Source of the DNA: Pseudanabaena sp. FACHB-2040
GTDB taxonomy: Bacteria; Cyanobacteriota; Cyanobacteriia; Phormidesmidales; Phormidesmidaceae
DNA length: 64,000 nt
Assembly: GCF_014696715.1 (NCBI RefSeq)
Contig: NZ_JACJQO010000022.1
Location: 558,001 to 622,000, forward strand
Direction of reading: 5' to 3'
Position 1 is the first letter of the stretch. Each line of letters begins with the position of its first letter. Shown here in pieces: positions 1-64,000 of this stretch. A model generated the notes under the pieces. That model did not search any database. It had not been told where the DNA came from and was given only the letters and a program-made list of their open reading frames with translations. Made by a program: the position numbers and the translations under genes.

Positions 1-829
1 GGTTAACCCGTCTAGCCAGACCTAGAACTTCCAGCACCCGAATAGCCCACCAAGTAACGTCAATCTGCCACCACTTCCAACCAGCAGGAGCCACATTGGG
101 GTAGGCGTGGTGATGGTTATGCCAACCTTCGCCATAGGTTACCAGGGCAGTCCAAAATAGATTGCGTGAACCGTCTTTATTATCAAAGGGGCGTGCGCCA
201 ACCATATGAGTAGCAGAGTTGATCAGCCAAGTGGAGTGCCACAGCAAAACTGCCCGCAAAAACAGACCGTAGATTACAAAAGACCAGCCGCCCATCGCAT
301 ATAGCACCAGCGCTAGGGGAATTTGCAGCTTCAAAAAATGCTTATCTAGCCAGGTATAGTAGGCATCTTTGGCCAGATCAGGAGCATGTTTACGGTAGTT
401 TTCGGGAATATAGAACTTCCTGCGAGGATACATAATCCACAGCATGTGGCTCCACCAAAAGCCTCGGCTGGCAGCATAGGGGTCTTTGTCTGGGTCTTCT
501 GTGTAGAGGTGGTGCTGCCGGTGGCCGCTCACCCAGAAGATAGGTCCGCCTTGGATAGCCAGTGCGCCTAGGGTAGCTAGCACATATTCCAACCACTTGG
601 GCACTTGCAGGCTGCGGTGGGTAAGCAAGCGATGGTAGCCCAAGCAAATGCCAATGCTGCCAAACAGCCAGTGGAGAACAATTGTTACCCCCAGGGCTTT
701 CCAAGAAAAGAACCACGGAGCCAACAGAGCAATCCCGTGGAAAGCCGTGAAAAAGGCAACGTTTACCCAGTTAAGAGTCAATTTCTCCTCAGGCGGTGCC
801 TGAGTCCGGTTCGTTAATGTAGAAGTCAT
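1..829 (-). CDS. desC: Acyl-lipid delta-9 desaturase, 3' part outside the window
   Basis: Introduces the first double bond at C9 of membrane-lipid acyl chains, in the membranes, using ferredoxin as electron donor in cyanobacteria. Reading the minus strand from the ATG at 827-829 gives an uninterrupted frame to the window edge (about 276 residues). It shows all three histidine boxes of the DesC family: HRLLTHRS near residue 66, HRQHH near 103 and HNHHH near 238, separated by hydrophobic stretches. The last C-terminal residues and the stop codon are beyond base 1. It is transcribed divergently from the TetR-like gene at 973, with about 140 bp between them holding a palindrome, so that regulator is a natural candidate for its control (inference). 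Desaturases of this family are commonly cold-induced. Confidence 0.95.
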   Translation of the reverse strand, partial: MTSTLTNRTQAPPEEKLTLNWVNVAFFTAFHGIALLAPWFFSWKALGVTIVLHWLFGSIGICLGYHRLLTHRSLQVPKWLEYVLATLGALAIQGGPIFWVSGHRQHHLYTEDPDKDPYAASRGFWWSHMLWIMYPRRKFYIPENYRKHAPDLAKDAYYTWLDKHFLKLQIPLALVLYAMGGWSFVIYGLFLRAVLLWHSTWLINSATHMVGARPFDNKDGSRNLFWTALVTYGEGWHNHHHAYPNVAPAGWKWWQIDVTWWAIRVLEVLGLARRVN

Positions 830-949
830 AGAATGTCCTTTTTGTTCAGCCTCACATCCAGAGTTGCTGCCTAATATTGGTCTTGAGCGTAGCCACAGAG
901 AGATGCAAGTGACACTTACACTACAACAGTAACACTGGTCCTGTTAAGC

Positions 950-966
950 TGCAAGTAGAACTTGCA
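950..966. promoter_or_regulatory. 7-bp perfect inverted repeat, candidate TetR operator
   Basis: The sequence is tgcaagt, three bases, then acttgca: a perfect dyad of 17 bp ending six bases before the regulator start at 973. A second copy of the half-site tgcaagt lies at 904-910, so the divergent desC/TetR spacer carries two related sites. TetR family proteins typically bind such dyads in their own promoter; assignment to this regulator is inference. Confidence 0.5.
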
Positions 967-972
967 CTAAAA

Positions 973-2223
973 ATGTCCAACAAACGAAAAACTGCCCGTC
1001 AACGCCTAGTTCAAACCGCGCTTCAGCTCTTTGCTCAGCAGGGTGTGACTACCACCACCACGCGCCAAATTGCAGATGTTGCCGGGGTCAATGAGGTTAC
1101 GCTGTTTCGGCATTTTGGAAGCAAGCACGGCTTGCTTTTAGCTGTGCTCGAAGAAGCTGAAGTTTTTGTTGAGATGGGCGATGACTTACGAGAGCAGTCC
1201 AGCCAAACCCGAGGGTTTATCCCAGCCCTGCAAGCTTATGCTGAGGGCCATCTAGGAGCCTTAGAGCAACTGCCGGGGTTTGTGCGATCGCTCATTGGCG
1301 AAGCAGGCCATTACCCAGCCGAAAATCGAGAGGCGATTGGTCGCGGGTTGGCTCAAATTCAGCAGTACACAGAGGACTATCTAACCTGCATTATTGACCG
1401 AGAGCAAATTCGGGCGCGGCTCTCACCCGCTCAACTAGCCAGCCTGATCAACGTTCTGCTCTTGGGATATGCCGTGCTGGAATTTACCACCGAATTCCAT
1501 CGGCTCTGGCCCAGCCAAGAAGCTTTTATCGCCGACATGATGGCGCTGTTTCGCCTCACCGAGGCAGTAGCAGAACCTGAAGATCTTGCTTCTAATGTCT
1601 CAATTCCGAATTTTGAAACAGCTGGGCAGAAAGAAATCCAGGATTTACCCGCCTCTTTGGTGCGAGCGATTTTGCAAAAGGCCCGCAGCCGAGGCCCTCA
1701 GGTCTATGCATTGGCCTACATCTTGTTTGGCGCAGGCATTAGCGCCACGGAAATCGCAAGTCTACGACGCGCCCACTCCATTGCCGATGAGCAGCAGCAC
1801 ATTTTGCAGGTCAGTGGTTCCGCTAGTCGGCAGGTGCCCTTAAATCAATGGATCATGGGGCATCGCTATGGATCACATAACAAGAATCCGCTGACCCAAT
1901 GGTTGAGAACACGTAAAGACAGCCAGACAGCCCTGTTTGTTGATGGAGCCGGCAATCCATTGTCGGTAGCCGAAATTCGCCAGCTCTGGCAAGAGATTAC
2001 CGCTGAGGTAGTGACCCCTGCAGGTCATCCCCCTACGATTGAGCAGGCTCAGCAGACCTGGCGTGTGGAAATGTTGATGCGGGGTTTGGCTTTAGAAGAT
2101 CTGAGCATCTTAAGTGGATGCAGCTCCGAGCGCCTGCAGCCTTATCTACGACGAGCAAGAGAAAAAACTGCGCTAGAGCAGGCCCTTCGTCTTGATCAGC
2201 GGCCAGGCAAGCTGGAAGCTTGA
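973..2223 (+). CDS. TetR-family regulator fused to a degenerate tyrosine-recombinase-like domain
   Basis: Residues 7-55 form a TetR helix-turn-helix (RQIADVAGVNEVTLFRHF) and residues up to about 195 are a helical region like a TetR ligand/dimerisation domain. TetR proteins usually end there at about 200 residues, but this one has 416. From about residue 227 the sequence follows the tyrosine recombinase catalytic core: a helix resembling the box-I region (FGAGISATEIASL, 252-264, where the catalytic Arg of G-L-R is replaced by Ser), a beta segment with QVPL, and a box-II-like segment at 355-395 in which the HxxR and GH residues are absent (SGCSSER) although a Tyr at 391 lies near the nucleophile position. 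It therefore looks like a DNA-binding or dimerisation module without recombinase chemistry. It is divergent from desC. No convincing Shine-Dalgarno is seen before the ATG. The TetR part is sure; the second domain is inference from pattern. Confidence 0.8.
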   Translation: MSNKRKTARQRLVQTALQLFAQQGVTTTTTRQIADVAGVNEVTLFRHFGSKHGLLLAVLEEAEVFVEMGDDLREQSSQTRGFIPALQAYAEGHLGALEQLPGFVRSLIGEAGHYPAENREAIGRGLAQIQQYTEDYLTCIIDREQIRARLSPAQLASLINVLLLGYAVLEFTTEFHRLWPSQEAFIADMMALFRLTEAVAEPEDLASNVSIPNFETAGQKEIQDLPASLVRAILQKARSRGPQVYALAYILFGAGISATEIASLRRAHSIADEQQHILQVSGSASRQVPLNQWIMGHRYGSHNKNPLTQWLRTRKDSQTALFVDGAGNPLSVAEIRQLWQEITAEVVTPAGHPPTIEQAQQTWRVEMLMRGLALEDLSILSGCSSERLQPYLRRAREKTALEQALRLDQRPGKLEA

Positions 2224-2318
2224 GCTGAGCTGACTTTTGTTATATCTGCCTGCATTCAGCTTTTGGATCCAAGTCGGCGCAGAGTTAGTTGGCCAGTGAG
2301 GCAGCAGCATCTTATATA

Positions 2319-2332
2319 GTTCTAATTAGAAC
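2319..2332. promoter_or_regulatory. 14-bp perfect palindrome upstream of the dioxygenase gene
   Basis: gttctaa directly joined to ttagaac, in an AT-rich stretch about 195 bp before the start codon at 2527. The shape suits a dimeric repressor or activator. No regulator can be assigned from the window. The rest of the 2224-2526 spacer shows nothing else I recognise. Confidence 0.35.
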
Positions 2333-2526
2333 AAAATTTGTTAAAGTAGGACCAAGTTCAGAAGTAACCGAAAGCTGCCCTGAAAAGGGAGAAAAAAGAA
2401 ATGCTGCAACTCGCTTTTTAAGAGAGTAGCTCTATCTTTAGCGCAACTAATTGTTCTACCTAGAAACAATTGCACCCCTTCCCACAATGGCGGCAGCTTC
2501 AAATCAAGTACTAGAAAGGAGCTATT

Positions 2527-3333
2527 ATGAGCCGTTTACCGGCTTTGTTTATTTCTCACGGTGCGCCAGACTTGCCGATTCGAACAGGAGCGGTGCAGGC
2601 GTTCCTGCAGCAATTGCCGCAGGAGACACCTCGGCCTCAAGCCATCCTAGTCGTATCAGCCCACTGGAACAGCCCCCACCCGCTAGTAAGTACGGCGGCT
2701 AATCCAGCGACGATTTATGATTTCTCTGGCTTTCCTGAGTCGCTTCACCAAATCACCTATCCGGCTCTTGGTGCCCCTGACCTAGCCGAGCGGGTGATTG
2801 AGCTGCTAACAGCCGCAGGGCTACAAGCCGAGGCCGATCCCAGCCGGGGACTCGATCACGGAGCCTGGACACCGCTGATGCTAGCCTATCCTAAAGCTGA
2901 AATTCCGGTGACTCAGCTCTCCATTCAATACCGCTCAGGGCCAGAGCATCACTGGAAAGTAGGGCGAGCCCTAGAGCCGCTGCGGCATGAGGGTGTGCTG
3001 ATTTTGGCCAGTGGTGCGGCAACCCACAATCTGCGCGCCCTTCGAGCGGCTTACGACGCGCCACCGCCGGAGTGGGTGACATCGTTTGACCAATGGCTGA
3101 GAGATGCGATAGTCGAAGATTCGCCTCAAGGAGCCATCGCAAACCATGACCTCCCCGCCCTATTCAACTACCGCCAGTTTGCCCCCCACGCTGTAGACAA
3201 CCACCCCACAGAAGAACACTTGCTGCCGCTGTTTGTTGCTTTGGGAGCCGCAGGCGAACAGGGCCAAGGACGCCAGATTCACAGCAGCTACACCTACGGA
3301 GTTTTTAGCATGGCGGCCTACGCATTTGATTAG
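2527..3333 (+). CDS. YgiD/DODA-type extradiol ring-cleavage dioxygenase family protein
   Basis: Member of the LigB-superfamily group that includes E. coli YgiD and plant 4,5-DOPA dioxygenase, metal-dependent cytosolic enzymes that open catechol rings. At 268 residues it has the usual length. Visible family marks are LFISHGAPDLP with H11, VSAHWNSP with H46, GLDHGAWTPL with H111, ASGAATHNLR with H167 and EEHLLPLFVALGA with H231; H11, H46 and H231 fit the metal ligands. A strong ribosome-binding site (gaaaggagc) stands before the ATG. The gene is followed at 35 bp by a decayed glutathionyl-hydroquinone reductase gene, which suggests that the pair once served in quinone or aromatic detoxification (inference). 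The true substrate cannot be read from sequence. Confidence 0.88.
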   Translation: MSRLPALFISHGAPDLPIRTGAVQAFLQQLPQETPRPQAILVVSAHWNSPHPLVSTAANPATIYDFSGFPESLHQITYPALGAPDLAERVIELLTAAGLQAEADPSRGLDHGAWTPLMLAYPKAEIPVTQLSIQYRSGPEHHWKVGRALEPLRHEGVLILASGAATHNLRALRAAYDAPPPEWVTSFDQWLRDAIVEDSPQGAIANHDLPALFNYRQFAPHAVDNHPTEEHLLPLFVALGAAGEQGQGRQIHSSYTYGVFSMAAYAFD

Positions 3334-3367
3334 CTTGATTTAATAGTTTGACTAAAAGGAGGCAGCA

Positions 3368-3800
3368 ATGGCACTCGGTCAATTGGTCGACAGCAAATAG
3401 ACAGCTGACTGGACGGAACGCAATAAACAGGGACAGTTTCAGCGGATCCCAACCTAGTTTCATCAGCGGGCAACAGCAGATGGATCGACCAAACCCTCGA
3501 TGCTATCTACCAACCCATCAAAAACGGTGTTTACCACTGTGGCTTTGCCGCCTCTCAGGCAGCTTATGAAGGGGCCGTAGCAGAGCTTTTTAGGCGCTCG
3601 ATCACTGGGAGGTCGTTCTCAAGCAGTACCCCTATTTATCTCTGTGATGAGCAGCTTACTCTAGCCGATTGGTGCCTGTTCACAACGCTTTTTCTATTTG
3701 ATCTGGCCTGCTACAACCTGTCTAGGTGCAATCATCAAGCGGCTGGTAGATTACCCCAATCTTTGAAATTACTGCCGAGAGCTCTAGGCGTCAAAGAATG
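3368..3800 (+). pseudogene. Remnant of a glutathionyl-hydroquinone reductase (YqjG/ECM4 family)
   Basis: An ATG preceded by aaaggaggc starts MALGQLVDSK, then a stop, then TADWTERNKQGQFQRIPT, stop, FHQRATADG: this is the conserved N-terminus of YqjG/ECM4 glutathione transferases with two nonsense codons. The sequence then jumps, in another frame, to the C-terminal helical domain (WIDQTLDAIYQPIKNGVYHC, FAASQAAYEGAVAELF, LCDEQLTLADWCLFTTLF) and, after a further frameshift, KRLVDYPNL. The whole thioredoxin-fold part with the catalytic CPWAHR region is missing. At least two stops, one large deletion and two frame changes make it non-functional. The intact ribosome-binding site indicates that it was once co-transcribed with the dioxygenase upstream. 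Homology limits are approximate. Confidence 0.8.
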
Positions 3801-4277
3801 GTTTTGCAGAATGCCAACGCTTTTTGGCTGAGCAGTTGCCTCGATTGCCATAGAGATAACTTAGCTAAATTCAGCTAGGAATACGAAGGGCGCATTATAC
3901 ACCTAAGTTTTTCAACTTAATCTTGCAGCAACTTGTAGTTTAAGGGGAGTTCATACTAGGGCCCCTAATTAAAAAATCTTTTTGTAAGGAATACTGGGTA
4001 CGGAACAGCTGACTTTGAATTCTGTTAATTTTGTAACAATCAGACTCTAGGGGGACTTCAGTAGCAAGCCATAACATCATTGACAGGCTTACAGTCAAGC
4101 GGCTTACGGCCTATCGTTAACGAACAGACAATGCTGGGCATGTTAGGCACATCTACTGAATGAGTAGTCTGCTCTCGCATCAATAGGTTTAGGGTACTGT
4201 CTGCGTCTTTTCTAACATTCAGGGGAAAAATAATATGAGGTTCCTGTCCTTCCTTAACAGTGAAGGGAGTGCTTCGC
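3801..4277. other. Non-coding spacer, AT-rich
   Basis: About 480 bp between the reductase remnant and the ATP-grasp gene. It has several stops in all frames and a clearly lower GC content than the flanking dioxygenase. I see no RNA gene, terminator hairpin or coding remnant. It presumably carries the promoter of the ATP-grasp/decarboxylase pair. Confidence 0.4.
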
Positions 4278-5600
4278 GTGCGTAGTTTTAACGAAGCACT
4301 GGTAGAGAGCAAGTCGGGCTTCAGGCATCTACCGCCACCAAAAGGTTTTCTGCTTACAATGGGGAACTACATAGGCACTCTAGCCGCTGCCCGTGACTTA
4401 GGAAGTCACGGTATCCCTGTTGTATTAGCAGATAGTCAGAGGTACTCTTTGACTTCTACGTCTCGCTACATTTCTCGATTTGAAAAAGCGCCCAGTCTCG
4501 AAAATTTTGAAGCATTTTTTCAATGGCTAATGAATTTTGGCCAAGAAAATTCAGGATATGTTCTTTATCCCACATCAGACGATATATGCTGGCTCATAGC
4601 TAGCAGACAGAGCGAGTTAAGAAAATTCTTTTACCTCTTTCAACCTTCAGAAGAAAGCACCTACGAGCTCTTAAATAAAGAAAAGCTATTTTATCGTTGC
4701 CAATCGCTGGGTATCGACTGTCCTGAAACATGGGTTCCGATCAATCCCGAGATGCAGCGAGAATTAGCTCGCACTGTTAGCTATCCAGTTTTAGTTAAGC
4801 CTAAAACCCAAGCTGGCATGGTTCTGAGCGTGAAGGGAGTGCTCTGTCGCTCTCCGGGAGAACTTTTAGAAGCTTTTGCCATGTTTAAAAGGCGCTTCTT
4901 CTATAAGCCAGAGATGTTGAGCTACGACTCCGCATTGACTAACGTCATGGTTCAGAGCTTCTATCCCGAAGCATCAGAGCACATCTATTCTTTAGCGGGC
5001 TTCTTTGATTCCGCCAGCGATACTTACATCCTCAGAGCATCCGAAAAAGTACTCCAGCAGCCCGTAAAGATTGGGTTAGGACTGTGCTTTGAAAGCCGAG
5101 AAGTTTATGAAAAGCCTGCTAGGCAACTTCGTACTCTGCTAGAGGAGGTTGGCTACAAGGGGGCTTTTGAGGTGGAGTTTATTCACCTTGAGGATGAAGA
5201 CCGTTTCCTGCTAATTGACTTCAATCCTCGCTTTTATGGGCAAATGGGCTTTGAAACTGCCCGCGGCTTGCCCTTAGCAAGGCTCTGCTACTTTGCAGCA
5301 ACTGGAGAGCAGCAGCAGGTTGATCAAATTTGTAAAGCGGCATCTAACTGGAATCACACCATCCTTTGGAAGCACCGTATTTTATGGATGCTGATTTTCT
5401 TTGTAACGACAAAATGGCTAGGGGGAAATATGACCCGAAGCCGGAGAGACTTCTGGATCCGCTGGGCTCGTACTGGAAACTGCTACGACCCTATTTATGC
5501 TGCAGATGATCCGAAGCCTGCTCGATCTCATGTTTGGGAACGTCTAGTCGATATCGTTCGGTATCCTCGCTCCTCGTTTTATAAGTACTTCTGCTCTTAG
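4278..5600 (+). CDS. ATP-grasp ligase (carboxylate-amine ligase type)
   Basis: Proteins of this fold activate a carboxylate with ATP as an acyl-phosphate and join it to an amine. Visible marks are an N-terminal Rossmann-like pre-ATP-grasp segment (FLLTMGNYIGTLAAARDLGS), an ATP-binding Lys region (YPVLVKPKTQAGMVLSVKG) and the metal-binding C-terminal strand pair (GAFEVEFI then FLLIDFNPRFYGQMGFE) with the expected Glu and Asn. The layout resembles the predicted ATP-grasp group containing D-aspartate ligases (COG3919-like). The last 80 residues include a hydrophobic stretch (RILWMLIFFVTT), which could touch the membrane. I chose the GTG at 4278 because aaggga lies nine bases upstream; a GTG at 4260 would add six residues. 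The decarboxylase gene begins six bases after the stop, so the two work together. Codon use is more AT-rich than in neighbouring genes. Substrate unknown. Confidence 0.8.
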   Translation: MRSFNEALVESKSGFRHLPPPKGFLLTMGNYIGTLAAARDLGSHGIPVVLADSQRYSLTSTSRYISRFEKAPSLENFEAFFQWLMNFGQENSGYVLYPTSDDICWLIASRQSELRKFFYLFQPSEESTYELLNKEKLFYRCQSLGIDCPETWVPINPEMQRELARTVSYPVLVKPKTQAGMVLSVKGVLCRSPGELLEAFAMFKRRFFYKPEMLSYDSALTNVMVQSFYPEASEHIYSLAGFFDSASDTYILRASEKVLQQPVKIGLGLCFESREVYEKPARQLRTLLEEVGYKGAFEVEFIHLEDEDRFLLIDFNPRFYGQMGFETARGLPLARLCYFAATGEQQQVDQICKAASNWNHTILWKHRILWMLIFFVTTKWLGGNMTRSRRDFWIRWARTGNCYDPIYAADDPKPARSHVWERLVDIVRYPRSSFYKYFCS

Positions 5601-5606
5601 TATTCC

Positions 5607-7052
5607 ATGCTAAAATTCACCGCTCATAAACGCTTAAAGTCGGAGCTGAAGACTTTCATTAAAGCCGCAGGTCAGCAGTGGCTATCGACAGCAGCAGCTC
5701 AAAATCCTAGGCTTTCCCCAGAACTCTGGCAGCTTGAATACGTTGGTAATGAACTAGCATTTCGAGGCCGAGCCCTATCATCTCTCTTGTCTAAATGGGG
5801 GACACCGCTGCATATTGTCGATGAAGCAAAGCTGATTTCTAACCTAGAAAGCTTTCAAAAAGTCGCCGATGGTTTTGAGGATGGGTTAGAGGTCTTCTAT
5901 TCCTACAAAACTAACCCTTTGCCCTGGGTATTTGAGGTGCTGCATCAGCAGGGCGCAGGGGCAGAGGTGATTTCGGAATACGAGCTGTGGTTAGCCCTAA
6001 AGCTGGGTGTTCCAGCCGACAAGATTATCTATAACGGCCCTGCCAAATCTCAAGCTTCTTTAGAAGCAGCGATTGATAAAAATATCCTCAGCATCAATAT
6101 CAACAACGCTGAGGAACTAGACCGAATCTCTGCACTAGCTGCCGCACTGGGCAAAACGGCTCGGGTTGGCATTCGGGTGACCTCGGCAGCAGGTTGGACA
6201 GGTCAATTTGGTCTGCCGGTAGAAACTGGCGCGGCTTTAGAAGTTTTCCGGCAGGCGTTGGCACAGCCTGAGTTAAGCGTGACGACTCTTCATTGCCATA
6301 GAGGCAATTTGATCTATGACGAAGACACGCTACAAAGTCATCTGCATTTTCTACTGAAGTTTGTTGACGAACTCAAGGAAAAGCTGAACTGGATCCCTGC
6401 TGTATTAGATGTAGGTGGAAGCTTAGCTACGCCCACCGTTCGCTATCTAAGCAAAAAGGAAATTAAGCTGGCGACAACGTTTTTGGTGCCACCATCACCA
6501 CCGGAGCCACAGTCTGTACTGACGCCTCAAGCGTATGCTGAAACTGTGGTTCGAGTGGTGCGATCGCACTTCCAGCAGCAGGGCTATCCACAACCTCGAA
6601 TTGTGTCAGAACCGGGACGATCGCTGACCGGCAACAGCCAGTTTATGCTGACAACGGTTCAAAATTTGAAGCACGATGCGAGTTTCGACTTTGCTGTTTT
6701 GGATGCTGGAATTAACCTAGCAAGCTGTGTTGCCTCTGAATATCACGAGGTTTTTCCCCTCCAGTTAAAGTCTGCGCCGATGCGCTGTCACCGGCTCGTG
6801 GGGCCGATTTGCCATATGGGCGATACGCTCTATATGGCCAGCTATTTGCCTCAATTGGAACGACAAGATGCGCTAGCCATTATGGATTCGGGCGCTTACT
6901 TCATTGCCGATGCAACCTCCTTTGCTTTTTCACAGCCTGCCGTTGTGGCCATCACAACCTCTGGGCAGGAAGTTCTGATCCGCAAAGCAGAGAGCTTCGA
7001 TCACCTGGTCAGCCTAGATCACTTTGCAGCTAAAGAAGGACAGCCTTCTTGA
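5607..7052 (+). CDS. PLP-dependent decarboxylase, alanine-racemase-fold (Orn/DAP/Arg decarboxylase family)
   Basis: Fold-type III PLP enzyme of 481 residues, cytosolic, which decarboxylates a basic or D-configured amino acid. It shows the PLP-lysine motif YSYKTNPLPW (Lys101), the GPAKSQ segment, LHCHRGNL with the ring-stacking His, the glycine loop DVGGSLA, the phosphate-binding EPGRSL and a C-terminal GPICHMGDTLY plus DSGAYF carrying the second-subunit active-site residues. It resembles the meso-diaminopimelate decarboxylase relatives found in siderophore and antibiotic clusters, not the housekeeping lysA (inference). An N-terminal extension of about 45 residues precedes the barrel. It is translated directly after the ATP-grasp ligase, suggesting a pathway of amino acid ligation plus decarboxylation. 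It converges on the ABC transporter genes. Confidence 0.85.
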   Translation: MLKFTAHKRLKSELKTFIKAAGQQWLSTAAAQNPRLSPELWQLEYVGNELAFRGRALSSLLSKWGTPLHIVDEAKLISNLESFQKVADGFEDGLEVFYSYKTNPLPWVFEVLHQQGAGAEVISEYELWLALKLGVPADKIIYNGPAKSQASLEAAIDKNILSININNAEELDRISALAAALGKTARVGIRVTSAAGWTGQFGLPVETGAALEVFRQALAQPELSVTTLHCHRGNLIYDEDTLQSHLHFLLKFVDELKEKLNWIPAVLDVGGSLATPTVRYLSKKEIKLATTFLVPPSPPEPQSVLTPQAYAETVVRVVRSHFQQQGYPQPRIVSEPGRSLTGNSQFMLTTVQNLKHDASFDFAVLDAGINLASCVASEYHEVFPLQLKSAPMRCHRLVGPICHMGDTLYMASYLPQLERQDALAIMDSGAYFIADATSFAFSQPAVVAITTSGQEVLIRKAESFDHLVSLDHFAAKEGQPS

Positions 7053-7158
7053 TGAGAGTTACTGGGACTAGATAGGGCAGCCCTAGAACGCAGACGCTAT
7101 GTGCTTGGGGTGTACCTCAGATCCTTTGGGCCAAATCAGCTAGCTCAGATAAATCAGG

Positions 7159-8001
7159 CTAGTCATCTCGATCAAAGCGGTGATAGAGAAAATCTAGTGC
7201 CTGAGCATGAATTTCCTGATAGCGAGGATCGTGGCGAATGTCCTCCCGGTTACGGGGGTGGGGAAACGGTACCGTGAGAATTTCACCGATGGTAGCCTCG
7301 GGGCCGTTGGTCATGAGGATGATGCGATCGCTCATGTAAATTGCTTCGTCAATGTCGTGGGTAATCATCATTACCGCCTGCCGGTGATTTTCCCAAATGT
7401 GGAGCACCTGCTGCTGGAGTTTGCCCCGTGTCAGCGCATCAAGGGCTCCAAAGGGTTCATCCATCAGCAGTACCTTGGGCCGCACCGCTAAAGCTCGGGC
7501 AATCCCCACTCGTTGCTTCATCCCACCTGAGAGCTGGTCAGGATATTTTTCAGCAGCGGCCATGAGGTTTACCATCGTCAAGTGCTCGTCCACCAGATTG
7601 GACTTTTCAGCAGGTCGTAGGTTTTCAAACACTTCGTCTACCGCTAGCCGAATGTTTTGGCGCACGGTCAGCCAAGGCAGCAGGCAGTATTGCTGAAACA
7701 CCACCATGCGATCAGAGCCGGGCTTACGAATGGGTTTGCCCTCCATGCGGATCGTACCCGCACTGGCCTTCTCCAGTCCGGCAACCAGCCGCAACAGCGT
7801 CGATTTGCCACAGCCAGAGTGACCTACGACAGAGATGTACTCGTCTTGTCCTATCGTCAGATTTATGTTGTCTAGCACTACCGTGTGCCCCCCCTGAGGC
7901 TTGGGGTAGGCTTTGACCAAGTTTTCAATCTCCAGAAAAGCAGTGGAGCCCATGTTGGGGATGTGGGAGTTAGTTGCGGTATTGGGAGCAAGGTTAAACA
8001 C
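7159..8001 (-). CDS. ABC transporter ATPase, NrtD/CynD-like
   Basis: Cytoplasmic ATPase that drives the importer encoded by the two genes upstream. It shows Walker A GHSGCGKST, Q-loop VVFQQYCLLPW, signature LSGGMKQR, Walker B VLLMDEPFGALD and the H-loop THDIDEA, the normal order, in 280 residues. The close match in style is to the nitrate/cyanate/bicarbonate/taurine ATPase group (NrtD, CynD, CmpD, SsuB). The gene begins nine bases after the binding-protein gene ends, so they are co-transcribed. There is no separate NrtC-like ATPase with a fused binding domain, so this importer is of the three-component type. Confidence 0.9.
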   Translation of the reverse strand: MFNLAPNTATNSHIPNMGSTAFLEIENLVKAYPKPQGGHTVVLDNINLTIGQDEYISVVGHSGCGKSTLLRLVAGLEKASAGTIRMEGKPIRKPGSDRMVVFQQYCLLPWLTVRQNIRLAVDEVFENLRPAEKSNLVDEHLTMVNLMAAAEKYPDQLSGGMKQRVGIARALAVRPKVLLMDEPFGALDALTRGKLQQQVLHIWENHRQAVMMITHDIDEAIYMSDRIILMTNGPEATIGEILTVPFPHPRNREDIRHDPRYQEIHAQALDFLYHRFDRDD

Positions 8002-8010
8002 GAGTTCCTC

Positions 8011-9432
8011 CTAGTAGGTCATAGCGAATGTGCGGGGTTGGTTGGCATGAATCTCAAAGCTATTGAGATAGCCCACTGGGTCACTGGGATCAAAGGTTTT
8101 GTTGTCAATGAAAAGCTCTCCCGGCTCCACTTTGTAGTCTTCTGCAGGGCAGGGGATGTCTAACTCAGTAGCAATCTCGCGATAGAGATCAGTGCGCCAA
8201 GCTTGGCGGGCAATCTCTTCAGCATTCCTGGGAAATTCAGGAATCTGGCCCCAACGAGCAGCTTGGGTCATTAACCATAGGCTTTGAGACTGCCAGAGAA
8301 AGGGCGAGTGGTCATTTTCAACTCCACCGATAGCCTTTAGCTCCTCGGGCATATCAAAGAAAATGGTTGTCTCATCGGGTTTGTCGATTACCCGCTGACG
8401 GTCATCAAAACCACCGTAGTTATAGTTGCCTTTAATTGCTGGGCCGGTAACGTTGGGCTTGGCTCCGGTGAAGGATCGCTCGGAGATTAGCTCGGTCACT
8501 TCCTGGCGATTCTGTGGATCGCTGCAGTAGCGGCAGGCTTCGATCATGGCTTTGACCAGCGAGCGATAGGTTTTGGGGTTTTCGTTGATAAACGATTCCT
8601 GCACCGCCAGCACTCGGTCGGGGTGGCCCCGCCAGATCTCCCGGCCCTGGGCAAAGGTAAAGCCGATGCCCTCGTTGCCAGCAATGGCACGTGTGTTCCA
8701 GGGTTCGGCCACCATGTAAGTCTGCATGGCTCCGATCCGCATATTCACGACCATCTGGGGCGGCGGCACGATAATGATGCGGAAGTCTTCTGAGGGATTG
8801 ATGCCCGCAGCCGCAATCAGATAGCGCAAGAAGTATTCATAGATGGCAGAACTGAGCACAACCGCCAGCACTCGCTGACTGTCGGGGACACTGTTGAAGT
8901 AGCCTTGAAAGTCTCGGCTAAAGGCATCTAGGTTGCCGTTGTACTCGTGCCAGGGGCGCACTCCTGCCTCCCACATAGCTTTGCTCATGGTCATGGCATT
9001 GCCGTGGCGGTGAACAGTCATGGCAGCACACAGGGGCGCATGTCTGGCTCCCTCTGCTCCAGTGCGGGCATTGGTCACGGCTCCCGATACAACAGGAGAA
9101 GCATCTAATCGGCCAAAGACAACTCCGTCGCGGGAGGTGGCCCAGCTAGCTTCACGGCTAAGTCGCACATTCAGACCATATTTACGGAAAAAGCCTTTTT
9201 TCCATGCGATCGCAAATGGCGCACAGTCATTAACCGGCACGTAGCCCACAGCCAGATTCGGTTTCTCTAGAGTGCGAGGATCGACAACAGACTCCATCGC
9301 CTGTGCCTCTGCCGTGGTCGCCGAGGGACTGCGATCGCCATTGATATCGAGGCTAAAGAGAGCGGTTCCAGCGGCAGTTGCCCCAGCAGCTGCCAGGAAA
9401 CCTCGCCGCGTCCAACGAGTGCGGTTGTTCAT
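8011..9432 (-). CDS. Substrate-binding protein, NrtA/CmpA/CynA-like, Tat-exported
   Basis: Periplasmic receptor for a small anion such as nitrate, nitrite, cyanate or bicarbonate; which one is not decided by what I can see. The N-terminus carries a twin-arginine signal (WTRRGFLAAAG) followed by a hydrophobic, Ala-rich segment, as in NrtA and CmpA. The mature part starts with the family pattern LAVGYVPVNDCAPFAIAWKK and continues with GVVFGRLDASPVVSG and MVVNMRIGAMQTYMVAEPWN. At 473 residues it is slightly longer than typical NrtA. No cyanase gene, nitrate reductase or nitrite reductase lies nearby to identify the substrate. It sits between the permease gene (170 bp upstream) and the ATPase gene (nine bases downstream). 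Confidence 0.88.
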   Translation of the reverse strand: MNNRTRWTRRGFLAAAGATAAGTALFSLDINGDRSPSATTAEAQAMESVVDPRTLEKPNLAVGYVPVNDCAPFAIAWKKGFFRKYGLNVRLSREASWATSRDGVVFGRLDASPVVSGAVTNARTGAEGARHAPLCAAMTVHRHGNAMTMSKAMWEAGVRPWHEYNGNLDAFSRDFQGYFNSVPDSQRVLAVVLSSAIYEYFLRYLIAAAGINPSEDFRIIIVPPPQMVVNMRIGAMQTYMVAEPWNTRAIAGNEGIGFTFAQGREIWRGHPDRVLAVQESFINENPKTYRSLVKAMIEACRYCSDPQNRQEVTELISERSFTGAKPNVTGPAIKGNYNYGGFDDRQRVIDKPDETTIFFDMPEELKAIGGVENDHSPFLWQSQSLWLMTQAARWGQIPEFPRNAEEIARQAWRTDLYREIATELDIPCPAEDYKVEPGELFIDNKTFDPSDPVGYLNSFEIHANQPRTFAMTY

Positions 9433-9602
9433 AGATCAGTATCCGTAGCGACACGATAGATCGCGTCTTAAATAGCGGGACAAAAAAAGCCGACAGCTAG
9501 TAATCTTGGAGCAATCAGGAGAGATGAGTTAATCAGCTAGGTAAGGGTTAGAAATGCGACTTACCATGTCTTCAGAAACCTGAACTCTCCCCTTGAAAAC
9601 AC

Positions 9603-10442
9603 CTAGGAATTAGAGGGCCGACGAGTCGCCAATTCCTGCAATTTGACCAAAATTACGTCCAAAATCAGACCAGTAATGCCAATGACAAACACAGCCAAAA
9701 AGACAGAGCTGAGGTTTAAGCGACTCCACTCATCCCACACAAAAAAGCCAATACCAATGCCGCCAGTCAACATTTCTACCGCCACAATCACTAGCCAAGC
9801 AACCCCCAAGCTAATCCGTAGCCCTGTAAAGATATAGGGCAAGCTAGCAGGCAAAATTACCTTAGTTAACTGCCGCCACCGAGGCATTTCCAGAACTTTT
9901 GACACGTCAATATAGTCCTGAGGCACACTAGAGACACCTAGCGCCGTGTTGATAATCGTGGACCAAAGAGAGGTGATAAAGATGACAAAGATAGCCGACG
10001 GGTTAGCCAAGTTAAAGATGGCTAGCGCAATCGGCAACCAAGCCAGTGGCGAAACCGGCTTAAAGATCTGAATTAAAGGGTTTAGCGCTAGCATCGCAGG
10101 CTTATACAGCCCAATTAGAAACCCAGCTGGAACAGCCACCAAAGCCCCTAAAACAAACCCAATCATTACGCGGCGAATGCTAGCCAACAGCAGCCAGCCA
10201 ATGCCCAAATTGCCAGGGCCCCGTCGATAGAAGGGGTGAAGAATGTAGTCTAGATTTGCGGTCAGGGCCTGCCAAGGCGTGGGCATAATTTCACTACGCA
10301 CAGTTGCCAGCAGCCACCATAAGGCAATCACACCAGCAAAGCCTGCTAGAGGCAGCAAAACCTGATCTCGAAAAAAAGTTGAGCGAAAACTACGCGCAGC
10401 AGAATGGCTGGCATTTACTGCCAGGTTTAGCAGTAATGTCAT
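9603..10442 (-). CDS. ABC transporter permease, NrtB/CynB-like
   Basis: Integral membrane subunit of the importer, 279 residues, with about six hydrophobic segments. The BPD-transport loop is visible as VSKVLEMPRWRQLTKVILPASLPYIFTGLRI in character (EAA-type loop with Gly at the expected place), preceded by NTALGVSSVPQDYIDVSK. The N-terminal region PLAGFAGVIALWWLLATV is the first membrane helix. It is the first gene of the minus-strand unit: permease, binding protein, ATPase. In the usual cyanobacterial nrt, cmp and cyn operons the binding-protein gene comes first, so the order here is altered. I looked for a GTA-N8-TAC NtcA box upstream and found none. Confidence 0.88.
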   Translation of the reverse strand: MTLLLNLAVNASHSAARSFRSTFFRDQVLLPLAGFAGVIALWWLLATVRSEIMPTPWQALTANLDYILHPFYRRGPGNLGIGWLLLASIRRVMIGFVLGALVAVPAGFLIGLYKPAMLALNPLIQIFKPVSPLAWLPIALAIFNLANPSAIFVIFITSLWSTIINTALGVSSVPQDYIDVSKVLEMPRWRQLTKVILPASLPYIFTGLRISLGVAWLVIVAVEMLTGGIGIGFFVWDEWSRLNLSSVFLAVFVIGITGLILDVILVKLQELATRRPSNS

Positions 10443-10907
10443 GGGCAGTGCCTCGTGTCAGGTAGGGGGTGGAGCAACTGAGAGTCCAGCCAAGAAGCCT
10501 GATCGCACGAGCACCGTCAGTTCAAACTTAAAAAGCTTGTAACGTAAATCAGCACGCTATCAGTCTTCTCTCAATGCCTACGAGGTTAGCTGTCGGGCTA
10601 GGGTTGAGAGATACCCCTTCTCAAAAGGTCAATCTTCAGACTGGCTGACCTTGAAAATACGCCCCTTGCTCCAAAAGGAACTTGGTTCCCCCGCTTCTGC
10701 TTTAGCTTTGTCAACAAGAAATTGCTAAAGCCTGAATTAGGCTGACTATTCAGTTAAATAAGACCTTAGCATCTTGGTCCAGAATTTGCCAAGACCTTCT
10801 TTAGATAGAGATTAGTGCCCAGCTCGAATGCTGGGCTTTTGACGGAAAACTGTTAATAAAACGGCAATACTTTCTGTGTTCTAAAAAGGTTCTGATGACT
10901 ACTTAAG
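10443..10907. other. Spacer between thioredoxin and permease genes
   Basis: About 465 bp without a coding frame I trust. It holds the promoter region of the permease gene on the minus strand, an imperfect dyad aaggtca...tgacctt near 10626-10655, and the gcccagc hairpin listed separately. No RNA gene recognised. Confidence 0.4.
10817..10840 (+). terminator. Hairpin with short T run
   Basis: gcccagc, six-base loop, gctgggc, then tttt: a terminator-like structure in the plus orientation. No plus-strand gene ends just before it, so it may instead serve the 3' end of the minus-strand thioredoxin message as a stem without a T tract, or stop antisense transcription. Confidence 0.4.
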
Positions 10908-11237
10908 TTAAGCAGGCTCAAGGTGCCGATCCAGAGCTTGGCTAAGTTCTTCATAGGGCTTGACTCCAATCAGAGTTTCTACTAGTTCGCCCTGTTTAAA
11001 GAACATAATGGCAGGAATACTGCGAACACCAAAACGTTTGGCAACGGGTTGGTTTGTATCGAGGTCTAGTTTGAGGACCTTGGCCTGCTCACTGTAAGCT
11101 TCAGCCAGTTGGTCGACTAAGGGACTGATAACTTTACAGGGGCCACACCAGGCTGCGGTGCAGTCTACTACCAGCAGCGGTGTGCTAGACAGGAGCGTAT
11201 CAAATTCGGCTTCGTCTTGAATATAGCCAGCAGCCAT
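10908..11237 (-). CDS. trxA: Thioredoxin
   Basis: Small cytosolic dithiol oxidoreductase that reduces disulfides of target enzymes. The active site is AAWCGPCKVISP, followed by LDLDTNQPVAKRFGVRSIPAIMFF with the conserved cis-Pro after Ile, and GVKPYEEL near the end; this is the complete fold in 109 residues. I chose the internal ATG at 11235-11237 because aggg lies eight bases upstream; the ATG at 11267 would add ten residues that do not resemble thioredoxins. Cyanobacteria carry several thioredoxin types and the exact class is not settled. It is divergent from the YaiI-family gene. Confidence 0.93.
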   Translation of the reverse strand: MAAGYIQDEAEFDTLLSSTPLLVVDCTAAWCGPCKVISPLVDQLAEAYSEQAKVLKLDLDTNQPVAKRFGVRSIPAIMFFKQGELVETLIGVKPYEELSQALDRHLEPA

Positions 11238-11321
11238 GTGGTTTTCCCTATACTTTAGATGGCTCAAGAATATACTGTTTTTGTAACCGGCAGGCCCTTT
11301 GTGGAGCGAAGAATCTAAATC

Positions 11322-11777
11322 ATGCAGATTTGGGTAGATGCTGATGCCTGTCCTAACGTGATCAAGGAGATCCTGTTTCGGGCTGCTAAGCGAGCCAGCA
11401 TTTTGACAACGCTAGTGTCGAACCTGGATCTTCAAATTCCGGCATCGCCCTACATTGATGCAGTACAGGTTCGATCTGGGTTTGATGTTGCTGATGGCTA
11501 CATCGTCCAGCACTTACAGGCCGGAGATCTGGTGATTACAGCTGATATTCCTCTGGCGGCGGCGGCGATTGAAAAGGGAGCCTATGCCCTTAATCCACGA
11601 GGTGAGTTCTACAGCGCCGGAAACATTCGAGAGCGGCTGTCGTTGCGAAATTTTATGGACGAACTTCGCAGCGGTGGGGTAGACACAGGCGGGCCTCCTG
11701 CCTTTAACCAGCGCGATCGCCAGGCTTTTGCTAATCAGCTCGATCGATTTTTAGTAAAGCATCGGCCTAGCGGATAG
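11322..11777 (+). CDS. YaiI/YqxD family protein (UPF0178, DUF188)
   Basis: Conserved bacterial protein of 151 residues with a PIN-like or NYN-like acidic core and no firmly established role. The family signature is the opening [17 protein letters not shown], then [26 protein letters not shown] and NPRGEFY...[19 protein letters not shown], all present in order. Acidic residues D6, D8 and D65-type positions could bind metal. Its 3' end overlaps by 11 bp the 3' end of the repeat-protein gene on the other strand. Confidence 0.9.
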
Positions 11778-12051
11778 ACCAAAACTGCAGCACGCTGAGA
11801 ATGCTGTTCATACTCAAGACCGAGAGCACACTGCCTGCGCTCAAGACACTCAGGATGCTGCCCGCACTACCAATGCTGAGTAGGCTACCGGCGCTGCCGA
11901 TACTGAGAATGCTGCCGGTGCTGCCAATACTGAGAATGCTGCCCGCACTGCCTAAGCTCAAAATGCTGCGGTAACTGCCACGACTGAGAATGCCCCGCGC
12001 TAGTAGCGGCCGGTTTCTATCTGAATGGGTATCTTCTGCGGTTCTATGCAT
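11767..12051 (-). CDS. Small nine-residue repeat protein (GSAGSILSI repeats)
   Basis: A 94-residue protein consisting mostly of seven tandem nine-residue units from residue 25 to 87 with consensus G-S-x-x-S-I-L-S-[ILV] (for example GSAGSILSI). Alternating small and branched hydrophobic residues with a strict period suggest a short beta-solenoid or a membrane-associating zipper (inference). The first 24 residues are polar and basic, with no signal peptide. Similar short repeat proteins with SVLS or SILS units occur in other bacteria, function unknown to me. The repeats are visible as 27-bp units in the DNA and vary mainly at third codon positions, which argues for selection on the protein. It overlaps the YaiI-family gene end to end. 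Confidence 0.7.
11791..11979 (-). repeat. Seven tandem 27-bp units inside the small repeat gene
   Basis: Direct repeats of 27 bp (minus-strand sense ggcagcgccggtagcctact and variants) encode the nine-residue units. Copies three to five are the most alike, indicating recent unit duplication. Confidence 0.85.
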
Positions 12052-12064
12052 ATTCTAGGGAGTT

Positions 12065-12090
12065 GATGGGCACGCTTTGCTTTGCCCATC
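12065..12090. repeat. Interspersed hairpin repeat gatgggca...tgcccatc
   Basis: An eight-base perfect stem, gatgggca and tgcccatc, around a cgctttgctt loop, followed by ctacaaaact. This resembles a short palindromic repeat that is frequent in bacterial genomes. About 60 bp further (12112-12141) the flanking words gcatat, gatgggc and tacaaaact recur without the hairpin, so the spacer 12052-12205 seems to be a duplicated segment with the hairpin deleted in the second copy. Confidence 0.5.
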
Positions 12091-12205
12091 CTACAAAACT
12101 GTCTGTGCTGTGCATATCCAGGAATTTGATGGGCTACAAAACTACAAACTTATAGGCTAGGGTTGCCTTCCTAAAAAGATGGGCTAAATTCCCTATCAGC
12201 AGGGC

Positions 12206-14215
12206 TTAAGCAGATCGACCTTCGAATCGACCCTGGGCGAAGTAGTGAGCAAAGCCGCTAATAAAGGATCCTCCACTCACAGCCGTCGCAACATCGGGAT
12301 TGAGATTGAGGTACTGAGCCTCGTTGAAGAGTGGGCTGGGGTTGCGACCCTCGATGCTGCCGAAGGTCAGGTAGTGGTCAAATCCATCTCCAAACGATCC
12401 TGAGGCCACAGCCACTGCTACGTCTGGGTTTTGAGCCAGGTAATAGCTTTCCTGAAATAGTAGAAGTTCGGGGCGGCGTCCTTCCGAAGCGCCTACCTCG
12501 ATCCAGTGCTCAAAGGCACTGAGATAGCCGCCACTCGTCACAGCATCAGCCACATCGGGATTGAGGGTGAGGTAAGTGCTCTGGCTGAATAGCGAGCTAG
12601 GATCGCGGCCCTCGATATGTCCCTGGCTAACAAAGTGTTCAAAGCCACTTCGCAAGGTTCCATTGGCAACGGCCTGGGCCACATCGGCCTGAGTTGCTAG
12701 ATAGAAGGTTTCGTCGTAAATACTGCTGGGGTTGCGGCCTTCGAGCCAGCCGAACTGAATGAAGTGGTCGTAGCCGCTGGAGAAGAGGCCAGTGTTAAGG
12801 GCTGCCAGCACGTCGGGGTTTTGCCGCTGGTATAAAGCCTCATCAAACAGCGCGGTGAAATCTAGCCCCCCTACGGTGGACGGAATGGCTGGCAGCTCAA
12901 CCCCAAACCAGGCGGCAGCGACTCGTTGGGTCAGGTCGAAATTGAAGAAGGTCGTTGTCGGAGTGCCCGCACTGGTCTCTGTTGTGCTGAGCTGCCAGCT
13001 TAAAAGGTCTGCTGATCGTTCTGTACCGTTGACCCTGGTTGTAAACCCAAACTGTGCCTGAGGACCCACTAGGGCAAGCAGGTCTACCGCGTAAGAAAGC
13101 AGCGGGGCGCTGGGTCGAGCTGGGGTATTGCTGAGGAAAAAGGAAAGTTGGTCTGTGAAACCGTTGTAATCGACCCAGGCAGTCAGGGGCCGACCACTGG
13201 CTAACTCTAGGGGAGCTGTGGCTTGAACTAGGGGCGTTGGAGCGGCTCCCTCAACAATCAGGCTAACGGTATTAGGGGCGATGGGGTCGAAGGTGAGGGC
13301 TAGGCTAGGTGTACTGCCTGCTACTGCAGGCTCAATCTGAAAGGCCAGGCCCGAAAGGGCGTTTGGCACGGGCGGCAGTCTAAACTCAAAGCGGCTCTGG
13401 AAGGAGAAGTTGGGATCGACGGCGAACGTCTCGGCAAGGAAAGCGCGGGTAGGGACATTGCCGGTGCTCGGAGCAAGCCGCAGGAAATTGTTAACAGGGG
13501 TTGCGCCTCCAGTTAACCTGATTTGCTCCAGGGGGTCGAAGGTCAAACCGCTGAGGACGCTCTCCTCGATATTTTGTAGGATGCGCTCTTGTAGAGGGGC
13601 GTACTCCGCGATATTACGGTGGGTGATGGTGCGATCGCTAAATAGCTCCTCAGCATTAATATTTTCCGAGCCTTCAACTACCTGCCCCCCCTGCAAATCT
13701 AGCGGATCGAAGCCAGGTTCAGCGGGATTAGCGCGATTGCGGATTTGATAGTAGTTGATGCCCCGGAGCACATTAGCAGGCAGGACATTATCTTCTGAAC
13801 TGGCGTCGGTCAACGGCACGTAGGAGTCGAGCTGAACAAGCAGATTGACTGGACGAGGCGATTGGGCATTGGCCAGTCGAATGGCGGACAAACCGCCGCC
13901 GCTGTAGCCCACGATAGCGAGGCTGGCAGGCGTAGGGAACTGGCTAAGAAAGCTCTGAGCCTGCTGGCTGCCAACTTCCTCAAAGGCAAAGATGTTGCCT
14001 TCGAAGGAGTCAAACCCCTGGCTGGTCAAGAAATAGTCTGGAAACGTCTCAGCCAGCCGAGTATTCAAGGTGTCGATGCCGATGGCCTGAGGGCCGGCCG
14101 CCGAGGGAATCAGCAGACCACCAGCGCCTCGAAAAAGTGCGATCGCAGCCCGCTGGTCAAAACTGAAGTCTTGCCTAACGGGAGTAGGGCCGAGGGCAGC
14201 AGTGGTTGAGGGCAT
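12206..14215 (-). CDS. Alpha/beta-hydrolase-like protein with five C-terminal NPDV repeats
   Basis: Three parts are visible. Residues 1-230 resemble a lipase-type alpha/beta hydrolase: LAIVGYSGGGLSAIRLA is a G-x-S-x-G nucleophile elbow. Residues 250-440 form a beta-rich segment, perhaps a lectin-like jelly roll (NTVSLIVEGAAP, LTAWVDYNG). From about 450 there are five repeats of 42-45 residues with the pattern Y-x-x-x-NPDV-x-x-AV-x-x-G-x-x-x-x-G-F-x-H-x-x-x-x-G-x-x-EGR. Such repeats occur at the end of large secreted or surface cyanobacterial proteins. There is no N-terminal signal peptide, so export by a type I system through the C-terminus is possible (inference). I chose the ATG at 14215; a GTG at 14224 adds three residues. 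Catalytic Asp and His are not assigned. Confidence 0.72.
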   Translation of the reverse strand: MPSTTAALGPTPVRQDFSFDQRAAIALFRGAGGLLIPSAAGPQAIGIDTLNTRLAETFPDYFLTSQGFDSFEGNIFAFEEVGSQQAQSFLSQFPTPASLAIVGYSGGGLSAIRLANAQSPRPVNLLVQLDSYVPLTDASSEDNVLPANVLRGINYYQIRNRANPAEPGFDPLDLQGGQVVEGSENINAEELFSDRTITHRNIAEYAPLQERILQNIEESVLSGLTFDPLEQIRLTGGATPVNNFLRLAPSTGNVPTRAFLAETFAVDPNFSFQSRFEFRLPPVPNALSGLAFQIEPAVAGSTPSLALTFDPIAPNTVSLIVEGAAPTPLVQATAPLELASGRPLTAWVDYNGFTDQLSFFLSNTPARPSAPLLSYAVDLLALVGPQAQFGFTTRVNGTERSADLLSWQLSTTETSAGTPTTTFFNFDLTQRVAAAWFGVELPAIPSTVGGLDFTALFDEALYQRQNPDVLAALNTGLFSSGYDHFIQFGWLEGRNPSSIYDETFYLATQADVAQAVANGTLRSGFEHFVSQGHIEGRDPSSLFSQSTYLTLNPDVADAVTSGGYLSAFEHWIEVGASEGRRPELLLFQESYYLAQNPDVAVAVASGSFGDGFDHYLTFGSIEGRNPSPLFNEAQYLNLNPDVATAVSGGSFISGFAHYFAQGRFEGRSA

Positions 14216-14443
14216 CACTTGCACCGGGGATCGCTAACTATCAATGGTTTTGGCAGCTTAACGCACAGCTCTGATTTTGTGGTGTGCCCAAGCCTGAGCC
14301 TAAGGAGTGCTGCAGGATGATTGAACTTGTACCCCATCCTGTGGCTTAATGCCTGAGGGGTCTGGCATTATTCACACCTTTTTCCACAAGTGCTGTGGAA
14401 AACTAGGCTACCTGTGTCGAATGTTTTTTAGGGCAGACTGGTT

Positions 14444-14968
14444 ATGACAGAACAGACAAATCCCAAAGTGTTTTTTGACGTCACCATTGGCGGTCAACCT
14501 GCAGGGCGCATCGTCATGGAGCTGAGGGCCGATGTGGTGCCCGAGACCGCCGAAAATTTCCGCGCCCTCTGTACGGGAGAGAAGGGTACAGGCTCCTCTG
14601 GTAAGCCCCTGCACTATAAGGGCAGCTCTTTCCACCGGGTTATCCCAAATTTCATGTGCCAGGGCGGCGACTTTACCCAGGGCAACGGTACCGGCGGGGA
14701 ATCTATCTACGGCAGAACCTTTGCCGATGAAAATTTTCAGCTCAAGCACACTACCCCTGGCCTGCTCAGCATGGCTAACGCTGGGCCAGGCACTAATGGT
14801 TCTCAGTTTTTTCTGACTACAGTTGAGACGCCCTGGCTCGACGGCAAGCACGTTGTCTTTGGCGCTGTGGTGGAAGGCATGGATGTGGTGCGCGCCATTG
14901 AACAGGTCGGCACCCCCAGCGGCAAAACTCGGCAGTCGGTGGTGATTGCTGACTGCGGCCAGCTGTAA
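14444..14968 (+). CDS. Cyclophilin-type peptidyl-prolyl cis-trans isomerase
   Basis: Catalyses cis-trans isomerisation of prolyl bonds; no signal peptide, so cytosolic. The sequence shows the catalytic Arg in [20 protein letters not shown], the [17 protein letters not shown] core, and [12 protein letters not shown] with the Trp that in human CyPA contacts cyclosporin. The insertion [16 protein letters not shown] is the loop typical of eukaryotic-type cyclophilin A and absent from many bacterial PpiA/PpiB proteins. Length is 174 residues, normal for a one-domain enzyme. The frame is followed by an inverted pair of short repeats and converges on the beta-glucosidase gene. Confidence 0.93.
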
Positions 14969-14974
14969 TGCCAA

Positions 14975-15039
14975 AGAAACCGGGTTTCTGTTTTAGCAGC
15001 CAAAATTTTTGATTGACTATTAGAAGAAACCCGGTTTCT
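14975..15039. repeat. Inverted pair of the short repeat agaaaccgggtttct
   Basis: agaaaccgggtttct at 14975-14989 and its exact reverse complement at 15025-15039, 35 bases apart. Each copy is itself nearly palindromic (agaaac and gtttct). The pair lies between the convergent cyclophilin and beta-glucosidase genes and can fold as one 15-bp stem, so it may act as a bidirectional terminator as well as being an interspersed repeat. Confidence 0.7.
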
Positions 15040-15058
15040 AGATCGTTTCTAGATCTCT

Positions 15059-16423
15059 TCAAACCACGCGGTTTTCCCGCACGCAGTCGGCATACCAGTG
15101 AAAGCTGGCTTTGGGGATGCGCTGCTGGGTGGAATAGTCCACGTAAGTGATGCCGAACCTGCGATCGCAACCCCAGGCCCACTCAAAATTGTCCATAAAG
15201 CTCCAGAGAAAATAGCCGGTGAGGGGATAGCCTTCTGCCGTGGCCCGATGCGCTGCCTGGAGGTACTGGCGCAGGTAAAAAATTCGCTCTAGATCGAGGA
15301 TTTCTCCCTGGGAGTTCACCTCGTCCTGGGCGGCGCAGCCGTTCTCGCTGATAAACACGCGTAGATCAGGGCGGTTGAGGGTCTCGCTAATGTGACGCAC
15401 GCCCCAGTAGAGGCCGTCTGGCACTACCCAGAGCCAAGGCATGTGCAGCCGGGGATAACTTTCTCGAAAATCGAGGGTTTCGTAGCCCTGGTCATTATCT
15501 GCAGCCCGCACAACCGACCCGCTGTAGACGTTAAAACCAAAGGCATCTAGCGGCTGATGAATAGTCTCTAGATCGCCGGGGCGAATATCCGGCGCATCTG
15601 ACCCCAAACGCTCCAGCAGCAGCGGGCTGTACTCCCCGGTCAGGGCCGGAAAGACAATGCCGCCATTGGTGCCCGTTGTATGGAAGGCCGTTTGAGCAGC
15701 AGCAATGTGCTCAGGGGTTTCAGCAAAGGGGACGGTGGCGAGAAAGTTATCGACCAGAGCAATAGAACAGGGCTGGCGCGAGGCGGCTCGGATTGCCTGA
15801 CAGCCCAAGCCGTGAGCCAGTAGCGCGTGGTGAGAGGTTTGCCAGGTTTCTTTGGCAGTCTTGACGGTTGTGCCTGGGGCGTGGAGCGGGACTTGGTTCA
15901 CCCCGTAGCCCATGTGGGTGAAGCAAAAGATCTCATTGATAGTCATCCAGTGGGAGATGCGATCGCACAGCCGCCCCACCACCACCGTCGCGTAGTCCGC
16001 AAAATCCTGGGCCATTTCCCGGCTGCGCCAAGAGCCATAGCGATCTTCTAGAGCCTGGGGGCTATCCCAGTGAAATAGCGTCGCATGGGGAGTAATGCCA
16101 TATTCCAACAGGCAATCAACCAGCCGCTCGTAAAAAGCCAATCCGCCTTCGTTCACTGCGCCCCGTCCTTCCGGCATGACTCTGGGCCAGGAAATGCTAA
16201 AGCGGTAGTGGCGCACTCCCAGTTCGGCCATCAGGGCAATATCGTCGCGGTAGCGGTGAAAGTGGTCGCAGGCTATCGCCCCCGTATCGCCATTCAAAAC
16301 CCGTCCTGGCGTTTCGCTAAAAGTATCCCAGACGCTGCGGCCCCGCAGTTCGGCAGCCCCTTCAATCTGGTATGAGGCGGTAGACACCCCCCACTCAAAA
16401 CCGGACGGAAAAAAGTAGGTCAT
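15059..16423 (-). CDS. GH1 family beta-glucosidase
   Basis: Retaining glycoside hydrolase of the (beta/alpha)8 type, cleaving terminal beta-linked glucose or galactose; cytosolic, no signal peptide. Family marks are FPSGFEWGVSTASYQIEG at the N-terminus, YRFSISWPRVMP, the acid/base segment WMTINEIFC (usually NEP, here NEI), FGFNVYSG, the nucleophile segment VFISENGCA and FLWSFMDNFEWAWG near the end. The ATG at 16421-16423 is preferred because gagagg stands seven bases before it; the ATG at 16438 would overlap that site. Length of 454 residues is normal for GH1. Pro-to-Ile change after the catalytic Glu is unusual but leaves the Glu intact. Confidence 0.92.
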   Translation of the reverse strand: MTYFFPSGFEWGVSTASYQIEGAAELRGRSVWDTFSETPGRVLNGDTGAIACDHFHRYRDDIALMAELGVRHYRFSISWPRVMPEGRGAVNEGGLAFYERLVDCLLEYGITPHATLFHWDSPQALEDRYGSWRSREMAQDFADYATVVVGRLCDRISHWMTINEIFCFTHMGYGVNQVPLHAPGTTVKTAKETWQTSHHALLAHGLGCQAIRAASRQPCSIALVDNFLATVPFAETPEHIAAAQTAFHTTGTNGGIVFPALTGEYSPLLLERLGSDAPDIRPGDLETIHQPLDAFGFNVYSGSVVRAADNDQGYETLDFRESYPRLHMPWLWVVPDGLYWGVRHISETLNRPDLRVFISENGCAAQDEVNSQGEILDLERIFYLRQYLQAAHRATAEGYPLTGYFLWSFMDNFEWAWGCDRRFGITYVDYSTQQRIPKASFHWYADCVRENRVV

Positions 16424-16628
16424 CGCTAAACCTCTCAATGTGCAGCATTAACTGACAGAACGAAGGCTCTTGAACTGTACACTCATTGGTCTCTTGGCAC
16501 TGCCAATCTGGCCCCATCTCCGGGAGAATGGAAATGAATGGGAATACTCAACAGGGCTTGGCCCACATTTCTCGATCGCTTCAGATTTTCTGCCTCTCAA
16601 CCTCTAACGCTTTTAGTTCCTTCTCTAT

Positions 16629-17972
16629 ATGACCATTGCCCGCACCGTTTGTCTGGGTTTTTTGTCCTTAGTTCTGGCCGGTACGCTACTGTTAGCCCTG
16701 CCCTTTACCAGCACCGACCCTTGGGGTTGGGACCACCTAATCATTGCTCTGTTTACCGCTACCTCAGCAGTTTGCGTAACCGGACATGCTGTAGTAGACA
16801 CCGGCACCTACTTCTCGCTAATTGGGCAGGCCGTCATTCTGGTGCTGGTTCAGGTGGGTGGACTGGGCTATATGACTGTCACGACTTTCCTGCTGCTGCT
16901 GCTAGGTCGCCGCTTTGGCTTGAGGGAGCGGGTTGCTCTGCAGCAGGCTCTAGATCGGGAAGAACTCCAGGGCGCAGGGCAGGTTCTGCGCTCAATCGTA
17001 GCGGCAACCTTGATCTTGGAGCTGACTGGCGTTTTTCTGCTGCTGCCGTCATTTGCTGCTGATCATGGGCTCACCCGAGGGCTATGGTTAGCCATATTCC
17101 ACAGTGTCAGCGCGTTTAACAATGCCGGGTTTAGCCTATTTTCCGACAACTTGATCGGCTATCAGGCGTCTCTGCCTGTGAATGCCGTCATTACCGGGCT
17201 GATTATACTGGGAGGAATTGGCTACGAGGTAATGTTTGAGACGTACCTGTTGAGCCGAGATTTCTTGACCCAGCGGCGGAGCTGCATGGTGTTTTCTCTC
17301 AACTTCAAAGTGGTAGTGAGCACTACGATCATCCTGCTGCTGGGCGGCACCGTGGCATTTTTCCTGGTAGAAGGCCGTAACCCTGCCACTTTGGGGGCTA
17401 TGGACTGGCCGACTCGGCTATTGGCTGCCTGGTTTCAGGCAGTAACGCCGCGAACGGCAGGCTTTAACACCATCGACATCACCCAGATGACCACCGCCGG
17501 ACTCTTTATCACCATTGCTCTCATGTTTATTGGCGGCGGTCCTGGTGGCACAGCAGGCGGCATCAAGACCACGACGCTACGGGTGCTGACGAGCTGCACT
17601 AAGGCGATTTTGCAGGGCAAAGAGGCAGTGACTCTCTATGAGCGAGAAATTCCGGTAAACCTGGTGCTCAAGGCTGTAGGGGTAGTCATGGGGTCGTTGG
17701 CAACAGTTATTGTGTTGACCACCTTAATCGCCCTGTTTGACCCAGAACTGCCGTTTATGTCGGTTTTGTTTGATACAGTCTCGGCCTTTGCCACCGTGGG
17801 GCTCTCGAGCGGACTGACCTTTGACCCCAATTTGTCCGACGCGTCCAAGCTGGTGCTGGTGGTGGCGATGTACATTGGGCGGGTCGGCATTCTGCTGCTG
17901 ATAGGAGCCTTTATAGGCAACACCAAGCCCGGGTTTGTCCGCTATCCCCAGGAGAACCTACTGGTGGGATAA
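16629..17972 (+). CDS. Potassium uptake channel subunit, KtrB/TrkH/NtpJ family
   Basis: Polytopic membrane protein (447 residues) of the K+/Na+-dependent Ktr type. The four pore-loop repeats with the selectivity-filter glycine are visible: TSAVCVTGHAV, SAFNNAGFSL, TPRTAGFNTI and SAFATVGLSSGL. GGGPGGTAGGIKTTT is the segment after the third pore helix that is typical for KtrB. In-frame stop codons lie directly upstream of the ATG at 16629, so the start is sure. KtrA, the cytoplasmic NAD/ATP-binding partner, is not adjacent and must be encoded elsewhere. Downstream lies a convergent toxin-antitoxin-like gene. Confidence 0.92.
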   Translation: MTIARTVCLGFLSLVLAGTLLLALPFTSTDPWGWDHLIIALFTATSAVCVTGHAVVDTGTYFSLIGQAVILVLVQVGGLGYMTVTTFLLLLLGRRFGLRERVALQQALDREELQGAGQVLRSIVAATLILELTGVFLLLPSFAADHGLTRGLWLAIFHSVSAFNNAGFSLFSDNLIGYQASLPVNAVITGLIILGGIGYEVMFETYLLSRDFLTQRRSCMVFSLNFKVVVSTTIILLLGGTVAFFLVEGRNPATLGAMDWPTRLLAAWFQAVTPRTAGFNTIDITQMTTAGLFITIALMFIGGGPGGTAGGIKTTTLRVLTSCTKAILQGKEAVTLYEREIPVNLVLKAVGVVMGSLATVIVLTTLIALFDPELPFMSVLFDTVSAFATVGLSSGLTFDPNLSDASKLVLVVAMYIGRVGILLLIGAFIGNTKPGFVRYPQENLLVG

Positions 17973-18040
17973 CGCTGGCCTGGAGATGGGTTGAGACTTC
18001 GGGTTCGCAGAGCGCCTCCAGCGGCAAAAATTCAACAATC

Positions 18041-18748
18041 CTAGGGTTGGGGCTGGGTCGGCAGGAGCGGCTGAATGTATTTCAGCAGAGCCGGGATATC
18101 GCGCTGAAGCGTATCCCAGACAATGTCTAGCTGGACCTGATCGTATTTGTGGGTGAGGATGTCTCGCATCCCCGCAATTTGCTTCCAAGCCACAGTGGGG
18201 TGTTGAGCCCGAAATTCAGGAGATAGTCGCTTAACAGCTTCTCCTAGAATGGCGACCTGATAAAGAATGGCAGAGCGTGTGACCACGTCTGTATCGAGAG
18301 CGGGGCGCGCCAAGTCTTGGGCAATTTGTAAAACAGTTCTGGAGAATTGATCAATATCTAAAAGTGCAGCGCTGTCGCGGGTTGTGCGATCGGCCATAGC
18401 TTTAGAGGGAGCTGAAGCAAGGAATTTGACAGCAGGATCAGCGTACAGAACCGTCGCCGTTTCCAAAATAGCCTGCCGCCGAATCCAGTTGGGGCTGTTT
18501 TCAACAGAGGCTCGGTCTACCAAATCTATGCGGCGATGAACCAAGGCCTCTAGTTCTTCAGCCATTGCGGCCAGTGTGACTAGCGTCGGGTGGGCTTGGG
18601 AGGAAAACGTCACCAGCACATCGAGATCGCTGTCAGGGCGAAAATCTTCCCGGAGCACCGAACCAAACAGCGCTAGCTGCTGCACCTGCCAGCGCTGACA
18701 AAAGGACTGAATTTGCTGGGTAGACAAATCAATGGGAAGCGTTCTCAC
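18041..18748 (-). CDS. MntA-HepT in one polypeptide (nucleotidyltransferase antitoxin fused to HEPN toxin)
   Basis: In type VII systems the MntA antitoxin adds AMP residues to the HepT HEPN RNase and so inactivates it. Residues 1-110 are a minimal nucleotidyltransferase with the G-S-x10-D-x-D motif GSVLREDFRPDSDLDVLV (G29, S30, D41, D43). Residues 118-230 are a HEPN/DUF86 domain with the RNase motif R-x4-H-x-Y as MRDILTHKY (R195, H200, Y202); the tyrosine is the known target of AMPylation in the family. The two are normally separate overlapping genes; here a single frame of 235 residues joins them through ADPAVKFLASAPSKAMAD. Met118 (18397) could be a relic or working internal start of HepT, but no Shine-Dalgarno precedes it. 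All catalytic residues of both parts are present. Confidence 0.87.
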   Translation of the reverse strand: MRTLPIDLSTQQIQSFCQRWQVQQLALFGSVLREDFRPDSDLDVLVTFSSQAHPTLVTLAAMAEELEALVHRRIDLVDRASVENSPNWIRRQAILETATVLYADPAVKFLASAPSKAMADRTTRDSAALLDIDQFSRTVLQIAQDLARPALDTDVVTRSAILYQVAILGEAVKRLSPEFRAQHPTVAWKQIAGMRDILTHKYDQVQLDIVWDTLQRDIPALLKYIQPLLPTQPQP

Positions 18749-18811
18749 AGGCTAGCTCCATCGGTGGGTTTAGACCCGTGATTCAATCCTAGAGGGCCAG
18801 CGCAAAAGGCG

Positions 18812-20311
18812 CTAGCGACGCAGGTATTCAAGAATGCCTTCTGCGATCGCATCGGCAATTTGCATTCTGGTGTTCATGTTTTGGAACCGGGCCGCATCTT
18901 GAGAACCCGTGACAAAGCCGGTTTCCACGAGCACCGCTGGCATAGCGCTGTAGCGCAACACGTAGAAGCGGGCCTGCCGCACGCCGCGATCGCGCATGTC
19001 GGTGCGCCGCAAGACGCTGTTGTGAATCACCTGAGCCAGCCGCTGACCCGAGGAGTAGTAGTAAGTCTCCAGGCCGTTGACTTCAGGGCGACTCATGCTG
19101 ATGGCGTTGGCATGAATGCTGACGAAGATATCAGCCCCAGCTCTTTGGGCGAAGGCCACTCGCGGATCAAGATCGATTTCTCGATCATCAGCCCGGGTCA
19201 TTAGAACGGTCACCCCGGCTTCCTGCAGCCGCTGCTGCACTCGATTGGCAATAGTCAGGTTAATCTCTTTTTCCTGAATGCCAGCAATGCCAACGGCTCC
19301 CGGATCGCGTCCGCCATGCCCCGGATCGAGCACGACAACAAGCTGCCCCTGCGGCACCGAGGGCGGAATGGGCACCGAAGCCGGAGCCGGAGCGCTGGCA
19401 TTGAGAATCTTGGCATCAATGCTGGACTGCAGTAGGCTGCGCTGCACTTCCTCGGCCCGCTGCCGCTCACGGAATAGCCCTACCTGTACCACATTCTGCC
19501 CATCAACCGTAGTGCGGAAAGCTTCGGGTTCAACGGCGCGCACCTGTTGCAGGGTGTTGACGTTGCTGACAGGCACAATCACCCGGTAGTAGGTGCCGCT
19601 GGCCGGGGCGCTAGTGGGTGGCGGCGGCAGAGGATTGGTCGCCTGGGGCGGAATGGTGGGCAGGGGCTGGCCAGCAGGGGTGGCAGGAGCCGGGCTGGCC
19701 GGGTTAGCTCCACCTGATTGGGCCAACGATGGCCCAGCAGCGGCAATAGGCACGTTCAGCGGCTCGTCGTGGGTCAGATAGATATGGCCTAGGGTCTGAC
19801 CGTTGAAGGTGCGGCGGGTCATGCGCCAGCCGGGGTTGAGCTGCAGCTTGGCAAAGCCATTAGTGTTGCCGTTGGCGCGGGCAATCTCAATCGGCGGAAT
19901 GGTGTTGCGATCGCGCACCGGGGTAGCCCGCAGCACCAGGTCATTGTTCTGGCGTAGGACCTCCAGCCGATAGCGCAGACCCAAATCTTCGCCATTGACC
20001 CGCAGAGAGTAGCCGTTGCTATCTACCAGGCGGTTGCAGATGCCGGTGAAGTCGAAGTTGAGCAGCAGCGGCTCGACCTGAGTTGGGGCATTACCGGTTT
20101 CCTGCCAGCAGGGGCGCTGATTGCTCAGCTGCTCCAAGATCATTAAGTTGTGTAAAGTACCATTTCGAACCGGGCTGGCAACAGCGATCACACGGCTTTG
20201 GTCGATGTCTTGTTGGCCAAACTGGTTAGCGAGGGTGGGTGACGGTGCGATCGCAAAAGCAGCAGCAGCGGCAGCAGTCAGTGTAGTGAGGCGACGAATC
20301 AAAGGAAACAT
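18812..20311 (-). CDS. N-acetylmuramoyl-L-alanine amidase (AmiC type)
   Basis: Periplasmic zinc amidase that cuts the bond between MurNAc and L-Ala during septal cell-wall splitting. The order is a signal peptide (RRLTTLTAAAAAAFAIAPSPTLAN), a beta-rich N-terminal part similar in place to AMIN domains, a Pro-rich linker at about 200-240, a SPOR-like repeat (VVQVGLFRERQRAEEVQRSL) and the Amidase_3 domain. Zinc and catalytic residues are in VVLDPGHGGRDPGA (His), QEKEINL (Glu), FVSIHANA (His) and AVLVETGFVTG (Glu). Length of 499 residues fits cyanobacterial AmiC proteins. The SPOR-like call is moderate; the amidase domain is sure. Confidence 0.92.
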   Translation of the reverse strand: MFPLIRRLTTLTAAAAAAFAIAPSPTLANQFGQQDIDQSRVIAVASPVRNGTLHNLMILEQLSNQRPCWQETGNAPTQVEPLLLNFDFTGICNRLVDSNGYSLRVNGEDLGLRYRLEVLRQNNDLVLRATPVRDRNTIPPIEIARANGNTNGFAKLQLNPGWRMTRRTFNGQTLGHIYLTHDEPLNVPIAAAGPSLAQSGGANPASPAPATPAGQPLPTIPPQATNPLPPPPTSAPASGTYYRVIVPVSNVNTLQQVRAVEPEAFRTTVDGQNVVQVGLFRERQRAEEVQRSLLQSSIDAKILNASAPAPASVPIPPSVPQGQLVVVLDPGHGGRDPGAVGIAGIQEKEINLTIANRVQQRLQEAGVTVLMTRADDREIDLDPRVAFAQRAGADIFVSIHANAISMSRPEVNGLETYYYSSGQRLAQVIHNSVLRRTDMRDRGVRQARFYVLRYSAMPAVLVETGFVTGSQDAARFQNMNTRMQIADAIAEGILEYLRR

Positions 20312-20442
20312 ACTCTACAGGGGCAAACGCTCCCATCAAAGGATACTCAAGAATACGGTTTGTCTTATTTCCCATCTTCTTGAGCAGTTTGCTTGACCAG
20401 GATTGGGCTGGTGCAGTTCCGGGATTGTCCCCCAGACACAAA

Positions 20443-20475
20443 GCAGGAGCTGGCTTTAGTTAGCCCAGCTCCTGC
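20443..20475 (-). terminator. Stem-loop downstream of the delta-12 desaturase gene
   Basis: gcaggagctgg and ccagctcctgc form an 11-bp stem with an 11-base loop, about 55 bp beyond the desA stop codon. The T run after the stem on the minus strand is short (tttg), so termination may be only partial. Confidence 0.6.
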
Positions 20476-20528
20476 CTTAAAAACAACCTGTGATAACAGA
20501 TTTTGCCAAAAATCAATCGGATACGGGG

Positions 20529-21575
20529 TTAACTGTTTTTTACTTCAGCAAAAGACTGATAGGCCCGCTGTGGATGATAAATGTGACATTCGTTCGCAAT
20601 GTCCTGCATTAGCGCCCAAGAAAACCGCTCTTCCTGGTGCATCAGGTTGCCCCAGTTTTGCTTGAGGTGAGCATGGGCCAGCCGCAGATTATACGACGGA
20701 ATACCCACCGAGACATGGTGAGGCACGTGCACGTTAATGTCGTGGCAGAGAGTTTCTATCCAGCGAGGGTAGGTGCAGTGAACCGTGCCGCCCAACTGGG
20801 CCTCAACCGCATTCCACTCTGGAGCAAACCGAAACTGGATATCGGGCAGCGTGTGGTGAACCAGAGTAAAGGTGCTCATCCAAAAGTGATAGCCCAGCCA
20901 CGGCATCAGCCAAAACTTGACTACACCCCAAATTCCAGTGAAGTAAATCAGGGTCGGGAAAAATAGGGCAGCAAAAATTGCGACTGCTGCAATCGACACC
21001 TTGACTTTGGCCTGATCTCGGGGGGCAAAGTTTCTTAGATCGAAGTGGAGCAATGCCCAATGACCCACCGAACCCAGCCACCAAAAGCTGCCACGTACGC
21101 GCTCGTAAGTCCACTTCAGGAGAGATCCAGCGGCTGTGTACTCTTCCAGGGTCAGGGGTTCCCAGGCGTTGTCGGATCCCTGCTCGTTGGTGTGAATGTG
21201 GTGGTGGTCATGGAGCAGCCGCCAGCTGTGGAAGGGATAGAGCAGCGGCAGCATAAGAGTGTGACCCACTAGGTCGTTTACCCACCGACGGTTCGCAAAG
21301 GAGCGGTGACCGCAGTCATGGGCGACTACAAACCAACCCGTGAGCGCAGTGCCGGTGAAAAACCAGGCTAGAGGCAGCAAATACCACGGGGCAAGTGCGA
21401 TCGCACCGTACCCCAATGCTGCTGCTGCGACACTAAGCACAACCCTGGCCCAGGCTTTGCGGGCATCTTTCTGAAAGCACTCTTTTGGTAAGGACCGGAC
21501 AACCGTTTTTAGGTCCACATCCGAAAAAGCTCCCGAATCGGGAGCAGCAGTCAGTTTATCCGAGATAGCAGTCAA
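20529..21575 (-). CDS. desA: Acyl-lipid delta-12 desaturase
   Basis: Membrane di-iron enzyme that introduces the second double bond into C18 acyl chains of glycerolipids. The three histidine boxes are HDCGHRS (about residue 92), HDHHHIHTN (about 128) and HVPHH (about 293), the last in [18 protein letters not shown], the pattern of cyanobacterial DesA. The long hydrophobic segments between boxes are present, and 348 residues is the usual size. With desC at the left edge, the window holds two steps of the same lipid pathway about 20 kb apart. A 470-bp upstream region probably contains a long leader; cold control is common for the family but not visible here. Confidence 0.93.
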
Positions 21576-22049
21576 GGATTAATCTCCAACAGGTAGTAAG
21601 ACTTAGGTGCAACCAGGCATGAAGAAATCTACCCGCTTGAGCAGGAAGGCAGGAAAACAAGCTCCAGGCCGATGGAATGCCCTTTAAGGGGTGTGTGACC
21701 TATCTACTGCGCAAAAAACCTAAAGCGAGCAGATAAGGTTGATTTTCCCCAAGCTTAGACAGCTTCAAAATCCTTTACACTTATATCACGTCTAGCTCTT
21801 TATTGAGGAGTTATTCTCCCTGAAAAAGGTACAGAAAACCTTGGAAATGGGCGGCTTTTCTAGGATTCCAGGGTAAACATTTTTTATTTACACTGCGCGA
21901 TTAGGCCTGTGATTAGGGGCAGGAAAACTCTGAGGGCAAGCAGCTTTTCTATCGTTCGATGGCGCACAATCTCTACCTAAATTGCGCGATGCCGCCACAT
22001 AGGTTCGGCATAATGAACAGTGAGGCGTGCGAAACAGTGAGGCACAGGC
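21576..22049. other. Divergent spacer between desA and the GTPase gene
   Basis: About 474 bp holding two opposite promoters. It is AT-rich near 21770-21900 and contains gcgcgatta and gcgcgatg words but no clear operator, RNA gene or coding frame that I can defend. Confidence 0.35.
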
Positions 22050-23360
22050 ATGACGGATGAGCAAAGGAGTGATCCTGTCGCCAAACCAGTTCAGGTTAAC
22101 CCAGGAAACCCGGTTGTCAGCTTTTTTGGTAGCGCAACCCAGCGATTGAAGGAAAGCTTGCCGTTTGATCAGCTAGCCAAGTTAATTCCAGCAGATCAGC
22201 TAACCCGCTGGTTTAGCGTTAGCGAGGATGAGATCGCCAACATCCTAGAGGCAGTGCGCCAGGAATTGCCCACTACCGAAGCTCTGCTAATTGGCAAACC
22301 ACAAGCTGGGAAAAGTTCTATAGTGCGGGGGTTGACTGGAGTTTCTTCCGACATTGTGGGGCAGGGCTTTAAACCTCACACCCAGCACACTGAGCGCTAT
22401 GCCTACCCTTCCGCAGACCTGCCGCTGCTGATCTTTACCGATACGGTGGGGCTAGGAGATGTCAATCAAAATACTCAGACTCTAATTAACGAATTAGTGG
22501 GCGATCTGAAGCAGGAGAGCGGCTGTGCCCGCATTCTAGTGCTAACGGTCAAAATTACCGACTTTGCTACAGATACCCTGCGGCAGATTGCTCAGCAGCT
22601 GCGTCAACGCTTTCCCGATATTCCCTGCCTGCTAGCAATTACCTCGCTGCATGAGGTCTACCCCGTCGATGCAGCAGATCATCCTGATTACCCGCCCCGC
22701 TTTGAGGCGGTGAGCCGGGCCGCCGCCGCTATTCAGGAGAACTTCAAGGGGATTTGCGATCGCACCGTCCTGCTAGATTTCACGTTGGAAGAAGACGGCT
22801 ACACCCCGGTTTTTTATGGCTTAGAAGCGCTGCGAGACAGCTTAGCCGACCTGCTGCCAGAGGCCGAAACTCAGGCTATCTACCGTCTGCTAGACGAGCG
22901 CAAAGAAGCCTCTCAGCAGCTCGGCGACCTCTACCGCAATGTGGGCCGCCGCTATATCTCAGCCTTTGCTGTTATTGCCGCCACCTTGGCGGCCGTGCCC
23001 CTCCCCTTTGCCACCATGCCGATGCTGACCACTCTACAAGTCTCGATGGTGGGGCTATTGGGCACGCTCTACGGACAGTCTCTTAGCCCATCTCAGGCTG
23101 GGGGCGTGGTAAGCGCAATCTCAGGGGGCTTTGTGGCCCAGGCGGTGGGTCGGGAACTGATTAAGTTTCTGCCCGGTTTTGGCAGTTTAATTGCGGCTTC
23201 TTGGGCAGCGGCCTATACCTGGTCATTAGGAGAGGGAGCCTGCGTTTATTTTGGTGACCTGATGGGCGGTAAAAAGCCTGATCCCAAGAAGATCCAGTCT
23301 ACGATGCAGACAGCTTTCAAATCGGCTCAAGAGCGGTTTAAAGGAATTCAAAGCAGTTAG
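22050..23360 (+). CDS. Era/YcjX-like GTPase with C-terminal DUF697-type membrane tail
   Basis: Predicted GTPase of 436 residues. G1 is IGKPQAGKSS (82-90) and G3 is FTDTVGLGD (131-137). At the place of the base-specifying G4 motif (N/TKxD) the sequence reads ITSLHEVYP, so guanine specificity is doubtful. The C-terminal third has Gly/Ala-rich hydrophobic stretches (YISAFAVIAATLAAVPLPFA, then GGVVSAISGGFVAQAVG) as in DUF697/YcjF-type proteins, suggesting attachment to a membrane. Cyanobacteria hold several proteins of this architecture, role unknown. It is divergent from desA and has no close downstream partner. Confidence 0.75.
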   Translation: MTDEQRSDPVAKPVQVNPGNPVVSFFGSATQRLKESLPFDQLAKLIPADQLTRWFSVSEDEIANILEAVRQELPTTEALLIGKPQAGKSSIVRGLTGVSSDIVGQGFKPHTQHTERYAYPSADLPLLIFTDTVGLGDVNQNTQTLINELVGDLKQESGCARILVLTVKITDFATDTLRQIAQQLRQRFPDIPCLLAITSLHEVYPVDAADHPDYPPRFEAVSRAAAAIQENFKGICDRTVLLDFTLEEDGYTPVFYGLEALRDSLADLLPEAETQAIYRLLDERKEASQQLGDLYRNVGRRYISAFAVIAATLAAVPLPFATMPMLTTLQVSMVGLLGTLYGQSLSPSQAGGVVSAISGGFVAQAVGRELIKFLPGFGSLIAASWAAAYTWSLGEGACVYFGDLMGGKKPDPKKIQSTMQTAFKSAQERFKGIQSS

Positions 23361-23659
23361 TTTCGATTAAAAAATCACCCTTCGGGTAGACCTGATTAGT
23401 GGTTAGCTTGCGATAGCTTACCCAGAGCATTTAATGTTTTCTTAATTTAGATAACCTTTAGTGAGTACAACCTTAACTGCTGATGCCGAGAAAACCCATT
23501 GATACCGGCACTAGATATCTCTGCTTTAAATCTGCCGAGGCAGGTTTACTGGTATAAATGCGGCCTATTTTTACGCGCCTTTGCACTTTTGAGCTAACCG
23601 TTTTGGACAGAAAGAAGGCATTGTCGTGCTTTGTCTTATACCCACTTGGAGATATTAGT

Positions 23660-24235
23660 ATGAAAGGCGAATTGTATAACATCCAGTCTTCTAGCGATAG
23701 CTGGATTGGTACGATTCTGCGTTCTCCCGCCAAGTTGGGAGTAGCCCTGGCACTAGGAGCCGCAGCCCTGATTTTGCCCGCCTGTGAAGCCCCTGATCAA
23801 ACCGCTGGTAGCGGGGCTGACACAGCACAGCCTCAGCTAGGTGAGACCCAAGATCAGCCAGGCGCGACGGCAGAACAGCAGCCTCCTGCAGATGGCCCTG
23901 AACAGCTCGTGGGGCAGACTGTTGTTCTCAATGGTGAAGTCAATGAGGTCTATGGTCCCGATGCCTTTTCCATGCAGGCAGAGGACACTTTCGCGACTGA
24001 TGAAGAAGTCTTGGTCTTAGTCACCGGAGGCGAAACGCCTACCCTTGTTGAAGGAGAAGCGGTGCAGCTAACGGGTGAAGTTCAGCAGTTTGATGCGGCT
24101 GTCATTCAAGACGAGTATGGAGCTGATCTAGATCAAACGTTATTGAGTCAATTGGCAGATGAGTATGAGGGCAGACCTGTCGTTATTACGCCTAGCATCG
24201 ACCAGCTTGCTTCTGAGCTACCTAACAACAACTAA
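23660..24235 (+). CDS. Predicted lipoprotein of unknown role
   Basis: A 191-residue protein with an extended N-terminus and hydrophobic segment ending in a lipobox (ALILPACEAP), so it is probably diacylated on that Cys and anchored at a membrane. A Gln/Ala/Pro-rich linker (about 45-85) precedes a beta-rich domain (GQTVVLNGEVNEVYGPDAF, VQLTGEVQQF) that looks like an OB-fold. I chose the ATG at 23660, with ggag eight bases upstream; an ATG at 23558 in the same frame has no such site and would put 34 residues before the lipoprotein signal. A strong terminator follows at 24349. Confidence 0.75.
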   Translation: MKGELYNIQSSSDSWIGTILRSPAKLGVALALGAAALILPACEAPDQTAGSGADTAQPQLGETQDQPGATAEQQPPADGPEQLVGQTVVLNGEVNEVYGPDAFSMQAEDTFATDEEVLVLVTGGETPTLVEGEAVQLTGEVQQFDAAVIQDEYGADLDQTLLSQLADEYEGRPVVITPSIDQLASELPNNN

Positions 24236-24348
24236 CTGGTTGATGATGAATTTAACCAGCCTGAAAGTCGCCTTTTGATAGTGCCCTTTCAATAGAAAAA
24301 ATCCTCTTAAGCAGCTGAGACAACGATTAATTGAGCTCGCGCTGACTG

Positions 24349-24377
24349 CCCAGAACCTAGGTTCTGGGTATTTTTTT
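24349..24377 (+). terminator. Rho-independent terminator
   Basis: cccagaacc, ta, ggttctggg, then ta and seven T: a perfect nine-bp stem with a tight turn and a T tract, 114 bp after the lipoprotein stop codon. Confidence 0.9.
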
Positions 24378-24461
24378 GCTTCCGCTCACAGCCCAGAGTT
24401 CGCCACGTTTCCGCCTTCTATGCGCCCAACTCTACCCATCAACTTGTCGGTTGATAAAGTA

Positions 24462-24902
24462 CTAGGGTGCGATCGCAGCAATCATCACGCTGTTAGATTT
24501 AATCACAGCATAGACCTCCTTCCCCACACTCAGGTGCAGCCGCTCAGCAGAGGCACGAGTAATCACAGAGACGAGTTCTGTGGTGGAGCCAATCGTCAAG
24601 GTAACTTCTGCGCTTACGCCGGACAAGGTTACCTGTTTAACTTCAGCCCGCAGCAGATTGCGAGCACTGATAGCCCAGTCAAAACTGTCGTCAGAGGCCT
24701 GCGGCACATCGGCTATCTCGGCCTCCTCCAAATCCTTCGCATCATCCAACGGCGGATCTACCGCCGCAGATTCAAGGCTGCGAACGAGTTCCCGTAAGAT
24801 CTCGGTTTTAGTGCGCTGGCTGCGCTGGCAGTAGCTTTCCAAAATCTGCCGTTCTTCTGCCGACGCTTGAAACGTAATCCAGCCTTGATTTTTCCGGGGC
24901 AT
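24462..24902 (-). CDS. Ribbon-helix-helix / Mop-domain regulator, probably molybdate-responsive
   Basis: 146 residues in two parts. Residues 7-44 (GWITFQASAEERQILESYC, then TKTEILRELVRSL) have the strand-helix-helix pattern of ribbon-helix-helix DNA-binding proteins. Residues 79-143 (SARNLLRAEVKQVTLSGVSA, TELVSVITRASAERL, GKEVYAVIKSNSVMIA) are a clear Mop/TOBE molybdate-binding domain. An acidic linker joins them. The E. coli regulator ModE pairs TOBE domains with a winged helix, so this is a different construction with the same expected logic. The gene is divergent from modA with a perfect inverted repeat between them, which points to control of molybdate uptake (inference). Mop assignment is strong; the RHH part is from pattern. 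Confidence 0.8.
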   Translation of the reverse strand: MPRKNQGWITFQASAEERQILESYCQRSQRTKTEILRELVRSLESAAVDPPLDDAKDLEEAEIADVPQASDDSFDWAISARNLLRAEVKQVTLSGVSAEVTLTIGSTTELVSVITRASAERLHLSVGKEVYAVIKSNSVMIAAIAP

Positions 24903-24932
24903 TTTTAGAGATTAGCAATGAGAAAACAGGCA

Positions 24933-24974
24933 TACCAACCAAGTTGGCGCTAGAGTGTACCAACTTGGTTGGTA
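24933..24974. promoter_or_regulatory. 15-bp perfect inverted repeat, candidate operator of the mod locus
   Basis: taccaaccaagttgg, 12 bases, then ccaacttggttggta. Each arm also contains an inner dyad (ccaa...ttgg), so four half-sites are present, as often seen for ribbon-helix-helix proteins that bind as dimers of dimers. It lies 31 bp from the regulator start and 62 bp from the modA start. Confidence 0.7.
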
Positions 24975-25036
24975 AATCAACTTATGATTGACCTATTGGA
25001 TATCCGCTAGCCAGTCTCAATCCTAAAGCTGTTGCT

Positions 25037-25834
25037 ATGAAGAAACGACATCTGTTGACCTTCCTTGCGGGGGTAGGGGTTGCGATCGCACTGAGTTTCT
25101 ACCTGAGGTTGTCAGCTTCGGCCCCGGTAGCGGCTGACCGTACCGCGCTCCTAGTGTCTGCGGCAGCTAGCCTGCAAGAGGCCCTGCAGGACATCCAACC
25201 TTTGTTTGAGGAGGCGCACCCAGGGGTAATGCTGACCTATAACTTTGGGGCCTCTGGTGCTTTGCAGCAGCAGATCGAGCAGGGAGCACCGGCGGATGTG
25301 TTTGTCTCAGCCGCCACTGCCCAGATGGATACTCTGGCGCAAAAGGGGCTGCTGCTGCCAGAGAGCCGCCGAGATCTGCTGGGTAACCAGCTGGTGCTAG
25401 TAGTGCCCCAAGATTCAGCCCTGAACCTGACCAACTTTGCCCAGCTCGCCGACAGCCAGGTACGCCGCATTGCCGTTGGGGAGTTTCGCAGCGTCCCCGC
25501 CGGACAATACGCCGAGCAGGTCTTGACCAACCTAGGGGTTTTGGCCCAGGTGCAGCCCAAGCTGGTCTTTGCTAACAACGTGCGCGGCGTCCTGTCGGCT
25601 GTAGAAAGCGGCAATGTCGATGCCGGGATTGTCTACACCACGGATGCCAAGATTTCGGAGCGGGTGCGGGAGGTTGCGATCGCACCCACTACCTTACACA
25701 CCCCAATTACTTATCCTGCCGCGATTGTGAATGCCAGCCGCACCCCCACAGCCGCCAGAGACTTTCTGGAATTTTTGGTCAGCGACTCAGCAGACAAAGT
25801 CTTTGAGGAGTATGGGTTCACGCTGATGAACTAA
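25037..25834 (+). CDS. modA: Molybdate-binding periplasmic protein ModA
   Basis: Receptor of the high-affinity molybdate ABC importer. A signal peptide (LLTFLAGVGVAIALSFYLRL) precedes the mature fold. Family marks are LLVSAAASLQEALQDIQPLF, LTYNFGASGALQQQIEQGAP with the oxyanion-binding Ser, ADVFVSAATAQMD, GLVLVVPQ-like strand and NVDAGIVYTTDAKIS near the hinge. Length of 265 residues is normal. It is the first gene after the operator repeat; its stop overlaps by four bases the end of the Uma2 gene on the other strand, and the modBC fusion gene follows at 26531. Confidence 0.93.
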   Translation: MKKRHLLTFLAGVGVAIALSFYLRLSASAPVAADRTALLVSAAASLQEALQDIQPLFEEAHPGVMLTYNFGASGALQQQIEQGAPADVFVSAATAQMDTLAQKGLLLPESRRDLLGNQLVLVVPQDSALNLTNFAQLADSQVRRIAVGEFRSVPAGQYAEQVLTNLGVLAQVQPKLVFANNVRGVLSAVESGNVDAGIVYTTDAKISERVREVAIAPTTLHTPITYPAAIVNASRTPTAARDFLEFLVSDSADKVFEEYGFTLMN

Positions 25835-26445
25835 CCCCGTGTCGATTCCATTAAGTCTTCAAGCTTTAGCCTCAACGCCGGGAAGCATTTTGAATTGAGG
25901 GTTTCCCCTAGACGGTACTGAGTCTTTTTGTAGTCCTCACCCATCAACTGACATACCGTTAACGTGGGCTGCTTAGGTCTGCCGATAAAGTCAATGCCGC
26001 CCAATCCCCGGAAATCGACGATCCAATACTCTGAAATGCCCAACAGCGAATACTCCTCAACCTTACGCGCATAGTCATCCTGCCAATTAGTGCTGACAAC
26101 CTCAACCAACATCACAATAGGTCGCCCGGAAGTAACGACAGGCTCTTGCTGCCATAGAGGTTCTGCCTTCAGGATCACTTCATCCAACACAATAACGTCT
26201 GGCCGTAGGGCAGTGGCCTGCGCTGCGGGAGGGCTAATTAGGCAAGTTTTGGGAATCGTCCAGCGCTGCTTTGACCTGAGAATTTCTGCGAACAAATACC
26301 CGGCAACCTTCCCAGCAACGGTTTCGTGGGGGCCAGTCGGTTCCAAGTCTCGCAGTTCTCCATCAATTAGTTCATAGCGGGAATCAGCGCCATACTGCGC
26401 TAAAAATTGGTCAAGGGTCAGCGTTTTTGCAGGAGTGTAGGTCAT
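25831..26445 (-). CDS. Uma2 family protein (DUF820, PD-(D/E)XK nuclease fold)
   Basis: Belongs to the large cyanobacterial DUF820 family, predicted restriction-endonuclease-like proteins of unknown biological role. Visible core: RYELIDGELRDLEPTGPHE, the catalytic Asp in ALRPDVIVLDE, and MLVEVVSTNWQDDYARKVEEY with the E and K of the ExK motif, followed by GISEYWIVDF. Length of 204 residues is normal. It sits opposite in direction between modA and modBC, so it interrupts an operon that is contiguous in many bacteria; it has no evident functional link with molybdate. Confidence 0.9.
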   Translation of the reverse strand: MTYTPAKTLTLDQFLAQYGADSRYELIDGELRDLEPTGPHETVAGKVAGYLFAEILRSKQRWTIPKTCLISPPAAQATALRPDVIVLDEVILKAEPLWQQEPVVTSGRPIVMLVEVVSTNWQDDYARKVEEYSLLGISEYWIVDFRGLGGIDFIGRPKQPTLTVCQLMGEDYKKTQYRLGETLNSKCFPALRLKLEDLMESTRG

Positions 26446-26530
26446 TGGGGAGCCTCACCTCTCTTTTATGCTAATCGGCCAGCTTCCACTCGGCATTTCT
26501 AAATAATTTACCAAGGTCATACCGTTACCT

Positions 26531-28360
26531 ATGCCCTGGCTACTTCCCAATCTATCCCCCCTTTGGATTTCCTTGAAGGTGGCTGCGATCGCAACCCTGA
26601 TCACCTTCTTTCTGGGCATCGCCGCCGCCTATTGGATGCTGGGCTATCGCGGCAGGGGCAAGTCCTTGATCGAAGGCATTTTTATTGCGCCGCTGATTTT
26701 GCCGCCGACGGTGGTAGGTTTTTTGCTGCTGCTGCTGTTTGGTCGCTATGGTCCCTTAGGCAGGCTAACCACTGCCTTTAATTTCTCACTGGTCTTTACC
26801 TGGTACGGGGCCGTAATTGCCGCTACGGTGGTGGCCTTTCCGCTGATGTACCGGACAGCGCTAGGGGCTTTTGAGCAAATTGATCCGACCCTGCCGCAGG
26901 TGGCGAGTACCTTAGGGGCGGCTCCGGGGCGAGTGTTCTGGCAGGTGATCTTGCCGCTATCGGGGCCGGGTATTCTAGCGGGGTTGACCCTATCCTTTGC
27001 GCGGGCTTTGGGGGAGTTTGGCGCGACCCTAATGCTGGCAGGCAACATTCCCGGTCAGACCCAAACCATGCCGATGGCGATTTTCTTTGCGGTCGAAGCC
27101 GGGGCCATGAACGAAGCCTGGGTATGGGTCACAATTATTCTGCTTGTCTCTTTGAGCGGCATTGTGGCCGTCAACTTTTGGCAGCGGCAGCAGCTTCAGT
27201 CTCGCCGTTCCGCTGCCAGCCCCAGCGATTTGACGGCTAATCTATCGCCCATCTTGGAGCCTGTGCCCGGTTATGGGGCAAGCTTCCTCGGCAACTCTCA
27301 GCTGTGGGTAGATATTGAGAAAGATTTATCCAGTTTTCGCCTGCAGGTCAACTGCAAAGTGCGCCAGGAAACTCTCGGGATTTTAGGGGCTTCGGGGTCG
27401 GGCAAAAGCATGACCCTGCGCTGCATTGCTGGGGTAGAAACACCAGATCAGGGGCAGATTGTGTTGAATGACCGGGTGCTGTTTGACTCAAAGCAGGGCA
27501 TCAATCTGCCCAGCCACCAGCGGCGGGTGGGGCTAGTCTTCCAAAACTATGCGCTGTTTCCTCACCTGACAGTCGCTCAAAATATTGCCTTCGGGCTCCA
27601 GCACTTGCCCAAAAGAGAACGACTCCAGCGGGTGAGCCAACAGCTCAGCGAAATGCATTTAGAAGGTTTGGGAACACGCTACCCGCACCAGCTCTCAGGC
27701 GGACAGCAGCAGCGGGTAGCCCTGGCGAGAGCCTTAACAGCCGAACCAGAGGCCCTATTACTAGATGAACCACTGGCGGCACTCGATACCTACCTACGCA
27801 GCCAAGTCGAGCGGCAGCTAGTCGAAACGCTGTCCCGCTATTCCGGAGTGACGCTGTTTGTCACCCACAACCTAGAAGAAGTGTTTCGGGTGTGCCAGCG
27901 GCTGATGGTCATGGCGGCGGGCGGTGCGATCGCACTCGGCGACAAACACGCTCTCTTTGACCAGCCGGAACGGGTAGCAGTAGCCCAACTCACAGGCTGC
28001 AAAAACTTCTCCCGCGCTCAAATTCAGGGGCAGGCCGAAATCGAGGCAGTAGACTGGCGCTGCGCTCTCAAAGTAGCCCATGCTATCCCTAATAACCTGC
28101 TTCAAGTGGGCATGAGAGCGCACCAAATCCGCTTTGTCAGCGACCCCTCTCTTGACAACACCTTCCCCTGCTGGCCCGTCTCCACCAGCGAAACGCCTCA
28201 CCGCGTCACCCTCTATCTGCGGCTGCATGAACCGCCAGCAGACCCAGGCCAGTACGACTTGCAGGCAGAAATCTTTAAGGAGGTGTGGGTCAACCAACAG
28301 GCCCAACCCTTGCCTTGGTACGTGCAGCTGGCCCCAGACCGACTGCTGCTGCTGGAATGA
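26531..28360 (+). CDS. modBC: Molybdate ABC transporter, permease and ATPase fused (ModB-ModC)
   Basis: Single protein of 609 residues. Residues 1-225 are ModB: about five membrane helices and the EAA-like loop ASTLGAAPGRVFWQVILPLSG, then LGEFGATLMLAGNIPGQTQT, a ModB signature. After a 40-residue linker, ModC begins near 265: Walker A LGASGSGKSM, LVFQNYALFPHLTV, signature QLSGGQQQRVA, Walker B LLLDEPLAALD and VTHNLEEVF. A C-terminal extension of about 110 residues resembles a partial TOBE/Mop regulatory region. ModB-ModC fusions are known in cyanobacteria. With ModA it forms a complete molybdate importer, feeding molybdenum cofactor synthesis. Confidence 0.94.
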   Translation: MPWLLPNLSPLWISLKVAAIATLITFFLGIAAAYWMLGYRGRGKSLIEGIFIAPLILPPTVVGFLLLLLFGRYGPLGRLTTAFNFSLVFTWYGAVIAATVVAFPLMYRTALGAFEQIDPTLPQVASTLGAAPGRVFWQVILPLSGPGILAGLTLSFARALGEFGATLMLAGNIPGQTQTMPMAIFFAVEAGAMNEAWVWVTIILLVSLSGIVAVNFWQRQQLQSRRSAASPSDLTANLSPILEPVPGYGASFLGNSQLWVDIEKDLSSFRLQVNCKVRQETLGILGASGSGKSMTLRCIAGVETPDQGQIVLNDRVLFDSKQGINLPSHQRRVGLVFQNYALFPHLTVAQNIAFGLQHLPKRERLQRVSQQLSEMHLEGLGTRYPHQLSGGQQQRVALARALTAEPEALLLDEPLAALDTYLRSQVERQLVETLSRYSGVTLFVTHNLEEVFRVCQRLMVMAAGGAIALGDKHALFDQPERVAVAQLTGCKNFSRAQIQGQAEIEAVDWRCALKVAHAIPNNLLQVGMRAHQIRFVSDPSLDNTFPCWPVSTSETPHRVTLYLRLHEPPADPGQYDLQAEIFKEVWVNQQAQPLPWYVQLAPDRLLLLE

Positions 28361-28442
28361 CTAAAAGCTGCCCAAATGTCTTTCCCCCGACAGTTCATCC
28401 CCGCCACTACCTTTTCCCCATCCACTCCCTACCCATCCACTT

Positions 28443-28913
28443 CTAATACCCCTTCCTATCCGCCTTATTCGCCCACTCCTCAAACGCTTCCAAAGCTTCG
28501 GGCTGCATCAGAGGCACCATCGGCAGCCTGCGGTCTTCTTGGGATTTGGCAACTTCGTCATAGATATTTTGACTGCTGAAGCCAAAGCGGGCCGCAGCTT
28601 CTCGGCTGTTACCGTAATAGATTCGCTCTAACTGAGACCAGTAGGCCGCCGCCAGACACATAGGACAGGGTTCGCAGCTGGTGTACAGCTCGCAGCCGTT
28701 TAGCTGCCAGGAACCAAGAGCCTGACAGGCTTCTCGAATAGCGGTCATCTCCGCGTGGGCGGTGGGATCGTTGAGAGAAGTAACTTCGTTCATGCCTCGA
28801 CCAATGATCTGCCCATCTTTAACCACTACTGCGCCATAGGGGCCGCCCCGATTTTCGCGCATGGCTTGAAAGGAGAGTGCGATCGCATTCTCCATAAACT
28901 GCTTGTCGCTCAT
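28443..28913 (-). CDS. Guanine deaminase-like nucleobase deaminase (cytidine deaminase fold)
   Basis: Zinc-dependent deaminase of 156 residues. The zinc site is in DPTAHAEMTAIREAC (His and proton-shuttling Glu) and YTSCEPCPMCLAAAYW (two Cys). The spacing and the segments AARFGFSSQNIYDEV and PMVPLMQPEALEAFEEW resemble B. subtilis GuaD more than the tRNA deaminase TadA, so hydrolysis of guanine to xanthine is the likely reaction; related bases are possible. Cytosolic. The ATG at 28911-28913 is preceded by cacaggag, a good ribosome-binding site. It follows the mod locus convergently. Confidence 0.87.
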   Translation of the reverse strand: MSDKQFMENAIALSFQAMRENRGGPYGAVVVKDGQIIGRGMNEVTSLNDPTAHAEMTAIREACQALGSWQLNGCELYTSCEPCPMCLAAAYWSQLERIYYGNSREAAARFGFSSQNIYDEVAKSQEDRRLPMVPLMQPEALEAFEEWANKADRKGY

Positions 28914-28996
28914 CTCCTGTGCCTCTGGTTAAGCTAACGTTTCAATAACTCTATCCGGAATTTTCGCCCAGAACTGCGAGGCAATGCGTTTTTGAT

Positions 28997-29239
28997 GTGG
29001 CAGCGACTGGACAAGCCGACTTTATTCAAGCGGCCGTCACAGCCATTGTCGATACTGTGACCAATCAATTTCAAGACCAGATTCGAAATCAGGTGGAGGG
29101 GGAAATCAGGCGGAACAGTCCTGTTCCTATCCCCTTCCCCCTAACCGCGCTTCCCGTTCTAATTGGCAGGGGTGAAGCTTTTCAGAAAAGGCTCCGCTGC
29201 AGCGATGCTTCCCCCTGCAAAACCATCTATCACAATTAG
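28997..29239 (+). CDS. Short hypothetical frame, doubtful
   Basis: GTG-initiated frame of 80 residues. The first 40 residues (QADFIQAAVTAIVDTVTNQF) read like an amphipathic helix, but the second half looks like translated spacer, no ribosome-binding site is evident, and the stop overlaps the stop of the next gene on the other strand. It may be a gene remnant or chance. Confidence 0.2.
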   Translation: MAATGQADFIQAAVTAIVDTVTNQFQDQIRNQVEGEIRRNSPVPIPFPLTALPVLIGRGEAFQKRLRCSDASPCKTIYHN

Positions 29240-29640
29240 TCAGTCAAAGCATAATAGTCGTTGTAGCAAACATCTACCTCATAATCTTCGACTACTTCAC
29301 CGCTTTCAAAGACAGTTCTGATGTCATAGAAGCAAGTGTTTCTCGACGGATCAGCGAACTCTATTTGATAGGTGTAGCCGCTGGGGATGATTGAATATCT
29401 GTCTAGCAAGCTTCTGCCCCAGTTATCAGTGTTAGAGGAAGTAATGTAGATATCAATGATGTCTTCACGGCTGTCGTTGTAAACCTCGAAGTTGTGCTTT
29501 CCAGCCAGTGCAGGTTGCCCGGTCAAAGACACAACAGGCAGCGCCAACAGCGTCATCAAAGCGCTTTGCTGCAGAACTTTTTGGAAGCGGTTAGAGGAAC
29601 GAGCAGCAGAAGTAGAGGGGGGGTTGTTATAAGTGTTCAT
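29236..29640 (-). CDS. Secreted small protein of unknown function
   Basis: 134 residues with a clear N-terminal export signal (LMTLLALPVVSLTGQPALAG, probably cut after ALA). The mature part of about 85 residues is acidic and rich in Tyr and Asp (FEVYNDSREDIIDIYI, SSNTDNWGRSLLD, IPSGYTYQIEFAD) and has two Cys, in NTCFYDI and VDVCYND, that could pair. The pattern resembles small beta-sandwich cyanobacterial proteins annotated as hypothetical. A run of rrGGAGCC-type bases precedes the ATG (gagcctgatc). No function proposed. Confidence 0.7.
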   Translation of the reverse strand: MNTYNNPPSTSAARSSNRFQKVLQQSALMTLLALPVVSLTGQPALAGKHNFEVYNDSREDIIDIYITSSNTDNWGRSLLDRYSIIPSGYTYQIEFADPSRNTCFYDIRTVFESGEVVEDYEVDVCYNDYYALTD

Positions 29641-29828
29641 GATCAGGCTCCTTTTGAATCTTCGGTTGGGGTTTTTAGAGGCGCTTTGCTTTGGGCTAAA
29701 GCTTTACCTTGATTCAAATTTAGAGCCTACAACACCGAGAATCAGCAGAGTTTTAAGCCGCTATCGTGGCTGTTTCTAGTCTGTGTGCTGGCAGAAAAAG
29801 ACACGTCCCCTGCAGCTTTCTGCAATGT

Positions 29829-29868
29829 AAAAAAAGTGCGTCGGGCTGAAGCCCGACGCACTTTTTTT
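29829..29868. terminator. Bidirectional terminator
   Basis: An 18-bp perfect stem (aaaaaaagtgcgtcgggc and its complement) around a tgaa loop, with A tract on one side and T tract on the other, so it works on both strands. It ends the moeB message, whose stop codon is 20 bp away. Confidence 0.92.
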
Positions 29869-29888
29869 GAAATACAAGCCTTTAGACC

Positions 29889-31061
29889 TTAGTACTCCGG
29901 CACAGACGGATCGACTTCCCGACTCCAAGCGGTGATGCCGCCTTTGACGTTGGTACCCGTAATGCCAGCCTGCTTGAGAATGCCGAGTGCCTTGGCCGAG
30001 CGACCGCCCATCTTGCAGTGAGCAATCAGCTTATGGCCATTGAGCAGCTCCTTTACCTTCTCAACGCCGCTGCCGCTCTCAATCTCAGGCAGGGGGATCA
30101 GCACCGCCCCTGGAATCTGAGCAATTTCGTATTCGTTGGGATTACGAACGTCGATCAGGAGAATGTCATCGGCCCCGCTATCAAGCACCTGCTTGAGTTC
30201 GGTGACCGTCATTTCAGATAGCTCGGCCTGCTGCTGCTGTTCTTCTAGACGAGCCTGGGGAATGCCGCAGAACTCTTCGTAGTCGATTAGCTGCTCGATC
30301 ACCGGGCGCACTGGGTTAGGCCGCAGCTTTAGCTCGCGGAAGGTCATATCAAGAGCGTTGTAGAGCAGCAGGCGGCCACTCAGAGTATTGCCCTGTCCCA
30401 AAATAATCTTGACGGTCTCTGTGGCCTGAATAACGCCAATAATTCCTGGCAGAATTCCCAGTACGCCACCCTCAGCGCAGGAAGGCACCAGTCCTGGGGG
30501 TGGGGGTTCGGGGTAGAGGTCGCGGTAGTTGGGGCCGCCTTCATAGTTGAAGACAGTGGCCTGCCCTTCAAATCGGAAGATCGAGCCGTAGACGTTGGGC
30601 TTGTCTAGCAGCACACAGGCATCGTTGACCAGATAGCGAGTTGGGAAATTATCAGTGCCATCCACCACGATGTCGTAGGGCCGGAAAATGTCCATGGCAT
30701 TCTCAGCGCTGAGCCGGGTTTCGTAAAGATCGACCTGACAGTTGGGGTTGATCTCTAGAATGCGGTTTTTGGCCGACTCGATTTTAGGCTTGCCGACCCA
30801 AGACGTGCCGTGGATCACCTGGCGCTGCAGGTTGGACTGATCCACAATGTCAAAGTCCACAATGCCGATGCGGCCGATGCCAGCAGCGGCTAAGTAGAGC
30901 AGCAAGGGAGAGCCTAGGCCGCCTGTGCCGACACAGAGGACGCTGGCAGCTTTGAGCTTCTTCTGCCCATCCAGACCAACCTCCGGCAGGATCAGGTGCC
31001 GGGAGTAGCGTTCGTACTCCTCTTTGGTCAGTTGAATGGTATCAAGGTTGGGATTGAGCAT
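29889..31061 (-). CDS. moeB: MoeB/ThiF-type adenylyltransferase with C-terminal rhodanese
   Basis: E1-like enzyme (390 residues) that adenylates the C-terminal glycine of a ubiquitin-like sulfur carrier (MoaD, ThiS or a relative), and with its rhodanese part can deliver sulfur to it. The ATP-binding loop is CVGTGGLGSPLLLYLA, followed by VDFDIVDQSNLQRQVIH (Arg finger and Asp) and DIVVDGTDNFPTRYLVND. The rhodanese domain occupies about 280-390 with active-site loop AHCKMGGRS (Cys349). The same architecture occurs in eukaryotic MOCS3/Uba4 and many cyanobacteria. A JAMM peptidase gene lies 100 bp upstream on the same strand, a pairing typical for sulfur-carrier pathways. Strong bidirectional terminator after it. 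Confidence 0.93.
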   Translation of the reverse strand: MLNPNLDTIQLTKEEYERYSRHLILPEVGLDGQKKLKAASVLCVGTGGLGSPLLLYLAAAGIGRIGIVDFDIVDQSNLQRQVIHGTSWVGKPKIESAKNRILEINPNCQVDLYETRLSAENAMDIFRPYDIVVDGTDNFPTRYLVNDACVLLDKPNVYGSIFRFEGQATVFNYEGGPNYRDLYPEPPPPGLVPSCAEGGVLGILPGIIGVIQATETVKIILGQGNTLSGRLLLYNALDMTFRELKLRPNPVRPVIEQLIDYEEFCGIPQARLEEQQQQAELSEMTVTELKQVLDSGADDILLIDVRNPNEYEIAQIPGAVLIPLPEIESGSGVEKVKELLNGHKLIAHCKMGGRSAKALGILKQAGITGTNVKGGITAWSREVDPSVPEY

Positions 31062-31161
31062 GATAATCCACAGAAATGAGCAGTGAATGTGGGTGGTTAA
31101 GGAACCAATCTAGCGTCTGAAGAGACAGGGTTTGGGGGTTGGGTTGAAGGGTATGTGGAGG

Positions 31162-31656
31162 CTAGGCCCCCATTCGCATGACCTCAGGCTGAAACTGGTG
31201 CTGCTCGTCTAAGTGCCAGCTGCGTAAATCTGTAGCTTTACCCTGGGTGACGGCAACAATGATGTAGGAGTATCCAGGCCAAGCTAGGGTGCGATCGCAC
31301 TCCGAAGGCACCGCTACATGATCCGGATGAGAGTGATAGACGCCGACAATATCGAGGTTGCGATCGCGCGCCTCTCGCTGCACCCGTAGCAGCACTTTGG
31401 GATCAATCCAGTAGCGACTCGTTTTGGCGGCTGCGGCCTCCGTTTCAGGCTGCTGTCGCAGGGCACCCACTTCAGCGGCAGCGGCCTCATTCCAGTCATT
31501 GTCTGCCGCAACGCAGTCCATTACCTGGCGCGTATCGTCGCCATCGGGCTGGCGCAACCACTGTCCTACCAGCAGACCACAGCACTCCTCAGGGTAGGTT
31601 TGCTCAGCGTGGGCGCGTATTCCTTGCAGGTTTTCTGGGTCGAGAATGAGTACCAC
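31162..31656 (-). CDS. JAMM-type metallopeptidase (M67 family)
   Basis: Zinc isopeptidase-like protein of 164 residues. The JAMM motif is HSHPDHVAVPSECD (H108, H110, S118, D121) with the upstream catalytic Glu in YPEECCGLLVG. An Ala/Glu-rich stretch (56-78) is a probable flexible loop. In bacteria, M67 proteins beside MoeB-like enzymes remove amino acids or fusion tails from ubiquitin-like sulfur carriers, as Mec+ does for CysO in mycobacteria; by context this one probably acts on the carrier served by the neighbouring MoeB (inference). The start codon is GTG with no strong ribosome-binding site. Confidence 0.88.
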   Translation of the reverse strand: MVLILDPENLQGIRAHAEQTYPEECCGLLVGQWLRQPDGDDTRQVMDCVAADNDWNEAAAAEVGALRQQPETEAAAAKTSRYWIDPKVLLRVQREARDRNLDIVGVYHSHPDHVAVPSECDRTLAWPGYSYIIVAVTQGKATDLRSWHLDEQHQFQPEVMRMGA

Positions 31657-31725
31657 AGCCGCAGGCGTCCGGTTTTATCAGACTCTCTATTTTAAAGCAG
31701 GATGACCCAGCTCAGTCAGTCGCCT

Positions 31726-33087
31726 TTACAACGTGGGTGACAAAGACTGCACCAGAGCATCGACTGCCCGATCCAAGGCAACTGCTCGCGAAGCTTTAAA
31801 CAGCAGGCGATCCCCCGGCTGGACAAGGCCCTTCAAGTGCTCGATCAGATTATCTAGGGTTTCAAATATTTGTGTTGGTACGGGCACGGCTCCGGCGGCT
31901 AGCGCTGCGGCCTCTGCCGGATCGGCCAAAACACAAAGATGATCAAGCCCCAGCTGCCCTACCTGCTGTCCCACTTGGTGGTGGAACTCCACAGAGCGAT
32001 CGCCCAGCTCCTTCATTGTGCCCAGCACCGCAATTCGCCGCGTTCCGGGGGTCGCGGCCAGCAGTTGCACAGCCGCCAGCATTGACTCTAGCCCAGCATT
32101 GTAAGTTTCATCCAGAATCATGATGTCGGGGGCCAGCGCTAGCCGTTTAGCTCGCCCGCTGGGCAGCTCTACCGTGAGCCCATAGGCCAGCTTGGTCCAA
32201 TCCAGGTGCAGCGCCTGCATCACGGCAATGGCAGCCAGGTAGTTCAAGGCGTTGTGCTGTCCCGGCAGGGGTAGGGGCAGCCGCACCCCCTCCACGTCTA
32301 GCGTTTCAGCATCGACTAGGTGACCTCGAACGTCGCCCCCCTCTAGGCCAAAAATAATTTGCCGACCCGACCAAGCTCGCTTTGCTGTCGCCATAAGCCG
32401 AGCATTGTCGTGGTTGAGCACCGCTATGCCGCCAGCAGGCAGCTCTGCCAACAGCTCGCACTTAGCATCGGCAATCGCCTGCTCCGATCCCAAACGGCCA
32501 ATATGCGCCGTCCCCACATTGGTGATAACAGCTACGTCAGGTTGGGCAATTTGAGTCAGGAGGGCAATTTCTCCCGGCCCTCTCATGCCCATCTCAACTA
32601 CCCCAAATGCATGCTCTTGGTCTAGCTGCAGCAGCGTTTTGGGCACGCCAATTTCGTTGTTGTAGTTGGCCTGGGTCTTGAGGACTGGCCCCTGGGTTGC
32701 CAGAGCTGCGGCGATCAGCTCTTTGGTCGTGGTTTTGCCCACCGATCCGGTAATGGCAATGATAGAGGCACTCAACTGCTGCCGCCACCAGCGCGCCAAG
32801 CACTGGTAGGCCACTAAGGTATTGGGTACTCTAAGTAGCGGTAAGTCGGCTCCTGGCATATCCTGCTGAACTATGGCAGCAATGGCCCCTTTTGCGATCG
32901 CATCAGCCACAAACTGGTGCCCGTCAAAGGTGCTGCCCTGAAGAGCCAGAAACAAATCACCAGGCGTGAGTGAGCGAGTATCAGTAGTTACATTTTTCAC
33001 CGGAAGCTCTAAGTAATTCTGCTGAATATTTCGCCTTTCTGCTGCCAAAACCTCTGCCAGCTGTCCCAAAGTCGCCTTAAGCGTCAT
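31726..33087 (-). CDS. murF: UDP-N-acetylmuramoyl-tripeptide--D-alanyl-D-alanine ligase
   Basis: Cytosolic ligase that adds D-Ala-D-Ala to the UDP-MurNAc-tripeptide, the last soluble step of peptidoglycan precursor synthesis. Visible marks: substrate domain with DTRSLTPGDLFLALQGSTFD, Mur ligase P-loop IAITGSVGKTTTKEL, YNNEIGVPKTLL, EMGMRGPGEIALL and the C-terminal DETYNAG...LGTMKELGD, VLFKASRAVALD. Length (453 residues) is normal. I chose the ATG at 33085-33087, which has aggggga just upstream; the longer frame from 33105 starts with TTG and reads through that ribosome-binding site. Confidence 0.95.
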   Translation of the reverse strand: MTLKATLGQLAEVLAAERRNIQQNYLELPVKNVTTDTRSLTPGDLFLALQGSTFDGHQFVADAIAKGAIAAIVQQDMPGADLPLLRVPNTLVAYQCLARWWRQQLSASIIAITGSVGKTTTKELIAAALATQGPVLKTQANYNNEIGVPKTLLQLDQEHAFGVVEMGMRGPGEIALLTQIAQPDVAVITNVGTAHIGRLGSEQAIADAKCELLAELPAGGIAVLNHDNARLMATAKRAWSGRQIIFGLEGGDVRGHLVDAETLDVEGVRLPLPLPGQHNALNYLAAIAVMQALHLDWTKLAYGLTVELPSGRAKRLALAPDIMILDETYNAGLESMLAAVQLLAATPGTRRIAVLGTMKELGDRSVEFHHQVGQQVGQLGLDHLCVLADPAEAAALAAGAVPVPTQIFETLDNLIEHLKGLVQPGDRLLFKASRAVALDRAVDALVQSLSPTL

Positions 33088-33466
33088 ATCTCCCCCTAAA
33101 TACAAAACTCAGCGGCGTTTTTTGCCCTTAGAAGAGAAAATCACGACGACTGCTTGTGCAAAGCAACTTTACACAAGATCATCAGGAATAGAAAATTTCC
33201 CCCTGTATCTAGTCTTCAAGTTTCCGTAAAGGCCTATCTACGCTACGGTGTAGGGCTTTGCCTAGGATTCAGTTTACAGCAGCCTCACAGTTGGCCAGCA
33301 AGAGTTTACCTAATCTTTGATCTCGGTATCACTTTACGCACCGATATCAGGGGTTGTACGCAGTAACCTATTTATACAGGCCCGACTGATCTGGTGTAAA
33401 AACTGACGCCTTTAAGTACCGAAGCGCCTTAAATGGAAGGAAGCGGTTGAGCTTCTAAGGTACATA
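33088..33466. other. Divergent spacer between murF and the next gene
   Basis: About 380 bp. A short plus-strand frame (33154-33366) exists but has Cys/Arg-rich random composition and no ribosome-binding site, so I leave it out. No RNA, repeat or operator recognised. Confidence 0.35.
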
Positions 33467-33499
33467 TTGTCCTCAACCCGTCTTTCGCGTTTCGCAGCC

Positions 33500-34867
33500 A
33501 TGCCCACCTTTTCTGGTCAACCCCACAAAACAGCCTTCGAATTCGGGGCAAAGGCGGTAGATGCCGTGAACTCTCGAGCCAGTTACCACAGTCGCAATAC
33601 CACCCCAGACGAGCAGAGACTATACGACCATCTGCTGGGTTGTGTTGCGCTTCACTCTCCGGAAGAGATGGTCGCCCGATTTCAGTCGCTCTTCATCGAG
33701 GGCATAGGCTATCCCGACCGAGAGATGCTGCTGGTTTTAGATGATATTTTGAATGCTCCGGAAGTTGACCAATACTTTCGCTACATCCTAAACCGCTGTT
33801 GCCACATCCTGATTAACCGCTGGCAAAGCCATTCCCAGTTCCAAAATGCCATTCCAGATCTCGTTACGCTGCTTGAGCAGCCCCCTAGCAGACGCATCAA
33901 TGACTATTCCCGCAGCCGCCCAGTGCGGCGACTGCGCTCGGTCGTTCAAGAGTTTTTAGACACAGAGCAGTACCTCACCCTCAAACGCCTAGCCCGAGTA
34001 GTAGAAGCACGGCAGCAGCAGCGTAAGGCTATGGAGGAAGACGCAGGCTCTAAGCCGCTAGGGACACTGATTGACCGTTACCCCTACCTCTATGAACACT
34101 GCCTAGTTTCAGAAGACAGTGACTTGGAGCATCAGCAGCACATTCGCCGAATACAGGCCGAAGCGCAGCACAAGTTTGAGGTCGACCTGTCTCACTATGT
34201 GACCTACCGAGTGCGCCTGTCGCGGCTCAACCGTCAGGGAGTCGACAAAACTCAGGTGAGTCGGCTACGGCCTATCGACAACCCTACTCTGCTCAGTGAT
34301 CAGGACCTGATCTCCTCCCTCAAGCAATTTTCTGTTAACGGCGGAGATGGCCAAAGCTACCGAGAAGTAGCCCATCGGTTTATGGTCAACGGCGGACAGA
34401 CCCGCTCCTATAAGAGTTTTAAGGCAGATTTATACGACTACATCACGGCTGGAGTAGAGCCTGGGTATGGTCGCCGTCAGTTTAATAAACTCTTGAGCCA
34501 ACAGCTAATCGAAGCCTATCCCGACAGCGACCACAAGCCTCTCAATGATTTCCTCGTTGTACGAACCTGTAGTCAGCTGTTTAATTTCCTGGTAGTAGAT
34601 AGCGCCCACAGCGGTCAACATTTCGTTTTTGTCGATCTAATCAACAACTTAGGCCCTCTCTGGACAACAGGGCTGCTGCTGCGGATTTTGCTGATCTGCC
34701 GCATGGTGCGCCCCTACGTAGAGCGTCGCTTCTCGATCTTGTTTAACCACTATGAGGCCTCTAGCCGCGACACCGTAGCCTGGCTAGTCAACGTACTGGA
34801 GAACCTGAACATTGCCCTAAGCCTTAACTTCGGCACGCTAGATCTGTCCCACGTAATGTCTCGGTAG
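33500..34867 (+). CDS. Conserved cyanobacterial-type protein of unknown function
   Basis: A soluble, mostly helical protein of about 455 residues rich in Arg, Leu, His and Gln. I do not recognise a named domain. Features are KTAFEFGAKAVDAVNSRASY at the start, a region of Arg-rich helices (RRLRSVVQEFLDT, LKRLARVVEARQQQR) and an ordered C-terminal half with HFVFVDLINNLGPLWTTGLL and FSILFNHYEA. No signal peptide or clear membrane segment. The ATG at 33500 is one option; a TTG at 33467 with aagg upstream would add eleven residues. Stands alone between divergent murF and a transposon-like element. A housekeeping role limited to cyanobacteria is a guess. Confidence 0.7.
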   Translation: MPTFSGQPHKTAFEFGAKAVDAVNSRASYHSRNTTPDEQRLYDHLLGCVALHSPEEMVARFQSLFIEGIGYPDREMLLVLDDILNAPEVDQYFRYILNRCCHILINRWQSHSQFQNAIPDLVTLLEQPPSRRINDYSRSRPVRRLRSVVQEFLDTEQYLTLKRLARVVEARQQQRKAMEEDAGSKPLGTLIDRYPYLYEHCLVSEDSDLEHQQHIRRIQAEAQHKFEVDLSHYVTYRVRLSRLNRQGVDKTQVSRLRPIDNPTLLSDQDLISSLKQFSVNGGDGQSYREVAHRFMVNGGQTRSYKSFKADLYDYITAGVEPGYGRRQFNKLLSQQLIEAYPDSDHKPLNDFLVVRTCSQLFNFLVVDSAHSGQHFVFVDLINNLGPLWTTGLLLRILLICRMVRPYVERRFSILFNHYEASSRDTVAWLVNVLENLNIALSLNFGTLDLSHVMSR

Positions 34868-34948
34868 GAACAAAAGCCGATCCTCCAGCATCGTCTCTCT
34901 ATAGCAATGCCAGCAACGTCACGTTTCTACTGGCTGGCAGCTCTACCA

Positions 34949-35186
34949 CCGACATTCCGCAGGTTGACATTTAATTCCTGAGATGCATCAATTTTGCGAA
35001 GCTCAGAAGCCTTGAAATAAGCAGATCGGCACCTTAGGTCAAGGCAGTTCAGAATGTTTCGTAATTTTAAGTTGACCCGCCAGTTCGAGAAGTAGGCTGA
35101 AGCTGAAACTGCGTCTAAGCAAAGGTCTTGGCAGTTCAACTTCGCGTTGCACAGGAAAAACCAATCGTCAACCTGCGGAATGTCGG
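34949..35186. mobile_element. MITE-like element, 238 bp, 20-bp terminal inverted repeats
   Basis: The left end ccgacattccgcaggttgac (34949-34968) is the exact reverse complement of the right end (35167-35186). Directly outside both ends stands ctacca (34943-34948 and 35187-35192), a 6-bp direct repeat like a target-site duplication. The interior has no transposase; it has lower GC than its surroundings and two diverged segments around aaggtc..ggcagttca. The minus-strand open frame through it merely reads the repeats. It was inserted exactly at the stop codon of the following gene: the duplicated ctacca contains the TAG stop in reverse, so the gene keeps its end. A helper transposase must be elsewhere. 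Confidence 0.82.
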
Positions 35187-37394
35187 CTACCAACCGGCAT
35201 AAAGTGAGCCAGCAGAGGCAATGTGAACCGACGCAAGAATGAACTGGTTTGGTTCAGGCGTGAATGCCTGCGGCTCGTTATCGCTGGGGGCAGCCCCAGT
35301 CGGCGGCGGAATGTCAATAGGAGCGGGCGTGCTTAGGTCTGGGGCAGGAACTGCGGGCGCGGGAACTGCTCTCGGAGTATTTAGGACAGGCGGCTCAGCA
35401 TTAATTGGCTCAGGCAGGGTGGGCGGAGCCGACAGCGGGCGGGAGGTAGGATTGATAGGGCCTGGAACCGCTTGAGGCTGGAGGCGGGGTGGGGCTACGG
35501 GGGGCAGTGCATCCCCCGGCACAGTCTCGATTCGGTATGGCAACGGCTCGGCTGTAGGCACCGTATTGGCAGGAGCAGGCTTGGACCACAAAGGCTCTGG
35601 AGCCGTTTCTGGGGCCAAGGTAGAGGCTGGGGCCAGGGGCTCGGCGGCAGTCTCGATTGCGGCTTCGGCAGCATTAGGGGCGGAGATGGGCTGGGCCAGT
35701 GCTTCCTGCCGAGCTCGCAGCCGGGCCAGTTCGGCTTCGCGAATGCGGGCATTCCAGGTTGCGATCGCACTGCGGGCCTCACCAGAAAGGGCTCGATCAG
35801 GCTTGATCAGGCTGGCTTCAGCAATGGCTTCGGGCAGGTTACCCTGGCTAGCTAGCGCCTGAGCTCGATTCAAAATGGGCTGATCTTCTAGAACTTGGGA
35901 TTGGTTGTTCCAGACGTAGATCCAGCTTTGGGCCTCCTGGCGCAGCGCTCGGCCTAGCCGAATTTCACTGGCTGTTGCAATGGCGCGCTGCAGGTTGGTG
36001 AGGGTTTTCGTCTGGGCTAGCTGGTGGGCCTGCTTGAGGAAAGGGCGATCTTCAATCCGCTGAATTTCTCTGCTCCAGTGGGAGATCAGCGTTTGGGCCT
36101 GCTGCCGCCGGGGGTGATCGGCGGGCACGACAGCGGCTTTTGCGATCGCAACCTCCAACGCATCTCGATTAGCAAAACTGCCTATGGTCTGAGCAATCTG
36201 AATTTGCCCTAGATCTTGCAGGTGAACTTTCCAGCTGGCCAGACTCGACTGGGCCTGAGGATAAAAGCGGCTCTCTGGTGCAATCTGGTTGACCAGCAGC
36301 ATCGCTCGATAAAGCCCCATGATTTGCTGGGGGGAGGTGCGCCAGTCAGATACGCTCTTGAGCGCTAGCTTCCGAGCCTGACTGAGCCAGATCAGCTCCT
36401 GAGCCACCTGCGCCCGATTGGGGTTAAGCGCAATCCGCTGCCCTAGAGTAATCGCTTCGTCTAATTGGGCGGCGTACCACTTATCGGTTGCCACACTCAG
36501 CAGCAGATCGCTCCAGCTGTCCATGAAGGGCTGCGCTTCTTGCCAGGTATAGGTACTAGGATCAATCTGGCTGGTCGCCCGCAGTGCCCCACTTAGGCGC
36601 TCAATACCGCCCGGCGAGGCCAGCGTTTTAGCTTGAGCCAGCAGCCGCTGTGCCTGCTTTTCCTGACGGATTTGCTGAGACAGGGTCTGTACCTGCTGCA
36701 CCTGCCAGAAACCATTATCAAGTTGGGACAGAGCCGAAATTTGCTCCGACGCGGTGGCCCAGTCTTTTTGCTTGAGGGCTGTCTGAGCTTTAGCGAAAAT
36801 CGCATCGCCCTGGTTCCATTCCTGTTGCCAGGCGGCAATTGCGGCCTGAGCTACTTCGTAAGTAGGGCTAGTGCTAGGAATGCGTTTGACCAGTGCGATC
36901 GCACCTGTCAAGTCATTTTCAGCGAGCTTCTCCCGGGCAGCGGTCAACGCTGCCTCAGACCACTGATCAACCAGCGGCTGCACTTCTCTGTGGAGAGGAT
37001 GCTCAGGCGTCCACTGGCCTAGCAGGTCGAGACCCGCAACCAGATCCTGCAGTTCTCCCGACTCAGCAGCCGACTGGGCGCAGTAAAGCTGAGCCCGATC
37101 AGACGAGAGGGTGGAAAGCTGACTGCAGTCCGCGTTGGGCGGTAGGTTGATCAGCCAGAGAAAGGCCCCAATAGCAACACTCCCAGCGGTGCAGCAGCTG
37201 GCAAAGGCAATTAGCAGCCAACGCCAAGATCGATTACCGCTGGGAGTCGGGGGGTAAAGTATGGTGTCTGGAAACGGCGCGGCTGCATCACTGCCCTCTA
37301 TTAGCCCCGCTAGGTCGGGCAAAACCTGAACTGTCTCTGAGACGCTGTTATTAGCTTGAGGGGCAAACCACCATTTCTTTGCCATGCCTGCCAT
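35187..37394 (-). CDS. Large membrane-anchored protein with helical repeats and Pro-rich tail
   Basis: 735 residues from the ATG at 37394, chosen because ggagg stands five bases upstream. After a cytosolic N-terminus of about 55 residues comes one membrane helix (WRWLLIAFASCCTAGSVAIG), so the bulk lies outside the cytosol. Residues 90-570 are repeated antiparallel helices of the TPR-like type with recurring W-containing ends (LVDQWSEAAL, AIAAWQQEWN, FMDSWSDLLL, LISHWSREIQ, AIATWNARIR). The last 150 residues are Pro/Ala-rich. Such proteins are common in cyanobacteria as hypothetical or wrongly labelled segregation ATPases; role unknown. Its stop codon is part of the target duplication of the adjoining MITE. 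Confidence 0.75.
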   Translation of the reverse strand: MAGMAKKWWFAPQANNSVSETVQVLPDLAGLIEGSDAAAPFPDTILYPPTPSGNRSWRWLLIAFASCCTAGSVAIGAFLWLINLPPNADCSQLSTLSSDRAQLYCAQSAAESGELQDLVAGLDLLGQWTPEHPLHREVQPLVDQWSEAALTAAREKLAENDLTGAIALVKRIPSTSPTYEVAQAAIAAWQQEWNQGDAIFAKAQTALKQKDWATASEQISALSQLDNGFWQVQQVQTLSQQIRQEKQAQRLLAQAKTLASPGGIERLSGALRATSQIDPSTYTWQEAQPFMDSWSDLLLSVATDKWYAAQLDEAITLGQRIALNPNRAQVAQELIWLSQARKLALKSVSDWRTSPQQIMGLYRAMLLVNQIAPESRFYPQAQSSLASWKVHLQDLGQIQIAQTIGSFANRDALEVAIAKAAVVPADHPRRQQAQTLISHWSREIQRIEDRPFLKQAHQLAQTKTLTNLQRAIATASEIRLGRALRQEAQSWIYVWNNQSQVLEDQPILNRAQALASQGNLPEAIAEASLIKPDRALSGEARSAIATWNARIREAELARLRARQEALAQPISAPNAAEAAIETAAEPLAPASTLAPETAPEPLWSKPAPANTVPTAEPLPYRIETVPGDALPPVAPPRLQPQAVPGPINPTSRPLSAPPTLPEPINAEPPVLNTPRAVPAPAVPAPDLSTPAPIDIPPPTGAAPSDNEPQAFTPEPNQFILASVHIASAGSLYAGW

Positions 37395-37836
37395 CGACTC
37401 CTCCACCCAAGAGTTCCTGATTCCAAGGTACCTAAAATCCCTTAGTCAGTACAGAAGCATTATCCAAAATGCTGCCCAGTATCAGCCTAATCCTAAGAGC
37501 CTTTAATCAAGATCCAATCGCATCTGATTAAAAAAAGCATCAGCCAAGAGGATATATCTAGCTAATTTTCCTTTCTTAAATAGAAGTACCTAGAGAAGTT
37601 CACCTAAGCTTTGTAACTTCTCAAGTAGCCTCTAGCAGCATGACCTACAAAATCACAAGCCCAGCTTTTTTGTGTCAAACAGAATCTTAATTCCAGAAGC
37701 CCTATCTAAATCATCTGATGCCAGCTTCCACTTCTGGACAAATAATTAAAACTTCATCTTGTTTTACAAAAGTCTTACTGTGATGTTGTACTCTAACTTT
37801 TTTGATAGGTTTAAGTAGTTAATAAAAGGATGAAAA
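37395..37836. other. AT-rich divergent spacer
   Basis: About 440 bp with low GC and many short T and A runs. No coding frame, terminator or RNA recognised; a plausible plus-strand promoter lies near 37770-37810 (ttgtac... tttttt), not assigned with confidence. Confidence 0.35.
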
Positions 37837-38223
37837 ATGGGATTCATCACCTCTTTCTTAATCATTGCCGTTGTTACTGCTATTAGCCTACTGATCATCT
37901 CCAAAATCCCGCCTCTTGGGGTTGAAGTTGTGAGCTTTAGCAAGGCACTTCAGTCTGGGATTGTATTCGGCATTCTTAATGGTGTTGCCGGGTTCATTTT
38001 TCAGTTTCTCGGATGGCCTCTATTTGTGGTGTTGACTTTGGGCTTTTCTCTTCTAATTTTGCTTTTAATTAATGTCATTGTGTTCAGCTTGACAGCAAAA
38101 TTAGTTGAAGGATTTAGCCTGAGATATGGTATTTGGAGCGCCGTTCTAGGAGCTATTGCTTTAAGTTTTGTAAACGGTGTTATCTTTTGGCTGCTAGGCC
38201 AGTTTGGTGTGACAGTTGCCTAA
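37837..38223 (+). CDS. Four-helix membrane protein, phage-holin superfamily IV type
   Basis: 128 residues with four hydrophobic helices (FLIIAVVTAISLLIISKI, GIVFGILNGVAGFIFQFLG, VVLTLGFSLLILLLINVIV, AVLGAIALSFVNGVIFWLL). The pattern VVSFSKALQSGIVFGILNG and ALTAKLVEGFSL-like ending of helix three fits the mycobacterial 4-TMS phage holin family (PF04020). Members are widespread in cyanobacterial chromosomes without any prophage, so a lysis role is not implied. A good ribosome-binding site (aaaagga) precedes the ATG, and a hairpin follows the stop. Confidence 0.82.
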   Translation: MGFITSFLIIAVVTAISLLIISKIPPLGVEVVSFSKALQSGIVFGILNGVAGFIFQFLGWPLFVVLTLGFSLLILLLINVIVFSLTAKLVEGFSLRYGIWSAVLGAIALSFVNGVIFWLLGQFGVTVA

Positions 38224-38262
38224 AGATTTTTGATGCTACCAGCAAGAATTCTGTAACCAGAA

Positions 38263-38290
38263 GCAAGAGACCTAGGTCCCTTGCTTTCTG
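38263..38290 (+). terminator. Hairpin after the holin-like gene
   Basis: gcaagagacc, ta, ggtcccttgc (one A-C mismatch), followed by tttctg; 40 bp after the stop codon. Confidence 0.65.
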
Positions 38291-38296
38291 CTATTG

Positions 38297-38437
38297 ATGC
38301 TGAACAAACTTTCGCTAATGATGTCTCTTTGGCAGGAGCATAACGCCTGCATCCATCGGCTGAAGCTAACCCAGTCCGAGATGGCGCAGCTTGCCGATTT
38401 AATCATCACCAGCGGCACCCATATAGACCATTTTTGA
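38297..38437 (+). CDS. Short frame of 46 residues, doubtful
   Basis: ATG frame with a protein-like composition (LWQEHNACIHRLKLTQSEMA, then QLADLIITSGTHID). It might be the surviving end of a lost gene. No ribosome-binding site, and the rest of 38438-38601 shows nothing coding. Confidence 0.2.
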   Translation: MLNKLSLMMSLWQEHNACIHRLKLTQSEMAQLADLIITSGTHIDHF

Positions 38438-38601
38438 CCAGGTGCTTGCGGCTGGACCGATGAGTGCTTGATCAAGCCCACTGTGGCTTCTCAACTGGTA
38501 ATGCGAACAATTCATTAAATTGAGTGCATCACCAGACCGCCTGGAAACAGTGCCAACACTTTCCCTCAGTCAAAACGGGGCAAGATAGGCGCGGTTAAAG
38601 C

Positions 38602-39492
38602 TTAGAGGCTAGCGACATCAAACGTATTGCATTCGGCTAGTTCCCCAGTTTGAATGCCCTGCTGAAACCAACGCACCCTCTGTTCAGAGCTGCCGTGGGT
38701 AAAAGAATCGGGGGTGACATAGCCCCTTGTCTCCTGCTGCAGGCGGTCATCGCCTATTTGACTAGCCGCATTAAGCGCTTCTTCAACGTCGCCCTGCTCC
38801 AAGATTTGCCGAGATCGTTGAGCATGGTTGGCCCACACCCCGGCAAAACAGTCTGCCTGAAGCTCTAGCCGGACAGAGAGATCGTTGGCGTCGGTGGTGC
38901 TAGCCCGCTGCTGCAGCCGCCGCACCTGACTGGAAATGCCTAGCAGGTTCTGAACATGATGGCCGACTTCGTGGGAAATGACGTATGCCTGAGCAAAGTC
39001 ACCGGGAGCCTGGAGCTGATACTTCAGGTCTTCGTAGAAGCTCAAGTCGATATAGACTCTCTCATCAGCAGGGCAGTAGAACGGTCCCATTGCTGCCTGA
39101 GCAAATCCACAGGCAGAGTCTACAGAACCCGAAAAAAGAACAAGCCGGGGTTCCTGATAGGGCTGGCCAATTTGTTCTTGGAAAATGGCATGCCAGGTAT
39201 CTTCGGTATCGGCCAATACGGCAGACGTAAAGTCAGCTAGCTGCTCCTCCTGAGGCGAAGTTGCGCCTGGGGCCGCGTAGTAATCCCCACCCGCAGACCC
39301 TCCCGACAGCATGTCTGAGGGATCACCGCCCAAAAACGCCACAAGCAGCATTAGCAACAAAGTGCCAAAGCCGCCCCCAACAGCGACTCCTCGGCCGCCC
39401 CCAACACTCACCCCTCGGCCGCCCCGAGTGGCCATCCCTCGGCCTCGACGGTCTTCAATGTTGCGGCTGCGCCGTCCCGTTTCCCATTTCAT
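38602..39492 (-). CDS. YpfJ-family neutral zinc metallopeptidase
   Basis: 296 residues. The zincin motif ISHEVGHHVQNLLG gives H174, E175 and H178, and LELQADCFAGVWANH supplies the third ligand region. Before it are the family segments DTWHAIFQEQIGQPY, LVLFSGSVDSACGFAQAAMG and FYCPADERVYIDLSFYEDL. The N-terminus is Arg/Gly-rich (RRSRNIEDRRGRGMATRGGR) then one membrane helix (GTLLLMLLVAFLGG), so the catalytic part is probably outside the cytoplasm. Substrate unknown. All typical marks are intact. Confidence 0.93.
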   Translation of the reverse strand: MKWETGRRSRNIEDRRGRGMATRGGRGVSVGGGRGVAVGGGFGTLLLMLLVAFLGGDPSDMLSGGSAGGDYYAAPGATSPQEEQLADFTSAVLADTEDTWHAIFQEQIGQPYQEPRLVLFSGSVDSACGFAQAAMGPFYCPADERVYIDLSFYEDLKYQLQAPGDFAQAYVISHEVGHHVQNLLGISSQVRRLQQRASTTDANDLSVRLELQADCFAGVWANHAQRSRQILEQGDVEEALNAASQIGDDRLQQETRGYVTPDSFTHGSSEQRVRWFQQGIQTGELAECNTFDVASL

Positions 39493-39774
39493 CGGGGGAT
39501 CTCCATAGTGAGGAAAGCCATTTCAAGCGAGCAGACTCTTGAATATGTCTGAGCGCGCCTGAGCACTCGATCGGTGCTAGTCTCTCTCCCTGAACCAACG
39601 CTGGGTTGTTGGTGAGGCTAGGCAAGACCTGGACCTCTACTGCGATGTCGGTCTGCACAGAGTAGCGCCGATTTGCTGCAATCGTGTCCGGATCCTACAC
39701 TAGCTCAGCAGTAATGGACACCTAGCTACCTGCAGTTGCGATCTTTTTTAGGCGGGGGTAGAGCCTTTGATCGG

Positions 39775-39990
39775 GCTTTCTTACAAGTTCCTTTTCCTGG
39801 CTCCAGGCTGCTGCCCTACATCATTGCTCAGGTGTTAAGTGCGATCGCAGGGGCCAGCATTGTCTATCTGATTGCCTTTGGACAGCCTAATTTTGTGTTG
39901 AGTGGCTCTAATCCTTTAGCTATCAACGGCTTTGATGAGCACTCCCCTAGCAGCTACTCCCTGGGGGTTGCCTTCATCACACTCGTCACT
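39775..39990 (+). pseudogene. Aquaporin (AqpZ-type) remnant
   Basis: The frame reads QVPFPGSRLLPYIIAQVLSA, IAGASIVYLIAFGQPNF and INGFDEHSPSSYSLGVAFIT, which is the segment between the first NPA region and helix four of AqpZ-type water channels (PYIIAQV...GY/FGEHSP..YSL). Both NPA pore motifs and the other five helices are missing, and after GVAFIT the frame runs into a terminator. So it is a 70-residue fragment of a 230-residue protein, either a deletion remnant or part of a rearrangement. The surrounding 39493-39735 holds no other recognised gene part. Confidence 0.78.
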
Positions 39991-39996
39991 TTTACA

Positions 39997-40036
39997 AAAA
40001 ATCCGGGAGTAGGCACAGCCTGAGTCCCGGATTTTT
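39997..40036 (+). terminator. Terminator after the aquaporin remnant
   Basis: aaaaatccggga and tcccggattttt pair over 12 bp around a 16-base loop, with T run tttttctttt. It works on both strands, also for the COP23-type gene only partly, whose stop lies 145 bp away. Confidence 0.85.
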
Positions 40037-40181
40037 CTTTCGATAATCACTTTGCTGAGACGCAATAAATCGTATCTCGACGCTGTGGGATGAAGCCAGG
40101 AAAACACCTTACCTAACGTCTCCCCGTCGATGACTTGCTTGCCTGCCCTGCCTCTCGCTGACGGCCCTAGTCTTAAACTCC

Positions 40182-40871
40182 CTAGCGGAAGCTGTCTGGA
40201 TTGAGGGGACGCCCTGCTGGAGCCGTAGACCCTGGAGCCAGCCGAGCTCCAGTGCCACCATCGATCGGAGCGAGAAAAGGTCTGAGGTTAATTCCAGAGG
40301 CAGAGCGTTGGGTGGTAGGTAGATTCAGCACGTTGCCCAGCTGATCCAAAATGTTGCTGCCTTCAACAAAGGTGTTAACACCCTGAGTCATTTCGCCTCG
40401 GTCAGCGACTGCCAGGTTCTCAAAGACACGATCGCGAGTTCCCGCCGGATCTTGCCCGCTGGGAACCGTGAAGACGATGCGGCAAGTTGGCACCTGCTGA
40501 GTCGTTACACAGACTGTGTTGTAGCCGTTCTCAACTCCGGTCTGCATTTCCACCAGACCATCTGGGCGGTAGAGTTCAAGGCGGCGGCTAATCTCCTGGC
40601 AGCGGCGCTCGGCGGGCCAAGCGCTCCCCATGTCTTCAGGCACGGCCCAAGGATACCCCTGGTTGGGCTGGCTCTGAGGCAGGTACATAACCGTGTATTG
40701 ACCGTTCTGCAATTGGCAGCTAAAGCGAGACTCATTAGCATCAGCCGTAGGCTCGGCAGCAGGCTCGGCCGTTTGAGCGAAGCTGGCCTGCTCTAGGAGC
40801 GGGACCGTCACGAGTAGGCCAAAACTGCCTGCTAACGCAAAAAATCGAACTAACCGGGGAATACGCACCAT
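40182..40871 (-). CDS. COP23-domain secreted protein
   Basis: Homologue of the circadian oscillating polypeptide COP23 first described in Cyanothece. A signal peptide (FFALAGSFGLLVTVPLLEQA, cut near SFAQT) precedes the domain, which shows SRFSCQLQNGQYTVMYLPQS, YPWAVPEDMGSAWPAERRCQ, EISRRLELYRPDGL, NTVCVTTQ and VFENLAVADRGEMTQGVNTF. Four cysteines in two pairs suggest disulfides outside the cytosol. The C-terminal 70 residues are low complexity with Pro and Gly. Length 229. Its role is unknown; rhythm of expression is known for the founder only. Confidence 0.88.
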   Translation of the reverse strand: MVRIPRLVRFFALAGSFGLLVTVPLLEQASFAQTAEPAAEPTADANESRFSCQLQNGQYTVMYLPQSQPNQGYPWAVPEDMGSAWPAERRCQEISRRLELYRPDGLVEMQTGVENGYNTVCVTTQQVPTCRIVFTVPSGQDPAGTRDRVFENLAVADRGEMTQGVNTFVEGSNILDQLGNVLNLPTTQRSASGINLRPFLAPIDGGTGARLAPGSTAPAGRPLNPDSFR

Positions 40872-41089
40872 GCTACCTGACCTCCAAAGACTCGTCGGTG
40901 GACTGACTGGGCTACTTAATTTAGACAGACCTATCTTTCTACTAAGACTCGATTAGAGGCGATATTGTTCACCTTCGGGGCAAATTTGTGACGATAGGTG
41001 CGATGGCTCTCAGGGGCCGTTTCTGACCATCGCAAAACTCCGAGCCGTTTTTGAAGATAGGGCCGAGACTGAATGGGGCTAGATCAATC

Positions 41090-42937
41090 CTAGCCCGTTT
41101 TTTGGCTGGGGTCTGCTATCGGATTAACCCAGGTAGGTTCTGGCTGAAGCGGCGCAGAAACGTCGGCAGTATGGTGCCACATCACCTGCTGCGGCTTACC
41201 AACTTCGATCTGGGCCTCTTCTAGGGCTAGCCAGACCCGACGGGTCATCTCGCGCCGCACATCAAACTGCTTCATCGGTTTGGTGATCAGCCAGACCCGA
41301 ATCACAATGCCTTCGTGGCTGGCCTGATCGATGCCGAGAACTTGCGGCGGCTCTAACAGCTTGCTGCCCCAAATGGGGTCTGTAAACAGCGCCTGCGCCA
41401 CGGTTTCTATCAGAGATAGGGCTTTTTTGAGGTCGGTGTCGTAGGCCACGGCGACAGAGAAATCAACCCGCGACCAGATCCGAGTCCAGTTTTCTACTAG
41501 GGTGATCTGGCTGTTGGGCACGGTGATCAAACGACCCTCCACATCACGCAGCTGAGTGATTCGCAAGTTGAGGTTTTCCACCAGCCCCGAAACCTGGCAC
41601 AGGGTGACATAGTCGCCAATGGCGTACTGGTCTTCGAGCAGGATCAAAAAGCCGTTGACCAGATCTTTGACCAGGCTTTGGGAGGCAAAGGAGATTGCCA
41701 AAGCCAAAATAGCGCTTAGTGTCAGTACCGAGCTTAACGATACTCCCAGCACATTCAAGGCCCAGCCTAGCCCCAACAGATATACGGCAGTGGTTTTGCA
41801 GCCTTTGAGCGATCGCACAATCGTCGGAATTCGCAGCGAGCGTCGCTGGTCGTCCTCTAGCAAGAAGTGGTTGTCTTCCCAGGCGCGGGCTAGGCGAACA
41901 ATGGCGATATTGCCAATTCGGTTAAGCAGGCCAACAGTAAACCAGATCAACAGGAGCGACAGCAGGCGAGTAGAGAGAATTTCGGCTAGAGGTGCCGTGG
42001 CTGGAAACAGCGCATAGATCCAAAGCAGGCCGCCTAGCCAGACCACCACTTGGCCCCACACTGTCAACCACAGCCCCAAGCCAATCAGGCTGAGTCGCCG
42101 CTCTAGCTTGAATTGCGATCGCAACCCCGCTAAAAACTGGTGTCGACCTGCTAGGCCGTCATCGTCATGCATTACGGCGGCGGCAGATCCAGTTGCCTCC
42201 TGCTGGTGGCGGCTCTCTAGCTGGCGGCAACGACGGGACAGCAGTAGCCACAGCAACCACAGCGCCAGACTGATAGCAATCATGCCAATCGCCATCAAAA
42301 ACGCCCGTCGGGCCTGCTGCTGCAAAACGTCGGGCTGCCGCTGGAGTAGCGCATCCACCAGGGTAGTTTGCAGTATTTCTCGCCAGCGTTCGGCCAACTC
42401 TGGCACCGTCAGGCTGTAATAGCGAGCATCTAGATCGCTCACCGTTAGCAGGGTTAAGGGCTGCAGGTGGTTAGCATCGGTAGCGATCAAAATGGTCTGA
42501 TTGTTTAGCCTAGCTATGCTTACCTGCAGCGTTTCAGGGTCATAGGCACTGCGATACATCTCCCAACCACCGCCGTTCGGCTCGGGGAAGAGGCCCGAGT
42601 CTGCCAGCCTTAGAATTTCTGCCAGGCTGTCTTCAATGGTCTCAGCCCGCCATTCCACCGGAATTTGAGTGCCTGGATTTTGCCGGTCAATCACCGCCGG
42701 AGCCACAACTCGAAACAGTTCTCGATTGGCTAGCCGCACTGGAGCAATCTCAAGCGAGCCTAACCGAGTCACCCCGTCAGGTAGCCTTGCCCCTTCCTGC
42801 ACCGCTCCGCTAGGGGGGGTAAACCCAGGCAGTTGCGCCCCGGCAAGTGCCCCTTGTCCAGCCAGCAAAAATACCAGCTGGAAGCTCAGCAGAAACCCAA
42901 CAATCCAACGACGGCGACGGCAGTGGGGAAACAGCAT
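41090..42937 (-). CDS. MscS-family mechanosensitive channel with large N-terminal region
   Basis: 615 residues. An N-terminal signal (FLLSFQLVFLLAGQGALAGA) is followed by about 170 residues outside the cytosol, then membrane helices from about 215 (AFLMAIGMIAISLALWLLWLL) and the conserved MscS core: VLTLSAILALAISFASQSLV is the pore helix TM3, followed by KDLVNGFLILLEDQYAIGDYV and the beta domain VSGLVENLNLRITQLRDVEG...VPNSQI. It releases solutes on osmotic downshift in general for the family. The C-terminus ends with a short polar tail. Placed alone; flanking genes unrelated. Confidence 0.92.
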   Translation of the reverse strand: MLFPHCRRRRWIVGFLLSFQLVFLLAGQGALAGAQLPGFTPPSGAVQEGARLPDGVTRLGSLEIAPVRLANRELFRVVAPAVIDRQNPGTQIPVEWRAETIEDSLAEILRLADSGLFPEPNGGGWEMYRSAYDPETLQVSIARLNNQTILIATDANHLQPLTLLTVSDLDARYYSLTVPELAERWREILQTTLVDALLQRQPDVLQQQARRAFLMAIGMIAISLALWLLWLLLSRRCRQLESRHQQEATGSAAAVMHDDDGLAGRHQFLAGLRSQFKLERRLSLIGLGLWLTVWGQVVVWLGGLLWIYALFPATAPLAEILSTRLLSLLLIWFTVGLLNRIGNIAIVRLARAWEDNHFLLEDDQRRSLRIPTIVRSLKGCKTTAVYLLGLGWALNVLGVSLSSVLTLSAILALAISFASQSLVKDLVNGFLILLEDQYAIGDYVTLCQVSGLVENLNLRITQLRDVEGRLITVPNSQITLVENWTRIWSRVDFSVAVAYDTDLKKALSLIETVAQALFTDPIWGSKLLEPPQVLGIDQASHEGIVIRVWLITKPMKQFDVRREMTRRVWLALEEAQIEVGKPQQVMWHHTADVSAPLQPEPTWVNPIADPSQKTG

Positions 42938-43200
42938 AGAGGCAAGGGGGCAGACAGGCCAAATACAGCGCTGGTCGTAAAACTCTGGGCAAGGTTAATC
43001 TAACCCACCTACCAGGGCGGTTGATGCGGTCAGTTCTCTCTATCTTGCTGCCAAAGGGCGCTTAATAAAATCCGCTGGTCTGCTCAGGTATTGCCTGGTT
43101 GTCCCCAGGATGCTCTCCTGAACTCTCCCACAACCGCAGCCAATTTCTTGACGAGAAAAAATTGGCGTGCTGAAATCGGCGTGCAGCATGAACACAGGCG

Positions 43201-44946
43201 ATGGGCAGTGGACTCTGGCATAAGCGACTTTTGCCCTGGGGCTTTCTTGCAGGGTTAGTTGGGCTGTGGCCGTTTTCTCTCCAGGTTAGGGGGCTGGCAG
43301 TCGAGACCAGTCCACTGCCTGCTGTCAATCCTCTACCTGCACAGGTCCACGCCTATGATTTGGGCCTTATAACCCTGATCCAAACCGGGGTAGCCGATGA
43401 GTTCAGAGAAATGCCGGTACCGCTGCGAGGAATCTTGGCCCGCCCCGAAGGGACTGGCCCCTTTCCTGTGGTTGTAATCCTCCATGGTCGGCACACCGGC
43501 TGCCACTTTGCCCCAATCTGGAGCGAAAGCACTTGGCCCTGCCCGATTGGGTCAGAAACTCGCTTTGACCAAGGTTTTACCTACTTGGCGGCGGCCCTAG
43601 CAGATCAGGGCTACCTGACCCTGGCCATTGACCTGAATGGAGCCTATGCCTTTGCCTACGGAGCAACGCTCCAAAACTACACGACCCTAGCCCATCAGCG
43701 CAGCCCCCAGATTTTAGCGGCCCATCTGTCGCGGCTTGCTGCTGCCAACCAAGGGGAAACCGTTGACTTTGGGGTGCCATTGACGGGACAGGCAGACCTG
43801 TCGCGGCTAGTGCTCATCGGGCACTCTATGGGCGGCGCAGGGGCAGTGTTTAGCAGGCTCAATCAGCCCTCAACTGGCTCCATGGCGATACCCCAACTAG
43901 GGCAATTGTCGGGCCTATTGTTAGTCGCGCCAACGCCGAGCCAGGCCATCTCCACGGCTCCTGAGGCTTACGAACTGCCGGACGTGCCCACTAGCGTTTT
44001 ACTCGGCGGGTGCGATCGCGACATTTACGATTTCAGCAGCCTCTACTATTTCGAGTCAGCGGGGCGGCAGCCACGCCAGCACTGGGCTGCCAGCGTTTTG
44101 ATTCCGGGAGCCAATCACAACTTCTTTAATCGAGCGCTAGCGGAAGACGACTACGCTCGCCAGCCTGACAATGAACCACTATGTAATGGTCAGAAACCCA
44201 CTTCTGAGGTCGATCGCTCCGCCTCGGTTCGCCTGTCTCGTGCTGCCCAGGAAACCTTTTTGATCGCCTACGCTACGGGCTTTCTCAAGCAGGTGTTTAA
44301 TCCTTCCGAAGCAGCTGGCTTAGCCCTAGCCCCCGAGCAGGCCGCACCAAGTCGCCTCTGGGATGTGCCGGTGCTGACCAACCTGCACCCCGGCCAAGGA
44401 CAGCAGCGGCTGCTAACGCTGGAACCGGCCAATGCTCCAGTGCTGGAGATCGCTCCGGAGCCAACTCCTAATCTCTCTATGCAAATTTGTCCTGCCCTGC
44501 AGCCTTGCGATCGCTTTTGGCGACCCCAGCCTCGCTTCCCGGCGGTGCTGCGGCTGAGTTGGCGGCAACGGCCCCAGTCCTTGCGCTTTTCCCTACCACC
44601 GGGGAGCCAAGATCTGCGCGACTTTGCCAGCCTGCAGCTGCGGGTGGCGGTCGATACCACCGATGCCCTGAACGATGGCCAGGTTGTAGCCTTTGCAGTG
44701 ATCCTGGAGGACCAGCAGGGGCGAGCCGTGCGGGTTGAGGTACCTGCGACTACTCCAGCTTTGCGCCCATCTCCAGCCGACCCCCGCTGGGGCTATCAGG
44801 GCATTCCTATCTACCCCAGCGCCATTCGCATTCCCCTGGCCCAATTTCAAGGGGTGGACTTGGCCGCGATCGCAACCCTCAGCCTAGTCTTTGATCAGAG
44901 CGATCGCGGCGTCCTTTACCTGGCCGACGCCGCTTTTCTACGATAA
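43201..44946 (+). CDS. Secreted alpha/beta-hydrolase with beta-rich C-terminal domain
   Basis: 581 residues. An N-terminal signal (LLPWGFLAGLVGLWPFSLQV) leads into an alpha/beta hydrolase of the dienelactone/PAF-acetylhydrolase kind: oxyanion strand FPVVVILHGRH, nucleophile elbow VLIGHSMGGAGAV (Ser), acid in LLGGCDRDIYD (Asp) and IPGANHNFFNR (His). So a full catalytic triad is present. Residues 420-581 form a beta-rich domain (LRFSLPPGSQDLRDFASLQL, VAFAVILEDQQGRAVRV) that may bind carbohydrate or cell surface. Probably acts outside the cytoplasm on an ester; substrate unknown. Start ATG without a strong ribosome-binding site. Confidence 0.82.
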   Translation: MGSGLWHKRLLPWGFLAGLVGLWPFSLQVRGLAVETSPLPAVNPLPAQVHAYDLGLITLIQTGVADEFREMPVPLRGILARPEGTGPFPVVVILHGRHTGCHFAPIWSESTWPCPIGSETRFDQGFTYLAAALADQGYLTLAIDLNGAYAFAYGATLQNYTTLAHQRSPQILAAHLSRLAAANQGETVDFGVPLTGQADLSRLVLIGHSMGGAGAVFSRLNQPSTGSMAIPQLGQLSGLLLVAPTPSQAISTAPEAYELPDVPTSVLLGGCDRDIYDFSSLYYFESAGRQPRQHWAASVLIPGANHNFFNRALAEDDYARQPDNEPLCNGQKPTSEVDRSASVRLSRAAQETFLIAYATGFLKQVFNPSEAAGLALAPEQAAPSRLWDVPVLTNLHPGQGQQRLLTLEPANAPVLEIAPEPTPNLSMQICPALQPCDRFWRPQPRFPAVLRLSWRQRPQSLRFSLPPGSQDLRDFASLQLRVAVDTTDALNDGQVVAFAVILEDQQGRAVRVEVPATTPALRPSPADPRWGYQGIPIYPSAIRIPLAQFQGVDLAAIATLSLVFDQSDRGVLYLADAAFLR

Positions 44947-45059
44947 AACTCGGACATTCCTCAGTGCCTTGCCAAATAAAGGGGTAATCACCGTTTACCG
45001 AAAGGCGATTATTTGCGACTATGGGGTTGCTAATTGAGCATCTATCCGGTTCCCTGTTT

Positions 45060-45572
45060 ATGATTTTTGTTGAAATTGTCGATTATCAGGCTGAAAAAGA
45101 AGTTATTCACAGCATCCGCTATGACGTTTTTGTCCAGGAACAGCAGGTTCCTGCCGACATCGAAATCGACAGGTGGGATCCTCTATCTATCCATGTGTTG
45201 GCGCGACAAGCAGGGCAGGCAGTTGGCACAGGTCGGCTGTTGCCTGATGGTCACATTGGGCGGGTAGCTGTTCGACGTCCTTGGCGGCACCAAGGTATTG
45301 GTCGCCTGCTCATGGAGCAGCTGCTGCAAACGGCTCGAGAGGAGGGACACCCCCAGGTTGTCCTATCAGCCCAGTGCCACGCCATTAATTTCTACCAAAA
45401 GCTAGGCTTTCAGGAGGAAGGCAAAGTTTATCTAGAGGCGGGTATCAAACACATCAAAATGGTGAAGCCCCTGCGGGTTCCTGCCAAGCTGACCTACGTC
45501 GCTCAGCCCCCAGAAACTTGCTCTGCCCAGTGGCGAAATCGAATCTTGGCTGCCACATACAATGGAGCCTGA
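45060..45572 (+). CDS. GNAT-family N-acetyltransferase
   Basis: Transfers an acetyl group from acetyl-CoA to an amine. Visible fold: EIVDYQAEKEVIHSIRYDVF, VLARQAGQAVGTGRLL, the acetyl-CoA loop GRVAVRRPWRHQGIGRLLME and LSAQCHAINFYQKLGFQEEG. It resembles the YjcF/ElaA type in which a short helix pair is followed by a compact core. Residues after 140 form an uncommon extra tail. I chose the ATG at 45060; an ATG at 45021 would add 13 residues and neither has a good ribosome-binding site. Its last 70 bases overlap the end of the next gene on the opposite strand. Confidence 0.87.
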   Translation: MIFVEIVDYQAEKEVIHSIRYDVFVQEQQVPADIEIDRWDPLSIHVLARQAGQAVGTGRLLPDGHIGRVAVRRPWRHQGIGRLLMEQLLQTAREEGHPQVVLSAQCHAINFYQKLGFQEEGKVYLEAGIKHIKMVKPLRVPAKLTYVAQPPETCSAQWRNRILAATYNGA

Positions 45573-46033
45573 TAGTATTCCCCCAGCAGCCAGAGCACCA
45601 TCAACAGGTGAATGAGTAAGGTTCCAGCAGCCCAGTAAAGGGGCAAATGCTCCCCTGGGCTGCCCTCTAGAGGCGGAAACACGTAGGCCGAGGTCGCCAC
45701 TAGGCCTGCAGGCACCAGCACCAGCGCCACGACCACGATCCACAGCATCAGGGTCATATCCCATTTGCCCTGGTAAATACTCTGCCAGCGATGCCCAATC
45801 CACCGCCAGGACATCGGCTGGCTGCTGTCAACAACCTGGACCGTTTGCTGCTCCAGGTTGACCTCAAAGATATGGCGGCAGAAGTTACAGGCAAAAGCAT
45901 CCATCAGCGTCATGGCTTCAATCTGGCCATGACGACAGACAGGGCACAGATAGGTGCTGCCACTGTCTACACTTAGTCCTCGCGAGCTTTCTAAAGGCCG
46001 ACCTGGCTTAGGCTTGGATGCGAAGAGGGGCAT
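45503..46033 (-). CDS. Zinc-ribbon membrane protein of unknown function
   Basis: 176 residues. A zinc ribbon is visible as YLCPVCRHGQIE and FACNFCRHIFEVN, and two membrane helices follow (MTLMLWIVVVALVLVPAGLV and LYWAAGTLLIHLLMVLWLLG). The ending QAPLYVAAKIRFRHW is cytosolic by charge. Such proteins are conserved among cyanobacteria without function. The 3' 70 bp overlap the GNAT gene coding in the reverse direction. Good start ATG at 46031-46033 with gagccta upstream; no strong ribosome-binding site. Confidence 0.8.
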   Translation of the reverse strand: MPLFASKPKPGRPLESSRGLSVDSGSTYLCPVCRHGQIEAMTLMDAFACNFCRHIFEVNLEQQTVQVVDSSQPMSWRWIGHRWQSIYQGKWDMTLMLWIVVVALVLVPAGLVATSAYVFPPLEGSPGEHLPLYWAAGTLLIHLLMVLWLLGEYYQAPLYVAAKIRFRHWAEQVSGG

Positions 46034-46106
46034 AGGCTCAAGGACTTAAAGGAGTTAAAGGGGCTTTAACGTGTCTGCAGAAAGACCTCGACCCGTTGAC
46101 TCTAGC

Positions 46107-46886
46107 CTAAAACAATCCTGCTAGAGCCGCACTCCCTACAGAGCGGTAAAATTCCTGCCCGTTGTACTCCAGCACTACAACTGGTTCCGAGTTAGACAAA
46201 TCGATCCGCTTAACCCGCACTTGGCCGCCCGCAATTAACTCGCCTGCTCGCACATAGCGGCTGGTCATCACCCCCGGCTCTTTGACAATTAGGCTGACGT
46301 GATCGCCAATCTGGGCTACCCCGCTAATCTCAATTCGATCCACCGGGCTTTGGGGCTGGGCAAAGGGCTGATCGCTGCTCAGCGGCATTGTCGGAGCCGC
46401 CGCAACTGGGCCTAGATTGGGCAGCGGGACCATCATCGTCGGCAGTGGCGGCAGGGCCTGGGTAGCAGCCACTGGAATGAGGGGTAGATCTTGAACCGGA
46501 GCGGGAGCGGCAGTGGCAGCCACAGGAGCAGCTGCTGCTGGCCGCTTAAGCGCACCTGGTCCTGGTAAGACAATGGGGGCAAAGGGGTCGGGGCGGCCTG
46601 CTACGACTGTCTCCAGACGAACTTCTTGAGGAGTAGATTTGAGCAAGCCCGGATCGGCCAGTCGCAGGGTTGAGGTAGAGGGTACAAAAGGGCTTGTCTG
46701 GAATGCGATCGCAGCCTCACCCCCTTCTCCTGTAGCACCAGAGACAGGCGTGAGCGCAGGATCAGGCGCTCCACTCGTTAAAATCCTAATACCACTGCCT
46801 ACCCCTAAAGCAATCAATGCACTGGCAGCCAGCACCATGCCGATCTGGCGGTTTGAGAGTTTTGACAATGAAGGTTTCTGCGACAT
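46107..46886 (-). CDS. Membrane-anchored protein with Pro/Ala-rich stalk and beta domain (PilP-like)
   Basis: 259 residues. One N-terminal membrane helix (IGMVLAASALIALGVGSGI), a long Ala/Pro linker, a GRPDPFAPIVLPGPG segment like the DPF motif of pilus assembly protein PilP, and a C-terminal beta domain (RIEISGVAQIGDHVSLIVKE, SRYVRAGELIAGGQVRVKRI, VVVLEYNGQEFYRSVG). The order suggests a periplasmic tether of a cell-envelope machine, similar to PilP, but no pil gene is next to it, so this is only a structural likeness. Confidence 0.7.
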   Translation of the reverse strand: MSQKPSLSKLSNRQIGMVLAASALIALGVGSGIRILTSGAPDPALTPVSGATGEGGEAAIAFQTSPFVPSTSTLRLADPGLLKSTPQEVRLETVVAGRPDPFAPIVLPGPGALKRPAAAAPVAATAAPAPVQDLPLIPVAATQALPPLPTMMVPLPNLGPVAAAPTMPLSSDQPFAQPQSPVDRIEISGVAQIGDHVSLIVKEPGVMTSRYVRAGELIAGGQVRVKRIDLSNSEPVVVLEYNGQEFYRSVGSAALAGLF

Positions 46887-46985
46887 AACCGACTCCCCAC
46901 AATCACCCCAGTAGGATAGCTAATTCTGGGGAAAGTGGCGCAGCATCGGCTAGACAGCTTTTAGGTAATTTGCAAGCAGATTCGA

Positions 46986-47243
46986 CTAGCGGCTTTCACC
47001 TGCTCCTTGAGCGATCAGTCGCCTTTGGCTCAGGGTCTGCAGCTGCAGCAGCAGGGCATCGGCCTCAGCCTGCAGATGCAAAAGTTCGACCTGATGATCT
47101 AGCTGGTAAGGATAGTGCTTGATCTCGACCCAGCAGATCTTCTCATCTGTTGCGGGTGTCGTCTCGTGCTGGGAAGACTCAGTCCCAGCCGGAATTTCTA
47201 CCTTAGATGTCCCAGTATTTGGTACGTCAACTTGGGCGTTCAT
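46986..47243 (-). CDS. Small conserved-looking protein of unknown function
   Basis: 85 residues. A polar, disordered N-terminal half is followed by WVEIKHYPYQLDHQVELLHL and QAEADALLLQLQTLSQRRLI, which read like a well-kept short helix pair. I chose the ATG at 47241-47243; a GTG two codons upstream is possible. Lies 100 bp beyond the PilP-like gene on the same strand, possibly co-transcribed. Confidence 0.6.
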   Translation of the reverse strand: MNAQVDVPNTGTSKVEIPAGTESSQHETTPATDEKICWVEIKHYPYQLDHQVELLHLQAEADALLLQLQTLSQRRLIAQGAGESR

Positions 47244-47519
47244 TGCCACTCACACCAATAGAGAAATGTACTTAGCGGAAACGTACTTATGCAAAGAACG
47301 TTAAGACATTTTAACCTCAATGTCTAGGCTAGATGGTATCTGTTAGGCGTCAGCCTTTCAGCTACTCCCTGTGGCGATTCAGCAACTGGCTTTCCCCGAG
47401 GCGCATTGGCTAACGACTGGCCCAGCCCACAGGTTAGACTAAAAGATGCAGGACTGCGGTTGTGGTCGGGACCCGTCGACCGTTGGTTAAATGCCGTTGT
47501 GTTTTGAGTCTGAGACATC

Positions 47520-48641
47520 GTGACCCTAAGTTTAAATCCCCTAACCGCTAAAGGTGACGGCTTGTCACCCTCCCAGGCTGCCGTAAAATTTTGGCCTGGC
47601 CTCATAGAAGCCTACCGGCCCTACCTGCCGGTTTCTGAAACCACGCCTGTCGTGACTCTGTGCGAAGGCAACACACCTCTGATTCCTGCACCCTCCCTAA
47701 TGGAGCGCATTGGTCGCTCGGTCAAGGTATTTGTAAAGTACGACGGTCTCAACCCTACCGGCAGCTTTAAAGACCGGGGCATGACGATGGCCGTTTCTAA
47801 AGCTAAAGAAATAGGGGCTCAGGCTGTCATCTGTGCCAGCACCGGCAATACCTCAGCGGCGGCTGCGGCCTACGCTCGCCGGGGCGGCCTGCGTGCCTTT
47901 GTGCTCATTCCCGATGGCTATGTGGCGGTCGGCAAACTGGCTCAAGCCCTACTTTATGGGGCTGAAATCCTGGCGATTAAGGGCAATTTTGATACAGCGC
48001 TAAATATGGTGCAGGATCTGGCCAAAAGCTACCCGGTCAACCTGGTCAACTCAGTCAATCCCTACCGGCTAGAAGGCCAAAAAACAGCCGCTTTTGAAAT
48101 TGTTGACATGCTGGGCGATGCCCCCGACTGGCTTTGTATTCCGGTGGGCAATGCTGGCAATATTACCGCCTACTGGATGGGATTTTGCGAGTACCACCAG
48201 CGGGGTCAGTCAAGCCGCCTGCCTCAGATGATGGGCTTTCAAGCTGCCGGGGCAGCCCCGCTAGTACTCGGTCACAAGGTGAGCGATCCTCACACGCTGG
48301 CGACTGCTATTCGCATCGGCAACCCGGCCAGCTGGGATAAGGCGGTGGCGGCCAAGGAAGCCAGTCAGGGCCAGTTCCATGCCGTTACGGATGAAGAAAT
48401 TCTTGATGCCTACCGGCTACTGGCGGCAGAAGAGGGGATTTTCTGTGAGCCTGCTAGCGCTGCTTCGGTCGCTGGGCTGCTCAAGGTTAAAGATCAGGTG
48501 CCAGCTGGGGCAACCGTAGTTTGTGTGTTGACCGGCAATGGTTTAAAGGACCCTGATACGGCCATTAATCACAGTCAAAACCAGGTTAAGGCAGGACTAG
48601 AGCCCGACCCTGTGACTCTGGCCCGAGCAATGGGTTTCTAG
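47520..48641 (+). CDS. thrC: Threonine synthase
   Basis: PLP enzyme converting O-phosphohomoserine to threonine in the cytosol. The PLP lysine lies in [38 protein letters not shown] binds the cofactor phosphate/substrate; [16 protein letters not shown] and [14 protein letters not shown] complete the fold. 373 residues is typical of the short, type-II-like cyanobacterial enzyme without the plant regulatory extension. Start codon is GTG at 47520. Confidence 0.94.
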
Positions 48642-48672
48642 CGCGTCTGGCTAGAGTGTCTGGCGCAAGGGT

Positions 48673-49146
48673 CTAACTGCGATCGCGCTCTGCTCCCTGC
48701 CCGGCTTTAACAATTGCCGAGGAGGCCTGCTCTGCCTTGAGCATGTCAAAGGTATCGCCTAGGGCAGTGGTGAGGCTTTGGCGGGTCTGCTCATGAGCCT
48801 CTTTTTCAGCTTTTAACTGCTGAGTTAGGCTCTGGCACAGATTCAAAGTCTTTTGAAGCTTAGTTTCAAGGGCGTCTCCAGCAGCCGTCTCGCCCTGGGC
48901 AGCGACTAGGTCGGTCGGCCCAGCGCCAGTTGGGCTGTCCTTCAGCTGCTTAAGTTCAGCTTCTAGGGTCTGCAGATGCGATCGCAAAGCTTCAGACTCA
49001 GTGCGTCGCTGCCGCGCTTCTGTTTCATAGAGCCGCCGCCAATTGGCTGCACTAGCATAGGCCTGATCTCTCTCTTTTTGAGTATCTGCCAGCTGCCGCT
49101 GCAGGGTTCGAATTTCCGCTAACCACTGGCTCACATCATAGGACAT
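48673..49146 (-). CDS. Coiled-coil protein of unknown function
   Basis: 157 residues, almost wholly alpha-helical with heptad patterns: SQWLAEIRTLQRQLADTQKE, ALRSHLQTLEAELKQLKD, and after an Ala/Gly linker LQKTLNLCQSLTQQLKAEKE. No signal or membrane segment. The opening MSYDVSQWLAEI is probably conserved in cyanobacteria. It converges on thrC and lies just downstream of the protease gene on the same strand. Confidence 0.7.
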   Translation of the reverse strand: MSYDVSQWLAEIRTLQRQLADTQKERDQAYASAANWRRLYETEARQRRTESEALRSHLQTLEAELKQLKDSPTGAGPTDLVAAQGETAAGDALETKLQKTLNLCQSLTQQLKAEKEAHEQTRQSLTTALGDTFDMLKAEQASSAIVKAGQGAERDRS

Positions 49147-49201
49147 AGCCGACCCACCTCATCCATCAATGCAATCAGGGTACTCTAGCAGGTGTTTGCA
49201 C

Positions 49202-50677
49202 CTAAAACAGAAGCTGACTCAACAGCGGGGGTAATGGCAACACAATCATCACCAGCAGCGCCAACGTTGCTAACCCCAGCGCATCCCGCCGATTATCCAG
49301 CTCACTGACATCATTCAAAGCAGGTTCATCTACAGCCGGAATAAAAAACAGTAGGATTGCCCACAGCAGCAGTTCCGGATGCACCGCTACCAGGAACAGC
49401 ACCAAAATGCGAGTAATTTGCCCAATGATGGCCCCCATTCGTTGACCATACATAGCATGTACCAAGTGCCCTCCATCTAGCTGCCCCACCGGCATCAGGT
49501 TAAGCGCAGTGACTACCAGCCCCAGGCAGCCCGAAATCGCTACCGGATGAAGATGAACTGCCGTTTCCGCCGTCAAAGCTCCCCCTAGCGCCAGCTTACT
49601 CAGCAGCGCTAACAGCACCGAGGTTCGCGGATCCATTGCCTCAAAGTTCAGCAAGCTGGCCGTCTCTGGCAGAGGCACCAGCTCTGAATGGGCTAGCCCC
49701 CACAGCAGCAGCGGCAAAGTCACTATCAGGCCGCTCAGCGGTCCGGCAATGCCGACATCAAAGAGAGCCCGCCGATTAGGCACCGGAGAGCGCATCTGAA
49801 TAAACGCCCCAAACGTGCCGAGAAAGAACGGCACCGGAATGAAATAAGGCAGAGTGGCCTTAATCTGGTGGCGACGGGCTACCAGGTAGTGCCCCATCTC
49901 GTGGCACCCCAGAATAAACAGCAGTGAGAAGGCGTAGGCCAAGCCCTGAGCTAGGAGCCGGGGATTGCCCTGCAGCTGCTCATCGGTAACGCCCGCAATA
50001 AAGGTGCCTACCCAGGTAGTCGTAAATAGAGTAGTGACCAGCAGCCCTAACGCAATAGCAGGCCGGGTAAGCTTTTTATTTGAGGTCGCTGAGTCACTTT
50101 GCCCTTGAGGATTGGGCACTAGCGCGAAAAAAGGCTTGCCCTGACCGCCCTCCTGAAACACCACCAAAAATCGATTTCCAAACCGCTCCTGAACGTTCTC
50201 GCTCACAGTCTGATAAGCCACTGTGGGCGATGTTCGCAGCTGCCCTCGGCAGATCATGGCTTGAGGTCGGTACTCAATGTTCTGAAGGTAATACACTGTC
50301 CAGGGGAAGCAGTGCTGTAGAGCACTCTCTTCTTCCTTGTTGATAGGGCGCAGAAGCGGTTTGGGGATATTGGATAAAGCGGAGGTGGCGGTTGCCGCTG
50401 GGTCTTCTTGAGAAGCAGCCGTCTTGGGTAGGGGAATGCGGCCCCACTGGATTAAAAACCAGTAAAGCAGCGGACAGACTACAAACAAAATCAGCAGCAA
50501 CCCTGCAGGAGCAGGTTCATCTCTACCCCGAACCACCATCCACCCTGCCAGGGTAAAGGCGGGCAGCATCATTACCAGCCACAGCAGCCAGGTCGGCGTT
50601 CGGGTGATGTTAGCGACGCTACGCTTCACCACGAAATAGGTAAAAACGCTCAGTAAGAGCAGCCAGATGAGCAACAT
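49202..50677 (-). CDS. Site-2-type membrane metalloprotease (M50), EGY-like
   Basis: Intramembrane protease of 491 residues with seven or more hydrophobic segments. The zinc site is LFILGCHEMGHYLVARRHQI and the C-terminal ligand region NLMPVGQLDGGHLVHAMYGQ, both intact. The soluble N-terminal domain between the first helices and the catalytic core (NIEYRPQAMICRGQLRTSPT, NRFLVVFQEGG) is the part shared with plastid EGY proteins. In plants EGY proteins affect chloroplast development; the cyanobacterial substrate is unknown. Confidence 0.9.
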   Translation of the reverse strand: MLLIWLLLLSVFTYFVVKRSVANITRTPTWLLWLVMMLPAFTLAGWMVVRGRDEPAPAGLLLILFVVCPLLYWFLIQWGRIPLPKTAASQEDPAATATSALSNIPKPLLRPINKEEESALQHCFPWTVYYLQNIEYRPQAMICRGQLRTSPTVAYQTVSENVQERFGNRFLVVFQEGGQGKPFFALVPNPQGQSDSATSNKKLTRPAIALGLLVTTLFTTTWVGTFIAGVTDEQLQGNPRLLAQGLAYAFSLLFILGCHEMGHYLVARRHQIKATLPYFIPVPFFLGTFGAFIQMRSPVPNRRALFDVGIAGPLSGLIVTLPLLLWGLAHSELVPLPETASLLNFEAMDPRTSVLLALLSKLALGGALTAETAVHLHPVAISGCLGLVVTALNLMPVGQLDGGHLVHAMYGQRMGAIIGQITRILVLFLVAVHPELLLWAILLFFIPAVDEPALNDVSELDNRRDALGLATLALLVMIVLPLPPLLSQLLF

Positions 50678-50900
50678 TTGGGGTGTTTGATTTGCCAGAG
50701 TACAGGGAGCAGAGGCCCTAGTCTCCCATGATGCCTTATCTTTCGAGAAAGCAGTAAGCGCCCTAGTCTACGATTGGCCCTAGAACTCGCGTTGTTTAAG
50801 CGGCAAGCCTTTTCTCTAGGGGATTTCCTGAATCGGGATCAAGGCGGCAAGAATCCGGTAAGATAGCTGGTTCTGCTTCATGGTAGCGCTAGGGATGTCT

Positions 50901-51599
50901 ATGAACCCGCCGACGAAACCGCCGGTTAACGCCAAGCTTCCCCGTCCGGTCTTCGACACTGTGTTTGCCTTTTCGCCTAACAGAGACACCCTGGGAGGCA
51001 CCGCTTATCTCATTGTAGAAAAGGATGCAGCAGGGGCTCCAGCCAATCTCCTGATTGATGCCCCTGCCTGGGATGAATCAACCCGTGACTTCCTGGCTCA
51101 GCAGGGTGGCGTGCGGTGGCTGCTGATCACCCATCGGGGAGCTATTGGTAAAGCCAGAGCCCTGCAGGCAGAGTTAGGTTGCGAGGTAGTGGTTCAAGAA
51201 CAGGAAGCCTATCTGCTGCCAGAGACGCCGGTTACGCCCTTCCAGTGGGAGCACGTATTTACCGATCGCTGCCGAGCCTTGTGGACACCCGGGCACTCGC
51301 CGGGCTCCGCCTGCCTTTATTACGAGGCTGAGGGGGGAATCTTGTTTACGGGTCGCCACCTGCTTCCCGATCAGCAGGGTCGCCCAGTGCCTTTACGGTT
51401 TTCAAAAACCTTTCACTGGCCCCGCCAGCTACAGCAGGTTGAGCGGCTGCGCCAAGAATTTTCGGCAGATACGCTGGCCTTTGTGTGCCCCGGAGCCAAC
51501 ACTGGCTTTTTGCGCGGGGAGCGAGCTATTGCCAATGCCTATGAGCAATTGCGATCGCTAGATCTAGCAGCCTGCCGTCAGGCGGTGCCGCTGCTGTAA
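50901..51599 (+). CDS. Metallo-beta-lactamase-fold protein with degenerate metal site
   Basis: 232 residues. The fold is seen in GGTAYLIVEKDAAGAPANLL, LLIDAPAWDEST, WTPGHSPGSACLYY and GILFTGRHLLPDQQGRPVPL. The usual first metal motif HxHxDH is replaced by THRGAIGKA and the Asp of FTGD by Arg, so four or more of the metal ligands are lost; only the His of TPGHSPG remains. It is probably not an active two-metal hydrolase. Start: the ATG at 50901 has ctaggg six bases upstream; ATGs at 50880 and 50895 are alternatives. The 3' end overlaps the HD-domain gene by 22 bp. Confidence 0.83.
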   Translation: MNPPTKPPVNAKLPRPVFDTVFAFSPNRDTLGGTAYLIVEKDAAGAPANLLIDAPAWDESTRDFLAQQGGVRWLLITHRGAIGKARALQAELGCEVVVQEQEAYLLPETPVTPFQWEHVFTDRCRALWTPGHSPGSACLYYEAEGGILFTGRHLLPDQQGRPVPLRFSKTFHWPRQLQQVERLRQEFSADTLAFVCPGANTGFLRGERAIANAYEQLRSLDLAACRQAVPLL

Positions 51600-52852
51600 T
51601 TCTCCCAAGTTTGGCGCACCCAGGCGGTTACCTCGCGGGGGTAGAGCAGCCAGATCCGCTCAACGGGTTGAGCCAGAGTCTGCACCAGCGGCGACACCTG
51701 CTTGATGTCCTGCAGCTGATCGCCTCGATGCAGCTTAATGCCCCGCTGGTAGAGGGTATATCCCCGACTCCAGATGTGCCGCAGGCCGCTGTAGCAGGCG
51801 CTGTCTAGGTCTAAAGCAGCCAGCTGCGGCTGGAGCAATTCTAGAAATTGGCTCTGCTGCTCCTCGCTTAGCTCAGTCAACTCAATAACTTTGAGCAGAT
51901 CTCGGTCTAAAAAGCGGCGGCAGAGGTCAGCCAGCAGTGGATCTGGGTGAGATCGCCACTGCTCTAGGTGATAGCCAAACACCACGTCGTTACCGGCCAG
52001 ATACGTTTCTAGGGGCAGCGTCTCTTCGGCCTGTGTCATCCAGGCGGTTACGGTGTCGTCGGCCCAAAGGGTGCCTTGCTGCAGCAGGGTGCGGGCGCGA
52101 ATGAAAGCCTGCTCTAGCACCCAGGTGGCCGAGAGGTTCTTAGGGTGGTTGTAGACCTGGGCATACATGAAGTAGCGAACCACCAGGTAATGCTCAATCG
52201 CGGCCAGTCCCTTATGGGCCACAACCAGCTGCTGGCTCTGGGGTTCGTATTCTAGGGCCATGAGAATGCGATCGAGATCTAACCGTCCGTAGCTGGCCCC
52301 TGTGAAGTAGCTGTCGCGCAGCAGGTAGTCTAGGCGATCGCAATCTAGCTGGCTAGAGACAAGCTGCCAGGCACAGGGTATTGGGTGCTGGTGGGTGTAT
52401 ATCTGGTCGATAGCCTCCCATAGCTGGGGCGATACACCGTCTAGCAGGGTGCGAATTGTGGGCACCTCTCGCACAATCCGGCGGGTCCAGTACTCGTGGT
52501 GAATGCCGAAGATTTCCTCAGCGGTGTGGCTGAAAGGGCCGTGGCCGATGTCGTGGAGCAGGGCGGCACAGAGAATGGGGGCGCGGTGCGATCGCAACTC
52601 CGGATGCTGCTGCGCCAGCCGATCAAAGGCCCGCCGAGTCACCGCCATTACCCCTAGCGAGTGGGTAAAGCGCGAGCTCTCGGCACCATGAAAGGTGAGG
52701 CTGGCCGGACCCAGTTGCCGGATTCGCCGCAGCCGTTGGAAGGGCGGCGTATCAATTAGGCGAATCAGCAGGGCCTCTGTAGGGTCATCTCCATCGAGCG
52801 TGATAGCTCCGTGGAGCGGGTCGTGGTAAGAACGGGTCGACTTACGAGACAC
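51578..52852 (-). CDS. HD-domain phosphohydrolase (SAMHD1/dGTPase-like)
   Basis: About 424 residues, cytosolic. The HD site is RFTHSLGVMAVTRRAF (His), CAALLHDIGHGPFSH (His-Asp pair) and VSSQLDCDRLDYLLRDSYFT (distal Asp). The opening YHDPLHGAITL is typical of the dNTP triphosphohydrolase-like group; the substrate may be a nucleotide. It starts inside the last codons of the protease gene (GTG at 52852, or TTG at 52858), so both are translated as a coupled unit. 3' end overlaps the beta-lactamase-fold gene on the other strand. Confidence 0.9.
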   Translation of the reverse strand: MSRKSTRSYHDPLHGAITLDGDDPTEALLIRLIDTPPFQRLRRIRQLGPASLTFHGAESSRFTHSLGVMAVTRRAFDRLAQQHPELRSHRAPILCAALLHDIGHGPFSHTAEEIFGIHHEYWTRRIVREVPTIRTLLDGVSPQLWEAIDQIYTHQHPIPCAWQLVSSQLDCDRLDYLLRDSYFTGASYGRLDLDRILMALEYEPQSQQLVVAHKGLAAIEHYLVVRYFMYAQVYNHPKNLSATWVLEQAFIRARTLLQQGTLWADDTVTAWMTQAEETLPLETYLAGNDVVFGYHLEQWRSHPDPLLADLCRRFLDRDLLKVIELTELSEEQQSQFLELLQPQLAALDLDSACYSGLRHIWSRGYTLYQRGIKLHRGDQLQDIKQVSPLVQTLAQPVERIWLLYPREVTAWVRQTWENYSSGTA

Positions 52853-54080
52853 CCGCAATCACCGCAGCACTGCCCAGCAGCTCCAACGCTGCCTGATACT
52901 GAGGGTCTTCCCCAGTTCCGAAGGTTTCTCGGCCCAGCGGCTTGACTTCGACAACCTGGTCGGGGGTAATGCCTAGGCGGTTGATGTCATGGTGGTCGGG
53001 AGTTTCGTACTTGGCCACCGTCACTGCCAGCCCAGCCCCATCGGAGAGATCAAACAGCGACTGAATTAGCCCCTTGCCAAAGGTAACCGTTCCCACCAGC
53101 TGGGCTCGGCCATTGTCCTGTAGCGCCCCGGCCAAAATCTCGCTGGCGCTGGCAGTGCCTTCATTGACCAACACCACTAGCGGGTCTTCAGTTAGCGCAG
53201 GGCCGTGGGCCTCAAAGCTATCTAAAATGCCCTGGCGGCTGACCGTGTAAACAATCGTGCCTTCATCCAGCCAGAGCCGAGCGATCTCAATTCCGGCCTG
53301 CAGCAGCCCGCCAGGGTTGTTGCGCAAATCTAGGATGTAGGCGTCTGCCCCGTCTTTTTCCAGCCGCTTAATGGCAGCCGACAGCTCGCTGCTGGCGTTG
53401 GCATTGAACTGGCTCAGCCGCAGGTAGCCCACCTTGAGACCCTCCGGCGTGGCCCGCAAATCAGCTGAAACCGGATTGAGCGTGATGCGATCGCGCACCA
53501 AGGTAACCTCAAATGGCTCTGCCGTATCGGTGCGCTCAAGGGTGAGGGTAACCTTGGTGCCAGCTGGGCCTCGCATGCGGTTAGCCGCTTCATCTAAAGT
53601 CAGCTGGTGGGTGTCTGTGCCCTCAATCTTGAGCACCCGATCCTTAGGCTGAATGCCAGCCTGCTCTGCTGGAGACCCCTCAATCGGTGCAATCACGCTC
53701 AGCGCGTTGTCGGCCTCTCCCTTAGTGATCTGCAGACCCACCCCAGTCAGTTCACCCGAGGTGCTGGTTTGCAGGCTGCGGTACTGCTCTGGCCGCAGCA
53801 GCCGGGTATAGGGATCTTCCAGAACCGCCAACATGCCCTGAATAGTGGTGTAGGTCGTATCTCGGTCATTCAAGGACTGTTTCAAGGCGCGCTGCCGGAT
53901 AAACCACCAGTTTTGGTGGTTAAACGTTTCATCTAGGTAGGCGCGATTGACAATGCGCCAGACCTCAGATACCAGGTTTTGCTCATCCGTTAAGGCCCAA
54001 GCTGGCCCGTGGCCAACGCCAAGCCACAAGAACCCTAACAGCACCAGACCAAAAATAACGGTTCGTAAACGTGCTCTCAT
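52842..54080 (-). CDS. Carboxyl-terminal processing protease (CtpA/B/C type)
   Basis: Serine protease with PDZ domain, 412 residues, exported to the lumen/periplasm by the signal VIFGLVLLGFLWLGVGHGPA (cut near AWA). The helical start segment QNLVSEVWRIVNRAYLDETF, the PDZ (SGELTGVGLQITK, GIQPKDRVLKIEG) and the catalytic part with Ser in NEGTASASEILAGALQDNG and Lys in GTVTFGKGLIQ are all intact. CtpA trims the C-terminus of photosystem II D1; whether this is that paralogue cannot be decided from sequence alone, though its place divergent from petBD fits a photosynthetic role. Followed by the HD gene with an overlap of 11 bp. Confidence 0.92.
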   Translation of the reverse strand: MRARLRTVIFGLVLLGFLWLGVGHGPAWALTDEQNLVSEVWRIVNRAYLDETFNHQNWWFIRQRALKQSLNDRDTTYTTIQGMLAVLEDPYTRLLRPEQYRSLQTSTSGELTGVGLQITKGEADNALSVIAPIEGSPAEQAGIQPKDRVLKIEGTDTHQLTLDEAANRMRGPAGTKVTLTLERTDTAEPFEVTLVRDRITLNPVSADLRATPEGLKVGYLRLSQFNANASSELSAAIKRLEKDGADAYILDLRNNPGGLLQAGIEIARLWLDEGTIVYTVSRQGILDSFEAHGPALTEDPLVVLVNEGTASASEILAGALQDNGRAQLVGTVTFGKGLIQSLFDLSDGAGLAVTVAKYETPDHHDINRLGITPDQVVEVKPLGRETFGTGEDPQYQAALELLGSAAVIAGVS

Positions 54081-54581
54081 ATCCTCTAATAATAATCCCT
54101 GCTCTAGAGAATGCCTGCTGTTAGTCGTTGGCTATCTCTACCTCCCAAGCGACCTCTTCTGGAAGAAAGGTCGTCAGAAAAACGCTCCAGAAAAAGTTTG
54201 AGATAGGGTTGCTGACCATAAGCTGTCCATCATTATTGAATATTCAACCCTGTCTCTTTTTTCTTTCCTAGAAGATACTGGCAGCTTGGCTGCCAGCCCA
54301 ATCGGCTTTACCCGCTGGGGACGCTAGCTGTCGGGGAAACAGCTGTAAAGAAAAGTAATTGAACATTGTAAACTTTTGTTCCAATTCTGATATCTGCCCC
54401 CAGGCTAACGATGCAGCCTAGAGGCCGCCTAGCTGCCCCGCCGGTTGAAAAGCGACGTTTGGAGCAGCCCTTAGGCCTCGGTCAAGCCCTTGAAATCAGC
54501 GTATTTCGATCACCTTGACAGGAGCGACTATGTTACATTTTTTATTGACGGCAATTATAGATTTATCGGGCTTCCCGCTTC
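54081..54581. other. Divergent promoter region between the protease and petB
   Basis: About 500 bp carrying promoters in both directions. No coding frame supported, no RNA recognised. The word ttgaacattgtaaac near 54359 and the AT run after it are candidates for the petB promoter, not proven. Confidence 0.4.
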
Positions 54582-55250
54582 ATGTTTACCAAGCAAGTTA
54601 CAGACTCCAAAACCTTTAAGTGGTTTAACGAGCGGCTGGAGATTCAGGCCCTTGCCGACGATATATCCAGCAAGTACGTGCCCCCTCACGTCAACATCTT
54701 CTACTGCCTGGGGGGCATTACCCTGACCTGCTTCCTGATCCAGTTCGCCACTGGATTTGCCATGACCTTCTACTACAAGCCAACCGTTACCGATGCCTTT
54801 AGCTCGGTGCAGTACCTCATGACCGAGGTCAACTTCGGCTGGCTGATTCGCTCCATTCACCGCTGGTCTGCCAGCATGATGGTGCTGATGATGATCCTCC
54901 ACGTCTTCCGGGTCTATCTAACCGGCGGCTTCAAGAAGCCCCGTGAGCTGACCTGGATCACAGGCGTGGTGCTGGCGGTTATTACGGTTTCGTTTGGTGT
55001 GACTGGCTACTCTCTGCCCTGGGATCAGGTGGGATACTGGGCTGTAAAAATCGTGTCTGGTGTACCCGGTGCGATTCCCGTTGTGGGCACCAGCATTGTT
55101 GAGCTGATGCGGGGTGGAGATGCTGTTGGTCAGGCGACTCTGACTCGCTTCTACAGCCTTCACACGTTCGTTCTGCCTTGGGCGATTGCGGTCTTCATGC
55201 TGCTTCACTTCCTGATGATCCGCAAGCAAGGCATCTCCGGCCCCTTGTAA
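54582..55250 (+). CDS. petB: Cytochrome b6
   Basis: Core subunit of the cytochrome b6f complex of the thylakoid membrane, passing electrons from plastoquinol. The conserved opening is [20 protein letters not shown], then [20 protein letters not shown] whose Cys carries the covalent extra haem c'. Histidines in [20 protein letters not shown] and [20 protein letters not shown] are the haem b ligands. Length of 222 residues is typical of cyanobacteria. petD follows 72 bp downstream, as usual. Confidence 0.98.
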
Positions 55251-55322
55251 GTAACCCTTGTAAGTGTCGGTGCACAGCCGTTGAGATTCTACTAGACCCT
55301 ACTTGGAGATAAGAGTTTAGAC

Positions 55323-55805
55323 ATGGCAACGATTAAGAAGCCGGATCTGAGCGATCCCCAGCTTAGAGAAAAGTTGATGCAAGGCATGGGCCATAACTAC
55401 TATGGTGAGCCCGCCTGGCCCAACGATTTGCTCTACATTTTCCCCGTTGTAATTCTGGGAACCATTGCCCTATGTGTTGGGCTAGCGGTTCTAGATCCCG
55501 CAATGGTAGGTGAGCCCGCTGACCCCTTCGCTACCCCGCTGGAAATTCTGCCTGAGTGGTATCTCTACCCGACTTTCCAGATTTTGCGAATCGTGCCCAA
55601 CAAGCTTCTGGGGATTGGCGCGATGACCGCAATTCCTTTGGGCCTGATGCTCGTTCCCTTCATTGAGAACGTCAATAAGTTCCAAAATCCTTTCCGTCGG
55701 CCTGTAGCGACGACCTTGTTTCTCATTGGCACTCTAGCCACCCTATGGCTAGGGATCGGTGCGACTTTCCCCATCGATAAGTCTCTGACGTTGGGCCTGT
55801 TTTAG
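55323..55805 (+). CDS. petD: Cytochrome b6f complex subunit IV
   Basis: 17-kDa subunit of the b6f complex, three membrane helices, 160 residues. It shows [40 protein letters not shown], the quinol-site motif [20 protein letters not shown] (PEWY) and the ending [21 protein letters not shown] ggag ribosome-binding site precedes the ATG. A strong terminator follows. Confidence 0.98.
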
Positions 55806-55827
55806 TTAACCCCCCTTGTCGATCATG

Positions 55828-55872
55828 AACAAGCCTGTGACAGGATTACACCCTGTCACAGGCTTGTTTTTT
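55828..55872 (+). terminator. Rho-independent terminator of petBD
   Basis: aacaagcctgtgacagg, seven-base loop, cctgtcacaggcttgtt and further T: a 17-bp perfect stem 22 bp after the petD stop codon. Confidence 0.95.
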
Positions 55873-55983
55873 GTAGCTTTTGATGCCGTAATATGAAAAA
55901 GGGTGCATCCGGTTATCCAAGCCTTGTCATAGGCTCAGAATCTTTTGGCTACAGTTCGCTGGCTATAGTCAACCGGGGGAAAG

Positions 55984-56403
55984 GTGAAGCAAGAACATTT
56001 GGTCGTTTCTAGTCGTTTAGATGTGCTTAACCAGGTGCAGTACTGGTTTAAAGACGTCTGTCATTCTTCAGATACGGATACAACTTGGGTTAGCAATTAT
56101 GTGGACCGGTTAACCATTGCGTTAACTGAGGGGTTTACGAATGCTGTGCGCCACGCTCATGCGGAACTGCCCCCAGATACCACGATTGATATTGACCTGT
56201 CTTTTGGCCGCGATCGCATCGAGATTCGCATTTGGGATCACGGCCAGCCCTTCAACCCCGAAGAGCTGCAAGAGCCTGAACCTGGAGCATTGCTAGATGG
56301 GGGCTATGGCTGGTTTTTGCTGCGACGGCTGGCTGACCGAGTAACCTATCAGCGGGTCAAAGATGGCCGCAACTGTCTCTCTATTGTTCAATATGGCACT
56401 TGA
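55984..56403 (+). CDS. RsbW-like ATP-binding protein (anti-sigma factor kinase type)
   Basis: 139 residues with a GHKL fold: N-box LTIALTEGFTNAVRHAH, G1 box EIRIWDHGQPFNPEEL and the G2-like GGYGWFLLRRLADRVTYQ. Proteins of this type phosphorylate an anti-sigma antagonist or bind sigma factors; cyanobacteria use several in stress and photosynthesis control. No partner with STAS domain is adjacent. Start is GTG after ggggga. Confidence 0.85.
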   Translation: MKQEHLVVSSRLDVLNQVQYWFKDVCHSSDTDTTWVSNYVDRLTIALTEGFTNAVRHAHAELPPDTTIDIDLSFGRDRIEIRIWDHGQPFNPEELQEPEPGALLDGGYGWFLLRRLADRVTYQRVKDGRNCLSIVQYGT

Positions 56404-56467
56404 GATAACCCCACTAATCTCATGGCCTTATTCAAAAAATAATCATAAGAGTCTAGATCGCCCGTGA

Positions 56468-57670
56468 TTGTCCGTTACCGATGTTGATCTTGTGAAATCT
56501 CGGCATTCTGTGCGATCGCAACCTGCAGCCACCTTTGTCTTTCTAGAGGTCTTTTCCTGCGAAGGCGGGATTCAATCCTACGTCAAGGACGTCTTGGGGG
56601 CCTACCTACAGCAGCCAGATCCGCCTGTTTCCGACGTTTTTTTACTGCGAGATGGGTCAGCCTGCAATAACCCACTAGAAGGCAGCGCCCTGAGGTTTCA
56701 CTACCTAGCTTCACCCGTAGCCCAGGTAGGCCGTATTCGTCTGGCAGTAGCCCTTACCCTGCATTTGTGGCGGCAGCGGCCTCAGCAAGTCATCTGTGGT
56801 CATGTGCTTTTGACTCCGCTAGTCCATCAACTGTGCCGTCTGTTGGGCCTGCCACATACGGTCATGACCTATGGCAAGGAGGTTTGGTTCCCGCTGCCTG
56901 ACAGAGAACGGCGGGCCCTGCAGCAGGCTCAAGCTATCTGGTGCATCAGCCGCTACAGCCGCGACCTAGCCTGTGCCGCCAACAAACTGAATCCTAAGCA
57001 GATGCATTTGCTGCCCTGTGTGGTGGATGGCGCTGTTTTCACACCTGGCCCACCCGTGCCAGAGCTGGTGCAGCAATACGGTTTACAGGGTTGTAAGGTG
57101 CTCATGACTGTGGCTCGGCTCTGGGCCGGGGATATTTATAAAGGCGTCGACGTGACGATTCGGGCACTACCTGCGATCGCAGCGACTATTCCTACAGTCA
57201 AGTATTTAATTATCGGTCGGGGAGACGATCAGCCCCGACTAGCGCAGTTGGCTCAAGACTTAGGCATTGCGGATCGGGTCGTGTTTGCTGGATTTGTGCC
57301 CACTGCCCAGCTGCCTGACCACTACCGACTAGCTGATGCTTACGTTATGCCGTCCCAGGAAGGCTTTGGTATTGTTTACCTAGAGGCGATGGCCTGCGGC
57401 ATTCCGGTGCTGGCTGGCGATGCCGATGGCTCCGCTGACCCTCTGCAGGATGGCCGCCTGGGTTGGCGGGTGCCACACCGAGACCCACAGGCCGTAGCGA
57501 GAGCCTGTATTGAAATCCTAGAAGGAGAAGACCCTCGCTGTCGGGGTGAGTGGCTGCGGCAGGAAACCCTGACCCACTTCAGCCCAGAAGCGCTGGCTGC
57601 CCAACTACATCAGCTATTGCAGCCCGCTAACTTCAAGGCGGAGGGGAACCAAGACGCAAAGCTACAATAG
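56468..57670 (+). CDS. Glycosyltransferase family 4 protein
   Basis: 400 residues, GT-B fold, soluble. The C-terminal donor-binding half shows VLMTVARLWAGDIYKGVDVT, YLIIGRGDDQPRLAQLAQDL, IADRVVFAGFVPTAQLPDHY and the E-x7-E motif PSQEGFGIVYLEAMACGIPV. The N-terminal half contains EVFSCEGGIQSYVKDVL, the acceptor side. It builds an extracellular polysaccharide or glycolipid; donor and acceptor are not known. Start is uncertain (TTG at 56468 or GTG at 56492), and no ribosome-binding site decides. Confidence 0.9.
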   Translation: MSVTDVDLVKSRHSVRSQPAATFVFLEVFSCEGGIQSYVKDVLGAYLQQPDPPVSDVFLLRDGSACNNPLEGSALRFHYLASPVAQVGRIRLAVALTLHLWRQRPQQVICGHVLLTPLVHQLCRLLGLPHTVMTYGKEVWFPLPDRERRALQQAQAIWCISRYSRDLACAANKLNPKQMHLLPCVVDGAVFTPGPPVPELVQQYGLQGCKVLMTVARLWAGDIYKGVDVTIRALPAIAATIPTVKYLIIGRGDDQPRLAQLAQDLGIADRVVFAGFVPTAQLPDHYRLADAYVMPSQEGFGIVYLEAMACGIPVLAGDADGSADPLQDGRLGWRVPHRDPQAVARACIEILEGEDPRCRGEWLRQETLTHFSPEALAAQLHQLLQPANFKAEGNQDAKLQ

Positions 57671-57761
57671 AGTTCGCGGGTTTTAGAGCTCAGGATGAAC
57701 TGACCTGAAGCCTTGCCACATCCCTGGCCCCTCGTACTTTACGTAATGCTGAGGCAAAAGC

Positions 57762-58166
57762 GTGAACTCTAACGACTTTAAACAGATACAACTCAATTTC
57801 TCTGGAGCCGGGTGCTGGCTAACGGTCATTGCCGCCGCCTGGCTGTTGGGAGCAGTGGGGCTAGGCTGGTTGGTTAAATCCGTACTGGTTCTTGTCCTTT
57901 TGCTGGCTTTGGCCCCAGTCTTGGCGTTTGTGGGCTTGCGCTGGTGGCTGAAGCGAAATCTGGTGCAGGGCAAGTGCCCGACCTGTAGCCTTGACCTCAC
58001 TGGGCTAAAAAATACTGGCACCCTTTGCCCCAACTGCGGTACCGCTGTGGAAGCCAAGGACGGCATTTTTCAGCGCTCTACGCCAGAAGGCACCATCGAC
58101 GTTGCAGCGGTCGAGGTGCCGGTCGTTGAAGTCTTGCCCGAGAGGCTTGATAGGGCTGATGACTAG
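57762..58166 (+). CDS. Small membrane protein with zinc ribbon
   Basis: 134 residues. Two adjoining hydrophobic helices (WLTVIAAAWLLGAVGLGWLV and VLVLVLLLALAPVLAFVGL) precede a zinc ribbon (GKCPTCSLDLTGLKNTGTLC with PNCGTAV), then an acidic Val-rich tail. No named function. GTG start at 57762. Lies downstream of the glycosyltransferase at 91 bp, possibly same message. Confidence 0.72.
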   Translation: MNSNDFKQIQLNFSGAGCWLTVIAAAWLLGAVGLGWLVKSVLVLVLLLALAPVLAFVGLRWWLKRNLVQGKCPTCSLDLTGLKNTGTLCPNCGTAVEAKDGIFQRSTPEGTIDVAAVEVPVVEVLPERLDRADD

Positions 58167-58237
58167 CGCAGATGGGGGAGACACGGGGACGCCGGGAAGG
58201 AAGCCCTTCGTCTCCGCATCTCTAGATTAACGGCGCG

Positions 58238-58672
58238 TTAATTTTGACTGATCGACAGGGTATAGGGAGTTTGAGCGGCTGTCTCATTGCCCACGTAGAT
58301 GCTGTAGACTCCCTGGTTGAGCAGCCCAGGAGAGGTAATGCGGCCATCGTTGAAGCGATCTGTTGTGCGGCACTCGCTGAAGCCGCCAGGGCCTTGAATA
58401 AATAGCGTTACCTTACCTTCACCCTGTAAAGCAATGTTGAGGGAAGCGAAGGTCTCTGTGACCTGAAGCGTTTGGCTGGGAGCAGCGGGCAGGTTGCCAC
58501 AGGCTGAGCTTTGGCTGCCGCCAGACAGGCCACTAACCTGCACAGTGCCAGATAGGGGTGTCGTTAGAGCTTGACTGCGAGCGATGGGTGCCATGCTGAA
58601 GACCGAAGCCAGAGCTAGGGGGATAGCCAACCAACGAACTTGAAACGGTTGCACCAGTAATCCTTTCAACAT
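58238..58672 (-). CDS. Secreted protein of unknown function
   Basis: 144 residues. Signal peptide (WLAIPLALASVFSMAPIARS) then a beta-rich domain (LQVTETFASLNIALQGEGKV, TLFIQGPGGFSECRTTDRFN, LLNQGVYSIYVGNE) with the look of pre-peptidase C-terminal (PPC) domains, including two Cys. PPC-like domains are usually parts of secreted proteases; here it stands alone. Confidence 0.7.
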   Translation of the reverse strand: MLKGLLVQPFQVRWLAIPLALASVFSMAPIARSQALTTPLSGTVQVSGLSGGSQSSACGNLPAAPSQTLQVTETFASLNIALQGEGKVTLFIQGPGGFSECRTTDRFNDGRITSPGLLNQGVYSIYVGNETAAQTPYTLSISQN

Positions 58673-58902
58673 AAATCCCTCACTCGTATGCGTTGCTCCA
58701 GATACTTCTATGCTAGTCTTCTGCCCAAAGGAAGATAAACGTTCTGTGCCAGTTCTTTAAATGGCAAAAGTTCCCTAAGCTGTTTGGCCAGAATTTACGC
58801 AGAAAACGTATCCAGATCGGAGCTGGGATGCTAAAAAGGAGAACAATTTAGGCAGACTGTGCGTTCTACTTTTCCCTCACGGATTGATCAGGGTCGGCTG
58901 CT

Positions 58903-61089
58903 ATGGCGCATACCGCTCAACGCCAAACTTCTTCTACTCAAACAGGTACCGCAACTGCTCTAGTCGTTGCCACTAAGCCCACTCTGGGTCTACGGCGGCT
59001 GGTCGCTTGGGCCTTGGAGGTTAGCCTGCTGGTGGGCAGTGCCGCTTTGCCCTGGGCCATTGGAGAAGCGGTAAGACAAACGACTGATTCTGGAGTTCCT
59101 CTCAATCCTGCAGTCTCTAGAGTTGAAGGTGCGATCGCACGTACCCTCAACCTGCCCAAGCAGCCCCGCCTTACCCAAGTGCCGCCACTCACCAATCTGC
59201 TCTGGTTTAGCGCCCTAGGGCTGCCGCTGGTGCTGGCAGGCTCCCAACTGTACTGGCTGGCCAGCACTGGCAAAACGCTACCCAAGCACTGGCTGGGCCT
59301 GCGCGTCGTAACGCGAGACGGATCGCCACCAGGGGGCCTGCGCACTCTGCAGCGAGAATTGAGCCGTTGGGGACTGCCGCTAGTAGTCGCCTATGGCCTC
59401 TGGTTCGGCAGTGGTGCTTTTCCCCAAATCGGTCTGCTGGGACTCTTGGCAGGGCTGGCGCTGGCGGCAGAAGGCGGCACAGGCTGGCTGAACCGCGCGC
59501 GTCGCCCCTGGCATGATTTGCTGGCAGGCACTCAGGTAGTTGCTGCAGGCGTGTATTTTCCTGTTAAGCGACTGGCTACAGACAGCTATCGAGAGGTGAC
59601 AGTCTCAGCCTACTCAGCCGAACCCTTTTATGGCAGCGCACTGCCCTATGCTGAGCCTGAGGGGGGAGTGAGTTCTGTGGTTTTGCTGCCCTTGGGTAGG
59701 AGACCCCCTGGCAGGGGGCAGTGGGTGCGCCAGTATCCAATCCTCGTGCTGGGTGGGCTGGTGCTGGGCGGGCTGAGCATTTTGATGGTGGGCATAGTCG
59801 GCACCCAAATCTACACTCAGCAGCAGGTGAACCAGCGCAGTAGCCAGCAGCAGACCGACGACCTGTTTTTGGCCCTGGTTGATACCCTCAGCACTCGAGC
59901 CAGCCGCCCAGAGGAGCAGCAGGCCGCCATTTTAGCCCTAGCCAGCACCCAGGATTCCCGCGCGATTCCGCTGCTAGTTGACCTACTATCCCAGGCTCAA
60001 GCGCCGCAGGTGCTAGAAGCACTGCAGCAGGGACTAGTGACTCTGGGGCCAGAGACTCTGCCCCACCTACAGCGGCTAAATCAGTCCTTGGCCAATGATA
60101 TTGCTGCCTTGCCCCCCGACCAACGCCTGATCTCCCAGCAGCGGCAGCAGACGGTGAAGCGCACTTTGGCCAAACTCCTAACGCTCTACAGCGGTCAACT
60201 TCAAGGCACTCAACTGAGCCGCACCTATTTGGGGAAAGTGGTAGAGAGCCCAGATGCTTTTACGCTAGTGCTAGATCAGGTCGATCTAGCCGGGGTGGTC
60301 TGGCAAGGATCGATTCTGTCGGGAGCGAGCTTTCGCCAAGCTCACTTTTTTGCCGCAGGGCCAGACCAGAGACCCGATACTTATGACGATTGGGTGGCCG
60401 ACTTGAGTGGTTCCGACTTGACTGAGGCTGATTTTTCGGGCGCTCGCTTGCGGTATGTGCTCCTCCAAGGAAGCAGCCTGCTGCGGGCCACCCTCAGCGG
60501 TAGCGAAGCGGCTTTTGCCGATTTTTCAGAGGCGAATTTGAGCAGTGCCCAGTTAATCAGCGCCAACCTCAGCCAGACCCTGCTCGTGAACGCTAGCCTA
60601 GTAGGCGCAGACCTGACGGAGAGTAACTTATCTAGAGCCAACTTGACCGCTGCTCGCCTGCATCAGGCCCAGGGCACCGGGGCTAACCTCGAAGGCGCAA
60701 ATCTGACCCGAGTGGAGGGCCGCGAGGCCAACTTAAGCAACGCCAACCTGAGCGGAGCAACCCTGACTCAGGCGGATCTGAGCGATAGCCAGTTGGCAGG
60801 CGCTAATTTCAGCGGGGCTAACCTGGAAAATGCTCGCCTACATAGGACTAATTTGCAGGCAGCCAATTTTCGGGGGGCTAACTTGAGCGGTACAGACTTT
60901 CAAGATGCTGTTTTTTCCTCGCCGACAGCTCTGGCTCCTGACAGTTTTATTGAGTCACTGCCTAATTCACAGCCCCAGGAAACGTTGACAAGCGTAGATT
61001 TTTCCAGGGCGCAAAACCTGGCTCCGGAGCAGATTGCCTATATCTGCAGGCAAGGGGGCATTCATCCGGTCTGCCCTCTCAATCCATAA
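58903..61089 (+). CDS. RDD membrane domain fused to HEAT-like and pentapeptide repeats
   Basis: 728 residues. Residues 25-225 are an RDD-type membrane module (LGLRRLVAWALEVSLLVGSA, WLGLRVVTRDGSPPGGL, ARRPWHDLLAGTQVV), next comes one more membrane helix (PILVLGGLVLGGLSILMVGI), a HEAT-like helical stretch (AAILALASTQDSRAIPLLVD, about 335-400) and from about 450 a long run of pentapeptide repeats of the A(N/D)LxX type (ADFSEANLSSAQLISANLSQ and many similar). The last part RAQNLAPEQIAYICRQGGI is non-repeat. Pentapeptide helices often serve as binding scaffolds. Three-module composition is uncommon; role unknown. Confidence 0.85.
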   Translation: MAHTAQRQTSSTQTGTATALVVATKPTLGLRRLVAWALEVSLLVGSAALPWAIGEAVRQTTDSGVPLNPAVSRVEGAIARTLNLPKQPRLTQVPPLTNLLWFSALGLPLVLAGSQLYWLASTGKTLPKHWLGLRVVTRDGSPPGGLRTLQRELSRWGLPLVVAYGLWFGSGAFPQIGLLGLLAGLALAAEGGTGWLNRARRPWHDLLAGTQVVAAGVYFPVKRLATDSYREVTVSAYSAEPFYGSALPYAEPEGGVSSVVLLPLGRRPPGRGQWVRQYPILVLGGLVLGGLSILMVGIVGTQIYTQQQVNQRSSQQQTDDLFLALVDTLSTRASRPEEQQAAILALASTQDSRAIPLLVDLLSQAQAPQVLEALQQGLVTLGPETLPHLQRLNQSLANDIAALPPDQRLISQQRQQTVKRTLAKLLTLYSGQLQGTQLSRTYLGKVVESPDAFTLVLDQVDLAGVVWQGSILSGASFRQAHFFAAGPDQRPDTYDDWVADLSGSDLTEADFSGARLRYVLLQGSSLLRATLSGSEAAFADFSEANLSSAQLISANLSQTLLVNASLVGADLTESNLSRANLTAARLHQAQGTGANLEGANLTRVEGREANLSNANLSGATLTQADLSDSQLAGANFSGANLENARLHRTNLQAANFRGANLSGTDFQDAVFSSPTALAPDSFIESLPNSQPQETLTSVDFSRAQNLAPEQIAYICRQGGIHPVCPLNP

Positions 61090-61132
61090 TAGGATTCTGA
61101 AGTAGAACGCTTTTCTCTATTGGTGCTAACCC

Positions 61133-61492
61133 ATGCAACGCACCCGCCTCAGTACACTGTTTGACACGGCAAGCAATCAGCTCAACCGCTGGCTGTTTAA
61201 CCCCTGGCGCAGGATATCAATCCTTGTCATTAGCCTGCTGGGAGGCAACTTTTTTGGGGTTGCGATCGCAGCTGTCGCCGGACAGGCCGCACAGCAAGAC
61301 ATTATTCTTGCTGCGATTTTGATGGTTATCAATGAACTTATTAGCCGCTTGATCTATGGCCGCAGTTGGCGCAGACCTGGCCAAGACCGAAACGAGCCTA
61401 TTTCTATCCCGCTCTTTTATGAATCTCTCAATGCCTTCAAGATAGGCACTATGTATGCGCTAGCGGCAGAAGCCTTTAAGTTGGGCAGCTAA
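61133..61492 (+). CDS. ycf20: Ycf20 family protein (DUF565)
   Basis: 119 residues, two to three membrane helices (ISILVISLLGGNFFGVAIA, then DIILAAILMVINELISRLIY and IGTMYALAAEAFKLG). RTRLSTLFDTASNQLNRWLF at the start and RLIYGRSW/FYESLNAFKIGTMYAL are the Ycf20 marks. In plants Ycf20-like proteins affect photoprotection; cyanobacterial role not firm. The stop overlaps the KDPG aldolase stop by four bases on the other strand. Confidence 0.92.
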   Translation: MQRTRLSTLFDTASNQLNRWLFNPWRRISILVISLLGGNFFGVAIAAVAGQAAQQDIILAAILMVINELISRLIYGRSWRRPGQDRNEPISIPLFYESLNAFKIGTMYALAAEAFKLGS

Positions 61493-62124
61493 GTCGCCAG
61501 ACGTTGCAGCAATGCTTCAATTTGCTGGGCAATCCCTGTCCAGTCGCGCTTTTGTACTTGTGCCGGGGGAAATAGCGATCCAGACAGGCCAATTGCGATC
61601 GCACCTGCCTCTAGTAGGGCCTGAGCATTATCTGGAGTCACACCGCCTGTAGGAATCAGGGGAATAGCAGGCAGCGGTCCCTGTAGACTGCGAATGTAGG
61701 CCGCTCCGCCGACAGCGCTGATCGGAAACACCTTGACCCCGGCAGCCCCTGCTCTCCAGGCAGTGACAATTTCAGTCGGCGTTAGCGCTCCAGCCACCAT
61801 TGGGACAGCCCGCTCCAGCCCCAACTCCAGTAGAGAAACATCCGTAAAGGGGCTAAAGCCAAACTGGGCTCCGACTGCGATCGCCTGTTTCGCCTCTGCC
61901 AGGGTCAGCAAAGTCCCAGCCCCAATCCAGCAATGCGGCAGATCCTGGCGCAGATAACCAACCAGTTCCTCAGGCTGCTCGCTGTCCCAAGTAATCTCGA
62001 TCAGCCGCACTCCTCCCTGTTCTGCTGCTCGCGCCATTTCCAGCCCGGTAGCTAGGTCAGGAGCGCGAATGACCGCCAGCAGACGATGTTTTTTCAGCAG
62101 GTTGAGCCAGTCTTGACAATCCAT
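61489..62124 (-). CDS. eda: KDPG/KHG aldolase
   Basis: Entner-Doudoroff enzyme splitting 2-keto-3-deoxy-6-phosphogluconate into pyruvate and glyceraldehyde-3-phosphate. TIM-barrel marks: LLAVIRAPDLATGLEMARA, VRLIEITWDSEQPEELVG (catalytic Glu), IGAGTLLTLAEAKQAIAVGA, FGFSPFTDV, AGVKVFPISAVGG (Schiff-base Lys in KVFP, where many relatives have KFFPA) and IPLIPTGGVTPDNA. The ATG at 62124 is used; a TTG two codons earlier is unlikely. 211 residues is normal. The unusual segment PISAVGG after the Lys may mean altered substrate specificity (inference). Confidence 0.87.
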   Translation of the reverse strand: MDCQDWLNLLKKHRLLAVIRAPDLATGLEMARAAEQGGVRLIEITWDSEQPEELVGYLRQDLPHCWIGAGTLLTLAEAKQAIAVGAQFGFSPFTDVSLLELGLERAVPMVAGALTPTEIVTAWRAGAAGVKVFPISAVGGAAYIRSLQGPLPAIPLIPTGGVTPDNAQALLEAGAIAIGLSGSLFPPAQVQKRDWTGIAQQIEALLQRLAT

Positions 62125-62210
62125 AAGCAAACAGGAGATGGACTGTAGGGGCAGGTTGCGCTAGGAGACTGTAACAGTTGCAGAGCCCAAGCCTGTCCAG
62201 ATGTCTTCAG

Positions 62211-62241
62211 AAAAAGAAAGAGACGCGATTAATCGCGTCTC
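62211..62241 (-). terminator. Terminator of ftsH, also an interspersed palindrome
   Basis: gagacgcgatt joined directly to its reverse complement forms an 11-bp palindrome (62220-62241), followed on the minus strand by tttctttttc. It sits 50 bp beyond the ftsH stop. The same kind of gagacgcgatt palindrome is a familiar interspersed repeat in cyanobacterial genomes, so it may be both. Confidence 0.8.
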
Positions 62242-62291
62242 TACAATGGACTAATTTACTTTGAATCAGATCATCCTGCCTCAGGCCAGGA

Positions 62292-64000
62292 CTAGACGAT
62301 AGAAGCCATCTTCACATCGTTAGTGGCCAGCAGGTGCTGCAGTTCTTCCGCGTCTACGGTTTCTTTTTCCACCAGCATGTCAGCCAGTTTGTCCAGCACA
62401 TGGCGGTTTTCGGTCAACACGCTCTTAGCTCGGATATAGGCTTCGTCTACCAGTTCCCGTACTTCTTCGTCGATGGCAGCAGCAGTCTCTTCCGAGAAGT
62501 CGCGCTCGGCGTTGATGTCGCGGCCCAAGAACATATTGCCCTGCTGACGGCCCAGGGCTACAGGCCCTAAGCGATCGCTCATACCAAAGCGGGTAACCAT
62601 CTGACGAGCGACCCGAGCTACCTGCTGCAGGTCGTTAGACGCACCCGTGGTGACTTCCTCTTCGCCGAAGATAACTTCTTCAGCAATGCGGCCTCCCAGA
62701 GCGACAGCCATCTGATTCTGCAGGTAAGAGCGAGAGTAGAGACCAGACTCTAAACGATCTTCGCTAGGGGTGAACCAGGTCAAACCGCCAGCTCGACCGC
62801 GAGGAATGATGCTGATCTTCTGCACTGGGTCGTAGTCGGGCATCAGGGCACCCACCAGAGCGTGTCCAGCTTCGTGGTAGGCAACGAGCTGCTTGCGCTT
62901 TTCGCTCATTACCCGGTCTTTCTTCTCAGGGCCTGCCAGCACCCGATCAATGGCATCGTTAACCTCATCCATCGAGATCTCGGTGAGGTTGCGGCGAGCC
63001 GCGAGAATAGCTGCTTCGTTGAGCAGATTAGAGAGGTCGGCTCCAGTAAAGCCAGGAGTCCGGCGGGCAATTTTTTCTAGGTCTACGTCCGTAGCAAAGG
63101 TCTTGCCGCGAGCGTGGACGTTGAGGATTTCCAGACGACCTGCGTAGTCAGGCCGGTCAACCACAACTTGACGGTCAAATCGTCCCGGACGCAGCAGCGC
63201 CGCATCTAACACGTCGGGCCGGTTGGTCGCAGCAATGATGATGATGCCATTGTTGCCCTCAAAACCATCCATTTCAGTGAGAAGCTGGTTGAGGGTTTGC
63301 TCGCGCTCGTCGTTGCCGCCGCCGAGACCTGCGCCCCGCTGACGGCCCACCGCATCAATCTCGTCGATAAACACGATACAGGGCGCGTTGGACTTGGCCT
63401 GTTCAAACAGGTCGCGCACCCGCGAAGCGCCTACCCCGACAAACATCTCAACGAACTCAGAACCGGAGATGGAGAAGAAAGGCACACCGGCCTCACCCGC
63501 TACCGCTCGGGCCAGCAGGGTTTTACCCGTTCCAGGAGGCCCCACCAGCAGCACGCCTTTGGGAATTTTGGCTCCGACGGCAGTAAAGCGGTCGGCATTC
63601 TTCAGGAAGTCAACGACTTCAGCTAGCTCTAGCTTGGCCTGGTCAATGCCAGCGACATCGCCAAAGGTAACTTGGGTCTGAGGCTCCATCTGCACCCGAG
63701 CTTTGGACTTGCCGAAGTTCATGGCTTGGCTACCAGGGCCGCTTTGCGCTCGCCGCAGCACAAAGAACAGCACCACCAGCAGCATGATCGGAATCAGCAA
63801 GGTGCTAAAGGCACGAACCCAGACGCTGTCGTCGCTTTGGGGCAGCACGACAATATCGACATTGTTGTCTTCCAGAAGATCAATTAGTTCTGGATCGTTG
63901 GGCAGGTTGACGATTACCTGACCGTTACCCTCGGGATCAGTGAATCGAGCACGAGTACGATCAGAGCTGATGTTGACCCGCTCGACCTGGTTGCTTTCAA
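62292..64000 (-). CDS. ftsH: ATP-dependent zinc metalloprotease FtsH, 5' end outside the window
   Basis: Membrane AAA protease; photosynthetic FtsH complexes remove damaged D1 from photosystem II. The frame is open to the right edge, so the first part of the periplasmic/lumenal domain is missing. Visible: the second membrane helix ([20 protein letters not shown]), AAA module with Walker [21 protein letters not shown], Walker [18 protein letters not shown], the arginine region [20 protein letters not shown], zinc motif [20 protein letters not shown] and the downstream Asp in [21 protein letters not shown] start codon inside the window at 63848 (GTG) would cut off the conserved N-terminal domain and is not the true start. 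Confidence 0.97.

Follow-up and report, generated by a model that had tools for sequence, protein, structure and literature searches.

The window, meaning the whole 64,000-nucleotide stretch of DNA analysed here, carries on its minus strand a single open frame of 235 codons in which an MntA half and a HepT half are joined. The gene and its parts are as follows.

18041..18748, minus strand: MntA-HepT fusion gene, 235 amino acids, with a GTG start and a TAG stop
18440..18748, minus strand: MntA (minimal nucleotidyltransferase) half, approximately residues 1-103, by PF01909 and structure match
18389..18439, minus strand: interdomain linker, approximately residues 104-120, with Met118 inside; the block 111-120 has a pLDDT of 59
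18044..18388, minus strand: HepT (HEPN RNase) half, approximately residues 121-235, by PF01934 and structure match
18756..18759, minus strand: GGAG ribosome-binding-like site, 7 nt upstream of the GTG start, by duplex energy

A sequence-only reading of this DNA had described a fused MntA-HepT frame with both active motifs intact. The frame, the motifs and the Pfam matches confirm that description, and its residue numbers for Tyr202 and Met118 are correct, although it left the minus strand unstated. On the plus strand of 18041-18748, the matching register is interrupted by many stops. The GGAG element has a duplex energy of -5.6, where null sites average -1.9 and 13% of them do as well, and a promoter scan found none. 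The upstream neighbour on the same strand (18812-20311, minus), 63 nt away, joins DUF3747 to an Amidase_3 domain and could be co-transcribed with the fusion. In 19 relatives, no MNT-HEPN gene was found to flank the neighbouring amidase within flanks of at most 1.5 kb, some of which were ended by the contig. Elsewhere in the window, a 94-amino acid frame of repeated units lies at 11767-12051 on the minus strand and has no Pfam match.

Within the fusion protein, PF01909 (NTP_transf_2) matches residues 11-84 with an E-value of 2.9e-13 and PF01934 (HepT-like) matches residues 137-226 with an E-value of 2.1e-22. Since both domain matches are significant in one protein, the motifs are not there by chance. 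The GSx10DxD motif of the MntA half reads GSVLREDFRPDSDLD from residue 29, supplying Asp41 and Asp43, to which Asp75 is added, while the Rx4HxY motif of the HepT half reads RDILTHKY from residue 195, with Arg195, His200 and Tyr202. Scores against the NCBIfam MntA profile NF047752 (46.2 bits) and against NF047751 (32.9 bits) fall below the 60-bit equivalog cut-offs, and the equivalog label is therefore not claimed for the fusion. The MNT half is also matched by the PADLOC candidate PDC-S09. Type VII HepT/MntA systems are made of two separate proteins; here both halves lie in one frame, with MNT first.

An AlphaFold2 model built from 14 aligned sequences has a pLDDT of 91.7 and a pTM of 0.82, and in it the linker is probably flexible. 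The MNT half matches the MNT antitoxin 8xeo_B with a Z score of 10.3. For the HEPN half, the matches are to HepT 6m6u_G (Z 11.7) and to the HEPN toxin of 7ae8 (Z 11.3), and as HEPN halves are helical bundles, a Z near 11 is not decisive alone. Sequence profile matches reach 5yep and 6m6u, in agreement with the structure matches. AadA is among the Foldseek matches of the whole chain (E 2.2e-4), which would fit a small-molecule nucleotidyltransferase of the AadA or kanamycin nucleotidyltransferase kind, with the HEPN half as substrate-binding domain. That identity is extremely improbable, since matches to AadA cover both domains only at an rmsd of about 10, with the placement of the domains in the model uncertain, and each half on its own resembles MNT or HepT more closely. 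The Rx4HxY motif, moreover, is intact here but typically missing from the HEPN of AadA/KNTase-type fused proteins (PMC3710099).

Whether one frame reflects one gene depends on how the separate pairs are arranged. In most of the placeable separate pairs of the subfamily, the ATG of hepT falls within mntA, 11-14 nt before its end and in another frame, so a small indel in sequencing or assembly could join two normal genes. In the window gene, however, the stretch from the end of the MNT half (VLYA) to the HEPN core (RDSAALL) is longer by about 20 residues than in separate pairs. A single-base joining of an overlapping pair would leave almost no linker, which argues against a read error, although an ancestral pair without overlap plus one base error could still give the window frame. 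The contig is large (650,076 bases) in a good assembly of 44 contigs, from a genome estimated to be 99.95% complete, and fusions of the group called clade A below are found in several genera. The window fusion is thus probably not a read error, and an artefactual frameshift is judged very improbable here; the short-linker fusion L042, from a draft 69% complete, could be such a case.

The sequence-only reading had proposed a search for fused homologues and had named a lack of relatives among the things that would speak against it. Fused homologues were found, so this half of the objection falls away. In the order sample, an intact fused frame is present in 8 of 63 genomes: the window, L026 and six members of clade A (L008, L009, L010, L012, L013 and L015). 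A seventh member, L045, comes from the class sample (n = 388), which also yielded L042 as a further fusion. Both motifs are intact in all order-level fused frames except that of L013, where Ser replaces the motif Arg. The closeness of these proteins to the window protein is limited, and none of the orthologues found for its gene is very close. L042 is 53% identical to the window protein over its length, whole-protein identity with the clade A members from its own family is 32-39%, and its halves reach up to 58% (MntA) and 57% (HepT) identity with separate proteins. The source genome itself also has separate mntA/hepT pairs and a lone mntA. One separate-pair hepT of the source genome (contig C16, L004:1588-1863) ends right after its motif (RNIVAHRYD, then a stop) and looks truncated or frameshifted.

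Several other candidates were set aside. Outside cyanobacteria, the one-piece matches on Aeromonas and Delftia plasmids carry no annotation beyond a DUF86 gene of normal length and were rejected as fusions. A number of long open frames surrounding MNT or HEPN matches likewise proved not to be fusions; the one that is, L115:470-1249 (minus strand) from another cyanobacterium, has neither GSx10DxD nor Rx4HxY. Viral contigs yielded only a handful of single genes or separate pairs, with no fusion among them.

Trees of the two halves indicate that joining happened repeatedly. The fused label changes four times on the MNT tree and five times on the HEPN tree, one of the latter being the lone HEPN half L069; three and four changes, respectively, are forced by supported branches. 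Grouping the window with clade A is rejected by the AU test for the HEPN half (p 0.0003) but not for the MNT half (p 0.30), so a single origin for all fusions is rejected on the HEPN side. The window and L042 together are not rejected (p 0.20 and 0.39), and these two could therefore share one origin. The safe statement from these trees is that the fusions would have arisen about three times or more.

Conservation was followed through the positions that separate pairs conserve at 90% or more, of which there are 26 in MNT and 16 in HEPN (42). The window protein retains 25 of 26 and 16 of 16 (41/42), L042 is similar, and separate pairs retain on average 96% of the MNT and 93% of the HEPN positions. 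The full-length dN/dS among clade A members L010, L012 and L013 is 0.08-0.18, so part of clade A is under purifying selection across its whole length; between the window gene and L042 the ratio is saturated.

Other fusions have fared differently. L115 keeps 17 of 26 MNT and 8 of 16 HEPN positions (25/42) and looks like a decayed or repurposed fusion. L069:1498-1830 (minus strand) is a HEPN half alone, with no MNT half, and is closest to the fused L012; judged by that similarity, it is a remnant of a fused gene. Together with the Arg to Ser change in L013, these losses indicate that some fusions decay, which counts against a single-chain toxin. They would suit a domesticated or permanently silenced fusion, in which linkage leaves the toxin permanently AMPylated and the protein survives as a harmless relic or as a regulator nearing decay, and domestication of fused MNT-HEPN proteins was proposed by Anantharaman et al. 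in 2013 (PMC3710099). For the window protein such a fate is considered unlikely, though by no means negligible, as its 41 of 42 conserved positions match the separate pairs rather than the 25 of 42 of L115.

The functional expectations for the fusion come from systems made of two proteins. In Shewanella oneidensis, HepT-MntA (SO_3166/SO_3165; 5yep, 6m6u-w) has the same two domains, GSx10DxD, Rx4HxY and acceptor Tyr. There, MntA modifies the Tyr of Rx4HxY with three AMPs, which silences the RNase, and losing Tyr AMPylation weakens neutralisation of HepT (PMC7641770). The Legionella pneumophila HEPN-MNT proteins (8xeo, 8xeh) and those of 7ae2-7ae9 likewise share folds and motifs with the fusion but are separate proteins. 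In Legionella, HEPN is said to stay unmodified when ATP is low, and degradation of the labile MNT is proposed to activate it (PMC11586414); the window fusion cannot lose its MNT half in this way without a cut. The sequence-only reading held that described systems consist of two chains, which is not fully right, as MNT-DUF86 HEPN fusions were on record by 2013. In Table 1 of Anantharaman et al. 2013, the DUF86 HEPN is noted as "occasionally fused to MNT" (PMC3710099). Those fusions combine MNT with a DUF86 HEPN as here, but their HEPN halves are typically without RNase residues (PMC3710099), which are intact in the window. MNT-DUF86 fusions are thus already known, and the unusual point is the intact RNase motif in a fused HEPN. 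A literature search that was thin on subscription papers turned up no work on a fused MntA-HepT in which the motifs are intact.

On balance, the window fusion is most likely a single-chain type VII toxin-antitoxin, in which the MntA half would AMPylate Tyr202 and silence the RNase. Both intact motifs, the 41 of 42 conserved residues, the fold matches, the recurrence of fusions and the dN/dS of three clade A members support this reading. That the protein acts as an RNase, that Tyr202 is AMPylated and that this neutralises the toxin are inferred from the Shewanella and Legionella work. The N-terminal MntA domain would use ATP to transfer AMP onto Tyr202 of the C-terminal HEPN RNase, either that of its own chain or that of the partner in a HEPN dimer, so that the RNase would be silenced while being made. 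Since a fused antitoxin cannot be lost separately, modification in cis or inside the HEPN dimer would be the simplest account, and control would then rest with ATP, AMP removal or a linker cut. Active toxin may arise if self-AMPylation fails, through low ATP or a damaged MNT half, or once the AMP is taken off or the flexible linker is cut.

Stoichiometry counts against the single-chain reading. Known complexes are toxin-rich, namely HepT6:MntA2 in Shewanella (PMC7641770) and HEPN4:MNT1 in Legionella (PMC11586414), whereas one chain replaces the 6:2 assembly of two Shewanella proteins with a forced 1:1 ratio. Toxin excess could be restored if the gene gave two products, the full-length fusion and a free HepT started at Met118. 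In the window, as in all seven clade A fusions, a Met stands 5-7 residues ahead of the HEPN core despite a variable linker, and in L009 and L013 it is preceded by strong ribosome-binding-like sites within the top 1% of control positions. Ahead of Met118 in the window there is no such site (duplex energy +1.2, with 96% of control positions binding equally well or better), the old hepT start carries no Met in L042 or L026, and the Met may be a mere relic of that start. Restart at Met118, as raised in the sequence-only reading, therefore gains from the conserved Met in clade A but lacks a ribosome-binding site to back it in the window gene, and is regarded as improbable.

Self-contained toxin-antitoxin chains have precedents in EzeT of E. 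coli and Slr1999 (HicA-HicB) of Synechocystis, each a single polypeptide proposed to be self-regulated (PMC4963859). Their domains are unrelated to those of the fusion, and covalent modification of the toxin is not described there (PMC4963859). The usual account of toxin-antitoxin activation is that a labile antitoxin is lost, and a fusion with intact sites cannot work so. As a single-chain type VII system, it would be a natural experiment that separates the two controls proposed for type VII systems, AMPylation that depends on ATP and turnover of the antitoxin. Tentatively, cyanobacteria may hold a class of self-AMPylating RNase toxins that arose several times, with both active sites under selection, an ATP-dependent switch and no free antitoxin. 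The window fusion itself is an exception to the published rule that MNT-fused HEPN domains typically are without catalytic residues.
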